DNA from: Thermoanaerobaculia bacterium
GTDB taxonomy: Bacteria; Acidobacteriota; Thermoanaerobaculia; Multivoradales; JAHEKO01
Assembly (NCBI GenBank): GCA_945787575.1
Contig: CALZKB010000055.1
Span: 1 to 43,789, forward strand
Direction: 5' to 3'
DNA: 43,789 nt
Below, one piece after another: positions 1 to 43,789 of this stretch. Under the pieces are notes generated by a model that made no database searches, was not told the origin of the DNA, and worked only from the letters and a program-made list of their open reading frames with translations. The position numbers were made by a program, and so were the translations under genes. The stretch's first letter is position 1. Each line of letters opens with the position of its first letter.

Positions 1-1
1 G

Positions 2-1933
2 GAGCTGGTCTTCTCGTCGCAGCTTCGCCCGCGGCTGCCGGCGATCCTGCTCGACACCTTCGAGCGCAAACTGCAGCGCACCTTTCCCGGCTACGCACCC
101 GTTCAGATCCCGCCGGCCCACGCCTGGCTCGCCGAACGGCTCGCCATACCGATCGACGAGTTCGAGGCGCTGCTCGCCGCCCGCAGTCGGCAGGTTGGAG
201 ACGAGTCGACCGCCGAGCTGCTCGCCGGCCTCGACAACGACGCCTGCGTCGTCGAGACGGCGGCCGGCGCTCGCTGGGTAAGCGCTCAGGACCGGCTCCC
301 TCGAGTGCTGCGTGGACTCGATCTCGAGCTCGCCGATATCCGCCTGCTGAAGGTGAGTCGGCCGACGGAGCCGGTGCCCGAGGAGTTCTATCGCGAGCTG
401 AGCGAGGTCACCTCGACGGTCGACGATCTCCTCGATGACGACACCGAAGCGACGGCGGCCGATCGACTGACCGAGTTCCTGGGTGAATGGCTGCGGTTCT
501 ATGGGCCGATCTCCCGGGAGGCCGTGTGCGCGGCTCTCGGCCTCGAGCACGCCCGTTTCGACATCGCCCTCGGACGGTTGGTCGACGAGGAGCGCCTCGT
601 GGTCGACCGCTTCCGGCGCGAGGAGGATGTCGAAGAGCTCTGCGACGCCGAGAATCTCGAACGGCTGCTACGACTCCTGCGGGCGTCAGCCCGCCCCTCG
701 TTCGAGACGCTGCCCCTCGCACAGCTGCCGCTGCTGCTCGCCGGCGAGCAGGGGCTTCTCGAGCGCGGCGACGGGATCGACGGGTTGCAACGCGCGCTCG
801 AGCGGCTGCTGCTCTACCCCGCTCCGGCCGCTAGCTGGGAGACCGATCTGCTGCCGGCGCGGCTCGATCCCTACTACCCGGCCTGGCTCGATTCGGTATT
901 CCAGGAGAGCGACTTGCTGTGGCTTGGCGCCGGCCGCGAGCGCATCACCTTCGCCTTCGCCGAGGAGCGCGAGCTGCTCGCCGATCTGGTCGAAGGAATA
1001 GATCTGCCCGCAGCATTGGCCGCGCAGCTCGACGATGGCCAGGGACATTCCTTCGAGGAGCTGCTTCAGAACGCGGGCTCGAGCTCGAGCGAGCTCACCG
1101 AGGAGATCTGGCAAGCGGTCTGGCAAGGCCGTCTCACTAACGCGCAGTTCGCCGCCTTGCGGCGCGCGGTTCTCGGTCAGTTCAAGCCCAGCGCCATCCC
1201 GTCGCCGAGCCGCAGCAGGCGGGTGGCCACCGGCCGGCGAGCGTTCGATCGCTGGCGATCCTCTCGGCCAAGCGGCGGCGACTGGTACGCATTGCCGATA
1301 CCGGCGCCGCCGGCCGACGCGCTCGAGGCCGAGGAGCGTGCCAAAGAGCGCGCACGATTGCTGCTGGCCCGCTACGGAGTGCTCTTTCGCGAACTGCTCG
1401 AGCGCGAGCTGCCGCCGTTCATGTGGTCCGGAATCTTCCGAAGCTTGCGGCTGATGGAGCTCTCCGGAGAGGTGATCGCCGGCCACTTCTTCGAGGGCAT
1501 TCTCGGTCCGCAGTTCCTCTCGCAGCCAGCGTGGCGGCGGCTCCAGGGTGGACTCCCCCAGGACCGGATCTTCTGGATGAGCGCCCTCGACCCGGCCTCG
1601 CCGAGCGGCCTCGGGCTCGACGAGTGGCGGGGTCGCTGGCCCGCCCGGCGGTCGTCCAATCACCTGGTGTTCGACGGCGCCCGCCCGGTGGTCACCTCGA
1701 GGCGCCACGGCGGCGAGCTGCGGATCGAAGCGGCGCCGGACCACCCTCGCCTTCCCGCCTACCTCGAGTTTCTGAAGGTGATACTCACCCGCGGCTTCCA
1801 TCCGCGCAAGTCGGTCGACGTCGAGACGATCAACGGCGAGTCCGCAACCAGCAGCCCCTACGCCGAGCTCCTGACCGAACTCTTCAGCACCACCCGCGAG
1901 CCTCGCTGCTTGCGGCTTCGCCGGCGCTACTGA
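2..1933 (+). CDS. Lhr-family ATP-dependent helicase, C-terminal part (5' end outside window)
   Basis: The frame is open from base 2 to a stop at 1931-1933, about 643 residues, so the gene enters from the left and the helicase motor is not visible. What remains matches the region after the motor in bacterial Lhr-type DNA repair helicases. First comes the stretch starting ELVFSSQLRPRLPAILLDTF, then a winged-helix/YcaQ-like section (FYGPISREAVCAALGLEHAR), then a segment with ETDLLPARLDPYYPAWLD and SDLLWLGAGRERITF, typical of large Lhr proteins. Lhr enzymes are 3'-5' DNA translocases, and the C-terminal part is thought to position nucleic acid. An internal ATG-like start near 305 is not believed, because the coding signal continues upstream. 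The family call is firm. Nothing can be said about the ATPase motifs. Confidence 0.85.
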   Translation, partial: ELVFSSQLRPRLPAILLDTFERKLQRTFPGYAPVQIPPAHAWLAERLAIPIDEFEALLAARSRQVGDESTAELLAGLDNDACVVETAAGARWVSAQDRLPRVLRGLDLELADIRLLKVSRPTEPVPEEFYRELSEVTSTVDDLLDDDTEATAADRLTEFLGEWLRFYGPISREAVCAALGLEHARFDIALGRLVDEERLVVDRFRREEDVEELCDAENLERLLRLLRASARPSFETLPLAQLPLLLAGEQGLLERGDGIDGLQRALERLLLYPAPAASWETDLLPARLDPYYPAWLDSVFQESDLLWLGAGRERITFAFAEERELLADLVEGIDLPAALAAQLDDGQGHSFEELLQNAGSSSSELTEEIWQAVWQGRLTNAQFAALRRAVLGQFKPSAIPSPSRSRRVATGRRAFDRWRSSRPSGGDWYALPIPAPPADALEAEERAKERARLLLARYGVLFRELLERELPPFMWSGIFRSLRLMELSGEVIAGHFFEGILGPQFLSQPAWRRLQGGLPQDRIFWMSALDPASPSGLGLDEWRGRWPARRSSNHLVFDGARPVVTSRRHGGELRIEAAPDHPRLPAYLEFLKVILTRGFHPRKSVDVETINGESATSSPYAELLTELFSTTREPRCLRLRRRY

Positions 1934-1936
1934 GGG

Positions 1937-2833
1937 CTAGCGGACAGTGTAGGCGAGGAGAACGCGCGCGTTGAGCAACCCATCGTTCTCGGTCGCCGTC
2001 GAGGGCGGACGTACGACCTCGAGAGGGCTGTAGAAGAGCTCGGTCGCCCAGCGCCAACCGTCCCTGCCTTGGCGCGCTACACCGAGGGCGACCGACAGCG
2101 TCGTGCCGGAGGTGAGAAGCCGGGAGCGATCGTTCAAGCCGCGGTAGTCGGCTCGCACTTGGAATTCCAGATCCATGAAGTTGACGGCGGCGCTCACGTA
2201 GGGCTCCAGGCGTCCTTCGGCGCCCTTCGCGCGGGCCAGCGACACCTCCAAACTAGTGCTGTCGATGGTGATCTCGTCATTCGAGGGCAGCTCGCAACCG
2301 AACTCGTTCGGACCGTTCGCGATCTCGTTCGCGGAGCAGGTGAAATCGCCGGCGAAGGTGCCGTGCTGAACCGTCAACCGCAGCCCCGTGCGAACGCTCC
2401 GGGTCGCCAGCGTCCGCGCCAGCCCCAGGGCAAGAAGGTCGGGCTCCACTCCCGAGATGTCGATTGCCGCCAGGTAGCTGCCTTCGACGGTGAATCCGCG
2501 CGGCAGCCCCACGGCGAGGCGCGGGCGACCGAAGATCGAAGTTCGATTGATGTCCTCCTCTTTGGTGCCGTTGAAACCGACCCTGCGTTCGGCGGCGCTC
2601 AGCGACGGGACCGAGTCCGCCTCCAACCCGACGACGATTCCGCCCGGCTCCAGATCCTGCGGCGGGCCGAAACCGGTCAGCAGGTTGACGCTGGCAAAGT
2701 ACTTCATCGCCCATGCCTCGGGCCGGTCGAAATCGAGGGAGGCGCTGGCCGTCACCGGGATCTGAGCGCAGAGGGTCACCGATCCGAGCGTCGTGATCAG
2801 GGCGAGAAACCACGTCGTCCCGAGCTTGCTCAT
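1937..2833 (-). CDS. secreted/outer-membrane beta-barrel-like protein, third gene of ECF operon
   Basis: A 298-residue protein with a clear Sec signal peptide (residues 1-23, ending near LCAQIPV). The rest is rich in alternating polar and hydrophobic strands and ends in LLAYTVR, a short aromatic-containing tail like that of small outer-membrane barrels. No enzymatic motif is seen and I do not recognise a named family. Its ATG overlaps the anti-sigma stop by four bases (ATGA at 2830-2833), so it is translationally coupled to the sigma/anti-sigma pair and probably belongs to the same envelope response. Two cysteines (in FTCSANE and FGCELPS) could form a disulfide. A surface or outer-membrane component is the best inference. 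Confidence 0.7.
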   Translation of the reverse strand: MSKLGTTWFLALITTLGSVTLCAQIPVTASASLDFDRPEAWAMKYFASVNLLTGFGPPQDLEPGGIVVGLEADSVPSLSAAERRVGFNGTKEEDINRTSIFGRPRLAVGLPRGFTVEGSYLAAIDISGVEPDLLALGLARTLATRSVRTGLRLTVQHGTFAGDFTCSANEIANGPNEFGCELPSNDEITIDSTSLEVSLARAKGAEGRLEPYVSAAVNFMDLEFQVRADYRGLNDRSRLLTSGTTLSVALGVARQGRDGWRWATELFYSPLEVVRPPSTATENDGLLNARVLLAYTVR

Positions 2834-3495
2834 GGCCTCGTCGACGGACTCCCGACCAGTTCGGCGAAACGCACACCGTCGTGGCCGCGCAGCGCGGCTA
2901 CTCGGTCGGCGAGCGAAGGCCCGTCCACGGCCCCGGCATCGAGCTCGATCACGAAGAGCCCGAGGCTGCTCGGCCCGTCCACGATGCGGCCTCCCATCTC
3001 GTGGAGCAGCTCGCGGAGCTCTTGCTCGGTGATGCCCTCCGAGAACAGCACCCGCACTCGCGGTGCGCCCCCGAGGATCTCTGGCCGAGGCGCGGCCAGG
3101 GTTCGAAATGGGGCACTCGGCTCGCTACCGACGGGAGCTTGCTCGATCCGGCGGGCAACGAATAACCCCGCCACCAGGACGAGGGCGGCGGCCTGAGCGA
3201 GTAGCAGCCAGCGCAGCGCTCCTGGCAGCGAGCGGAAGCGGGCGCTCCCGGTCACCGGGCCGATGGCGGCGTCTCCAGCCAGTCGCTCCTCGAGCTTGCG
3301 GAACCCGGCGGCGGCGTCGAAGGACGGCACGGGCCCTTTCCGCACGGCATCGCGCAGCTCCTCGAGCTCCCGCAGCTGGCTCCGGCAAGTGACGCAGTTG
3401 GAGGTGTGGAGCCGAACCTGCTCGTGCTCTTCGATCTCGAGGGTGCCGTTGACCCTCCAGGGCAACAACAGGTCGAACTGCTCGTGTTCGGTCAT
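2830..3495 (-). CDS. zinc-finger (ZAS) anti-sigma factor with propeptide-like C-terminal domain
   Basis: The protein has 221 residues. The start at 3495 is chosen because its ATG overlaps the sigma stop as ATGA and AAGGA lies upstream. An N-terminal ZAS domain carries H30-x3-C34-x2-C37, the zinc site that holds an ECF sigma factor in the cytoplasm. A single membrane helix lies at about 96-114 (WLLLAQAAALVLVAGLFV). After a linker, residues 145-215 run strand (RVRVLFSEG), helix (EQELRELLHEMGGRIV), strand (GLFVIEL), helix (LADRVAALRGHDGV), strand (RFAEL). That order resembles the I9/subtilase propeptide fold. A subtilase is encoded at 5572-6879, so this domain may be a protease-sensing or protease-binding module. 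The anti-sigma call is firm. The propeptide resemblance is by eye. Confidence 0.85.
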   Translation of the reverse strand: MTEHEQFDLLLPWRVNGTLEIEEHEQVRLHTSNCVTCRSQLRELEELRDAVRKGPVPSFDAAAGFRKLEERLAGDAAIGPVTGSARFRSLPGALRWLLLAQAAALVLVAGLFVARRIEQAPVGSEPSAPFRTLAAPRPEILGGAPRVRVLFSEGITEQELRELLHEMGGRIVDGPSSLGLFVIELDAGAVDGPSLADRVAALRGHDGVRFAELVGSPSTRP

Positions 3496-4067
3496 CTGGA
3501 CCCTGTCCTTCCTTCTTCTCGTCCAGCGGTGTGCGACGGCTGGATGAGAGCTCTGAGCTTCCTTCTGGCGTAGAACATTCGAGTCTTGACGGTGTTCTCG
3601 GGACAACCGACGATCTGTGCGATCTCCGCGTACGAGTAGCCGAGGTAGTAGGTGAGCTCGACGACCGCACGATGCTCGGGTGAGAGCTTGGTGAGCGTGC
3701 GCCGAATCTGGTCTCGCCTCTCGGTGTCGGCGAGGTCGAGGTCCGGCCCAGCCTCGTCGACGAGCAGGTCGGGCTCGACCGCCACCATCGTCGGTGCCCG
3801 ACCGAGCTTGGCTATCGCCTTGAGCGCCTTGCGGTAGGCCACCCCCATGATCCAGGTCGAGACCCGCGACCGGCCGGCGAAGGTCTGCGCTTTCTGCCAA
3901 ACCACGACCATCACGTCGTTGACCAGCTCCTCGACCAGCCCGCGGCGACCGGTCATCTTGAACAGGAAGGCAGCGACGGGCTGGTGATACCGCAGGAAGA
4001 GCTTCTCGAATGCCTGCACGTCGCCCTCGGCGACGGCGGCGAGAAGGGCTGAGTCTTCGAGGTTCAT
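3492..4067 (-). CDS. ECF-type RNA polymerase sigma factor
   Basis: A 191-residue sigma-70 family protein of the extracytoplasmic-function class, with region 2 at about 20-88 (FLRYHQPVAAFLFKMTG, ELVNDVMVVVWQKA) and region 4 at about 119-175 (LTKLSPEHRAVVELTYYLG, YSYAEIAQIVGCPENTVKTR). Regions 1.1 and 3 are absent, as expected. The ATG at 4067 is preferred over an upstream in-frame start at 4199, because the longer version would run across the promoter-like elements and add 44 low-complexity residues. The stop overlaps the anti-sigma start (ATGA). It probably directs transcription of its own operon and of the divergent cupredoxin gene, through the matching elements at 4092-4123 and 4140-4170. 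The inducing signal is unknown. Confidence 0.92.
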   Translation of the reverse strand: MNLEDSALLAAVAEGDVQAFEKLFLRYHQPVAAFLFKMTGRRGLVEELVNDVMVVVWQKAQTFAGRSRVSTWIMGVAYRKALKAIAKLGRAPTMVAVEPDLLVDEAGPDLDLADTERRDQIRRTLTKLSPEHRAVVELTYYLGYSYAEIAQIVGCPENTVKTRMFYARRKLRALIQPSHTAGREEGRTGSR

Positions 4068-4091
4068 CGGTAGAGATGGAGACCTTCTGCG

Positions 4092-4123
4092 AGTTAGTAC
4101 CGCCTGGGAGGCGTTTCGGTTCA
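4092..4123 (-). promoter_or_regulatory. candidate ECF promoter of the sigma operon
   Basis: On the minus strand TGAAC (4123-4119) is followed after 18 bases by GTACTAACT (4100-4092), about 24 bases before the sigma start. The divergent promoter 17 bases away has the same two blocks. Spacing suits a -35/-10 pair of an ECF sigma factor, so autoregulation is likely. Inferred from sequence similarity only. Confidence 0.5.
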
Positions 4124-4139
4124 ATCCGCTAGATTCCCG

Positions 4140-4170
4140 TGAACTCTTCGGGTCGCCCGGGGCACTAACT
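4140..4170 (+). promoter_or_regulatory. candidate ECF promoter of the cupredoxin gene
   Basis: TGAAC (4140-4144), 17 bases, then GCACTAACT (4162-4170). This matches the minus-strand element at 4092-4123. A strong ribosome site (AAGGAGG, 4190-4196) and the ATG at 4203 follow at a normal distance. Inferred to be recognised by the divergent ECF sigma factor. Confidence 0.5.
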
Positions 4171-4202
4171 ACCCGACGAGCAATCACCCAAGGAGGCACC
4201 AG

Positions 4203-4622
4203 ATGCTGCGACAGAGGATTCTATTGAGTGGGCTCGCGCTCGCCTGCGCCTTGACCAACGCTCAGTGTGGAGGCGGCGGCGGCGGGGGCGGCGGCAGCAC
4301 GCCGACGGTTCCGGCCAACCGAGTCGTCATCTCGATCATCGACAACGAGTTCGACCCGCGGTCGCCCGTCATCGCACCCGGCACCACGGTGCGTTGGGTC
4401 CTCGACGGCATGGACCCGACCCACACGACGACCGAGATGAACGGTACCTGGGACAGCGGTTTCGTCTTCAACGCGCAGGGCAACTTCTACGAGCGCACGT
4501 TTTCCGCCTCGGAGGACGGCATGACCTTCGAGTACTTCTGTGTGACCCACCAGGCGTCCCACGCGATGCAGGGCTCGATTCGAGTCGGCAGCGGCGCACC
4601 GGATCCGCAGCCTGGGTATTGA
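4203..4622 (+). CDS. cupredoxin (plastocyanin/azurin-like) secreted copper protein
   Basis: A 139-residue exported protein preceded by AAGGAGG. The N-terminus is a signal peptide ending in NAQC, followed by nine consecutive glycines. This looks like a lipoprotein with a glycine spacer, although N-A-Q before the Cys is a poor lipobox. The rest is a cupredoxin domain, with VVISIIDNEFDP and the PGTTVRW strand typical of plastocyanin-like proteins. Likely copper ligands are H74 (DPTHTTT) and the C-terminal loop FCVTHQASHAMQG, giving C113, H116 and M122. The loop is one residue longer than the common C-x2-H-x4-M, and H120 lies within it. The likely role is periplasmic or surface electron transfer or copper binding. 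It is divergent from the ECF sigma gene and shares its promoter type. Confidence 0.88.
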   Translation: MLRQRILLSGLALACALTNAQCGGGGGGGGGSTPTVPANRVVISIIDNEFDPRSPVIAPGTTVRWVLDGMDPTHTTTEMNGTWDSGFVFNAQGNFYERTFSASEDGMTFEYFCVTHQASHAMQGSIRVGSGAPDPQPGY

Positions 4623-4761
4623 GCGGAGAGGCGGCAGCCCAAGATCAGTTCACGGCGTGGAGGGATCTCGGAATCGTCGCTCCAGCAGGGTGCGGTGTCG
4701 GCCCGCCACGTAGCCTGTGGCAGACTGGAAGTCGCAGCAATACCCGGGCTGGAAGGCGGAG

Positions 4762-5481
4762 ATGCGACGGCAGCGCACGCGAGCAGCTGGCATGGCGATC
4801 CTAGCGCTGGTTCCCTGTGCCGCTGGAGCCGACATCGATGCCGACAACTTCAGCGCGGCGGTGACCCTCACCTCGGACTACGTCTACCGCGGCGTCTCGC
4901 AATCGCGTGAAGGGCCGGCGGTTCAAGGCGGCTTCGACTTCGAGACCGAGCCCGGCTTCTTCGTCGGGATCTGGGCTTCGAGCGTTCAATTATCCTCACC
5001 CGACGAGCGTCGGAGTCCGCGGGAGCTCGAGCTCGACTACTACGTCGGGTACCGCCTGGATCTGAGCGCCGCTTGGGGCGGTGACCTCAGCGTGACCCGC
5101 TACACCTATCCGGCCCCGGGCACGACTTTCGACTACGACTACACCGAGATCAAGCTCTCGCTCGGCTACGAGGACCTTCTGGCCGGCTCGCTCGCCTACA
5201 CCGCCGACGCCTTCGGCTTCGGCGGAGACGGCCTGGCGTACGAGCTGCTGGGGCGGCGGGCGCTCAGCGAGAACTTGGAGGCCGTGGCCGGTTTGGGCTT
5301 CTTCGACCTCGACGACGCCTTCGGCGACGGCTACACCTATTGGAATCTCAGCCTCTCGCGGTACCTCGGTCGATTCACCTTGACCGCGAGCTATATCGAC
5401 ACCGACCGTCCGGCCCGGAGAATCTGGGGGCGCCTCAGCGCGGGCCGGCTCGTCGTCAGTCTCTCGGCGAGCATTCAATGA
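4762..5481 (+). CDS. TorF-family putative porin (Gcw_chp, TIGR02001-like)
   Basis: From the ATG at 4762 (GGAAGGCGGAG just upstream) the protein is 239 residues, with a signal peptide ending near CAAGADID. The start of the mature part, TLTSDYVYRGVSQSREGPAV and GGFDFETEPGFFVGIWAS, is the hallmark of the TorF/Gcw_chp outer-membrane family, which forms beta-barrels of unknown substrate in Gram-negative bacteria. Later strands such as ELDYYVGYRLDL and YWNLSLSRYLGRFTLTASY fit a barrel. An earlier in-frame ATG at 4717 would add 15 residues ahead of the signal peptide and is not favoured. It follows the cupredoxin gene by about 140 bases and precedes the subtilase by 90, so co-regulation in the ECF locus is plausible. 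Confidence 0.85.
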   Translation: MRRQRTRAAGMAILALVPCAAGADIDADNFSAAVTLTSDYVYRGVSQSREGPAVQGGFDFETEPGFFVGIWASSVQLSSPDERRSPRELELDYYVGYRLDLSAAWGGDLSVTRYTYPAPGTTFDYDYTEIKLSLGYEDLLAGSLAYTADAFGFGGDGLAYELLGRRALSENLEAVAGLGFFDLDDAFGDGYTYWNLSLSRYLGRFTLTASYIDTDRPARRIWGRLSAGRLVVSLSASIQ

Positions 5482-5500
5482 GCCTGGGCCGACGCCCGAT

Positions 5501-5531
5501 TGAACCACGATCGACCCTTCGGGAACCCACT
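5501..5531 (+). promoter_or_regulatory. possible weak ECF-type promoter before the subtilase
   Basis: TGAAC (5501-5505), 17 bases, then GAACCCACT (5523-5531). Six of nine bases match the GCACTAACT box of the cupredoxin promoter at the same spacing. It lies 41 bases before the subtilase ATG. The match is imperfect, so this is only a suggestion. Confidence 0.25.
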
Positions 5532-5571
5532 CTGATGAGACAATGACGTGCTGCAACGACCTCCGACCGCC

Positions 5572-6851
5572 ATGACCCACCGACGCCTGCTGTCGATCGT
5601 TCTCGCCCTGCTGGCGGCGCCGGTGTGGAGTGAGACGCCGCGGGCGCCGACCCCGTCCGCGAAGCCCCACCACCTGGACGAGGCCACGGCCCGACGACAC
5701 ATCCTCGTGACGTTGCCCCAGAAACCCTCGCGGAGATTGCTGTCCGCCGGCTCGACCCCCCGAGGTTACGGCGCAAAAGCCGGCTACAAGACGTCGGCCC
5801 GGGTCAAGCGCATGGTGGGCCGACTCGCGAAGGCCTACGGCTTGAGGACGGTGGACGAGTGGCCGATCAAGGCGCTCGACGTGCACTGTGTCGTGTTCGA
5901 GCTTCCGGGCGACCGCTCGATCGCCGAGATCCTGGCGCTGCTCGCCCGGGATCCGAGGGTGGAGAGCGCTCAGCAGATGGGGCTCTTCAGGGTCCTGGCC
6001 CAGCGTTACGACGACCCTTACTTCGGCCTCCAGCACGGTATCCAGTCGATGCAGATCGAGCAGGCGCACCTCTGGGCTCGCGGCGAAGGCGTAGAGATCG
6101 CCGTCATCGATACCGGGGTCGACCTGACGCACCCCGAGCTCGAGGAGCGCATCGTCGATGCCGAGGACTTCGTCGACGAACGCTCACCCAGCTTCACCGG
6201 CGACATTCATGGGACCGCCGTTGCCGGCGTCATCGCATCGACTGCCAACAACGGGATCGGCATCATCGGAGTCGCACCTGCCGCCAAGGTCCTTGCGCTC
6301 AAAGCTTGCTGGCCGCAGCAGAACCGTTCGGTCGCGGCGTTGTGCAGTAGTTTCACCCTCGCCAAGGCGATCAGCTTCGCGATTTTGCAGCGCCCCGACA
6401 TCGTAAACCACAGTTTGGCCGGTCCACCGGACGCGTTGCTTTCGCGGTTGCTCTCGCGGGCCAGCGAGCTCGGCATCATCGTGATCAGCGCCGCCGATCC
6501 GGCAGCACCTGAAGGGCCGGGGTTACGGCTCAACGCTCCGGGAGACGAGATCCTCACGACGATGCCGTTCGGGGCTTACGACTTCCTGTCCGGAAGCTCG
6601 CTCGCCGCGGCCCACGTCTCAGGCCTCGTCGCCCTGTTGCTCGAGCATGATCGAGAGCTCTCCGCCGATCAGATCCTGGCCATTCTGCGAGATACCGGCG
6701 GCACGTCCGCGCAGGGAGTCAACGGCTGCCTCGCCCTCGCCCGCGTTCGCGGCTCCGGCAGCTGTCCGGGGCCGGCTCTCGCGGCTCGGCGAGAAAACAG
6801 CGGGCCGCCGAGGCTTCGGCCAGCCTCCAGTGGTCGGGGCTCAGCCGCCGT

Positions 6852-6879
<28 letters not shown>
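5572..6879 (+). CDS. S8 (subtilisin-like) serine peptidase, secreted, with I9-type propeptide
   Basis: The ATG at 5572 gives 435 residues with a signal peptide (RLLSIVLALLAAPVWSE). A GTG at 5548 would only lengthen the leader. Residues about 43-143 look like an I9 propeptide (RHILVTLPQKP to PRVESAQQMGLFRVL). Catalytic residues are D180 (IAVIDTGVD), H213 (DIHGTAVAGV) and S343 (SGSSLAAAHVSG). The usual oxyanion-hole Asn of AAGN appears as Asp (ISAADP, D309), and the segment between it and LNAPGDEIL is about 35-40 residues shorter than in typical subtilases. It sits beside an ECF sigma/anti-sigma operon, a pairing I recall for this kind of S8 protein. The 3' end overlaps the convergent glutamate dehydrogenase by 28 bases. 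Confidence 0.88.
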
Positions 6880-8267
<1,388 letters not shown>

Positions 8268-8309
8268 CGCAAGGCTCCCTCGAAAGGTTTCGGCGTGCTG
8301 TCGGTCCGG

Positions 8310-9938
8310 CTACCGCTTGACTCTGGCTCCCTCTTCTTCGACCGAGAGGATCCACCCGACGATCTTGCCCGGTTGCACCGGACCCTGCTCTTTCCAGAAC
8401 CTCGCATCCCGCAGATAGCGGCTCGAGGTGTCGGTCTCGGGAATGCCGGAGATCTCTTCGTGGATTCTCCGAAACCGCTGCACCCAGCGTTCGCAGTTGG
8501 CGAGCCTCAAGTCGACCCAGCCCGCCGCGCACCACTTCTCGACGAGCTCCGGAGTCACCTCTCGGTCCTCGCAGTCACCGGGAACGATGACTTTCGGTCC
8601 CCGCAGCAGGCGACCGTCGGCTAGCAGCAACGGGATCCCGATCGCGGCGATCTCGTTGGCGAGCCGCGCGCGTTCGTTGACGAGACGGTTGAGCCGGGCA
8701 ACGACTTCTTCGGGATGGGCGTCGCGGACCGCCGCCATCGTGCCGAACGCTTCGCGCAGCAAGTGCGCCTCGAACAGCAGCTTGGTGTTGTGCGGCGGGC
8801 CGAGCATCTCGAAGGCGACGCTTCGCGTCTCTCCCTCGGCTTCGAGCTCGGTCATCCGCTCGAGCGCCCAATGGCGCATGAGTCCTGCGCGATAGGTCGG
8901 ACCGAGCACGGCCTTGTCGAGCGAGTTGACGATGTCGTGCCCGGTGTTGCCGCCCTCGATCTCGAAGATCAGATAGCGGGCGATCTCCTCGGGGGTGACG
9001 AACTCCATCTGGCGGGCGGTCGTCAGCAGTGCGAACTCCTCGAGGCTGAAGAGCCCGTTCTCGCCGGTGTCGATGAACACCGTTTCGAGAACCTCGTCGG
9101 TCTCGCGCCCCGCGGTTGGATCGTGAGTCGAGAACGTCGGTCCGATCTCGGCTGGCTCCGCTTCGACGAGGCGGATCGGCTGCCCCTTGCGCCAGATCGG
9201 GCCGTGCTCGATGCTCTTCCAGGCGATCGCCGCCGCTGGCTTGATCTCCTTGATGATCGGCGCGCCCGGAGTGCGGGCCATGAGAAAGAGCAACATCGAA
9301 TGGGCGCCGGCCATCGCACTCTTCGACAGGAGCATCCGGCTCGGCTTCTCCTCGGAGTGGGTGTAGGGGACGTTCAAGCCCATCCCGCCGGTACCGCTGG
9401 TCCCGACCTTCATGTAGACGCTGGCGCCGCAGTCGGTGAGACTGCGGTAGAGCACCTGAATGTGGCGGATGAGACGCGGCACGTAGAGCGCCTCGAGCAG
9501 ATCCTCGGCCGTCTCTTCGTCGACCGCACCGGTCCCAATCTGCTCCCACAGCCGTTCCGCGCTCGGGTAGATGTCCTGGTAGGCGATCGCCGTAGCGGTG
9601 TTGACGCAGTCGATCACCACGTCGGGGCGGCTCTCGCCGAGCAGGCGGTAGAGCAGGAACGTGTCGAGATCCTCATTGGCGAGCTGACGCAACTGCGAGC
9701 TGATCCGCTCCCGCCGATCGGCCTCGTGATCGAGGCCGAAGATGTCGCCGGCCGACACCGAGACGAGCGTGTCGCCGGCTTCCGGCGCCAGTTCGTCGCG
9801 CGCCGACTCCGCTTCCTCGAGCCGTAGCGAGTGGATCTGGATCTCGCTCGCTCTGTCCACCAGCAGCTCGCGGCAGACGGCAGTGCCGACCAGGCCGTAC
9901 CCGCCCAGCACCAGGATCTTGCTGCCCTCGATCTTCAT
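8310..9938 (-). CDS. uncharacterised NAD(P)-binding Rossmann protein (extended SDR-like), GDH operon
   Basis: A 542-residue protein that starts with a textbook dinucleotide-binding loop (KILVLGGYGLVGTAV) and has DVVIDCVNTATAIAYQDIY in the position where SDR proteins bind cofactor. A central conserved stretch, MKVGTSGTGGMGLNVPYTHS followed by EEKPSRMLLSKSAMAGAH, contains a Tyr and a Lys, but not in the usual YxxxK spacing. The C-terminal 200 residues are helical and match nothing I can name. It is almost twice the length of a classical SDR. It is the first gene of a probable operon with glutamate dehydrogenase and is preceded by a terminator-like hairpin, so a link to amino-acid or nitrogen metabolism is an inference. 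No signal peptide or membrane helix is seen. Confidence 0.75.
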   Translation of the reverse strand: MKIEGSKILVLGGYGLVGTAVCRELLVDRASEIQIHSLRLEEAESARDELAPEAGDTLVSVSAGDIFGLDHEADRRERISSQLRQLANEDLDTFLLYRLLGESRPDVVIDCVNTATAIAYQDIYPSAERLWEQIGTGAVDEETAEDLLEALYVPRLIRHIQVLYRSLTDCGASVYMKVGTSGTGGMGLNVPYTHSEEKPSRMLLSKSAMAGAHSMLLFLMARTPGAPIIKEIKPAAAIAWKSIEHGPIWRKGQPIRLVEAEPAEIGPTFSTHDPTAGRETDEVLETVFIDTGENGLFSLEEFALLTTARQMEFVTPEEIARYLIFEIEGGNTGHDIVNSLDKAVLGPTYRAGLMRHWALERMTELEAEGETRSVAFEMLGPPHNTKLLFEAHLLREAFGTMAAVRDAHPEEVVARLNRLVNERARLANEIAAIGIPLLLADGRLLRGPKVIVPGDCEDREVTPELVEKWCAAGWVDLRLANCERWVQRFRRIHEEISGIPETDTSSRYLRDARFWKEQGPVQPGKIVGWILSVEEEGARVKR

Positions 9939-9961
9939 GGATCCGCCTTGTCGATGGAACG

Positions 9962-9991
9962 AAAAACAGCACCCGGCGTAGCCACGGGTGC
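9962..9991 (-). terminator. terminator-like hairpin in the leader of the 9938 gene (possible attenuator)
   Basis: On the minus strand GCACCCG (9991-9985) and CGGGTGC (9975-9969) form a 7-bp GC-rich stem. It is followed at once by TGTTTTTC. This has the form of a Rho-independent terminator, yet it lies 24 bases upstream of the start codon of the minus-strand gene, with no minus-strand gene immediately upstream. It could end leader transcripts conditionally. Confidence 0.5.
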
Positions 9992-10140
9992 CGACGAGAA
10001 GCTTAGCAGAAGGGGGGCTCGGACCGGCGCGGGGGCCGAACTCTCACCGCCGCGCTCGCAGGCCAGCCCGAGACCTCGCGAACGACGCCGGCTTGACGGC
10101 GGCGCGCTCAGGATCGAAGATCAAGCGACGGAGGCGAGCG

Positions 10141-10659
10141 ATGGACCCGCGCTACCCGATCGGCGAGTTCGAGAAGCCCGAGAAATTGACCGCGGCCGAG
10201 CGGGCCGAGGCCATCGACGCAATCGCCGCCGCTCCGTCCGAGCTCCGCAAGGTCGTCGACGGTCTCGTCGACGCGCAGCTCGACTGGCCGTACCGGCCCG
10301 ACGGCTGGACGGTTCGCCAAGTGGTGCATCACCTTCCCGACAGCCACCTCAACAGCTTCATCCGCTTCAAGCTCGGCCTGACAGAGACCACGCCGCGGAT
10401 CGGGACCTATCAGGAGGCCCTCTGGGCGGAGCTCCCGGATGCGAGCCTGCCGATCGACGTCTCCCTCAGATTGCTCGACGCCTTGCACGAGCGTTGGGTC
10501 GCCCTCTTGCGCTCGCTCGACAACTCCGATTGGGCGCGGACGATCGACCATCCCGAGATGGGTCGACTGCGCCTCGATCAGCTGCTGGCGCTCTACGGTT
10601 GGCACTCACGGCACCATGTTGCGCACATTCGCTCGCTTCGCGGGCGCATGGGTTGGTAG
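10141..10659 (+). CDS. DinB-superfamily putative metal-dependent hydrolase (YfiT-like)
   Basis: A 172-residue protein starting at the ATG at 10141 behind GGAGGCGAGCG. A longer in-frame start at 9988 adds arginine-rich residues without family character. The opening DPRYPIGEFEKPEKLT, the middle DGWTVRQVVHHLPDSHLNSF and the end YGWHSRHHVAHIRSLRGRMG are typical of the YfiT branch of the DinB/bacillithiol-transferase-like four-helix-bundle family. The expected metal-binding histidines are in VVHHLPDSH and in YGWHSRHHVAHI. Family members bind nickel or zinc, and some transfer thiol cofactors to electrophiles, so a detoxification role is likely but unproven. It is a single gene between the divergent Rossmann-protein gene and pckA. 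Confidence 0.88.
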   Translation: MDPRYPIGEFEKPEKLTAAERAEAIDAIAAAPSELRKVVDGLVDAQLDWPYRPDGWTVRQVVHHLPDSHLNSFIRFKLGLTETTPRIGTYQEALWAELPDASLPIDVSLRLLDALHERWVALLRSLDNSDWARTIDHPEMGRLRLDQLLALYGWHSRHHVAHIRSLRGRMGW

Positions 10660-10733
10660 TCTTCCGTTCTAGACGGTCGCTCGGCCCCGCGCCCCCCGTC
10701 AACAACGATTCTTCCTCTTAACCTCCCACGCCC

Positions 10734-12359
10734 ATGGAGTCCGCGCAGAGCATGAAAAACAAAGGTACAGCCGTCAGCGCTCATGGTCTCGAAACCCACG
10801 GTATTCGCGATGCCCGCTCGGTCTACTGGAATCTCAGTCCGGCCGAGCTCTACGAGCACGCAATCTTGAACGGGGAGGCGATGCTCGCTTCCGACGGTCC
10901 CCTGGTCGCCCTGACCGGCGACCGCACCGGCCGCTCTCCCAACGACAAGTTCGTAGTGAAGGCCGGCAGCTCCGCCGACGAGATCTGGTGGGGCGACGTC
11001 AACCTCCCGTTCGAGCAAGCTCACTTCGACGCTCTCGATGACAAGGTCCGACGCCACTTCGAGGGCAAGGATCTCTACGTCTTCGACGGCTATGCGGGCG
11101 CCGACCCGGCTTTCCGCCTGCGAGTTCGTATCGTGACGGAGTTCGCCTGGCACAGCCTCTTCGCCCGCAATATGTTCGTGCGCGAGACCGACACCGCCAA
11201 GCTCGCCGAGTTCGAGCCCAACTTCACGGTGCTCGCCGCCCCGACCCTCGAGGCGGATCCCGAAACCGACGGCACCAACTCCGGCGCCTTCATCGTCGTC
11301 GACATGGAGCGGCACCACGTGGTCATCGGCGGCACTCGCTACGCCGGCGAGATCAAGAAGAGCATCTTCTCGGTGATGAACTACTACCTACCGCGCAAAG
11401 GCGTTCTCTCGATGCACTGCTCGGCCAACTACGGCGAGACGCCCGACGACGCGGCGCTTTTCTTCGGCCTGTCGGGAACCGGCAAGACGACGCTCTCCGC
11501 CGACCCTTATCGGACACTCGTCGGCGACGACGAGCACGGCTGGAGCGACCGCGGCATCTTCAACATCGAAGGCGGCTGCTACGCCAAGGTGATCCGCCTG
11601 TCGCCGGAGGGCGAGCCCGACATCTACCGGACAACCCAGACTTTCGGGACGATTCTCGAGAATGTGGTGATCGACCCGGCCACCCGCGACCTCGACCTCG
11701 ACGACGACCGCTACACCGAGAACACCCGGGCGAGCTACCCGATCACCCAGCTGCCGCACGCCGACTACGACGGTTGCTCGGGGCACCCACGCCAGATCAT
11801 CTTCCTGACCGCCGACGCCTTCGGCGTGCTGCCCCCGATCAGCCGGCTGACCGATGAGCAGGCGCTCTACCACTTCCTCTCTGGATATACCGCCAAGGTC
11901 GCCGGCACCGAGGCGGGCGTCACCGAGCCGAAGGCGACCTTCAGCGCCTGCTTCGGAGCTCCCTTCATGCCGCTCCATCCAGGCCGCTACGCGGAGCTGT
12001 TGGGCGAGAAGATGCGCCGACACGAGACTACGGCTTGGTTGATCAACACGGGCTGGACCGGAGGGCCCTACGGCACCGGCAGTCGGATCGAGCTTGCCTA
12101 CACCCGCGGGATGGTGACGGCGGCGCTCTCCGGCGAGCTGGACGACGCCCCGACCCGGGTCGATCCAGTGTTCGGGCTGGCTGTGCCGACCGCTGTCGAA
12201 GGCGTGCCGAGCGAGGTGCTCGATCCACGCACGACCTGGGCGGACCCAGCCGCGTACGACGAGCTCGCCCGCAAGCTGGCGCAGATGTTCCGCGACAACT
12301 TCGAGAAGTACCGCGACGGCGTCTCCGACGCGGTAGCCGCCGCCGAGCCCAAAGGCTGA
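10734..12359 (+). CDS. pckA: phosphoenolpyruvate carboxykinase (ATP)
   Basis: A 541-residue cytosolic enzyme that converts oxaloacetate and ATP to phosphoenolpyruvate, CO2 and ADP, the first committed step of gluconeogenesis. Recognisable motifs are LTGDRTGRSPNDKFVV near the N-terminus, the substrate-site VRIVTEFAWHSLFARNMFVR, the kinase-1a P-loop FFGLSGTGKTTLSADP, the kinase-2 motif VGDDEHGWSDRGIFNIEGGC, and the adenine-side RIELAYTRGMV. Length matches the family (about 530-540). A second ATG at 10752 (MKNKGT) is an alternative start and neither has a strong ribosome site. The stop is seven bases from the convergent symporter stop, with no obvious terminator between them. Confidence 0.96.
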   Translation: MESAQSMKNKGTAVSAHGLETHGIRDARSVYWNLSPAELYEHAILNGEAMLASDGPLVALTGDRTGRSPNDKFVVKAGSSADEIWWGDVNLPFEQAHFDALDDKVRRHFEGKDLYVFDGYAGADPAFRLRVRIVTEFAWHSLFARNMFVRETDTAKLAEFEPNFTVLAAPTLEADPETDGTNSGAFIVVDMERHHVVIGGTRYAGEIKKSIFSVMNYYLPRKGVLSMHCSANYGETPDDAALFFGLSGTGKTTLSADPYRTLVGDDEHGWSDRGIFNIEGGCYAKVIRLSPEGEPDIYRTTQTFGTILENVVIDPATRDLDLDDDRYTENTRASYPITQLPHADYDGCSGHPRQIIFLTADAFGVLPPISRLTDEQALYHFLSGYTAKVAGTEAGVTEPKATFSACFGAPFMPLHPGRYAELLGEKMRRHETTAWLINTGWTGGPYGTGSRIELAYTRGMVTAALSGELDDAPTRVDPVFGLAVPTAVEGVPSEVLDPRTTWADPAAYDELARKLAQMFRDNFEKYRDGVSDAVAAAEPKG

Positions 12360-12365
12360 TACCAG

Positions 12366-14309
12366 TCACACTCCGCGTAGCCGGGCGAGACTCCAGCGCA
12401 CCCCCCAGCCGCCGGCCGCGGCGAGCAGCAGCAGCGCGAGCGCTAAGCTCGGGCGGCCGAGGAAGAGGTGGCCGAGGGCGAAGACGAGGCCGAAGATCAG
12501 CGCCACGCCGCTGCCGACCCCGATCAGTGCGATGCCGATCTCGCTGCCGGGAGGGTCGCCGGGGGCTGCGAGCCGTCGCACCGGCCCCCACGCACCCGCC
12601 GGCCGCAGTCGTTCGTAGAAGCTGACCAGCGACTTCGGGTCGGGCGCCTTGCCTAGCGCCAGCACCGTCAACGCCGCGGTCAGGGAAGATGCCACCACCA
12701 TGAGCAGTCGTCCTTCGTGAGCGAGCACCCCGCCCGGGCTGAGCGGCCCGAGACTCCACTCGATCGGCAGCCACGTCACCAGCAGCGTCGTGGCGGCCGA
12801 GGTCACCATCGCCGCGATCTCCGCCCAGGCGGTCACCCGCCACCAGAACCAACGAAGGATGTAGACCGGGCCGACACCGCCCAGAAACGAGATGAACAGG
12901 GTGAAGAGCGAGGCGATCGACGCGGCCTGCGAGGCGACGATCGCCGCCGCTGCGAGCACGCCGGCGCTGGCCAACCGCGCCACCAGCACGTAGTGTCGGT
13001 CGTCGGCACCCGGTCTCAGAAAGCGCCGGTAGACGTCGTTGACGAAGAACGACGCGGCGACGTTGATCTGGGTGTCGATCGTCGACATGAAAGCGGCGAT
13101 GAGCGACGCCGCGACGAGTCCCAGGAGCCCGACCGGCAGATACCGGCGGAGCATCACCACGTAGGCGCGCTCGGAGTCGCTCGCCGCGATCACCTCGCCG
13201 GCCGCAACCGCCTGCCCGCTCGCCACCATCGGCAACGGTCGCCAGTCCGCGGCACTGCCTTCCGGAACCAGCGCCACGAAACGCTCGTCGCCACTGAGAT
13301 CACGAATCCCGATCATCGCCTCGGTGACGGTCTCCACCCTACCGTTGACCGGTGAGGTGACCTCGAGCGGCGGCAACACCAGCAGCGAGGCGACCGCCAC
13401 AAGAATCCACGGCCACGGACGCAGTGCGTTGTTGGCGACCGCGAACCAGACCACCGCCAGCACCCCCTGGCGCTCGTCGCGGGTGGCGGAGACGCGCTGC
13501 ACGGTCAACGGTGCGCCGTCGGCGCTCTCGACCGCGAACCAGCTCACCCCCAGGTAGACCGCGAGCGCCGCCACCGGCGTCGTCCAGAAGCCCGCGGACA
13601 AAGGTCCGCCAGCTCCCGGCCGCGGGAAGAACGCGAGCCGCTCGGCCGCCAGCTCGCCGCCGGTCACCGCGGCGGCCACCGCCTCCGCTCCACCCACCGC
13701 CCGCCAGGCGAGCACCGCGAGGAGCACCGCCCCGATCATCGACATCACGAACTGCACCAGATCGGTTACGACCACCCCCCAAAGCCCGGCCAGCAGGGAG
13801 TAGGTCAGCGCGATGGCGCAGGCGATCGCCAGACCCACTACCTTGTCGACGCCGAACAGCACGTCGATGATCTTGCTGGCAGCCAGCAACACCCAGCACA
13901 TGGCGATGACGTCGACGAAGCCGGCGTGGAGCACCCCGAGAAAGCCGCGCAGCCAGCGCGCCCCGCCGTCGCCGTAGCGCAGCTCGGCAAACTCCGCCTT
14001 GGTCATCAGGTTGCCTCGACGCCACCAGCGGGCGAAAACGAAGCCGGTCGCCAGGCCGGTGAGCGCGTAGCACCACCACAGCCAGTTCTTCCAGATCCCG
14101 TGGTCGCGCACCCAGCCCGAGATCACGAGCGGCGTGTCGGCGGCGAAGGTGGTGGCGACGATCGAGGTGCCGGCGAGCCACCAGGGAAGCTTGCGGCCGG
14201 AGAGGAAGTACTCGTCGATCGATGCCCCGCCGCGCTTCGCCATGACCACGCCCACACCGAGCGCAAACACGAGGTAGGCGCCGACGAACCACCAATCGAT
14301 CGGATGCAT
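12366..14309 (-). CDS. sodium:solute symporter family (SSS/SLC5) transporter
   Basis: A 647-residue polytopic inner-membrane protein with about 13-15 hydrophobic helices. The N-terminus (WWFVGAYLVFALGVGVVMAK, then DEYFLSGRKLPWWLAGTSIV) is the SSS signature: first helix, then the F-L-[AS]-G-R-x-x-W loop. TYSLLAGLWGVVVTDLVQFV is the conserved helix-5 motif containing sodium-site residues. A large soluble insert lies at about 330-370 (VTSPVNGRVETVTEAMIGIR to PLPMVASGQAVAAGEV), longer than usual. FMSTIDTQINVAASFFVNDV is the typical helix-8 sodium-site region. The substrate is not predictable. It starts at the ATG at 14309, is convergent with pckA, and is divergent from the M3 peptidase gene with a 129-base gap. 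Confidence 0.93.
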   Translation of the reverse strand: MHPIDWWFVGAYLVFALGVGVVMAKRGGASIDEYFLSGRKLPWWLAGTSIVATTFAADTPLVISGWVRDHGIWKNWLWWCYALTGLATGFVFARWWRRGNLMTKAEFAELRYGDGGARWLRGFLGVLHAGFVDVIAMCWVLLAASKIIDVLFGVDKVVGLAIACAIALTYSLLAGLWGVVVTDLVQFVMSMIGAVLLAVLAWRAVGGAEAVAAAVTGGELAAERLAFFPRPGAGGPLSAGFWTTPVAALAVYLGVSWFAVESADGAPLTVQRVSATRDERQGVLAVVWFAVANNALRPWPWILVAVASLLVLPPLEVTSPVNGRVETVTEAMIGIRDLSGDERFVALVPEGSAADWRPLPMVASGQAVAAGEVIAASDSERAYVVMLRRYLPVGLLGLVAASLIAAFMSTIDTQINVAASFFVNDVYRRFLRPGADDRHYVLVARLASAGVLAAAAIVASQAASIASLFTLFISFLGGVGPVYILRWFWWRVTAWAEIAAMVTSAATTLLVTWLPIEWSLGPLSPGGVLAHEGRLLMVVASSLTAALTVLALGKAPDPKSLVSFYERLRPAGAWGPVRRLAAPGDPPGSEIGIALIGVGSGVALIFGLVFALGHLFLGRPSLALALLLLAAAGGWGVRWSLARLRGV

Positions 14310-14438
14310 GGCGCTACCCTAACCCGCCGCATCGATCTCTCGGCGCCACCACCCGATCCCCAATGCAAGACGCGCCCGGAAACTCGAGACGATGGGCCGG
14401 CTTCGGCTTCCCGTATGATCCCCCGCGCCGGAGGACGA

Positions 14439-16226
14439 ATGCCGACTGAGACCACCCACCCCTATCACCAGCGAGCCTGGACCCTCGCCGAACTGCTACC
14501 GGACGCGTCCGAAGCGACGGTCGCGGCTCGCCTCGCCGACGCGGAGGAAGCGGTGGCCGCCTTCGAGGCGCGGCGGCACGAGCTTTCGGCTCAGATGCAG
14601 CCCGAGACGATGCTCTCCCTGGTTGGCGATTACGAAGCGCTCGTCGAGCGGCTCTACGTGATCTCCGCGTATGGCTCGCTGGGTTTCGCCTCCGACACCC
14701 AATCCGCGGAAGCGCTCGGCCTCATGAGCCGGATCGAGCAGGTAATGACCGGCCTGCAGAACCGGCTTCTGTTCTTCTCGCTCTGGTGGAAGGAACTCGG
14801 AGACGAAGAGGCCCGGCGCCTGCTTCCAGATCGTCCGTCGCACGCCGACTATCGCCACTTCCTTCTCGACCTGCGACGGCTCCGATCGTTCTCGCTCGAC
14901 GAGAAGTCCGAGCAGCTCGTGAACCTCAAGGACGCGAACGGCATGAGCGCCTTGATGACGGTCTACAGCATGCTCGCCAACCGCCTCGAGTTCGAGCTCG
15001 ATCTCGACGGCGAGCCGACGACCCTCACCCGCGGCGAGCTGATGAGCCAGGTCTACTCGATCGATCCCGACCGGCGCGCCGCCGCCTACCAGGAGCTCCA
15101 TCGAGTGTTCGAAGACGAGGCGCAGATCCTCGGACAGATCTACCTGCACCGGGTCCGCGACTGGTCGGAGGAGTCGGTCGAGCTGCGCGGCTACTCCTCG
15201 CCGATCGCCGTCCGCAATGCCGACAACGACATTCCCGACGAAGCGGTCGCGACTCTGCTCGACGTCACCCGCGAGCACATCGACCTCTTCCAGCGCTACT
15301 TCCGGCTGAAGGCCGATTGGCTCGGCTACGAGAAGCTCCACCGCTACGACCTCTACGCCCCGCTCGCCGCCAGCGACAAGCAGATCCCGTACGAGGACGC
15401 CGTCGCCACCGTGCTCGACACCTTCGGCGACTTCAACTCCGACTTCGCGGCGCGAGCCGAGCGGGTGTTCGCCGACGACCACGTCGACGCCGAGATCCGG
15501 CCGGGCAAGAAGAGCGGCGCTTTCTGCTCGACCGTGCTGCCCAAGCAGACGCCGTGGGTGCTTCTCAACTACACGTCGAAGGTGCGCGACGTCTCCACCA
15601 TGGCCCACGAGGTCGGTCACGCCGTCCACAGCATGCTGGCCGAGGGTCACTCGGTGCTCACCCAGCACGCCTGCCTGCCGCTGGCCGAGACCGCCTCGGT
15701 CTTCGCCGAAAGGCTCCTCACCGACCGGCTGCTCGCGCGAGAGTCCGACCCCACGGTTCGGCGTGAGCTCCTCGCCGCTCAGATGGATGACATCTACGCC
15801 ACCGTCATTCGTCAGGCCTATTTCACCCGCTTCGAGATCGCCGCCCATGAAGCGATCGCCGGGGGGGCGACGGTGGATGCGCTCGACGACCTCTATCAGG
15901 CCACCCTCGACGAGCAGTTCGGCGAGTCGGTCGAGCTTTCGACCGAGTTCCGCAAGGAGTGGGTGACGATCCCTCACATCTACCACACGCCGTTCTACTG
16001 CTACGCCTACAGCTTTGGTCAGCTCCTGGTGCTAGCGCTCTACCAGCGCTACCTCACCGAGGGCGAGGCGTTCGTCCCTGGCTATCTGGAGATGCTCAGC
16101 GCCGGCGGCGGGGCGCCGCCGGTCGAGGTGCTGGCGGCCGCCGGAGTCGATCCGAGCGATCCCGACTTCTGGCGCGGTGGCTTCGCGGTCGTCGAGGGTG
16201 TTGTCGACGAGCTCGAGGCGCTCTGA
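14439..16226 (+). CDS. M3-family oligoendopeptidase (PepF-like)
   Basis: From the ATG at 14439 (CCGGAGGACGA directly upstream) the protein is 595 residues, the normal length for oligoendopeptidase F. The frame is open for 513 bases further upstream, but that part only mirrors the opposite-strand symporter. The metal-site motif TMAHEVGHAVHSMLAEGH (HEVGH) is followed about 25 residues later by LAETASVFAERL, which supplies the third zinc ligand Glu. The C-terminal IYHTPFYCYAYSFGQLLVLA is the conserved M3 substrate-binding helix with Tyr/His residues. No signal peptide is present, so it should act in the cytoplasm, cutting short peptides. It is the first of two plus-strand genes. Confidence 0.95.
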   Translation: MPTETTHPYHQRAWTLAELLPDASEATVAARLADAEEAVAAFEARRHELSAQMQPETMLSLVGDYEALVERLYVISAYGSLGFASDTQSAEALGLMSRIEQVMTGLQNRLLFFSLWWKELGDEEARRLLPDRPSHADYRHFLLDLRRLRSFSLDEKSEQLVNLKDANGMSALMTVYSMLANRLEFELDLDGEPTTLTRGELMSQVYSIDPDRRAAAYQELHRVFEDEAQILGQIYLHRVRDWSEESVELRGYSSPIAVRNADNDIPDEAVATLLDVTREHIDLFQRYFRLKADWLGYEKLHRYDLYAPLAASDKQIPYEDAVATVLDTFGDFNSDFAARAERVFADDHVDAEIRPGKKSGAFCSTVLPKQTPWVLLNYTSKVRDVSTMAHEVGHAVHSMLAEGHSVLTQHACLPLAETASVFAERLLTDRLLARESDPTVRRELLAAQMDDIYATVIRQAYFTRFEIAAHEAIAGGATVDALDDLYQATLDEQFGESVELSTEFRKEWVTIPHIYHTPFYCYAYSFGQLLVLALYQRYLTEGEAFVPGYLEMLSAGGGAPPVEVLAAAGVDPSDPDFWRGGFAVVEGVVDELEAL

Positions 16227-16303
16227 TTCCCTCCAAGCCGGTTCTTCGAGCGGTCGAAGTCCACCACGGACCCGCCGATCGGGCTATTGTCGGTGTTGCC
16301 ACG

Positions 16304-17365
16304 ATGCGAATGCTCGCCATCCTCCTCGTGCACTGGGTCCTGCCGGTGCTGGCTCATGGCCAGCCAGTCGAACGGCTGGGCACGATCGGAGACAGCCTGA
16401 CAGACGAGTATTTCGAGCAAAGCTACGACTACGCTCGGGCCTGGACCGAGCTGCTGGTCGAAGAGCGGGGTCTCACGTTCGGTCCGACGGCGAGCGATGC
16501 CGGGGAGCCGGGCGGCAGCTGGGGTGAGCCGCGACGCACCGGCTTCGAGGACAACTGGGCGCGCTCAGGCGCCACTACCGACGACGCGTTGGCTGCCGGC
16601 CAGCACAGCGGAGTGGCCGAGGGCGCAATCGAGCGCGACATTTCCCACATCCTGCTCTACATCGGCGGCAACGACTTCTCGCCCTGGGCCGGGGCCTACG
16701 ACGAGATCTACGACGGGCTGTGGAACCAGGCCGAGATCGACTCCTGGATCGCCGGTCGGGTCGCCAACCTGCGCTTCATGCTCGATACCGTCCAGCCCAC
16801 CGGTGCCCGCATCGTCCTTTTCGGCATCCTCGACTTCTCGGTGATGCCCTGGCTCAACCAGGGCGACTACGACGATCCGACGCGGCGGGAAGCGGTGGCG
16901 GCGGCGGTCGGCCAGTTCGGCGACGAGATCCAGAGCCTCGCCGAGCAACGAGCCCTCGTCTTCCTCGACGTCTTCGCGCTCGGGCGGGCGGTTTTCGGTA
17001 CCAACCTGGCGCCCCGAACCGTCCTGCTCGTCGGCAATGTGGAGATCGACTTGACCGGCCGCGACACGCCGAGTGGAGGACTCCCGACCGCCGCCTTCGT
17101 CGATGACGGCGTCCACCCCAACACCGTGCTCCAGGGGGTCTGGGCGAACGTCGCAATGACCGCCCTCAACCTCGGCTTCGACGCCGACCTGCCGCTGCTT
17201 TCGGAAGCGGAGATCCTCGCGGCGGCCGGCATCCCCTACGGCGGCAGCGACACCCTCGAGAACGAGATCGGCCCGCTCGCTGGTTTTGTCACCGTCTACA
17301 GGCAGCTGTTCGCGGACGGTTTCGAGAGCGGCGACACCGCGATCTGGTCGTCGACGATTCCATGA
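16304..17365 (+). CDS. secreted SGNH/GDSL-type hydrolase with C-terminal FADGFESGDT tail
   Basis: A 353-residue protein from the ATG at 16304 with a signal peptide (LAILLVHWVLPVLAHGQ). SGNH blocks are in order: block I GTIGDSLTDEY (nucleophile Ser), block II NWARSGATTDD, block III YIGGNDF, and block V DDGVHPN (Asp/His of the triad). The expected activity is esterase or lipase on an ester such as an acyl or acetyl group. The substrate is unknown. The C-terminus LFADGFESGDTAIWSSTIP matches a short tail I know from the ends of many unrelated secreted proteins in Acidobacteria and some Gammaproteobacteria, so it may be a sorting tag. It sits 77 bases after the M3 peptidase gene. Confidence 0.88.
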   Translation: MRMLAILLVHWVLPVLAHGQPVERLGTIGDSLTDEYFEQSYDYARAWTELLVEERGLTFGPTASDAGEPGGSWGEPRRTGFEDNWARSGATTDDALAAGQHSGVAEGAIERDISHILLYIGGNDFSPWAGAYDEIYDGLWNQAEIDSWIAGRVANLRFMLDTVQPTGARIVLFGILDFSVMPWLNQGDYDDPTRREAVAAAVGQFGDEIQSLAEQRALVFLDVFALGRAVFGTNLAPRTVLLVGNVEIDLTGRDTPSGGLPTAAFVDDGVHPNTVLQGVWANVAMTALNLGFDADLPLLSEAEILAAAGIPYGGSDTLENEIGPLAGFVTVYRQLFADGFESGDTAIWSSTIP

Positions 17366-17519
17366 TCGACCCGCCGGCTCTCCTGACGAGCCGTCGCGTG
17401 GGCCCCCGGGCAACGCAATCCGCGGCCGGTCCCAGGTGCCGGCCCTACCGAACGCATGACCGGTCCGTGACCCCAAGAGGCGCACAAACCGGTCAGCACG
17501 CTTCAAGGTACCTGCAGTA

Positions 17520-17562
17520 GACTCCCACCCTCGGGGGTGTGGTAGTCGTTGGTGGCTACCCC
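17520..17562 (+). other. imperfect hairpin with a competing pairing partner, upstream of 17581 gene
   Basis: Bases 17520-17547 can form an 11-bp stem (GACTCCCACCC with GGGTG-T-GG-T-AGTC, two bulged T) around a UCGG loop. The 3' arm can instead pair with CTACCCC at 17556-17562 (GGGG and GTAG blocks). It lies 34 bases before the ATG at 17581. No U-run follows, so it is not a plain terminator. It could be leader structure or chance in GC-rich sequence. Confidence 0.3.
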
Positions 17563-17580
17563 TAGGCTCTCGGCAGCATC

Positions 17581-18057
17581 ATGACCGGATCACACGTGAA
17601 CGCGCTTCGGCGCCTCGCTCTGACCCTTCTGGGGGGGGCTCTCGTGGTCTTCCACGGCCGCCTCCTGTGGCAGCACTGGACCGACGGCTCGTTCTCCGAT
17701 CCGAGCGTTTTCGCCCGCTGGGCGGCGTCAGGCTTGCTGATCGCCGGTTTGGCGTGGGTCTATCGCCACCGCGGCAGCCTCTTCCGGGGCCGTGAAGCGG
17801 CGGTGCTCTGGACCCTGGTGCTGCTGCTCCACGCGCTGGCCGGAGTCCCGGCCAGCGACATGCTGACAACGTCGGCACCGTGGGTGGCGCTGCCGCTCGT
17901 CGCTCTGGCCCTGGGGGCGATCACCGTCGCTTTGGGAGCCAGCCGCTCCAAGCGGCTGCCGTCCGGCGACGGACACGACTATCCCCCGATCACCCGCAGC
18001 TGGTCTTCGACCGCCGGCCATGCGGGCGTGCTCGGTTCGCGCGCTCCGCCCCGCTGA
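17581..18057 (+). CDS. small inner-membrane protein of unknown function
   Basis: A 158-residue protein with three or four hydrophobic helices (ALTLLGGALVVFHGRLLW, WAASGLLIAGLAWVY, AVLWTLVLLLHALAGVP, WVALPLVALALGAITVALGA) and a polar, probably unstructured C-terminus. I do not recognise a family. It lies 370 bases before the TonB-dependent receptor in the same direction, which may point to a role with the receptor, such as an inner-membrane helper, but that is only positional. Codon pattern and hydrophobic segmentation support a real gene. The ribosome site is weak. Confidence 0.55.
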   Translation: MTGSHVNALRRLALTLLGGALVVFHGRLLWQHWTDGSFSDPSVFARWAASGLLIAGLAWVYRHRGSLFRGREAAVLWTLVLLLHALAGVPASDMLTTSAPWVALPLVALALGAITVALGASRSKRLPSGDGHDYPPITRSWSSTAGHAGVLGSRAPPR

Positions 18058-18165
18058 TCCCGATCGATCGAGTCCCCGCCGACGGCTCCTCCCGGAGCCG
18101 CGGCCAGCCACCGCATGACGACTCGCCCGCGCCACCCGTTCGGGGGCGCGGGAGAAGGGGCCAGG

Positions 18166-18426
18166 ATGTTGGAACAAATACACCAAGGCGTGCTTTTTCT
18201 ACCTGCTCTCACGACACTGTTCGCGATCTTGGGCAACATCTGGATCGCCATCGGCGCCCTGTTGCCGGGAATCGGCGGCTCGCTCACGCGCTTCGGCCTG
18301 GTCGAGGCGCTGTACGTCACCGAACTGATCGGCCTACTCTTCATCTACCGGGGCTACCGGCTCAACGTTCGCGTAATTCCCTCCCGCGCCGGCAGCCGCG
18401 CTCCTGTTGGAGGCTTCAACCAAGCC
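18166..18426 (+). other. hydrophobic reading frame open into the TonB receptor gene
   Basis: An ATG at 18166 sits behind GAGAAGGGGCCAGG, and the frame stays open into the receptor's own signal peptide at 18427. It encodes two membrane-helix-like stretches (LPALTTLFAILGNIWIAIGA, EALYVTELIGLLFIYRGYRL). It may be a small membrane protein that lost its stop codon, an N-terminal extension of the receptor, or an open frame without function. A TonB receptor should start at a cleavable signal peptide, so I keep it separate. This stretch fills most of the 370-base gap between 18057 and 18427. Confidence 0.35.
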
Positions 18427-20706
18427 ATGAACAAAACCACTGTCGCGACCCTTCTGGCCCTTGCCCTCACCTTCCCCCTCGCCCTCTCCGCCCAGGATGA
18501 TTCCGCCGCGGCGTCGAACGACACGGACGCCGAAGCGGCCGAAGAGGGAGCACCCAAACCTACGAAGTCCTTCTTCGCTACGACCACCGTGACGGCCACT
18601 GGAACCGAGATCGACACCTTCGAGGTCGCTAACCCGGTCAACGTGATCTCCGCCGAGCGGATCGAAGTGCTCGCGCCGCAGAACGCCGCCGACATCCTGC
18701 GCTCGGAGCCGGGCGTCGACGTCGACGGGGTCGGTGCCAACCAGTCACGACCGGTCATCCGCGGACTGCGCGGCCTGCGAGTGCTCTTTCTCGAGAATGG
18801 CTTGCGCATGAACAACCCGCGGCGACAGACCGACTTCGGCGAGATCCCGGGTCTCGTCGACATCGATTCGGTCGCCACCATGGAAGTGGTGCGTGGACCC
18901 TCGTCGGTACTCTATGGAAGCGACGCGATCGGCGGCGTGCTCAACCTCGTTACCCAGAGTCCGACCCTGGGCACGCCCTTTCAAGGCAGCCTCTCCCTGC
19001 GCCACTCTTCGGCGGGCGACAGCACCCAAGGTGGCGTCACCTTCGGCGGCAGCCTCGGGCGCGCGGCCTACAAGCTCGGCGTTACCGAGCGCTCGAACGG
19101 CGACTACGACGCCGCCAGCGGGGGCTTCGGAGAGATCTCGCTCCCCGACGGCGCGCCGGTGACCGACAGCGGCGTCGACGACTCGAGCGTCTGGGGGACC
19201 CTCGCGTTTCAACTCGGTGAGAGCAACGACCTGCGACTGCGCCTCAACCGCTACCGGGCCGACGACGCCGGCTTCGGCTTCGTCGAGCCCGCGCTGCTGG
19301 GTGACGACAGCGGAACCCGCATTCGCATCCTCTACCCGTTCCAGGACTTCGAGCGGATGACCCTCGCCTACGCGGGGAGCAACTTCCCCCCGTCGTGGAT
19401 CGACTCGCTCGAAGCCCAGCTCTACTATCAGAACAACGAGCGCGGGCTGGTCAACGACATCGACATCAACATCGGACCGATCTTCCCCGGTGCTCCCGAC
19501 TCCTCGGTTCTCGCCGACACCGAGAACTTCACCGATCTCGAGTCGATCGGCGTGCGTCTCGAGGCCGTCAAGGCGATCGCCGACCGGCATCTCGTGACCT
19601 ACGGAGTCGAAGCTTACGAAGACGACTCGTTCAACACCGACTCCTCCGTGACCACCACCATCATCCGCGTCCCCTTCCCGCCGTTCGAGTCTCCGGACGT
19701 GTCGACCGACACCGTCGCCAACGCACCGAACGCCACCAACTCGAGCTTCGGTGTGTTCGCCCAGGCGGAGATTGCCGCCAGCGAGCGTTGGAAGCTGACC
19801 GTCGGTGCCCGCAACCAGACGGTCGAGACCCGTGCCGAGGCGACTCCTGGATGGGACATCAGCGGACTCGACTTCGAGGACGACGCGACGGTCGGCTCGG
19901 CCAGCGTACTCTTCCGCGCCACCGACAGCGTCAACCTGTCGCTCGCCTACGGCACGGCGTTTCGCGCCCCCAACCTGATCGAACGGCTGTTCAATGGCCT
20001 CACGCCCGAAGGCATCGGTTTTCAGATCTTGAATCCCGACCTCGAGTCCGAGGACAGCGAGACCATCGACCTCGCCTTCAAGCTACGCCGGCCCAACTCT
20101 CTGGTCGAGGTGAACATCTTCCGTAACGACATCGAGAACGGAATCATCCAGTACTTCCTGTCGCCAGCCGAAAGAGACACCTTACCGGCCGACATCCGAC
20201 AGGTTATCGACCAGAGCGGTGTCGATTTCGTCGTCCAGCAGCGCAACGCCGATCGGCTTCGCTACGAGGGCCTCGAGCTCGCAGCCTGGTACCGGGTCGG
20301 TGACCTTTGGACCTTGGGCGGCAACTACACCTACCTCGACGGCGAGCGGCTCGACTCCACCAACCCGCCTACCGGCGACACCTTCGGCGACAAGTTCAAC
20401 CTCTTCGCCCGCTACCAGAGCGCCGGCCGCTGGTGGGCCGAGTACCGCGTGCGTCACAACGGCGACGACCGCGCCAACCTCGACCCCGACGAGCCGGTGC
20501 CCGCGGTGGGGTCGATCCTGCCGTCCTTTACCGTCCACACCGCGACCGCCGGCGCCACCGTGGCCAAGAGCGGACGCTTCGAGCACGAGATCTCCATCGT
20601 CGTCGACAACCTGACCGACGAGCTCTACTCCGAGTTCTCGAACGCGTCTTTCTTCCGGCCTCAACCGAAGCGGCGCGGGATCGTCACCTATCGGATGCGT
20701 TTCTAG
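18427..20706 (+). CDS. TonB-dependent outer-membrane receptor
   Basis: A 759-residue receptor beginning at MNKTTVATLLALALTFPLAL, a standard Sec signal peptide. The plug domain is at about 50-190, with TVTATGTEIDTFEV, the RPVIRGLRGLRVLFLENGLR loop and EVVRGPSSVLYGSDAIGGVL. The rest is a 22-strand barrel with typical strand pairs (LSLAYGTAFRAPNLIERLF, VNIFRNDIENGI) ending in RGIVTYRMRF, the terminal Phe being the outer-membrane assembly signal. Such receptors import iron complexes, cobalamin, heme or glycans with energy from TonB-ExbBD. Neighbouring genes do not reveal the ligand, and no cobalamin riboswitch was seen upstream. An in-frame upstream extension (18166-18426) is not included. Confidence 0.94.
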   Translation: MNKTTVATLLALALTFPLALSAQDDSAAASNDTDAEAAEEGAPKPTKSFFATTTVTATGTEIDTFEVANPVNVISAERIEVLAPQNAADILRSEPGVDVDGVGANQSRPVIRGLRGLRVLFLENGLRMNNPRRQTDFGEIPGLVDIDSVATMEVVRGPSSVLYGSDAIGGVLNLVTQSPTLGTPFQGSLSLRHSSAGDSTQGGVTFGGSLGRAAYKLGVTERSNGDYDAASGGFGEISLPDGAPVTDSGVDDSSVWGTLAFQLGESNDLRLRLNRYRADDAGFGFVEPALLGDDSGTRIRILYPFQDFERMTLAYAGSNFPPSWIDSLEAQLYYQNNERGLVNDIDINIGPIFPGAPDSSVLADTENFTDLESIGVRLEAVKAIADRHLVTYGVEAYEDDSFNTDSSVTTTIIRVPFPPFESPDVSTDTVANAPNATNSSFGVFAQAEIAASERWKLTVGARNQTVETRAEATPGWDISGLDFEDDATVGSASVLFRATDSVNLSLAYGTAFRAPNLIERLFNGLTPEGIGFQILNPDLESEDSETIDLAFKLRRPNSLVEVNIFRNDIENGIIQYFLSPAERDTLPADIRQVIDQSGVDFVVQQRNADRLRYEGLELAAWYRVGDLWTLGGNYTYLDGERLDSTNPPTGDTFGDKFNLFARYQSAGRWWAEYRVRHNGDDRANLDPDEPVPAVGSILPSFTVHTATAGATVAKSGRFEHEISIVVDNLTDELYSEFSNASFFRPQPKRRGIVTYRMRF

Positions 20707-20744
20707 GACAACCCTGGGCTCCGGGGCCGGGCTCCGCGACGCGA

Positions 20745-20789
20745 GCCGGCCATGACCGTGTCTGCATGCTCGACACGGTCATGGCCGGC
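20745..20789. repeat. 18-bp perfect inverted repeat with 9-base loop
   Basis: The left arm GCCGGCCATGACCGTGTC (20745-20762) is exactly complementary to the right arm at 20772-20789, and the loop is TGCATGCTC. It begins 39 bases after the TonB receptor stop and covers both possible start codons of the kinase fragment (20766 in the loop, 20781 in the right arm). No T-run follows, so a normal terminator is unlikely. Confidence 0.9.
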
Positions 20790-21284
20790 GAGACCCTCCT
20801 TCACTACCGAATCCTCGAACGCGCCGACAGCGGCGCGATGGGCGAGGTCTACCGTGCGGAGGACCAGCGACTCCGGCGTATCGTCGCGCTCAAGATGTTG
20901 CCCGAGGCGCTGGCCACCGAACCCGACAAGCTCGCCCGCTTCCATCACGAGGCCGAGATCCTCGCTCAGCTCCACCATCCGAACATCGTCACGGTCTTTT
21001 CGATCGACGAGACGGACGGGCGACGCTTCCTGACGATGGCGTGGGTCGAGGGCTCGACCCTCGCCGACGCCCTGCCGGCCGCGGGCTTGCCTCTTCCCAA
21101 GCTGCTCGACATCGGCATTGCCCTCGCCGACGCGGTGGCGGCGGCCCACGACAAAGGGATCATCCATTGGGGTTTGAAGCCCGCCAACGTAATGATCGGG
21201 GCCGACGCAACGCCCAAGGTACTCGACTTCGGCCTGGCCAAGTCGGACGGAGTGGCGCGCCGTTCGGTGGCCAGCTTCGGGGAT
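20781..21284 (+). pseudogene. truncated, catalytically damaged Ser/Thr protein kinase (PknB-like)
   Basis: The start MAGETLLHYRILE at 20781 is the usual opening of bacterial PknB-type kinases. An ATG at 20766 would add five residues. Recognisable parts are the glycine loop (degraded, SGAMGEVYRAED), the ATP-binding Lys in VALKMLPEAL, the helix-C Glu in RFHHEAEILAQLHHPNIV, and DFGLAKSDG. The catalytic HRD motif reads H-W-G (IIHWGLKPANVM, codons 21165-21173), so the catalytic Asp is gone. Homology stops about 15-25 residues after DFG, at repeats (21275-21318) and an IS remnant. The activation segment, the C-lobe and any sensor domain are missing. I read it as an inactive remnant broken by insertion. 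A full-length kinase would need at least 150 more residues. Confidence 0.8.
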
Positions 21285-21318
21285 CCCCCCCCGAAGAGGT
21301 GCCCCCCCCGAAGAGGTG
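21275..21318. repeat. junction repeats: 8-bp inverted repeat plus 17-bp tandem duplication
   Basis: CTTCGGGG (21275-21282) is the inverse complement of CCCCGAAG (21289-21296). CCCCCCCCGAAGAGGTG occurs twice in tandem (21285-21301 and 21302-21318). This is the point where kinase homology ends and the IS-like region begins, so it may mark an insertion or excision scar. Confidence 0.85.
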
Positions 21319-21972
21319 CCACCCTCTTCTCGCAAGGCAGCGCGGCAACTGGCTTCCTGCTAGGCTCTCCCGGTCCGCGAGAGCGGCTCGAGGAAGCCCA
21401 AGAGCAGGCGATGGGGGCCAAAGCAATCCTCGAACAGAACCCGCTAGCAAGACCGAAGCGATCCGCTCGCTCGCCGGCGCCCCGATTCCACGCTCACCGC
21501 GGCTACGTTCGGCGAAGGCTCGAGTACGCCTATTTGAGGTTCTTCTATGGCTATCGAGCCGCGGCACAGAGATTCCGAGATGGGAAGAAGGGTAGGGAGC
21601 TCCACAAAGTTCCTCCACATCGGCGTGCATCAGCGCCTGGCTGAAGAGCGCCACCATCTCTCGCAGCAAATCCTCTCCATGCGTCTCCAGTCTCTTGCGT
21701 ACCCAATCTTCCGGCGTCATGCTTGTCTCGGCCACTGTCGGTCCTCCTTGGTAGATGTCGGTTGACGACTTCGGTGAAACACCAAGGATCTGGCAGTGGC
21801 CTTTGCTCGTGCAAGCTCGGCGGCGCCGGGGCTGTGGAAACCGTGGAAGGTGCCCGCCCTGGCCCCCTCCCTGGAAATCCCTCCGGGATTCCCTCACCTC
21901 CCACCGTTCCCACAGCCGCTACTACGACGGCCTAGAGAAACTCATACACCACGGGAACGGACACTACTGGGG
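21319..21972 (-). mobile_element. decayed IS256-family (Mutator-like) insertion sequence remnant
   Basis: The only recognisable coding part is the N-terminus of an IS256-type transposase at 21593-21735 (minus). Downstream on the minus strand no frame continues the protein. On the 21972 side the sequence TACACCACGGGAACGG looks like an IS end, and CCGTTCCC (21904-21911) is inverted as GGGAACGG (21953-21960). No matching inverted repeat was found at the 21319 side, so that end is probably deleted. The boundaries are approximate. The 270 bases from 21319 to 21590 contain no gene I can support. Confidence 0.55.
21593..21735 (-). pseudogene. IS256-family transposase, N-terminal fragment
   Basis: A GTG at 21735 with GGAGG upstream starts a frame encoding VAETSMTPEDWVRKRLETHG, then EDLLREMVALFSQALM and ADVEELCGAPY. 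This matches the start of IS256-family transposases (LLREMV..F.QALM.AE...LCGA.YG). After CGAPY the family should continue with a N-x-RNGYR-type segment and the DDE catalytic core, but no minus-strand frame does so. Only about 48 codons survive, so the element cannot transpose on its own. Confidence 0.7.
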
Positions 21973-21992
21973 ACCTCCTCTATGATGCGAAG

Positions 21993-23348
21993 ATGACCGA
22001 GCCGAGGCGACCCTATCGGGACGACAATCTCTTTACGTTCGGGCATCGTTGGGACGGACCGCGGCTGGTCTCTGAATTGCTCGCCGCGCCTGGCCCGCCA
22101 AACGGCTCCGAGCAATTCGATCTCGCTATCGTCGAGCTGAACGACGAAGGCGGCTTCGCGCATCCGTCCCAACTCGAGAATCTCGGTGAGCGGATTCGTC
22201 TAGTGCGGGAGAACAATCCGAGCGGGGCAATCGTCGTCGGATTCGTCCACGGCTGGCAAAACAACGCCGATTGGCACAACGCCAACCTGGGTAGCTTTCG
22301 CAGGCTCCTGAAGGCGCTGATGGTGCGTGAGACCGAAGCGCACCAACGCCGAGTCATCGGTGTCTACGTTGGTTGGAACGGACGGCCTGTGAAAGGAGTC
22401 GGCAAATGGCTCGGCCGCATCCCCGGCATCAGGCTTGCCACGTTCAGGAATCGCTATCGAGCGGCCGGCAGGGCGGGACAAGGTGAAGCGCTGTCGGAGA
22501 TCCTGGTCGACCTGACGTCGGCATGCAAGGCCGACACGGGCGAGAGCTCTGATCCCGCGCCGCTCATCCTTATTGGGCACTCGATGGGGGCATTCATCCT
22601 GCAACATACCTTCCTCGAGCTGCTCGAGCATCCCGACACCCCGCTCGTCGTGCCCTCTCGTCGAGGCAATGCCGCGATCACCATCTCGACCACGGACCAT
22701 GGCGCGGTCTCGACGCCGGATCTGTTGCTGTCGCTCAACTCCGCCGCCGAACGCGGGGTAGCCGCCGACATCATTCAGACGACGCGGGCACAAGGGTGGA
22801 AGAAACGCTTCGACCCATCAGGCGCCGGGGTCAATGTGGCCCCGTACGACCCACCGCTGCTCGTCTCGGTCACCTCGTCGGAGGACCAGGCAACGAACTG
22901 GGTCTGGCGAGCGGGTCACTTCTTCCAGGAGCCGTCAACCGACGGCCATGACCCGCAACTTGCAACCCACGATTTCACCAAATCCCCCGCCATGGCCGAT
23001 TGCCCGCGGGCCGACTACCCCGACTTCGGCCAACCATGGCACTGCTTGCACAAGGACGCGCGGAATCAGTCTCCGACGCCTCGTTTCCGAATCGACTTGC
23101 CGGACCACGATCGGTCAAGCGGCGAGGACCTCACACACACGGCCTATGACCTCATTCCCAAGGACCCCAACACAGCAGCGCCGTTCTGGCTCTTCCAGAT
23201 TCCGGGCGAGATCGTTCAAGACCACAGCGACATCTTCAACTACAAAGCCGCTTCCTTCACCCTGGCGCTGATTCAAATGTCCGGCGTGCTGGCGTCGTCC
23301 GCCGGCCCCGGGTGGGCTGCGAACTTCTCGGAGGTGTCGCTGGACTGA
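21993..23348 (+). CDS. alpha/beta-hydrolase fold protein (putative esterase/lipase), uncharacterised
   Basis: A 451-residue protein. The hydrolase core is visible in IVVGFVHGWQNNADWHNANL (oxyanion strand and turn), VIGVYVGWNGRP, and LILIGHSMGAFIL, which holds the nucleophile elbow G-H-S-M-G. The catalytic His is probably in EIVQDHSDIFNY near the C-terminus. The acid residue is uncertain. No signal peptide is seen, so it should be cytoplasmic. The substrate is unknown. The ATG is 20 bases from the IS remnant's presumed end, so its original promoter may have been altered by the insertion. It has no operon partner, and a hairpin lies 14 bases after the stop. Confidence 0.8.
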   Translation: MTEPRRPYRDDNLFTFGHRWDGPRLVSELLAAPGPPNGSEQFDLAIVELNDEGGFAHPSQLENLGERIRLVRENNPSGAIVVGFVHGWQNNADWHNANLGSFRRLLKALMVRETEAHQRRVIGVYVGWNGRPVKGVGKWLGRIPGIRLATFRNRYRAAGRAGQGEALSEILVDLTSACKADTGESSDPAPLILIGHSMGAFILQHTFLELLEHPDTPLVVPSRRGNAAITISTTDHGAVSTPDLLLSLNSAAERGVAADIIQTTRAQGWKKRFDPSGAGVNVAPYDPPLLVSVTSSEDQATNWVWRAGHFFQEPSTDGHDPQLATHDFTKSPAMADCPRADYPDFGQPWHCLHKDARNQSPTPRFRIDLPDHDRSSGEDLTHTAYDLIPKDPNTAAPFWLFQIPGEIVQDHSDIFNYKAASFTLALIQMSGVLASSAGPGWAANFSEVSLD

Positions 23349-23361
23349 GCCGGCGTCCTCA

Positions 23362-23407
23362 GGTGGTACCCCAGCGGGAAAGGCGTGCCTGTCCCCTAGT
23401 TCCCACC
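23362..23407. repeat. REP-like intergenic hairpin between convergent genes
   Basis: Outer arms GGTGG (23362-23366) and CCACC (23403-23407) flank an inner stem GGGAAAGGC / GCCTGTCCC (23376-23395, one mismatch, tiny loop). The core GTGCCTGTCCCC resembles a motif I associate with scattered REP-type palindromes in other genomes. The position between two convergent genes would also suit a bidirectional terminator, but no T-runs are present. Confidence 0.45.
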
Positions 23408-23472
23408 GGCAAGGGATGGGGGTGAGTTGAAGCTCGAGCTCCTCGGCGAAACGCATCTTGGCCGCAGAATCC

Positions 23473-24051
23473 CTACTCCTCGACCTCCTCGTTCCAGGAG
23501 GAGTTCTTGGTTGCGCCCTTCTCCTTCACGGCCTTGTAGGCCAGGTAGGCTCCGAACCCGATCAGCGCGATCGGCCACCACTCCGCGAGCCAGTCGAGGG
23601 ACACGTCGAATCGCGTGTGCACGAGCAGGATGAAGCCGATCGCCACCAGGGCGACGCCACCGGCCACGGAACCTCCCATTGCCGGCATCTCGAGGTCCTT
23701 GGGTAGCTCGACCCCCTTGCGGCCGGCGAGAATCTCGTTGAACAGTGTCGCCCGGCGGCCGGCATCGACGATGTTGTAGAGCAAAAAGAAGGCGAGGAAG
23801 ATGCCGGCCAACGGATAAAGCGGGACGACGTTGTTCGACACGAGAAACGCGATGAGAATGGCGACGATGATGGCGTGGGCGAATCCGCGCTGATAGTAGC
23901 CGGTGTAGACCTGGCCGAGGCCGGGCATCACCGTCGACAGCACGCATGCGAGGAAGGGCGACTTGCGTCGCGGATCGTTGACCGCGAGCACCTGAACCGG
24001 CGCTGCCGCTTCCGGGCTCGGGGGGTTGAGTTGCTGGGCTGCTTCGGTCAT
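23473..24051 (-). CDS. small polytopic membrane protein (TM2/DUF5683-like), ECF operon
   Basis: A 192-residue protein. After a soluble N-terminus, KSPFLACVLSTVMPGLGQVY followed by TGYYQRGFAHAI is the P-x-LA-x-x-LS-x-x-x-PGLGQ-x-Y motif of small TM2-like membrane proteins. Four hydrophobic helices follow, and the last part (WWPIALIGFGAYLAYKAVK) is like the DUF5668 helix often found in the same proteins. Function is unknown. It starts four bases after the anti-sigma stop, so it is the third gene of the operon 25486-23473 and may be a target or accessory of that ECF response. Confidence 0.75.
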   Translation of the reverse strand: MTEAAQQLNPPSPEAAAPVQVLAVNDPRRKSPFLACVLSTVMPGLGQVYTGYYQRGFAHAIIVAILIAFLVSNNVVPLYPLAGIFLAFFLLYNIVDAGRRATLFNEILAGRKGVELPKDLEMPAMGGSVAGGVALVAIGFILLVHTRFDVSLDWLAEWWPIALIGFGAYLAYKAVKEKGATKNSSWNEEVEE

Positions 24052-24054
24052 GTC

Positions 24055-24918
24055 TTACTCCTCGGTCGAGTCGTTCGGTTCCAGCGAAGGCTCTTCGCCG
24101 TCCTTCTCCAGCAAGGACGCAGCCTCCTCCCAGAGGGTTCCCAGCTTGGCCTGCGCGCGTCCCCAAAGCTCTTGCACCGCACCCGCCTTGGCCTCGGTGG
24201 CGGCTCGCTTTTCCCCGAGCTTCGAGACCGCGTCCGACGCTCTCACCGCCGCGACCGTCGATTCCACCCGCTCCCCGAGCTCGGCGACGACACCGTTCCA
24301 GAGAGCAGGCTGGCTCCGAGTCAGCTGGTTCCGAGTCAGCTCGATCGCCCGTTGCGGCATCGCCTCGACGGAGGCGCCGGCGCTGGCGAAGACGAGAATC
24401 AGGACGAGCAGGCCGACATAGGCCCCTTCCAGGGCGAAACGCGGGCGCCGGACCATGGTCGGCCAGGCGCGCCGCCACCAGCGGCGCAGCTGGACCGGTA
24501 CCGGGAGGGTGGCCGCCAGGACGTCACGGACGAATCGCGGATCCGCCTCGCGCTCGGCCAGGCTCGGCAGCTCTTCGGCGAGACGAACGAGAACGGCAGC
24601 CAGTGCGCGGCACTCCCGGCAACCGCTCAGATGCAGCTCGACGAGCTCACGCTCGGCGCGTCGCTGCTCACCGTCGACGTGTTCGCAAAGCTGTTCCCGA
24701 GCCTGCCGGCATGCGGATCCGACCGTCCGCTCGAGCACCGACGGCACCAGATCGGGCACCGCGTCCTTCGCTCCCGGTACCCGCAGAAAGAGCAGGGAAA
24801 GCAGATCGCCGCAAGCCACGCAGCTGCGCGCATGTCGCCTGCAAGCAGCTTCACGCGCGGCGGGCAGGCGGCCTTCTGAGAGCGCTTCGAGCTGTCGTTC
24901 GAATTCCAGGCAGTCCAT
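24055..24918 (-). CDS. anti-sigma factor with two zinc-finger (zf-HC2) modules
   Basis: A 287-residue protein. Two ZAS-like zinc sites are visible: RRHARSCVACGDLL near residue 30 and ELHLSGCRECRAL near residue 95, each H-x3-C-x2-C. One membrane helix (GAYVGLLVLILVFASAGA) lies at about residue 165-185. The external part is helical (NQLTRSQ repeats, TEAKAGAVQELWGRAQAKLG) and ends in an acidic tail. The likely role is to hold the ECF sigma factor encoded just upstream. The ATG is one base after the sigma stop. Tandem zinc modules are less common than a single one, and the second may fold against the first or bind a partner. A 15-bp tandem duplication at 24311-24340 encodes LTRNQ-LTRSQ. Confidence 0.85.
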   Translation of the reverse strand: MDCLEFERQLEALSEGRLPAAREAACRRHARSCVACGDLLSLLFLRVPGAKDAVPDLVPSVLERTVGSACRQAREQLCEHVDGEQRRAERELVELHLSGCRECRALAAVLVRLAEELPSLAEREADPRFVRDVLAATLPVPVQLRRWWRRAWPTMVRRPRFALEGAYVGLLVLILVFASAGASVEAMPQRAIELTRNQLTRSQPALWNGVVAELGERVESTVAAVRASDAVSKLGEKRAATEAKAGAVQELWGRAQAKLGTLWEEAASLLEKDGEEPSLEPNDSTEE

Positions 24919-24919
24919 C

Positions 24920-25486
24920 TCAGGCTCCGTAGGAAGGGTCGAGCTGCCGCACCGCAGCCGCCAGCTCGATCCGGGCTCGGAACGAGCGGGACTTCACCGT
25001 CCCGAGAGGCAGCGAGAGCATCTCGGCAATCTCGCTGAGCTTGAGCTCTTGGATGTCTTTCATCTGGATGATCTCGCGGCTCTGGTCGCTGAGCTCGTCG
25101 AGGGCGCGGTAGAGAAGCTCCACGCGATCGCCCTGGATCGAGGTCGCTTCCGGACTGGGCCCGCTCGCCGGGATCTCGGGCGCGTCTTCGACCGCCACGT
25201 CGATCTCGGGGGTCCGCACCTTGAGGCGACGCAACCGGTCGATACAGCAGTTGCGGGCGAGCCGCAGCAGCCACGGCATGAAGACGTCGTCGCCCTGAAG
25301 CGTATGGAGCCCCCGATAGACCTTGATGAAGATCTCCTGAGCCGCGTCGCGCGCCTCCTCGCGATTCCGCATGTAGGAGTAGGCCACCGCATACACCCGG
25401 CCCTGGGTGCGCCGGACGAGCGCCTCCCACGCCAGGTCATCGTCCTGGCGGCAGCGTTCGATCAGGTCGGAGACGTCGAGCACCAT
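24920..25486 (-). CDS. ECF-type RNA polymerase sigma factor (second system)
   Basis: A 188-residue ECF sigma factor. Region 2 includes WEALVRRTQGRVYAVAYSYM and RNREEARDAAQEIFIKVYRG. Region 4 includes DELSDQSREIIQMKDIQELK and LSEIAEMLSLPLGTVKSRSF. The ATG at 25486 (or the next codon, GTG at 25483) follows GCGGAGGG. A longer in-frame start at 25576 would lie upstream of the likely transcription start and adds residues without family character. It is followed by its anti-sigma gene (one-base gap) and a membrane-protein gene, forming a three-gene operon. A GAACCTTTT/CGTTTGAA pair upstream is a likely autoregulated promoter. Confidence 0.92.
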   Translation of the reverse strand: MVLDVSDLIERCRQDDDLAWEALVRRTQGRVYAVAYSYMRNREEARDAAQEIFIKVYRGLHTLQGDDVFMPWLLRLARNCCIDRLRRLKVRTPEIDVAVEDAPEIPASGPSPEATSIQGDRVELLYRALDELSDQSREIIQMKDIQELKLSEIAEMLSLPLGTVKSRSFRARIELAAAVRQLDPSYGA

Positions 25487-25579
25487 CCCTCCGCAACCGG
25501 CGGGCCGTTCGTCATCGGCAGGCCCTCCGCGATTGGCCGGCGTGAGCCACTCTAGCGGCTCAACGCCGCCCTTCACGAG

Positions 25580-25608
25580 TTCAAACGCAGGGCCGAGGGA
25601 AAAGGTTC
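25580..25608 (-). promoter_or_regulatory. candidate ECF promoter of the second sigma operon
   Basis: On the minus strand GAACCTTTT (25608-25600) is followed by CGTTTGAA (25587-25580), with 17 bases between GAAC and CGTT. This matches the usual ECF pattern (GAAC core, 16-17 bases, CGT core). It lies about 94 bases before the sigma start and differs clearly from the TGAAC/ACTAACT promoters near 4.1 kb. Confidence 0.45.
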
Positions 25609-25651
25609 GGCGGCGGCGCTGCGGTCCGGCTCGGTTCGGACAGGCTCCGAC

Positions 25652-26458
25652 TCAAGTACCCCCGGTGAGCCGATCGCGAAGAAACTGGTGATCGCCGCTG
25701 AACAGCCGGCGATAAGCCAGGAGCACCACCGTCACGGTGCCAAAGGCGGTCGCGGTGGCGATCAGGAACATGATCATCACCTGGTACTTGACCGCTTCGA
25801 CCGGCGCAACGCCCGCCAGCAGCTGACCGGTCATCATCCCCGGCAGGCTGACGATACCGACCACCATCATCGAGTTGGTGATCGGCACGAGACCGGTGCG
25901 GATGGCGGCGCGTACCGGAGCGGCGGCGGCTTCCCAGCGCGTCGCACCGAGCGCCAGCAGACCGTCGATTCGAGGGCGCTTACCGGCAAGCTCCTCGCCG
26001 AGACGTTCGAGTCCGAGCGAGACGCCGTTCAGGGAGTTGCCGAGCATCATGCCGAGCAGCGGGACGGCGTACTGCGGCTCGAACCACGGTTGAGGCCGGA
26101 CGATCGCGGTCAGCGCCAGGGTGGTGATCGCCCACGACGCCAGCCCCATCGCCAGCAAGCCGTCGAGCCAGATCCCGGGATAGCGACGGCTGACGTTGCC
26201 GATCGCCGCCCGCCCGGCCGCGAACACCATGACGAGCGCTACCGCCGCCACCGCATACCACCGCTCGAGCCCGAACACCCATTCGAGAATCAGACCGACG
26301 AGAAGCAGTTGGACCACGGTCCGCACCGCCGCCACCAAGAGCCGGCGCTCGAGGCCGAGGCGCAACGCGATCGACAGCCCGGCGTTGACCAGGACCAGCG
26401 CCGCGGCGATCCCGAGGCGACCGTACGAGAGCTCGAGGTACGAGGGCGCCGCGGTCAC
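25652..26458 (-). CDS. fetB: FetB/YbbM-like ABC exporter permease (UPF0014 family)
   Basis: A 268-residue membrane protein with about seven helices, starting with GTG at 26458 (GTG ACC GCG). Family features are LRLGLERRLLVAAVRTVVQL near the N-terminus, the PLLGMMLGNSLNGVSLGLER motif, LALGATRWEAAAAPVRAAIR, and VVGIVSLPGMMTGQLLAG, all typical of UPF0014/FetB. E. coli FetAB exports iron and adds resistance to oxidative stress. The same role here is an inference. The ATPase partner is immediately upstream, and its frame overlaps this gene. The predicted protein looks complete. Confidence 0.88.
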   Translation of the reverse strand: MTAAPSYLELSYGRLGIAAALVLVNAGLSIALRLGLERRLLVAAVRTVVQLLLVGLILEWVFGLERWYAVAAVALVMVFAAGRAAIGNVSRRYPGIWLDGLLAMGLASWAITTLALTAIVRPQPWFEPQYAVPLLGMMLGNSLNGVSLGLERLGEELAGKRPRIDGLLALGATRWEAAAAPVRAAIRTGLVPITNSMMVVGIVSLPGMMTGQLLAGVAPVEAVKYQVMIMFLIATATAFGTVTVVLLAYRRLFSGDHQFLRDRLTGGT

Positions 26459-27068
26459 ACATCCGGTCGCGCTGGTCCGGATCGTGACTCACCCAGATCC
26501 AGGCGTGCTCCCGGTCCTCAGCGAACCACTCATCAAGCAGCGTCTCGGCGCCGTCGCGAGTCTCGGGATCCATCGCCGACGTCGGCTCGTCGAGCAGCAG
26601 GGCGCGCGGCGCGAGGAGCAGCGCCCGCACGAGCGCCACCAACTGCGCTTCTCCGCCGGAGAGATTGGCGCTGGTGAGAGCCAGGAACGATTCGCCCCGC
26701 CCGACTGTCGCGAGCATCCGGCGGGCGGCATCGCTGTCGAGACGATCTCCGCGCGCGCAACGCAGAATCCAAGGGACTTCGAGCTCGTCGATGACGGCGC
26801 TCTCCCCGATCATCGGCGCCTGCTGCAGGTAGACAACCTCGCGCCGGAAGGCCGGCACGGTGTCGCCTCGGGGCCGGATGCCGCGCCACTCGACGTGGCC
26901 GCCGGCGAGCGGATCGAGGAGCACCAAGGTGCGCAGCAGTAGCGACTTGCCAGAGCCTGACGCTCCGGTCAGCGCCAACCGCTCGCCGGGCCCGAGCTCG
27001 AGCGAGACGCCGTCGAGCAAGGGCTCACCACCTGCGCCTCGGCGCGCCACGTTGACCGCCTTCAGCAT
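25980..27068 (-). CDS. fetA: FetA/YbbL-like ABC transporter ATPase; frame reads through into fetB
   Basis: The ATG at 27068 begins an ABC ATPase with Walker A (TGASGSGKSLLLRTL), Q-loop (EVVYLQQAPMIG), signature (ANLSGGEAQLVAL), Walker B (RALLLDEPTSAMDP) and H-loop (WVSHDPDQ). Homology ends at about residue 203 (DQRDRM, base 26460), close to the normal end of FetA proteins. The frame does not stop there. It continues for 479 bases inside fetB in another phase and stops at 25980, and that tail is a shadow of fetB. The junction reads ATGTGTGA. One TG unit fewer would give ATG TGA, ending the ATPase exactly over fetB's GTG start. So the true gene is probably 26455-27068, with a 2-base duplication from mutation or sequence error. 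It energises the FetB permease. Confidence 0.75.
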   Translation of the reverse strand: MLKAVNVARRGAGGEPLLDGVSLELGPGERLALTGASGSGKSLLLRTLVLLDPLAGGHVEWRGIRPRGDTVPAFRREVVYLQQAPMIGESAVIDELEVPWILRCARGDRLDSDAARRMLATVGRGESFLALTSANLSGGEAQLVALVRALLLAPRALLLDEPTSAMDPETRDGAETLLDEWFAEDREHAWIWVSHDPDQRDRMCDRGALVPRALVRSPRDRRGAGPGQRRAVDRVAPRPRAPALGGGGADRGPTASRRSDSRMGVRARAVVCGGGGSARHGVRGRAGGDRQRQPSLSRDLARRLAGDGAGVVGDHHPGADRDRPASTVVRAAVRRPAARHDARQLPERRLARTRTSRRGACR

Positions 27069-27254
27069 CCTCGGAATTGTGCACCAAGGACGCGCCGGCG
27101 ACCAGGCGCCGGGCGCGGCCGGCGCTTCCTGCCCGCGCAGCGAGGGCCCCCTTCTCCCGCGATTCCGAGAAGTTTGACAAAGTACCCTCGTGCGGAACGA
27201 CAACTTCGGGGAGCTTCCCTCGAGTCCCGAGGGCGCGCTCTTACCTTCGATGGC

Positions 27255-28901
27255 GTGCCCGACGTGAGCTCTCAGAGCCCCGGCATCGAGCCCCGCCCGC
27301 GAGACCTCGTCATCCTGGGCCTGGCCTCGCTGATCTTCCTCGGCGTGGCGCTCGGTGTGCGCGACCTGTGGAATCCCAACGAGCCCACCTACGGCCAGGT
27401 CGTCATGGAGATGTTCGAGAGCGGCGATTGGCTCGCTCCCCGGGTCAACGGCCGGTCTTTCGCCGAGAAGCCACTTCTCTTCTTCTGGCTCGCCACCGCC
27501 ACCGCCAAGGCTCTGGGCGGTGTCTCGGAGGTCAGCTTGAGGCTTCCGGTGCTCCTCTGCGGCGTGCTCAGCACCGTTCTCGTCTTTTTCCTCATCCACT
27601 CCTACGACGGCCGGCGTCGCGCCTGGCTCGGCGCCGCTTGCTTCGTCACTATCTACTCGATCTGGTTCAACGCCCGCAACGCGCAGATGGACTCCTTCGT
27701 TCTGCTCGCCACCCTCGGGGTGCTGGTGCCGTTGAGCCGCCGACTCGATGGCGATTGGAGCGGCCGTAAAGCCTGGCTGTGGGCCGGCTGCGCCGCGGGC
27801 TTCGGCTTCGCTGGAAAGGGGCCGGTGACGATCGTCGTACCCGGGCTCATCCTCGTGACCTACCTGCTCTTCGAGCGCCGGAGGTGGAAGCGCCTCCTCC
27901 CCGGCATGTGGCTGGGCATCCTGATGTTCTTGCTCCTCGCCTCTCCCGGCTACGTGCTTCTCTTCGCGACCGGTCGCGGAGACGCGCTTCACGAGATGCT
28001 GTTTCGGCAGAACTTCTCGCGCTTCGTCGCCGCTTGGGACCACGCCCAGCCTTGGTGGTATTACCTCAAGTACTTCTGGCTGACCTTCTTGCCGTGGTCT
28101 TGGTTCGTACCGGTCGCCGCCGTCGACGCGTGGCAGCGGCGACGCGAAGGGGGGATCCCAGCGGGCGAGCGTTTGGCGTGGATCTGGCTGATCGCGCCGC
28201 TCGTCTTCTTCTCGCTGTCGGACAGCAAGCGCGAGCCGTACATGCTCCCCGCGGCGCCCGCGATCGCCTGGCTTGCCGCCTCCGTCGCCGACCGCTTCGC
28301 TCGAGGCCGGCTCCGTCGCGGCGCCGCTCGAGGCGTGATGGCGACGGTGGGGATCCTCGGCCTGGTTCTCGGGCTGAGCGCGGTCGCGTTGCAGCAGGTA
28401 GCGGCGCGGGGGGAGCTGCCGGAAGGACTGTCTCTGACCCTCACGTCCGCGACGCTCGCGCTCTGCGCCGCGATCATCCTCGTCCCGCTGACGACGGCCG
28501 TTACCCGCCGTCTTGCGCCGCTGACGGTGCTCGCCGCTTTCGGCCTGCTCTACCTGATGATCGCTATCCACCTCCACGCCGCAGTGAACGAGCAGAAGTC
28601 GGCCCGAGGGGTCGCCTCTCGTATCGCCACCGTGATACCCGCTGATGGCGCGATCTACAGCTACCTGCCGCGGCGCGGCCACATTCGTGGCGGCTACGCC
28701 TTCTATCTCCGGCGAACGATCCCCAATCTTCTCGACGAAGGCGCGCTCCGCGCCCAGTGGGCCGACGAGTCCCGTCCGTGCGTCCTCTACGAGAGACCGA
28801 AGGACGACGACCTGATCGCCAGTCTCCCCGGCGGAGAGCTTCGCATCGAGGATCGCGTGGGAAGCCGGCGAGTCCGGGTCTTCTGCAAGAAGGCCACCTG
28901 A
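27255..28901 (+). CDS. GT39/ArnT-like membrane glycosyltransferase
   Basis: About 548 residues from the GTG at 27255. A TTG at 27174 is the longest alternative, and GTG 27264 is also possible. It is a polytopic membrane protein of the GT-C fold. The first loop after helix 1 holds RDLWNPNEPTYGQVVMEMFE, with the acidic residues that form the catalytic site in protein-mannosyl/ArnT-type transferases (D-x-N-E). GDWLAPRVNGRSFAEKPLLF is the strongly conserved PMT/ArnT segment. Such enzymes use a polyprenyl-phosphate sugar to glycosylate lipids or proteins on the periplasmic face. The next gene, a polyprenyl-phosphate-sugar synthase type GT2, could supply the donor. The acceptor is unknown. Confidence 0.88.
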   Translation: MPDVSSQSPGIEPRPRDLVILGLASLIFLGVALGVRDLWNPNEPTYGQVVMEMFESGDWLAPRVNGRSFAEKPLLFFWLATATAKALGGVSEVSLRLPVLLCGVLSTVLVFFLIHSYDGRRRAWLGAACFVTIYSIWFNARNAQMDSFVLLATLGVLVPLSRRLDGDWSGRKAWLWAGCAAGFGFAGKGPVTIVVPGLILVTYLLFERRRWKRLLPGMWLGILMFLLLASPGYVLLFATGRGDALHEMLFRQNFSRFVAAWDHAQPWWYYLKYFWLTFLPWSWFVPVAAVDAWQRRREGGIPAGERLAWIWLIAPLVFFSLSDSKREPYMLPAAPAIAWLAASVADRFARGRLRRGAARGVMATVGILGLVLGLSAVALQQVAARGELPEGLSLTLTSATLALCAAIILVPLTTAVTRRLAPLTVLAAFGLLYLMIAIHLHAAVNEQKSARGVASRIATVIPADGAIYSYLPRRGHIRGGYAFYLRRTIPNLLDEGALRAQWADESRPCVLYERPKDDDLIASLPGGELRIEDRVGSRRVRVFCKKAT

Positions 28902-28902
28902 C

Positions 28903-29625
28903 GTGCAAGCGAGCCGCTCCGTATCCGTCGTCGTCCCCGCGTATAACGAGGAGGCTTGCCTCGCCGAGTCGCTGCGAATCCTCGGCGAGTACTTGGCACG
29001 ACGAGCGGCTCCGCACGAAATCCTCGTCATCGACGACGGCTCGACCGACGCGACCTCCAAGATCGCCGAGGCTTGGCCCGACCCCCATACGAAGACGTTG
29101 CGTCAGGCGTCCAACCTCGGCAAGGGCGCCGCCGTGCGCCGCGGGGTCGAGGCTTCGACCGGCTCTCTCGTGCTGCTCTGCGACGCCGACCTTTCGACGC
29201 CGATCCGTGAGCTCGAGCGACTGGAGGCGCATCTCGATGGGGCACAGCTCGTGCTCGGCAGTCGTCGCAGCCCCGGTGCCCGTCTCAGGCGGACTCGATC
29301 CCGCCGCTTCGTCAGCTGGGTGTTCAACACCATTGTTCACCTCGCCGGACTCTGTCGCGGGCTCCACGACACCCAGTGTGGCTTCAAGCTCATCGACGGT
29401 GACGCCGCGCGAAGCCTCTTTCCGCGTCTGCAGCTCGACGGCTTCGCCTTCGATCTCGAGCTCATCGAGCTCGCCCGATACGAGGGTCTCGAGGTCCGGG
29501 AGGTCGGTATCGAATGGAACGACGCGGGCGAATCGACTGTCCGACCTCTCAAGCATGGCGTGGAGATGTTGCGCGACGTTCTCGCCGTCCGGCGGCGGAT
29601 TCGCAGTCTCCCCAAGCGAGCTTGA
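28903..29625 (+). CDS. GT2 family glycosyltransferase (dolichyl/polyprenyl-phosphate glucosyltransferase-like)
   Basis: 240 residues, GTG start one base after the GT39 stop. VSVVVPAYNEEACLAESLRI is the GT-A N-terminus and HEILVIDDGSTDAT the nucleotide-binding strand. LLCDADLSTP holds the metal-binding D-x-D-type motif, and GLHDTQCGFKLIDGDAARSL is the conserved mark of the ALG5/dolichyl-phosphate glucosyltransferase branch. LDGFAFDLELIELARYEG follows. It probably moves a sugar from UDP or GDP to polyprenyl phosphate on the cytoplasmic face, making the donor for the GT39 protein. It lacks extra membrane helices. Its 3' end overlaps the convergent ECF gene by 77 bases. Confidence 0.9.
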   Translation: MQASRSVSVVVPAYNEEACLAESLRILGEYLARRAAPHEILVIDDGSTDATSKIAEAWPDPHTKTLRQASNLGKGAAVRRGVEASTGSLVLLCDADLSTPIRELERLEAHLDGAQLVLGSRRSPGARLRRTRSRRFVSWVFNTIVHLAGLCRGLHDTQCGFKLIDGDAARSLFPRLQLDGFAFDLELIELARYEGLEVREVGIEWNDAGESTVRPLKHGVEMLRDVLAVRRRIRSLPKRA

Positions 29626-30124
29626 CCGCCGTTACGAACCGAGGCTTGCGGCGACGGCCTCGATGGATGTAGACCCGCACGCTGTTCAGCGGGATCTCCA
29701 ACGCCTCGGCGATCTCGACGTACTGCAGGCCGAGGATTTCGCGGAGGATCAAGGTGCTCTTCGCGGGCTCGCTCAGCTCGCTCAGCGCCTCTCTGAAGCG
29801 CAGGCGAAACTCGCTCGCTTCGGCTCGATCCCGTGGACCGGGAAGCGGATCGCCGACCGCCTCGAGCTCGGCGTTCGGCACCAAGGCTAGATGCCGATCG
29901 GCCGTCCGTGAGCGACGCAAGCGGTCGTAGCAGAGATTCCGGGTGACCCGGGTCAGCCATCCCTCGACGCGCTCGAGGTCGATCGACGCCCAATGCACCC
30001 AGAGCCGCACGAAGGCGTCCTGCGTCACGTCCTCGGCTGTCGCCGGATTGCCCAGCAAGTAGCAGGCGTAGGTGAAGATACGACGCTGACATCGGTCGAC
30101 CACTTCCTCGAACTCGCCTGACAT
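29549..30124 (-). CDS. ECF-type RNA polymerase sigma factor (third system)
   Basis: 191 residues. Region 2 is QRRIFTYACYLLGNPATAED with VTQDAFVRLWVHW and VEGWLTRVTRNLCYDRLRRS. Region 4 is LSELSEPAKSTLILREILGL with QYVEIAEALEIPLNSVRVYI. A basic C-terminal tail (RRRKPRFVTAVK to RRERRATSPRHA) is unusual and lies in the overlap with the convergent GT2 gene. No zinc-finger anti-sigma gene is next to it. The gene just upstream (12 bases) is a frameshifted DUF4097-like secreted protein, so control may depend on something other than a ZAS protein, or on a distant gene. Confidence 0.88.
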   Translation of the reverse strand: MSGEFEEVVDRCQRRIFTYACYLLGNPATAEDVTQDAFVRLWVHWASIDLERVEGWLTRVTRNLCYDRLRRSRTADRHLALVPNAELEAVGDPLPGPRDRAEASEFRLRFREALSELSEPAKSTLILREILGLQYVEIAEALEIPLNSVRVYIHRGRRRKPRFVTAVKLAWGDCESAAGRRERRATSPRHA

Positions 30125-30136
30125 GCCCCGATTCGA

Positions 30137-30576
30137 TCACTCGAGGACAACCTTCGCATCACCGATTCGAAGACCGATCGAGATTCGCGCGGCGCCGGGC
30201 CCCTCATCCCATGCCAGCCGAGCTCCGAGCAACATCCGGCGCTGGGCGGATACGAAGGACTTCCCGGAGAGCGACGCGTCGCCGATCCGAGTCGCGGCGC
30301 GCACGGAGCCGACTTCGGCGGCGGGCACCCGCACCGTCAGATCGCCGATTCCCATCACTACCGAGACGTCCCCCCCACGGGCATGGACGTCGACGTCACC
30401 GATCCCCCTACCGGGAAGCGGACCCGCACCGACTGCCCGACTTTCACCGGCAGCAACAACGGCGCGGTGTCGACGACGCGGACGGTGTCATGGAAAGTCG
30501 GCAGGTCGCGGTCGTCCGCTCCCGCGGAGGTGGCGACGGCGATACAGAGCGCGGTCCAGCAGATCGATCGGAGCAT
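30137..30576 (-). pseudogene. frameshifted secreted DUF4097-like protein upstream of ECF factor
   Basis: The ATG at 30576 starts a signal peptide (SICWTALCIAVATSAGADDR) and a frame that ends at 30358. From a run of five C (30404-30408 on the plus strand) the reading continues in the next frame to a stop at 30137. Adding one base there gives a continuous protein of about 146 residues: VKVGQSVRVRFPVGG, then IGDVDVHARGGDVSVVMGIG, then AATRIGDASLSG and ARISIGLRIGDAKVVL. Repeated glycine-aspartate beta-strands of this kind are typical of DUF4097/adhesin-like beta-helix proteins often next to ECF genes. The break may be a true mutation, homopolymer slippage, or sequence error. Confidence 0.7.
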
Positions 30577-30598
30577 CTCGTTCTCCCTTCTATCCCGA

Positions 30599-30626
30599 AT
30601 ACGGACGGCGTCGCGATCTTGTTACA
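30599..30626 (-). promoter_or_regulatory. candidate ECF promoter of the third sigma locus
   Basis: On the minus strand TGTAACA (30626-30620) is followed by CGTCCGTAT (30607-30599), with 13 bases between TGTAAC and CGTC. A short leader with AAGGGAGAACGAG leads to the ATG at 30576. The TGTAAC/CGTC combination is known for several ECF groups. The spacing is a little short, so confidence is low. Confidence 0.35.
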
Positions 30627-30681
30627 GCCGGCGCCTGCCCGAACCGAGCCGCCGTCGTTCCCACTGTGGCATCGTAGGGAG

Positions 30682-32016
30682 ATGCGACTCTCACGCCCGG
30701 CGTCATCGCTCATGTTGCTGCTCGGTCTCGCGCATACTCCAGCGCTACGAGCGGACGAGCGAGCGCCTTCGTCGAAGATCGAGCGCCGGTTGGTCGCTGC
30801 CGTCGAAGAGTCTCGAGACCGAGCGCTGGCGCTCCTGCAGACCACCGTCGACGTCAACAGCGGCACTCTGAACTTCGCGGGGGTTCGCCGGGTTGGCCGG
30901 CTCTTCGCCGCCGAGCTCGAGGAACTCGGCTTCTCGACTCGCTGGGTCGACGGCGAGCCGTTCCAACGAGCCGGTCACCTCGTCGCCGAGCGCGCAGGCG
31001 ACGGGCCCCACGTGCTCCTGATCGGTCATCTCGACACGGTGTTCGAGCCCGACAGTCCCTTTCAGCGCTACGAGAAGCTCGGTGAGCGTGAGGCGCGCGG
31101 TCCCGGGGTCACCGACATGAAGGGCGGCAACGTCGTCATGATCCAGGCGCTCCGAGCCTTGGCCGAAGTCGGGGTGCTCGACGACCTTCGGCTCACCGTC
31201 GTGCTCACCGGAGACGAGGAACGAAGCGGGCGCCCGCTCGCCCGCGCCCGCGCCGCACTGATCGAACCGGCAAGAAGCGCCGACTTCGCCATCGGCTTCG
31301 AGGACGGGGACTCCGATCCGACAACCGCCGTCATCGCCCGCCGCGGGTCCAGCTCGTGGCAGCTCACGGTCTCCGGCGTCTCCTCTCATTCCTCCCAGAT
31401 CTTCCAAGAGGAGATCGGCGCCGGCGCCATCTACGAGGCGTCGCGGATCCTCACCGAGTTCTACCGCCGACTCGCCTCGTTGCCCAACCTGACTTTCAAT
31501 CCGGGCGTCATTCTGGGCGGCAGCCAGGTCGATTTCGACGCCGGACAGGCGCGGGGCACCGCTTTCGGCAAGAACAACGTCGTCGCCGAGCGGGCGATCG
31601 TGACCGGCGACATTCGGGCGGTCTCGCCGGAGCAGCACCGCGAGGCTGTGGCAGCGATGCAGGCGATCGTCGCCGACTCGCTGCCCAGAACCTCGGCGGA
31701 GCTCACCTTTTCGGACGGCTACCCGCCCATGCCGCCGAGCGAAGGCAATCGCCTGCTCCTCGAGCTCTACGACGCGGTCAGCCGTGATCTCGGCTACGGG
31801 CCGGTCGCCGCGGTCGACCCCCGCAAGGCCGGTGCAGCCGACGTCTCCTTCGTCGCCGAGCTGGTACCGCAAGTGATCGACGGCGTCGGCCTTATGGGAC
31901 GCGGCGGCCACACGGTCGGCGAAGTGGCCGATCTCACCACTTTGCCGATGCAGACGGCGCGCGCCGCGGTGCTGCTCTATCGCCTGAGCCGCTCCGCCCC
32001 TCGGTTTCGCGGGTGA
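30682..32016 (+). CDS. M20-family metallopeptidase (glutamate carboxypeptidase-like), secreted
   Basis: 444 residues from the ATG at 30682 (GTAGGGA upstream), with a signal peptide (ASSLMLLLGLAHTPALRADE). Metal-site motifs of the M20 family are VLLIGHLDTVFE (His, then general-base region), GPGVTDMKGGNVVM (bridging Asp), LTGDEERSG (catalytic Glu pair), GFEDGDSD, and GLMGRGGHTVGEVADL near the end (last metal His). The lid/dimer domain runs about 195-310. The closest well-known relative by motif is carboxypeptidase G2, which removes C-terminal glutamate, but the substrate cannot be settled. Its stop codon lies inside the inverted repeat at 32012-32027 that precedes the ABC operon. Confidence 0.9.
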   Translation: MRLSRPASSLMLLLGLAHTPALRADERAPSSKIERRLVAAVEESRDRALALLQTTVDVNSGTLNFAGVRRVGRLFAAELEELGFSTRWVDGEPFQRAGHLVAERAGDGPHVLLIGHLDTVFEPDSPFQRYEKLGEREARGPGVTDMKGGNVVMIQALRALAEVGVLDDLRLTVVLTGDEERSGRPLARARAALIEPARSADFAIGFEDGDSDPTTAVIARRGSSSWQLTVSGVSSHSSQIFQEEIGAGAIYEASRILTEFYRRLASLPNLTFNPGVILGGSQVDFDAGQARGTAFGKNNVVAERAIVTGDIRAVSPEQHREAVAAMQAIVADSLPRTSAELTFSDGYPPMPPSEGNRLLLELYDAVSRDLGYGPVAAVDPRKAGAADVSFVAELVPQVIDGVGLMGRGGHTVGEVADLTTLPMQTARAAVLLYRLSRSAPRFRG

Positions 32017-32040
32017 CAACTGTCACCTGAGATTGGTGAC
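32012..32040. promoter_or_regulatory. candidate operator: perfect 7-2-7 inverted repeat plus third half-site
   Basis: GGTGACA (32012-32018), AC, TGTCACC (32021-32027) is a perfect inverted repeat. A further GGTGAC lies at 32035-32040. It is 62-90 bases upstream of the ABC ATPase start (SD GAAGGAGG). The last gene of the operon is a NarL/DesR-type regulator, a family that binds paired heptamers with a 2-base gap in the classic NarL case. Autoregulation is inferred. Confidence 0.6.
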
Positions 32041-32101
32041 GATCGGCCCTGCCGCGAGCGACCTCGCCGTCCGACAATGAGGCTGTCCGAAGGAGGCCCT
32101 C

Positions 32102-33052
32102 ATGTCGCACCCTCGATTCTCCGCAACTCCCTCATCCGCCCCTCCCCCTGCCGCTCGGCTGCTGGGGGCGGTCAAGCGCTACGGCGAGGTCACCGCTCTC
32201 GCCGGGGTCGATCTCCAGCTGCGAGCCGGTGAAGTCACCGCCCTACTCGGCCCCAACGGGGCGGGCAAGACCACCGCCGTCCGCTGCCTGCTCGGGTTGA
32301 CCCGTCCCGACGAGGGGCATGTCGAGCTGCTCGACGGCGATCCCCTCGATCGATCCCGGCGAATGCGCACGGGAGCGATGATGCAGATCTCGAGCGTCCC
32401 GCCGACCCTCTCGGTTCGCGAGCACATCGAGCTGTTCTCGTCCTACTATCCGGCGCCGCTGCCGCTGTCTGAAATCTTGGACGCGGCCGGACTCTCGGAG
32501 ATCGCAGACCGGCACTACGGCAAGCTGTCGGGTGGCCAGTGCCAGCGGCTGCTCTTCGCCCTGGCGGTCTGCGGCAATCCCGAGCTCTTGTTCCTCGACG
32601 AACCGACCGTCGGACTCGACGTCTCCAGCCGCCGAGCCTTCTGGGATCACATCCGCGGACTGGTATCGCAAGGCCGGACCGTGCTCCTGACGACCCACTA
32701 CCTGGAAGAGGCCGATGCGCTGGCGGATCGCATCGTCGTGATCGATCACGGCCGGATCGTCGCCGACGGCTCGCCGGCGGAGATCAAGGCCCGGGCGGCG
32801 GCTCGACGAATCCGCTGTCGCACCCAGCTCGATGCTTCCGCGATCGAGGCCCTGCCCGATGTCGAGCGCGTCCAACATGACGGACCGATCTTCGAAATCT
32901 TGACCGCCCGCGCCGAACCGGTGCTACGAGAGCTTCTCGATCGGGACGCCGATCTCGCCGACCTCGAGGTGACCGGTGCCGGGCTCGAGGAGGCTTTCTT
33001 GTCGCTGACTCGTGCCGCCGGTGAACCAAACTTCGAGGAAGGAGCCGCCTGA
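32102..33052 (+). CDS. ABC-2 type transporter ATP-binding protein
   Basis: 316 residues behind GAAGGAGG. Motifs are Walker A (LLGPNGAGKTTAVRCLLG), Q-loop (AMMQISSVPPTLSVREHIEL), signature (KLSGGQCQRLLFALAVCG), Walker B (LLFLDEPTVGLD), and H-loop (LLTTHYLEEADALADRIVVI). The C-terminal 80 residues resemble the regulatory tail of drug- and antibiotic-exporting ATPases (DrrA-like). Its stop overlaps the permease start region (33052), so the two are coupled. With the DesK/DesR pair downstream it probably exports a lipid-active or toxic compound. The substrate is unknown. Confidence 0.93.
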   Translation: MSHPRFSATPSSAPPPAARLLGAVKRYGEVTALAGVDLQLRAGEVTALLGPNGAGKTTAVRCLLGLTRPDEGHVELLDGDPLDRSRRMRTGAMMQISSVPPTLSVREHIELFSSYYPAPLPLSEILDAAGLSEIADRHYGKLSGGQCQRLLFALAVCGNPELLFLDEPTVGLDVSSRRAFWDHIRGLVSQGRTVLLTTHYLEEADALADRIVVIDHGRIVADGSPAEIKARAAARRIRCRTQLDASAIEALPDVERVQHDGPIFEILTARAEPVLRELLDRDADLADLEVTGAGLEEAFLSLTRAAGEPNFEEGAA

Positions 33053-33852
33053 TGAGTCTCGCGCCCGCCGCGTCGGCCGAAACGCCGAGCCCTCGCCCCA
33101 ATCTGTTCAGAATCTACCGGCTCGAAGCCAAGCTCGAGTTCTTGAAGGTGCTCCGTCTGCCGGCATTCGCTATTCCGACGATCGCCTTTCCGGTGCTCTT
33201 CTACGTCTTCTTCGGGCTCACCTTCACGCCGCCCGGTGGTTTCAACATGGCCCAGTATCTGCTCGCCACCTACGGCGCGTTCGGGGTGATCGGGGCGTCG
33301 CTGTTCGGCTTTGGCGTCGGCGTGGCGATCGAGCGCGGGCAGGGTTGGATGCTGCTGAAACGGGCGAGTCCGGCGCCGTCCGGCGCCTATTTCGCGGCCA
33401 AGATCGTCATGGCGCTGCTGTTCAGCGGGATCATCGTCTCCCTTCTCTACACGCTTGGGGCCGTCTTCGGCGCCATCGAGATGTCCGGCGGCCGCTGGGC
33501 GCTGTTGGCCGCCAGCCATCTGCTCGGCAGCGTTCCGTTCTGCGCCATGGGTCTCGCCATCGGCTACTTCGCTGGTCCCAACTCGGCGCCGGCGATCGTC
33601 AATCTGATCTACCTGCCGATGGCGTTTCTCTCGGGCCTCTGGCTTCCGATCCAGATCCTCCCGACCTTTATCCAGAAGGTCGCGATGGCGCTGCCCGCTT
33701 ACCACTTTGCACAAGTGGCATTGAAAACCGTCGGCTCGGATGCAGGCCAACCGCTCTCCTTTCACCTCGGCTACCTCGCCATCTTCTCCGTCGTCTGCCT
33801 AGTACTCGCGGGCGTCGGTTATCGTCGCGATAAGGACATGACCTATGGTTGA
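33052..33852 (+). CDS. ABC-2 type transporter permease
   Basis: 266 residues with six hydrophobic helices (AIPTIAFPVLFYVFFGLTF, LLATYGAFGVIGASLFGFGV, AAKIVMALLFSGIIVSLLY, LGSVPFCAMGLAIGYFAG, PAIVNLIYLPMAFLSGLWLP, LAIFSVVCLVLAGVGY), the standard topology of ABC-2 exporters. RLEAKLEFLKVLRLPAF is the cytoplasmic coupling helix. PTFIQKVAMALPAYHFAQVA before the last helix is the family's conserved segment. It starts at the ATG at 33052, sharing one base with the ATPase stop, and overlaps the next gene by eight bases. It forms the membrane pore for the ATPase encoded upstream. Confidence 0.92.
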   Translation: MSLAPAASAETPSPRPNLFRIYRLEAKLEFLKVLRLPAFAIPTIAFPVLFYVFFGLTFTPPGGFNMAQYLLATYGAFGVIGASLFGFGVGVAIERGQGWMLLKRASPAPSGAYFAAKIVMALLFSGIIVSLLYTLGAVFGAIEMSGGRWALLAASHLLGSVPFCAMGLAIGYFAGPNSAPAIVNLIYLPMAFLSGLWLPIQILPTFIQKVAMALPAYHFAQVALKTVGSDAGQPLSFHLGYLAIFSVVCLVLAGVGYRRDKDMTYG

Positions 33853-35629
33853 TCTCAAGACTGCACGCCTTCTCGGTTGCCTAGGCCTGCTTCTCGCCTC
33901 GGTAGTCGGCGCCGACACGCTCGCCATCACCGACGTTCGGCTCTTCGACGGCGAAACGCTCATCGAGGACGCTACGGTGGTCGTCCGCGACGGTCTGATC
34001 GCCGCGGTCGGGCCTCAGGTCGCCGTGCCAGCCGGCGCCGAGGTGCTCTCGCGGCCGGGGTCAACGCTCCTCCCCGGCTTGATCGACAGTCACGGTCACT
34101 CCTGGGGTGACTCTCTCGAGCGCGCCGCGGTCTGGGGGGTCACGACCGTGATCGACATGTTCACGACTCCCGACTTCGCGAGCGCAAGACGGGCGGAACA
34201 GGCCGATGCGGCGGCGCACGATCGAGCCGATCTCGTCTCCGCTGGTGTTCTCGCCACCGCGCCGGGCGGTCACGGCACCCAGTTCGGGGTCGAGATTCCA
34301 ACCCTCGTCTCGCCTGACGAAGCCGATGCCTGGGTCGCCGGGCGGGTCGCCGAAGGTTCGGACTTCATCAAGATCGTGCTCGAAGACGGAACCCTCATCG
34401 GGCGCCCGCTCCCGACCCTCGACGCCCCCACCTTCACCGCCGTCACCAGAGCGGCTCAACAGAGGGGCAAGCTGGCGGTCGCCCATGTCACCACCTTGAA
34501 GATGGCCGAGGCCGCCCTCGCCGCCGGTGTAGACGGGTTGGTCCATCTTTTCCGCGACGAGACAGTTCCCGAGGACTGGCTTCGCCGGGCTGCCGCAGCC
34601 GGTCTCTTCATCGTGCCGACGCTCACGGTGCTCGAGAGCACCACCGGCGCCCCTTCAGGCCGGTCGCTGACCGAGGACCCTCGGCTCGAGCGATGGCTGA
34701 CTCCGGCCGAGCGCGGCGGCCTGACCCGGAGCTTCCCGCCCCGCGAGGGGGCCTCCCTCGCGGCCGCCAAGCGCAGCATAGTCCTGCTGCGCGACGCGGG
34801 AGTGCCGCTCCTGGCCGGCACCGACGCCCCGAACCCCGGCACTACGCACGGCGCCAGCATGCATCGCGAGCTCGAACTGCTGGTGGGCGCGGGTCTCACC
34901 CCGGCGGAAGCGCTCGAAGCGGCGACCTCCGTACCGGCGGACGTCTTCGGCCTGACCGATCGCGGCCGGATCGAGGTCGGGCGGCACGCCGACCTGCTTC
35001 TGGTGGATGGCGATCCGCTCGCCGACATCACCGCGACCCGATCGATCGCGACCGTCTGGAAGGCCGGCGTCGCGGTGGAGCGGCCCGAGCACCACTCGAC
35101 GGCAATCGCGTCGAGAGCGGTCGTCGACGGACCGGTCGCCGGTTTCGACTCGGGCGAGCTGGCGGCGGCGGCCGGCTTCGGCTGGGTCGAATCCACCGAC
35201 TCGATGATGGGCGGCAAGTCCATCGTCAGCCTCGAGATCCGGGACGATGGAGCGGGTGGCACTCCGCACTCGTTGTTGCTCACCGGTGAGATCCGGAGCG
35301 GTTTCGCCTTCCCTTGGGCCGGCGCCATGTACTTCCCCGGCTCGGCACCGATGACTCCGACGAATCTGTCCGGCTCGTCGGCGCTGGCGTTCCAGGTCCG
35401 CGGCGACCCCGGCACCTATCGGGTGATGATGTTCGCCGAGAGCCTCGGGCAGATGCCTTCGCAACAGACCTTCGAGGTGACCGATAGCTGGTCGGAAGTC
35501 GTGCTCGAGCTCGCGAAGTTTCCGGGAGTCGACCCGGCCGGCGCCACCGGCATCCTGTGGACGGCCGGTCCTGCCACCGGCCCCTTTCGGCTCCAGATCG
35601 ACCAGATCGAGCTGCGCTCGGTAGACTGA
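33845..35629 (+). CDS. amidohydrolase-family enzyme fused to a C-terminal CIA30-like domain
   Basis: 594 residues with a signal peptide (LLGCLGLLLASVVGADTLA). Residues about 25-420 form an amidohydrolase domain: LLPGLIDSHGHSWGD (metal H-x-H), FIKIVLEDG (probable bridging Lys), LAVAHVTT and GLVHLFRDE (metal His), LLAGTDAPNPGTTHG (metal Asp), then RGRIEVGRHADLLLVDGDPL. Residues about 430-594 (FGWVESTDSMMGGKSIVSLE, GTYRVMMFAESLG, LQIDQIEL) match the CIA30 domain, a beta-sandwich first known from complex I assembly. The fusion is exported, so the CIA30 part cannot be a respiratory chaperone here and may bind substrate. It overlaps the permease gene by eight bases, inside the ABC/two-component operon. 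The substrate is unknown. Confidence 0.87.
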   Translation: MVDLKTARLLGCLGLLLASVVGADTLAITDVRLFDGETLIEDATVVVRDGLIAAVGPQVAVPAGAEVLSRPGSTLLPGLIDSHGHSWGDSLERAAVWGVTTVIDMFTTPDFASARRAEQADAAAHDRADLVSAGVLATAPGGHGTQFGVEIPTLVSPDEADAWVAGRVAEGSDFIKIVLEDGTLIGRPLPTLDAPTFTAVTRAAQQRGKLAVAHVTTLKMAEAALAAGVDGLVHLFRDETVPEDWLRRAAAAGLFIVPTLTVLESTTGAPSGRSLTEDPRLERWLTPAERGGLTRSFPPREGASLAAAKRSIVLLRDAGVPLLAGTDAPNPGTTHGASMHRELELLVGAGLTPAEALEAATSVPADVFGLTDRGRIEVGRHADLLLVDGDPLADITATRSIATVWKAGVAVERPEHHSTAIASRAVVDGPVAGFDSGELAAAAGFGWVESTDSMMGGKSIVSLEIRDDGAGGTPHSLLLTGEIRSGFAFPWAGAMYFPGSAPMTPTNLSGSSALAFQVRGDPGTYRVMMFAESLGQMPSQQTFEVTDSWSEVVLELAKFPGVDPAGATGILWTAGPATGPFRLQIDQIELRSVD

Positions 35630-35639
35630 GCCCAGCCCG

Positions 35640-36734
35640 ATGCCCCTGCTTCCCAAGGATCGCTCGCTCGGTTGGACCCGTTACGTCTGGCTGATCTACC
35701 TGGTCCCGATGTTCATCGAACCGGTGGTCACCGGCACGGCGGGCGACTGGCTGATTGCGTCGATATCGGTCGCACTCTTCCTGCCCCTCTACTTCCTCGG
35801 CTTCTGGCTGACCGGCCGGAGACTCCTGGTCCTGATCGGTGTCGTCGTCGCTCTCGCTGGTGTCGTCGCGCCGCTCAACCCGGGTGGCGCGGTCTTCTTC
35901 ATTTACGCCGCGAGCTTCCTCGGCCAGCTCGGCCCTCCGAAGGTCGGCGTCCGCTATCTCGTTCCGATCCTCGCCATTCTCCTGCTCGAGGCGTGGATCG
36001 TCGGATTCCCGCGCTACTCGTGGGTCTGGGCTTCCATCTTCACCCTGATCGTGGGCGGCATCAACATGCACTTTGCAGACGCTGCTCGCCGTCAGGCCAA
36101 GTTGAAACTCGCCCACGACGAAGTGGAGCGGCTGGCGACGATGGCCGAGCGGGAGCGCATCGCCCGCGATCTGCACGACGTGCTCGGTCACACCCTGTCG
36201 CTGATTACGATCAAAGCGGGGCTCGCCGCCCGACTTGCAGACGACGTCCCCCAGCGTGCCGCCCGCGAGATGATCGAGGTCGAGAAGATCTCCCGTTCGG
36301 CTCTCGCCGAGGTTCGGCGCGCGGTTGAGGGCTATCGCTTCCTCTCCCTGGGCGCCGAGGTGGCTCGAGCCAAGGTCGCGTTGGCGGCGGCCGGTGTCGA
36401 ATACACGGTGGAGACCAGTCCGTACGATCTCGACGCCGAGGTCGAGAGTGCCGTCTCGCTGGCGCTGCGCGAAGGGGTGACCAATGTTGTTCGCCACGCC
36501 GGCGCCGATTGGTGCACGATCCGCTTCGGCCAGGCTGACGGGGCGTTCCGGCTGGAGGTCGTCGACGACGGCCGCGGAGGCGCCAGCAAAGAGGGCCACG
36601 GCCTCGCAGGTATGCGCGAACGCATCGAGGCGCTCGGTGGCAACGTCGTCTGCGACCGGTCGCGCGGTACCCGCCTGGCCGTCGTCGTCCCTCTCGGGGA
36701 CAGCCCGGTCACGCAACGCGAGGCGCTCGGCTAG
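35640..36734 (+). CDS. sensor histidine kinase (DesK/LiaS-like, HisKA_3)
   Basis: 364 residues. The N-terminal half has five or six membrane helices with little soluble sensor (YLVPMFIEPVVTGTAG, ALFLPLYFLGFWLTGRRLLV, LLVLIGVVVALAGVVAPL, YLVPILAILLLEAWIVGF), as in DesK-type membrane-state sensors. Next comes a coiled linker, then AERERIARDLHDVLGHTLSL with the phospho-acceptor His. The ATPase domain follows: REGVTNVVRHAG (N-box), VVDDGRGG (G1), GHGLAGMRERIEALGG (G2). It starts 10 bases after the amidohydrolase-gene stop, and its stop TAG overlaps the regulator's GTG. It probably senses envelope or membrane stress linked to the ABC exporter. Confidence 0.93.
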   Translation: MPLLPKDRSLGWTRYVWLIYLVPMFIEPVVTGTAGDWLIASISVALFLPLYFLGFWLTGRRLLVLIGVVVALAGVVAPLNPGGAVFFIYAASFLGQLGPPKVGVRYLVPILAILLLEAWIVGFPRYSWVWASIFTLIVGGINMHFADAARRQAKLKLAHDEVERLATMAERERIARDLHDVLGHTLSLITIKAGLAARLADDVPQRAAREMIEVEKISRSALAEVRRAVEGYRFLSLGAEVARAKVALAAAGVEYTVETSPYDLDAEVESAVSLALREGVTNVVRHAGADWCTIRFGQADGAFRLEVVDDGRGGASKEGHGLAGMRERIEALGGNVVCDRSRGTRLAVVVPLGDSPVTQREALG

Positions 36735-37336
36735 TGATCAGGATTCTCGTCGCCGAGGATCAGGCGATGGTGCAGGGAGCGCTAGCGGCTCTTCTGGAGA
36801 CCGAATCCGATCTCCAGGTCGTAGCGCTAGCCGACGACGGCGACGACGCGCTGGCGCTCGCAGCGGAGCACGATCCGGACGTCGTGGTCACCGACATCGA
36901 GATGCCGCACCGGACCGGCCTCGAACTGGCGACCGAGCTCAAGCGGCGAGGGCCGCGCCCGCGAATCCTCATTCTCACCACCTTCGCTCGGCCCGGCTAC
37001 TTGCGCCGGGCGCTCGAGGCCGGAGCTTCGGGATACCTGCTCAAGGACTCGCCGGCCGAGGAACTAGCCGAGGCGATCCGCCAGGTCCATGCGGGCGGAC
37101 GAGCCATCGACCCGGAGCTCGCGGCCGAAGCTTGGGGCGAATCCGATCCCCTGACCGACCGCGAGCGCCAGGTCGTACGGCTCGCCGGCGAGGGCATGAC
37201 CGGGGCCAAGATCGCCGCCGAGCTCCACCTCTCGGAAGGGACCGTCCGCAACTACCTGTCGGAGGCGATCAACAAGCTTGGTGCCTCGAATCGGATCGAG
37301 GCCGCACGGTTGGCGCGCCGGCGCGGCTGGCTGTAG
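36734..37336 (+). CDS. NarL/FixJ-family response regulator (DesR-like)
   Basis: 200 residues from a GTG that overlaps the kinase stop (TAGTG). The receiver domain is complete: acidic pair in LVAEDQAMVQ, phospho-accepting Asp in VVVTDIEMPHRTG, Thr in ILILTTFARPG, Lys in GYLLKDSPAEEL. The output domain is a LuxR-type helix-turn-helix (LTDRERQVVRLAGEGMTGAK, IAAELHLSEGTVRNYLSEAI). It is the phosphorylated partner of the preceding kinase and probably regulates the whole operon through the inverted repeat at 32012-32040. No other target site was found in the window. Confidence 0.94.
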   Translation: MIRILVAEDQAMVQGALAALLETESDLQVVALADDGDDALALAAEHDPDVVVTDIEMPHRTGLELATELKRRGPRPRILILTTFARPGYLRRALEAGASGYLLKDSPAEELAEAIRQVHAGGRAIDPELAAEAWGESDPLTDRERQVVRLAGEGMTGAKIAAELHLSEGTVRNYLSEAINKLGASNRIEAARLARRRGWL

Positions 37337-37342
37337 CGCCTC

Positions 37343-39292
37343 TCAACGACCCACTCCGCCGGAAGCCCTCCGCAGGTCGAGATCGGGGGCGAGCAGTTCC
37401 GCCCGGGTGAGGGCGTCGGCTGCGCGCTCGCGATCGCCCCGCTGTTGGAGAAGGAGGCCGAGCTTCTGCCAGCTCACTCCATCCGACGGCCAACGCCGGG
37501 TCAACGCTTCGAGTCCAGCAAGCGCCATGTCGACTCGTCCGGCGCGCTCGGCGAGATCGACGCGGAGTCGCCACGGATGCTCGGCGGTCGGGAACGCCTC
37601 GATCACGACCTGGGTGTCCTCGAGGGAGCCGGCCACGTCGCCTCGATCGAGACGGATGCGCGCCCTCGCGAGGCGGGCCGCGGGGTGAGTGGGATCGAGA
37701 GCGAGCGCGTCACCGAAGGCGGCCAGCGCGCCGTCGAGGTCGCCCGTGGCGAGCAGTACGAGGCCGCGCGACTGGTGGAGGTCGGGGCGCTCGAGTACCG
37801 GCGAGAGCGGCGCCTGCGGCGCCGAGGTGACCGCCTCCGCCGTGCCGGGCGCGGGGAGGGCCGCGAACCTCGCGGCAGCCTCTTCGACCCGACCCATCGT
37901 CGCGAGACCCATGCCGACGACCGCATTCTCCCAGCGACGACCGGCAGCGGTGTCGAGTGCCTCGGCGATGCGCTCGCGGTCCCAAAGGCGCAGCGGTGCC
38001 TCGCGGTCGCTGAACTGCCGGTGGGAAATCCCGGTCTCCGGGATCGGAATGCGGCGGCGCACCCAATGATCGGCGGAGCGCACGTGGGTGAGATCGAACG
38101 GTTGGCTACGGCGCACGTGACAGTCGACACAGCCGTCGGCGGTACGTGGAGGCTCACCGGTGACCGCCTCGACCGCGAGATCGGCGGGGCGGGTGCAACC
38201 CCGCTCTCGGTGACACTCCTGGCAGCTTGCGTCGAAAGACGTCACTCCTTGCGCCGCGACCCCGCGATGGGGGTCGTGGCAGCTGGCACAGGTCATCCCC
38301 TTCGTCTGCTGGAAACAAGCCGAGAGCGACAACCGTTCGAGCTGACCGACGAATCGGAAGTCGTCCCCGTTCGTCGCGGTCACCAGCACCGGCAGCCGGG
38401 CGGCGAGCGGCGCCGCCAGACTCGGCCCTCGAGCTCGAGCGCCGTGAAGCTCCCAACGCGCTTCGCCTTGCAGATGGCAGCGCGCACAGGTATCGAGCTG
38501 GACGGCGGCGGGCAGCGCGCCGAGAGTCGGCAGACCGTGATCGAGGGCGGTCTCGGTGCCGGCGATCACCGCGAGGTGGTAGTCGGCGCTGCCGTGACAG
38601 GTCGCGCAGCCGAGGCCGCTGAGGTGCTCGAATGCACCACGGCCGAGCGCGTTCGCCGGAAACAGAGTGCCCCCGGCGAGGGGCTCGCCGACGGCCGCTC
38701 CCGGCAGCTCGGACAGCGCTTGGTCGACATGACAGCCGAGACACCCCTCGGTCAGTGCCATGTCGGCCCCCGCTGCCGGCTCCTCCTCCTCGAATGGAGC
38801 GAGAACCAGCTCGCCGCCCATCGTTTCCAACGGGGCGAAGAAGAGACGATCGGTCAGCTCGCCACTGACGACGTCGGCTTCGACGGTCACCCAGGAGTTG
38901 CCGAATCTTCCGGCTCCGATGCGGCCAACGAGGCGCTGACGACGACGCCCGCCGTCTGCTTCGAGGGTGGTGAGCCACGCACCGTCGAGCTCCCGAGAGA
39001 TCTCGTAGCTACGCCCGTTTCCGGGATTCACGACCGACCCCGTCGGGGGCTCGCCAACCGGCCCGACGCTCGCCGCCATGGCGTGCTCGCCGAGAAAGGC
39101 TCGAACGATCCCGGCATGACAACCGGCGCAGCTCTCGAGCGCAACCGGCACTCGGGCGGCGGCGTTCGGCGTCGAGGTCGGCTGGTTCGACCCTCCGTCC
39201 TCCGGTGGCTTCGTCTGGGTGCCCGGCGTCTCGCCTTCGCACGCCCAGAGAGATGCCGCGCAGCAAAGCCCGACGAGTAGACGAGATTTCAT
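37343..39292 (-). CDS. seven-heme c-type cytochrome lipoprotein with C-terminal TPR repeats
   Basis: 649 residues. A lipoprotein signal peptide ends in L-W-A-C (Cys18). Seven C-x-x-C-H heme sites are visible at about residues 55, 184, 229, 269, 335, 357 and 388 (CAGCH, CLGCH, CATCH, CARCH, CASCH, CQECH, CVDCH). From about 455 to 640 there are TPR-like helical pairs (LVLLATGDLDGALAAFGDAL, LALDPTHPAARLARARIRLD, LGLLLQQRGDRERAADALTR). It should be anchored in the outer or inner membrane facing the periplasm and carry electrons or reduce a substrate, while the TPR part binds a partner. No exact named family is recognised. It is convergent with the response regulator (6-base gap) and stands alone. 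Confidence 0.9.
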   Translation of the reverse strand: MKSRLLVGLCCAASLWACEGETPGTQTKPPEDGGSNQPTSTPNAAARVPVALESCAGCHAGIVRAFLGEHAMAASVGPVGEPPTGSVVNPGNGRSYEISRELDGAWLTTLEADGGRRRQRLVGRIGAGRFGNSWVTVEADVVSGELTDRLFFAPLETMGGELVLAPFEEEEPAAGADMALTEGCLGCHVDQALSELPGAAVGEPLAGGTLFPANALGRGAFEHLSGLGCATCHGSADYHLAVIAGTETALDHGLPTLGALPAAVQLDTCARCHLQGEARWELHGARARGPSLAAPLAARLPVLVTATNGDDFRFVGQLERLSLSACFQQTKGMTCASCHDPHRGVAAQGVTSFDASCQECHRERGCTRPADLAVEAVTGEPPRTADGCVDCHVRRSQPFDLTHVRSADHWVRRRIPIPETGISHRQFSDREAPLRLWDRERIAEALDTAAGRRWENAVVGMGLATMGRVEEAAARFAALPAPGTAEAVTSAPQAPLSPVLERPDLHQSRGLVLLATGDLDGALAAFGDALALDPTHPAARLARARIRLDRGDVAGSLEDTQVVIEAFPTAEHPWRLRVDLAERAGRVDMALAGLEALTRRWPSDGVSWQKLGLLLQQRGDRERAADALTRAELLAPDLDLRRASGGVGR

Positions 39293-39377
39293 CCGCGCAT
39301 CCTAGCGTCGATCGCTCGGCGGAGCGGTCCGCCCCAATCCGGGTCGCCCGATCGGCAGATCGTCGCCGGGCGCTTCC

Positions 39378-39440
39378 GGAGTTCCTGTTTTCTGTTCATC
39401 AAGTCAACGCATCCTGTTTACTCGACAAGGGGTTCCAAAC
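39378..39440. promoter_or_regulatory. AT-rich intergenic patch, probable divergent promoter region
   Basis: Between the divergent cytochrome gene (39292) and the CAP gene (39529) is a 236-base gap. Its centre (TTCCTGTTTTCTGTTCATC onward) is much more AT-rich than the surroundings. TTCATC and TTTACT with 16 bases between them could be plus-strand promoter boxes. TCCTGTTT occurs twice. Nothing else is seen in this gap. Confidence 0.3.
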
Positions 39441-39528
39441 ATGCCCGACCAGTCCTACGGGAGCCATCGGCGGTGGGCTCGAGGCGGAAGTCATTAGCTC
39501 TCTTTCGACGAATCGATAGCATCGAGGA

Positions 39529-40404
39529 GTGTTCGCCGCCCTGCCACTGCTCTTGATCGCGGCTTTGGCGCCGCAACCCGGCTGCGGCCCTCGCACCGTC
39601 GCAGTGCTGGCGGAGATCAACCTGGCGCGGCTCAACGCCGGCACCGCGGCCTTGCGCAGTCACCGGGCGCTGTGTGGCGCCGCCGCCGAGCGCGCACGAG
39701 AGATCGCCGTCGACGGCGCCACCCAAAGACGGATCGAGGACGTCAACCGGCGCACTCGGTCGCTGTACCGCTTGGGGTACGCGGCGCACGCCTGGAGCGA
39801 GGCGTCGCTCATCGGCGGCGGCGACGATCCGTGGCTCGAGCAGTTTCGCGAGGTGCGTGTCGGCTGGCTCGAAGAAGCGGTGCGCGGCGATTTCGAGGAG
39901 GTGGGCATCGGCGTCGACGAATGGGACGGGCGTCCGGTCGTTGCGGTGCTCCTCGCCCTGCCGCGCAGGAGCGTCGAATGGCGCGAGGCGGCGCCTCTGG
40001 CCGATCTGGCGAGCGTCCGGAGCCAAGTGCTTGCGACCGTCAATCGGATCCGCGCGCGGCGGCGCCTGCCCCTTCTGGAGACCCAGCCGCAGCTCGACTC
40101 GGTCGCTCAATCCCATGCCGAAGACATGCTCCGCCGGCGCTACTACGACCACCGCACACCCGAGGGAGCGAGCCCGAGGGAGCGGGTGCGGGACGCCGGT
40201 TACCGCAAGGCCTCGAGAATCGCCGAGAACATCGCCAAGGGGTTGTTCACGCCGACCGAGGTCGTCGAACGATGGATGAACAGCTCCGGCCACCGGCGCA
40301 ACATCCTCGAGCCCACGACCCGCGAGATGGGCGTCGGGGTCGCCTACGGCGACACCGCCAAAGGCCTCGAAATCCTCTGGGTTCAGCTTTTCGCCGGCGG
40401 ATGA
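39529..40404 (+). CDS. secreted protein with two CAP-like domains (SCP/PR-1 superfamily)
   Basis: 291 residues from a GTG at 39529, with a signal peptide (LPLLLIAALAPQPGCG). The second half is a clear bacterial CAP domain: VLATVNRIRARRRLPLLETQ, QSHAEDMLRRRYYDHRTPEG (His and acidic residues of the cavity), IAENIAKGLFTPTEVVERWM, SSGHRRNILEPTTREMGVGV, and WVQLFA. The first half (VAVLAEINLARLNAGTAALR, HRALCGAAAERAREIAVDGA) looks like a degenerate copy of the same fold without the key histidines. CAP proteins are extracellular and bind lipids or act as proteases in a few cases. The role here is unknown. GAGGA overlaps the start too closely for a strong ribosome site, so the start is the least certain part. 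Confidence 0.8.
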   Translation: MFAALPLLLIAALAPQPGCGPRTVAVLAEINLARLNAGTAALRSHRALCGAAAERAREIAVDGATQRRIEDVNRRTRSLYRLGYAAHAWSEASLIGGGDDPWLEQFREVRVGWLEEAVRGDFEEVGIGVDEWDGRPVVAVLLALPRRSVEWREAAPLADLASVRSQVLATVNRIRARRRLPLLETQPQLDSVAQSHAEDMLRRRYYDHRTPEGASPRERVRDAGYRKASRIAENIAKGLFTPTEVVERWMNSSGHRRNILEPTTREMGVGVAYGDTAKGLEILWVQLFAGG

Positions 40405-40423
40405 TCGCCGTGGCGAGAGCGCT

Positions 40424-41623
40424 TCACTCGATACCGACGGTCAATCGCACCGACGGGCGACCGTCCTCGAACATCTGGTCGAGCTGACCGGCCTCGATGT
40501 CGAAGACGAGCTCGACCGGGCGTCCCGTCTTCCAATCGTGCGCCCCGATCATCTTGCCGAGGGCGATCCCGGCTGCCGATGCCGAGCCGACGGGCTGGTC
40601 GTCGGCGATCAGCTCGGCGTCGATTCGGACCTTCCTTTTGAACGCCGTCGTTCTCAGGTTGACGGTCAAGAGCAGCTCGTGCCGCTTTCGCTTGCGGCGC
40701 CGTTCGGCGGTCACCAGCGGGATGTTCACGTCCTCGGCGGTGAACGGCTCGAGCTCGGTCGACCGCCAACCGCTGCCCGGTGGTAACAGGTTGACCGGTC
40801 CGAGCTCGAACTCGAGGGTCATTGGAGCTTCCAGCTCGACGAAGGAGACCGCCGCCTCGTCCTTGCGCTGCGAGCGGACCGTGACCGAGGTGACCGGCTC
40901 TCGAGACACCTCGATCTCCTCGGCCTCGGGCTGTTCGGGTTGCGCGGCCTCGACTGGCGCCGGATCCGATCGACCGTCTTGCGGCGCCGACGAGGCGGGA
41001 GCCGAACCGGGCCGGGCAGGTAACGGCACGCTCACAGCCTCCGCCGACTCCAGCTCAGGAGCGGCCGTCGACGGCGCCTCGGCGACGGCCGGCGGCGCCC
41101 AGTCGAGCGGCAGATAGAGGGTAGCCGGCAGCTGGCGACTCGTGCTCCACCCGTCTTCGGAGTACTCCCCCTCTTCGCTGAATCCACCGTCTGGGCGAGG
41201 CGCGATTCGCGCTCGAACCGCGATCTCGCCGCCGGTAAAGAGCTGGGCGACGCCGTCCGCTCGAAACCCCTCTTCCGTGGCCTCGATGGTCATGAGACCG
41301 GCGTCCCCGCTGCTCGAAACCCACAGCTCGCGCCACACGCCGGCGAGGGGATCGAGATGCATCAGGGCTCGGTGCTCGCTGCCGTCGGCCAGCTGGCGCA
41401 CCTCCTCCACCGCGCATCCTTCGAGAAGCCAACGGACCGTAGTCGTACCGCGTTCGCGGCTCTCGTCGTCGCTCTGCTCGACCATCCGCCATTCGCCGAT
41501 CCAGGGCGCCATCGCCGCGTACCGCGGATCCTCCGGGCAGGGCGATGCCGCGCGCGCCAACGAAACGGCGAAGCTGGAGAGTCCGACGAGCACGACGGCC
41601 CCGCGAAGGAACATGCGAGCCAT
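40424..41623 (-). CDS. secreted DUF1579-like protein with Pro/Ala/Glu-rich linker and unknown C-terminal domain
   Basis: 399 residues with a signal peptide (LRGAVVLVGLSSFAVSLARA). Residues about 30-150 (APWIGEWRMVEQSDDESRER, VRWLLEGCAVEEVRQLADGS, WVSSSGDAGLMTIEATEEGF) look like a DUF1579/lipocalin-type beta-barrel domain. A linker rich in Pro, Ala, Glu and Ser spans about 170-245. The C-terminal part (LEFELGPVNLLPPGSGWRST, IDAELIADDQPVGSASAAGI) is beta-rich and not recognised. Function is unknown. It is convergent with the CAP gene (19 bases) and lies downstream of the M14 peptidase gene in the same direction with a 42-base gap, so it may be co-transcribed with it. Confidence 0.7.
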   Translation of the reverse strand: MARMFLRGAVVLVGLSSFAVSLARAASPCPEDPRYAAMAPWIGEWRMVEQSDDESRERGTTTVRWLLEGCAVEEVRQLADGSEHRALMHLDPLAGVWRELWVSSSGDAGLMTIEATEEGFRADGVAQLFTGGEIAVRARIAPRPDGGFSEEGEYSEDGWSTSRQLPATLYLPLDWAPPAVAEAPSTAAPELESAEAVSVPLPARPGSAPASSAPQDGRSDPAPVEAAQPEQPEAEEIEVSREPVTSVTVRSQRKDEAAVSFVELEAPMTLEFELGPVNLLPPGSGWRSTELEPFTAEDVNIPLVTAERRRKRKRHELLLTVNLRTTAFKRKVRIDAELIADDQPVGSASAAGIALGKMIGAHDWKTGRPVELVFDIEAGQLDQMFEDGRPSVRLTVGIE

Positions 41624-41665
41624 GACGGAAGTCTAGCAGCGCGCGCCAAGGCTTCTGCGCGGCGT

Positions 41666-43789
41666 CTACCGCTCGAGCTCGATCTCTTCGAGCTGCCCCC
41701 AATAGAGCGCGTTGAAGAGCAGTTTGAAGGTTCGATGGGGCTGCGCTCTGTGTTGCGCCCGGAAGCCAATGAGAACGATCTCGCCGTCGCCGTAGCTGAG
41801 CTCGACCATCGCCGCCCGGCGGGCGAGCAGCTCGGCGCCCTTGATGTATCCCGAGACTCGAATGTCGTCGCGGTGATCCGGGTAGCGCGCAATGACCCGA
41901 CGGTCGATACCACCATGCGGCAGCCCGGTTCGGAATGCCGGTGAACGGGCGAAATAGCCGGCCTCTCGCGGTCGCAGGCCGAACCCCAGAGGATGCTCGA
42001 CGTCGATCAGCAACCGCAGCATCGTACCGGGGGCTGAGAAGTCGTCGCGAGTTACCTTCTCGAGAACGTTCGAGACCGGAAGCTCGAAGCGCTCGACGAC
42101 CCAGCTGGTGGACGAGTCGAGAGCGACGAGAGTGCCGCCTTCTTTCACCCATTCGCGCAGCTCGTCGCCGCCTTCGGAGTCGATGCCGCCGCGGTACTTC
42201 GGTGGGAGCTTCGACCAGAAGCGCTTGGCTTCCGGGCTCTCGGGCTCACCGCTCTCGAGAATGGACGAATTGACGTCGGGCAGCAGGACGACGTCGACCT
42301 TGTCCCGAAACGAACCGTCCCGAAGATCCTCGTTGGCCAGGTTGAGGTAGGCGAACTCGCTCTGCTCGAGGACGAACCGGGTCCACCCCTCGTCCATGCT
42401 CGCCACCCATGGCTTGTAGAGACCGATACGTGGAGCCGCGACCGCGTAGGCGGTGCCGGTCGGCGCCTCAGCCAACGGTGTCACCGGCAGGTGGAGCTCT
42501 CGTGCCAGGCTCGCGAGCTCGTCGATCGTGATGCCGTCGCCCGGCAGCCAGACGTCGCCAGCGACTCCCGAGTCGCCGGGATCGGCCAGCCAGTAGACCT
42601 TGCCGCCGTCGTCGAGCCTGCGGTTGATCGCCGTGTATACGGAGTCGGCACTGTGAGGCAAGAGATAACCATGGTCGGAGGCGGCGATCTCGACCTCGGG
42701 CCAGGGCGCCGTCTCGAGGTCCGACAACGCACCGGTGACGTCGACATCCACCGTCTCGATCTCGACCCCCATCAGGATCGGCAACGACCAGGCGGTGACA
42801 TCGTAGGGTGGGATGATCGGTCCACCCACATGGGGCACCACTTCCGGGTAACGTTGCGGCTGGAGCATGGTGCGTAGGAATGCGTGGTACGGCTGAGCCG
42901 CCGGGATGACCGCGGTGCCGATCGGATAGGTCGTCCGGCCTACGGTCAGTGGCTCGTCAGCGGTCTGAACCCGAACGCCGTGGAGCAGCAGCAGTTCGAG
43001 CAGGTTGCCGGCCGCGACAGGATCGTGTTGCTCGGGGCTTACGATCCAGGCGCGCGGCGAGCTCTTGGCTCCGGCCTCGGCGGCCTCGCGGCCCATCCGA
43101 TAGAAGTTCTCGAGAATCTCGCGGCGGTACTGAGAGCTGGTCTCCACCGCCGCCCAAGTCGCGATCAGCTCGTAGTCGATGATGTCTCGCAGCCGCCACC
43201 AGCCGCCCGGCCATACCGACGGGAAGTTGGCCCGCCGCTTGTACTCGGGAAAGCCCTTGCCGCCGCCCCGCAGCTCGCCTGGATCGATGTAGATCGGGGT
43301 GGCGATGCGCACACTCGCGACCTCGGTCAAGAGTCCGGTCACGTTCTTCCACCAGGCAGTGTTGCGCGTCCCTCCCGGCCAGTAGCTGTCGAAGATCATG
43401 TTGTGACCGACGCCGGTCTTGCCGGCCTGCTCCAGACGGAAGGACATGTTGGTGCCGATCAGGTCCGCCTGCCGAAAGATCAGCGGATGGATCTCGGGGT
43501 CGAGCGGATCGGTCTGGGGAGGGACGAACATCCGCGGTCCGGTCGAGCCCATCTGATGCTCGTCGATGAACACCTGAGGAAACCAATTCCGATACAGGAG
43601 GTCGTTGATCGCCCGGGTCTCGGGCTGCGTCAACATGTAGAAGTCGCGGTTGTTGTCGTGGCCGACATAGTGGTGGTAGAGCCACGGCATCCGGCCGCCC
43701 TCGTACTCGGTTCCCAGGTGCTTCTCGTACCAGTCGATCACCATCACCTGGCCGTCCGGGTTGATCGACGGCATGAGCAGCAGGACCAC
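41666..43789 (-). CDS. large M14-family zinc carboxypeptidase-like protein, C-terminal part (5' end outside window)
   Basis: At least 707 residues. The gene enters from the right edge, so the signal peptide and the first zinc-site motif (H-x-x-E) are not visible. The M14 fold is recognised from LLLMPSINPDGQVMV, GHDNNRDFYMLTQPETRAI (the family's R-D-F substrate region), and PQVFIDEHQMGSTGPRMFVP (zinc His). LLTEVASVRIATPIY gives a likely catalytic Glu. About 400 residues after the peptidase domain contain AWSLPILMGVEIETVDVDVT and VLLPDVNSSILESGE, a glutamine-amidotransferase-like domain common in these large secreted M14 proteins. Expected to be exported and to trim C-terminal residues from peptides. 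Substrate unknown. Confidence 0.85.
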   Translation of the reverse strand: MVLLLMPSINPDGQVMVIDWYEKHLGTEYEGGRMPWLYHHYVGHDNNRDFYMLTQPETRAINDLLYRNWFPQVFIDEHQMGSTGPRMFVPPQTDPLDPEIHPLIFRQADLIGTNMSFRLEQAGKTGVGHNMIFDSYWPGGTRNTAWWKNVTGLLTEVASVRIATPIYIDPGELRGGGKGFPEYKRRANFPSVWPGGWWRLRDIIDYELIATWAAVETSSQYRREILENFYRMGREAAEAGAKSSPRAWIVSPEQHDPVAAGNLLELLLLHGVRVQTADEPLTVGRTTYPIGTAVIPAAQPYHAFLRTMLQPQRYPEVVPHVGGPIIPPYDVTAWSLPILMGVEIETVDVDVTGALSDLETAPWPEVEIAASDHGYLLPHSADSVYTAINRRLDDGGKVYWLADPGDSGVAGDVWLPGDGITIDELASLARELHLPVTPLAEAPTGTAYAVAAPRIGLYKPWVASMDEGWTRFVLEQSEFAYLNLANEDLRDGSFRDKVDVVLLPDVNSSILESGEPESPEAKRFWSKLPPKYRGGIDSEGGDELREWVKEGGTLVALDSSTSWVVERFELPVSNVLEKVTRDDFSAPGTMLRLLIDVEHPLGFGLRPREAGYFARSPAFRTGLPHGGIDRRVIARYPDHRDDIRVSGYIKGAELLARRAAMVELSYGDGEIVLIGFRAQHRAQPHRTFKLLFNALYWGQLEEIELER

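Follow-up and report, generated by a model that had tools for sequence, protein, structure and literature searches.

The DesK/DesR membrane sensor of Bacillus subtilis is well studied; DesR induces des (PMC3996569), and phosphorylated DesR on the des promoter is described as a tetramer (PMC11237406). A four-gene cluster combining ABC genes with a DesKR-like pair is conserved in Firmicutes together with des-like promoter repeats, and YvfU, the regulator of one such system (YvfRS-YvfTU), is able to activate the des promoter (PMC7726353). The pneumococcal system TCS11 is positively autoregulated, and its only specific target is reported to be its own ABC-containing operon; the RR11 motif of this system, ATGACATTTGTCAT-N7-AGTGACA, is called highly similar to the ATGACA-N2-TGTCAT of DesR, and its authors state that it still needs biochemical validation (PMC11034029). 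The DesR/YvfU operator family is already described in Firmicutes; a search of the open-licence literature found no DesR-type operators described outside Firmicutes. NarL of Escherichia coli belongs to the same regulator superfamily, and its sites are inverted repeats with 7-base arms and a 2-base gap, the heptamer being TACYYMT.

The stretch of DNA analysed here (the window) comprises 43,789 nucleotides from a Thermoanaerobaculia bacterium and has a GC content of 67%. Downstream of a palindrome discussed below, five genes lie on one strand (+): an ABC exporter ATPase (32102-33052; PF00005, with DrrA as the best NCBIfam model, below its cut-off), an ABC-2 type permease (33052-33852; PF12698, PF01061), an amidohydrolase with a CIA30-like C-terminal domain (33845-35629), a DesK-like membrane histidine kinase (35640-36734; HisKA_3) and a DesR-like response regulator (36734-37336) with REC and GerE domains and the DNA-binding helix GTVRNYLS. 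The palindrome precedes this operon on the same strand and the last gene encodes a GerE/NarL-type regulator, exactly as originally predicted. The product of a gene on the opposite strand (37343-39292), convergent to the regulator gene, has multihaem-cytochrome-like and TPR regions. The grouping of ABC ATPase, permease, DesK-like kinase and DesR-like regulator is the one seen in YvfRS-YvfTU and TCS11, as is a promoter with an inverted and a direct repeat (PMC7726353, PMC11034029); the window operon differs from both in additionally holding the amidohydrolase. Compared with des, the predicted target is an ABC exporter plus amidohydrolase rather than a desaturase, the host DNA is GC-rich, and the outer bases of the half-sites are GG/CC; the half-site itself is the TGACA-N2-TGTCA of the des promoter (PMC11034029).

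The B. subtilis pair also provides the closest solved relatives of both signalling proteins. The best match of the regulator is DesR (4ldz, E 2.1e-58), and that of the kinase is DesK, the cytoplasmic part aligning to DesK structures with E 1.8e-35; residues 16-124 of the kinase form overlapping hydrophobic stretches. Regulator positions 169-174, 176 and 181 (G T V R N Y, S, K), within or close to the DNA-binding helix, are invariant in 93/93 orthologues and common to DesR, and this residue set is kept together in none of eight paralogues; the helix carrying GTVRNY is taken here to be the recognition helix. The regulator scores 114 bits against the NarL equivalog model NF007935, for which the cut-off is 250, and the window half-site differs from the NarL heptamer; on these two grounds E. 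coli NarL was rejected as the closest family. The original prediction had read a 7-2-7 NarL geometry: the inverted-repeat dimer site stands, while the conserved core is 5-2-5 and the exact relative is DesR/YvfU, not E. coli NarL. A DesR-closest regulator, the same helix, an inverted repeat, a third half-site and an adjacent DesK-like kinase are all found at this locus, and the ABC ATPase and permease in the same operon place it in the YvfRS-type subgroup.

The palindrome, GGTGACA-AC-TGTCACC (GGTGACAACTGTCACC), is perfect and occupies exactly 32012-32027, with its core TGACA-N2-TGTCA at 32014-32025; it had been placed at the stop codon of the upstream M20 peptidase gene, which it does overlap, the TGA (32014-32016) lying within its left arm and the palindrome starting two bases before it. 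A third half-site, GGTGAC, lies seven bases past its end at 32035-32040, as foreseen. In the own genome (5.59 Mb) the palindrome occurs in one place without arm mismatches, in none with one mismatch and in eight with two. That the palindrome is a product of chance, or a transcription terminator ending the M20 gene, is an exceedingly remote prospect. The window holds eight perfect 7-2-7 palindromes; simulation with 100 first-order Markov sequences leads one to expect 6.55 (sd 2.8), and 29 of the simulated sequences contain at least eight; this count is at chance level, so the palindrome alone proves nothing, and bare palindrome statistics were set aside as proof. The overlap with the M20 stop codon would likewise suit a terminator. 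An intrinsic terminator, as a GC-rich hairpin followed by a T run, was nevertheless rejected, since none is present in 31900-32200 and RNA folding is no better than that of shuffled sequences (z -0.89); against both forms of this explanation stands the deep conservation of the site together with a fixed second site and -10 element. Two perfect 8-2-8 palindromes occur elsewhere in the window, at 734 and 21043.

Conservation across orthologous operons is what lifts the palindrome beyond chance. The locus set consists of the best 80 of at least 565 regulator relatives plus 12 short loci (the window's own locus and 11 orthologues sharing 64% identity or more), giving 92 in total. Going by record titles, the loci belong to Acidobacteriota, Gemmatimonadota, Gammaproteobacteria (Lysobacterales and others) and Meiothermus, with one record from Verrucomicrobia. 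An ABC ATPase gene lies within 7 kb upstream of the regulator in 51 of the 92; with L053 and L093, which lack upstream DNA, set aside, 49 operons are testable. The original prediction called for the palindrome before orthologous operons, and 48 of the 49, with the window additional, have TGACA-N2-TGTCA with at most one mismatch no more than 600 bp upstream of the ABC ATPase; these rows are phylogenetically non-independent, because several genera are represented many times (Granulicella and Tahibacter in particular), and the count is inflated to that extent. The 49th operon, from a Gemmatimonadaceae locus (L041), was rejected as a true miss, as it is headed by an amidohydrolase gene and carries the site 2 kb further up, before that gene. 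Conservation centres on the 5-2-5 core and is weak at the outer bases of the arms. The remaining 41 loci, among them the 12 short ones, were examined with a tandem pattern only and give a mixed result; three regulator loci with long upstream DNA (L042, L046, L067) show no tandem site with up to four mismatches, so the linkage of regulator and operator is not universal.

When all 5-gap-5 palindromes with gaps of 0-8 (n=9,216) are ranked over the 50 upstream regions, the window included, TGACA-2-TGTCA comes first, with at most one mismatch in 49. Ranks 2 and 3 (39 and 34 regions) are shifted versions of the same palindrome and rank 4 (TGACG, gap 2; 23 regions) is a one-base variant of it; the best unrelated palindrome reaches 20/50. 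Nine control patterns with reversed or other half-sites or other gaps match, at up to one mismatch, in 0-1 of the 50 regions compared with 49 for the palindrome.

The DNA between the palindrome and the first gene is predicted to complete a promoter. An in-register alignment of 49 rows contains three conserved blocks: site 1 (positions 0-11), a second site (23-36, TGAC...CACT) and a -10 element (59-64); downstream of site 1, columns above 1 bit are confined to the latter two. In the window, site 2 occupies 32035-32050 (+) as a degenerate dimer site, GGTGACG-AT-CGGCCCT, 23 bp past site 1. The third GGTGAC, originally read as a third half-site, is a direct repeat in the alignment and is better described as the left half of this second site. 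Its T, G and A are kept in 47, 47 and 44 of 49 rows, and its right half is degenerate, most rows having CACT and the window CCCT, like some near relatives (L112, L113, L121). In the window, as in most rows, the direct-repeat TGAC is at +23; in four loci (L103, L147, L182, L183) it is at +22, the latter being the spacing of the RR11 motif as written in PMC11034029. Site 2 is not recognisable in L043 or in L110 and L125, two plasmid operons counted as having site 1. Across positions 38-79 only three columns exceed 0.5 bit, 60 (A in 43/49), 63 (C in 37/49) and 64 (T in 44/49), and these read as a -10 hexamer at 59-64. Its counterpart in the window, GACAAT (32073-32078, +), keeps the spacing from site 1 found in the orthologues and is followed by a probable ribosome binding site for the first gene, AAGGAGG (32090-32096, +), and by the ATG at 32102. 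Among 24 held-out promoter rows, from which one apparently duplicated record (G041, matching L050) was excluded, 21 have the 23-bp spacing; of these, 19 carry the -10 A and 19 the -10 T.

With the transcription start placed seven bases after the hexamer, sites 1 and 2 would be centred at about -65.5 and about -42.5, respectively. The position -42.5 is the classical one for a class II activator, and a consensus scan for a sigma-70 -35/-10 pair at the window promoter found none; the predicted layout is that of class II activation. The same operator, 23-bp spacing and -10 also precede fatty-acid desaturase genes on two Bacillaceae plasmids (Niallia and B. licheniformis), a des-type layout shared with the window from operator to -10. 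As motif, family and desaturase-promoter layout all match the DesR system, the predicted site is best called a DesR-type operator.

We consider it highly likely that this tandem operator forms the operon promoter, and that the operon's own phosphorylated regulator binds there and activates the operon, itself included. The phosphorylated regulator (36734-37336) would bind site 1 as a dimer, and a second dimer would fill the weaker site 2, probably held by contact with the first; the two predicted sites can be likened to the tetrameric phosphorylated DesR on its promoter (PMC11237406). The dimer at site 2 would replace the missing -35 element and recruit RNA polymerase to the -10; exporter and amidohydrolase would thereby be switched on together with the kinase/regulator pair, closing a positive autoregulatory loop driven by the DesK-like membrane sensor. 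The sequence, its conservation, the geometry, the link to the regulator and the match of the DNA-binding helix are observations; from the regulator family we infer binding, phosphorylation dependence, cooperativity and activation rather than repression, and likewise a signal in the form of membrane or envelope perturbation. Autorepression is common among regulators in general, and the site could be a true operator of this regulator through which the bound protein blocks the promoter, a reading for which this general precedent speaks. It is considered unlikely: the fixed distance to the -10 puts both sites upstream of the core promoter, not over it, and the consensus scan finds no sigma-70 hexamer pair; furthermore, TCS11 is positively autoregulated (PMC11034029) and DesR is an inducer of its target (PMC3996569).

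Site and regulator were also compared in held-out loci. Ten further regions from relatives were set aside, of which two (L114, L115) are cut by contig ends; the site is present in 8/8 with readable upstream DNA. Copies of the regulator operon also occur on plasmids. From 85 matching plasmid records 17 loci with similar regulators were chosen for diversity; in 12 the site precedes the operon, and these 12 include 9/9 of those whose regulator has an ABC ATPase gene adjacent (Deinococcus, Sphingomonas, Lactobacillales). For L125, one of the nine, the distance is about 1 kb, the site standing ahead of the first gene of the operon. Four plasmid loci (L108, L111, L127, L128) encode the DesR-type helix and no site was found there, and a fifth with this helix (L132) has no upstream site, only one downstream of the regulator. 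Two Deinococcus plasmids (L123, L133) carry two operators per operon, one ahead of the ATPase gene and the other ahead of the permease gene; L123 has a TnpB gene between permease and kinase. At eight loci of non-orthologous NarL-family regulators, with 1.5 kb flanks, the site is found in none.

Within the window's order, 72 genomes were scanned with a strict tandem pattern of 16 set bases, allowing one mismatch. It occurs in the own genome and in 13/19 other regulator carriers compared with 0/52 non-carriers (Fisher p 4.7e-10, for genomes that are not phylogenetically independent and with one genus supplying many of the 52); the same division is seen on 40 of the 72 genomes, and a reversed control pattern matches in 2/72. 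The six carrier misses comprise three contig cuts (G026, G038, G051, the last apparently a duplicate record of L025), one site with two mismatches (G003) and two with 22-bp spacing (G050, G070). In G029 the tandem match stands before a stand-alone amidohydrolase gene, the ABC operon there being cut. Four of the 20 regulator carriers (G026, G029, G038, G051) lack readable sequence ahead of the ABC operon, and the palindrome is present in 16/16 of the others, the own genome included. The regulator was not found in G001 and G002, which belong to the same genus as the window's genome, G002 being 77% complete.

These counts also weigh on the proposal that the site belongs to another transcription factor, one controlling this operon in many bacteria. 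Such a factor would be compatible with genome G032, where the site is present and no regulator was found, and with the fact that binding by the regulator is a prediction. It is considered very unlikely given the division between carriers and non-carriers, a half-site equal to that reported for DesR (PMC11034029) and a genus, described below, in which no regulator was found and 15/15 stand-alone amidohydrolase copies lack the site at up to one mismatch. The palindrome is very probably the binding site of the operon's own two-component regulator. The original suggestion that the regulator's predicted binding sequence can be read at this locus is thus supported by the orthologous operons, the relatives and the plasmid ABC operons alike, and by the match of site, spacing and DNA-binding helix to DesR.

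In many loci relatives of the window amidohydrolase are encoded between permease and kinase or head the operon, and in two Lysobacter loci the operator precedes an amidohydrolase-kinase-regulator arrangement. Stand-alone copies with their own tandem operator occur in G021 (L146), G029 (L142) and G071 (L148), while a fourth, in regulator carrier G038, has none; the operator is thereby kept at 3/4 stand-alone copies in regulator-bearing genomes. Because it has its own DesR-type operator when encoded elsewhere, the amidohydrolase seems to be a genuine member of the regulon. One genus in which the regulator was not found has 15 stand-alone amidohydrolase genes, and in 15/15 the 500 bp upstream contain no site with up to one mismatch; two of them have a two-mismatch match without a second site. 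In G032 (L147, L184) the amidohydrolase gene is preceded by a perfect palindrome whose second site lies at +22, and no regulator orthologue was found, which may be due to an assembly gap, an orphan site or another regulator.

What is new relative to the Firmicutes systems is the predicted operator conserved in Acidobacteriota, Lysobacterales and Deinococcota, together with the amidohydrolase as a candidate regulon member. This offers a base-level operator prediction for a widespread regulator family in these groups and ties the family to the DesK/DesR sensor, so that its regulon becomes readable from genomes; naming the amidohydrolase as the likely exporter partner would narrow the search for the exported compound. 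It is tentatively proposed, as a possibility on which we would not yet rely, that a DesR-type membrane-stress regulon extends across phyla far from Firmicutes with a Bacillaceae-like promoter architecture (site 1, site 2 at +23, fixed -10), and that a common output there is an exporter and a CIA30-type amidohydrolase jointly expelling and degrading a membrane-active compound, the operator tending to stay with the amidohydrolase when it is encoded outside the operon.

The operator predicts few strict targets. Strict tandem sites number 1-2 per genome in 10/10 genomes scanned, all of them regulator carriers; this is a lower bound as weaker true sites escape the pattern, the ABC operon's own site in two Tahibacter genomes having three mismatches. 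A search of the own genome allowing two palindrome mismatches returns nine places, compared with seven for a control pattern, and gives no informative further targets. The own genome has two fatty-acid desaturase genes; the contigs bearing them are absent from the list of palindrome matches, so no des-like target is seen there among matches with up to two mismatches.

Several other genes in related genomes are led by the operator. In Tahibacter (L198 from G077, L199 from G081) a tandem operator precedes a gene for an HlyD-type membrane-fusion protein, which suggests a second efflux system in the predicted regulon. A second ABC ATPase-permease pair with its own perfect tandem operator is present in G071 (L186, contig C803), on a contig other than that of the kinase and regulator. 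Three Terriglobus-like loci, L066 (4008-4084), L045 and L085, carry two divergent operators, the second of which in L066 and L045 faces a gene for an outer-membrane beta-barrel protein with a CarboxypepD_reg domain. The operator also leads a gene for a DUF2306 protein and, at L087 (7794-9872), one whose product has an acyltransferase-3 domain fused to an ABC ATPase.
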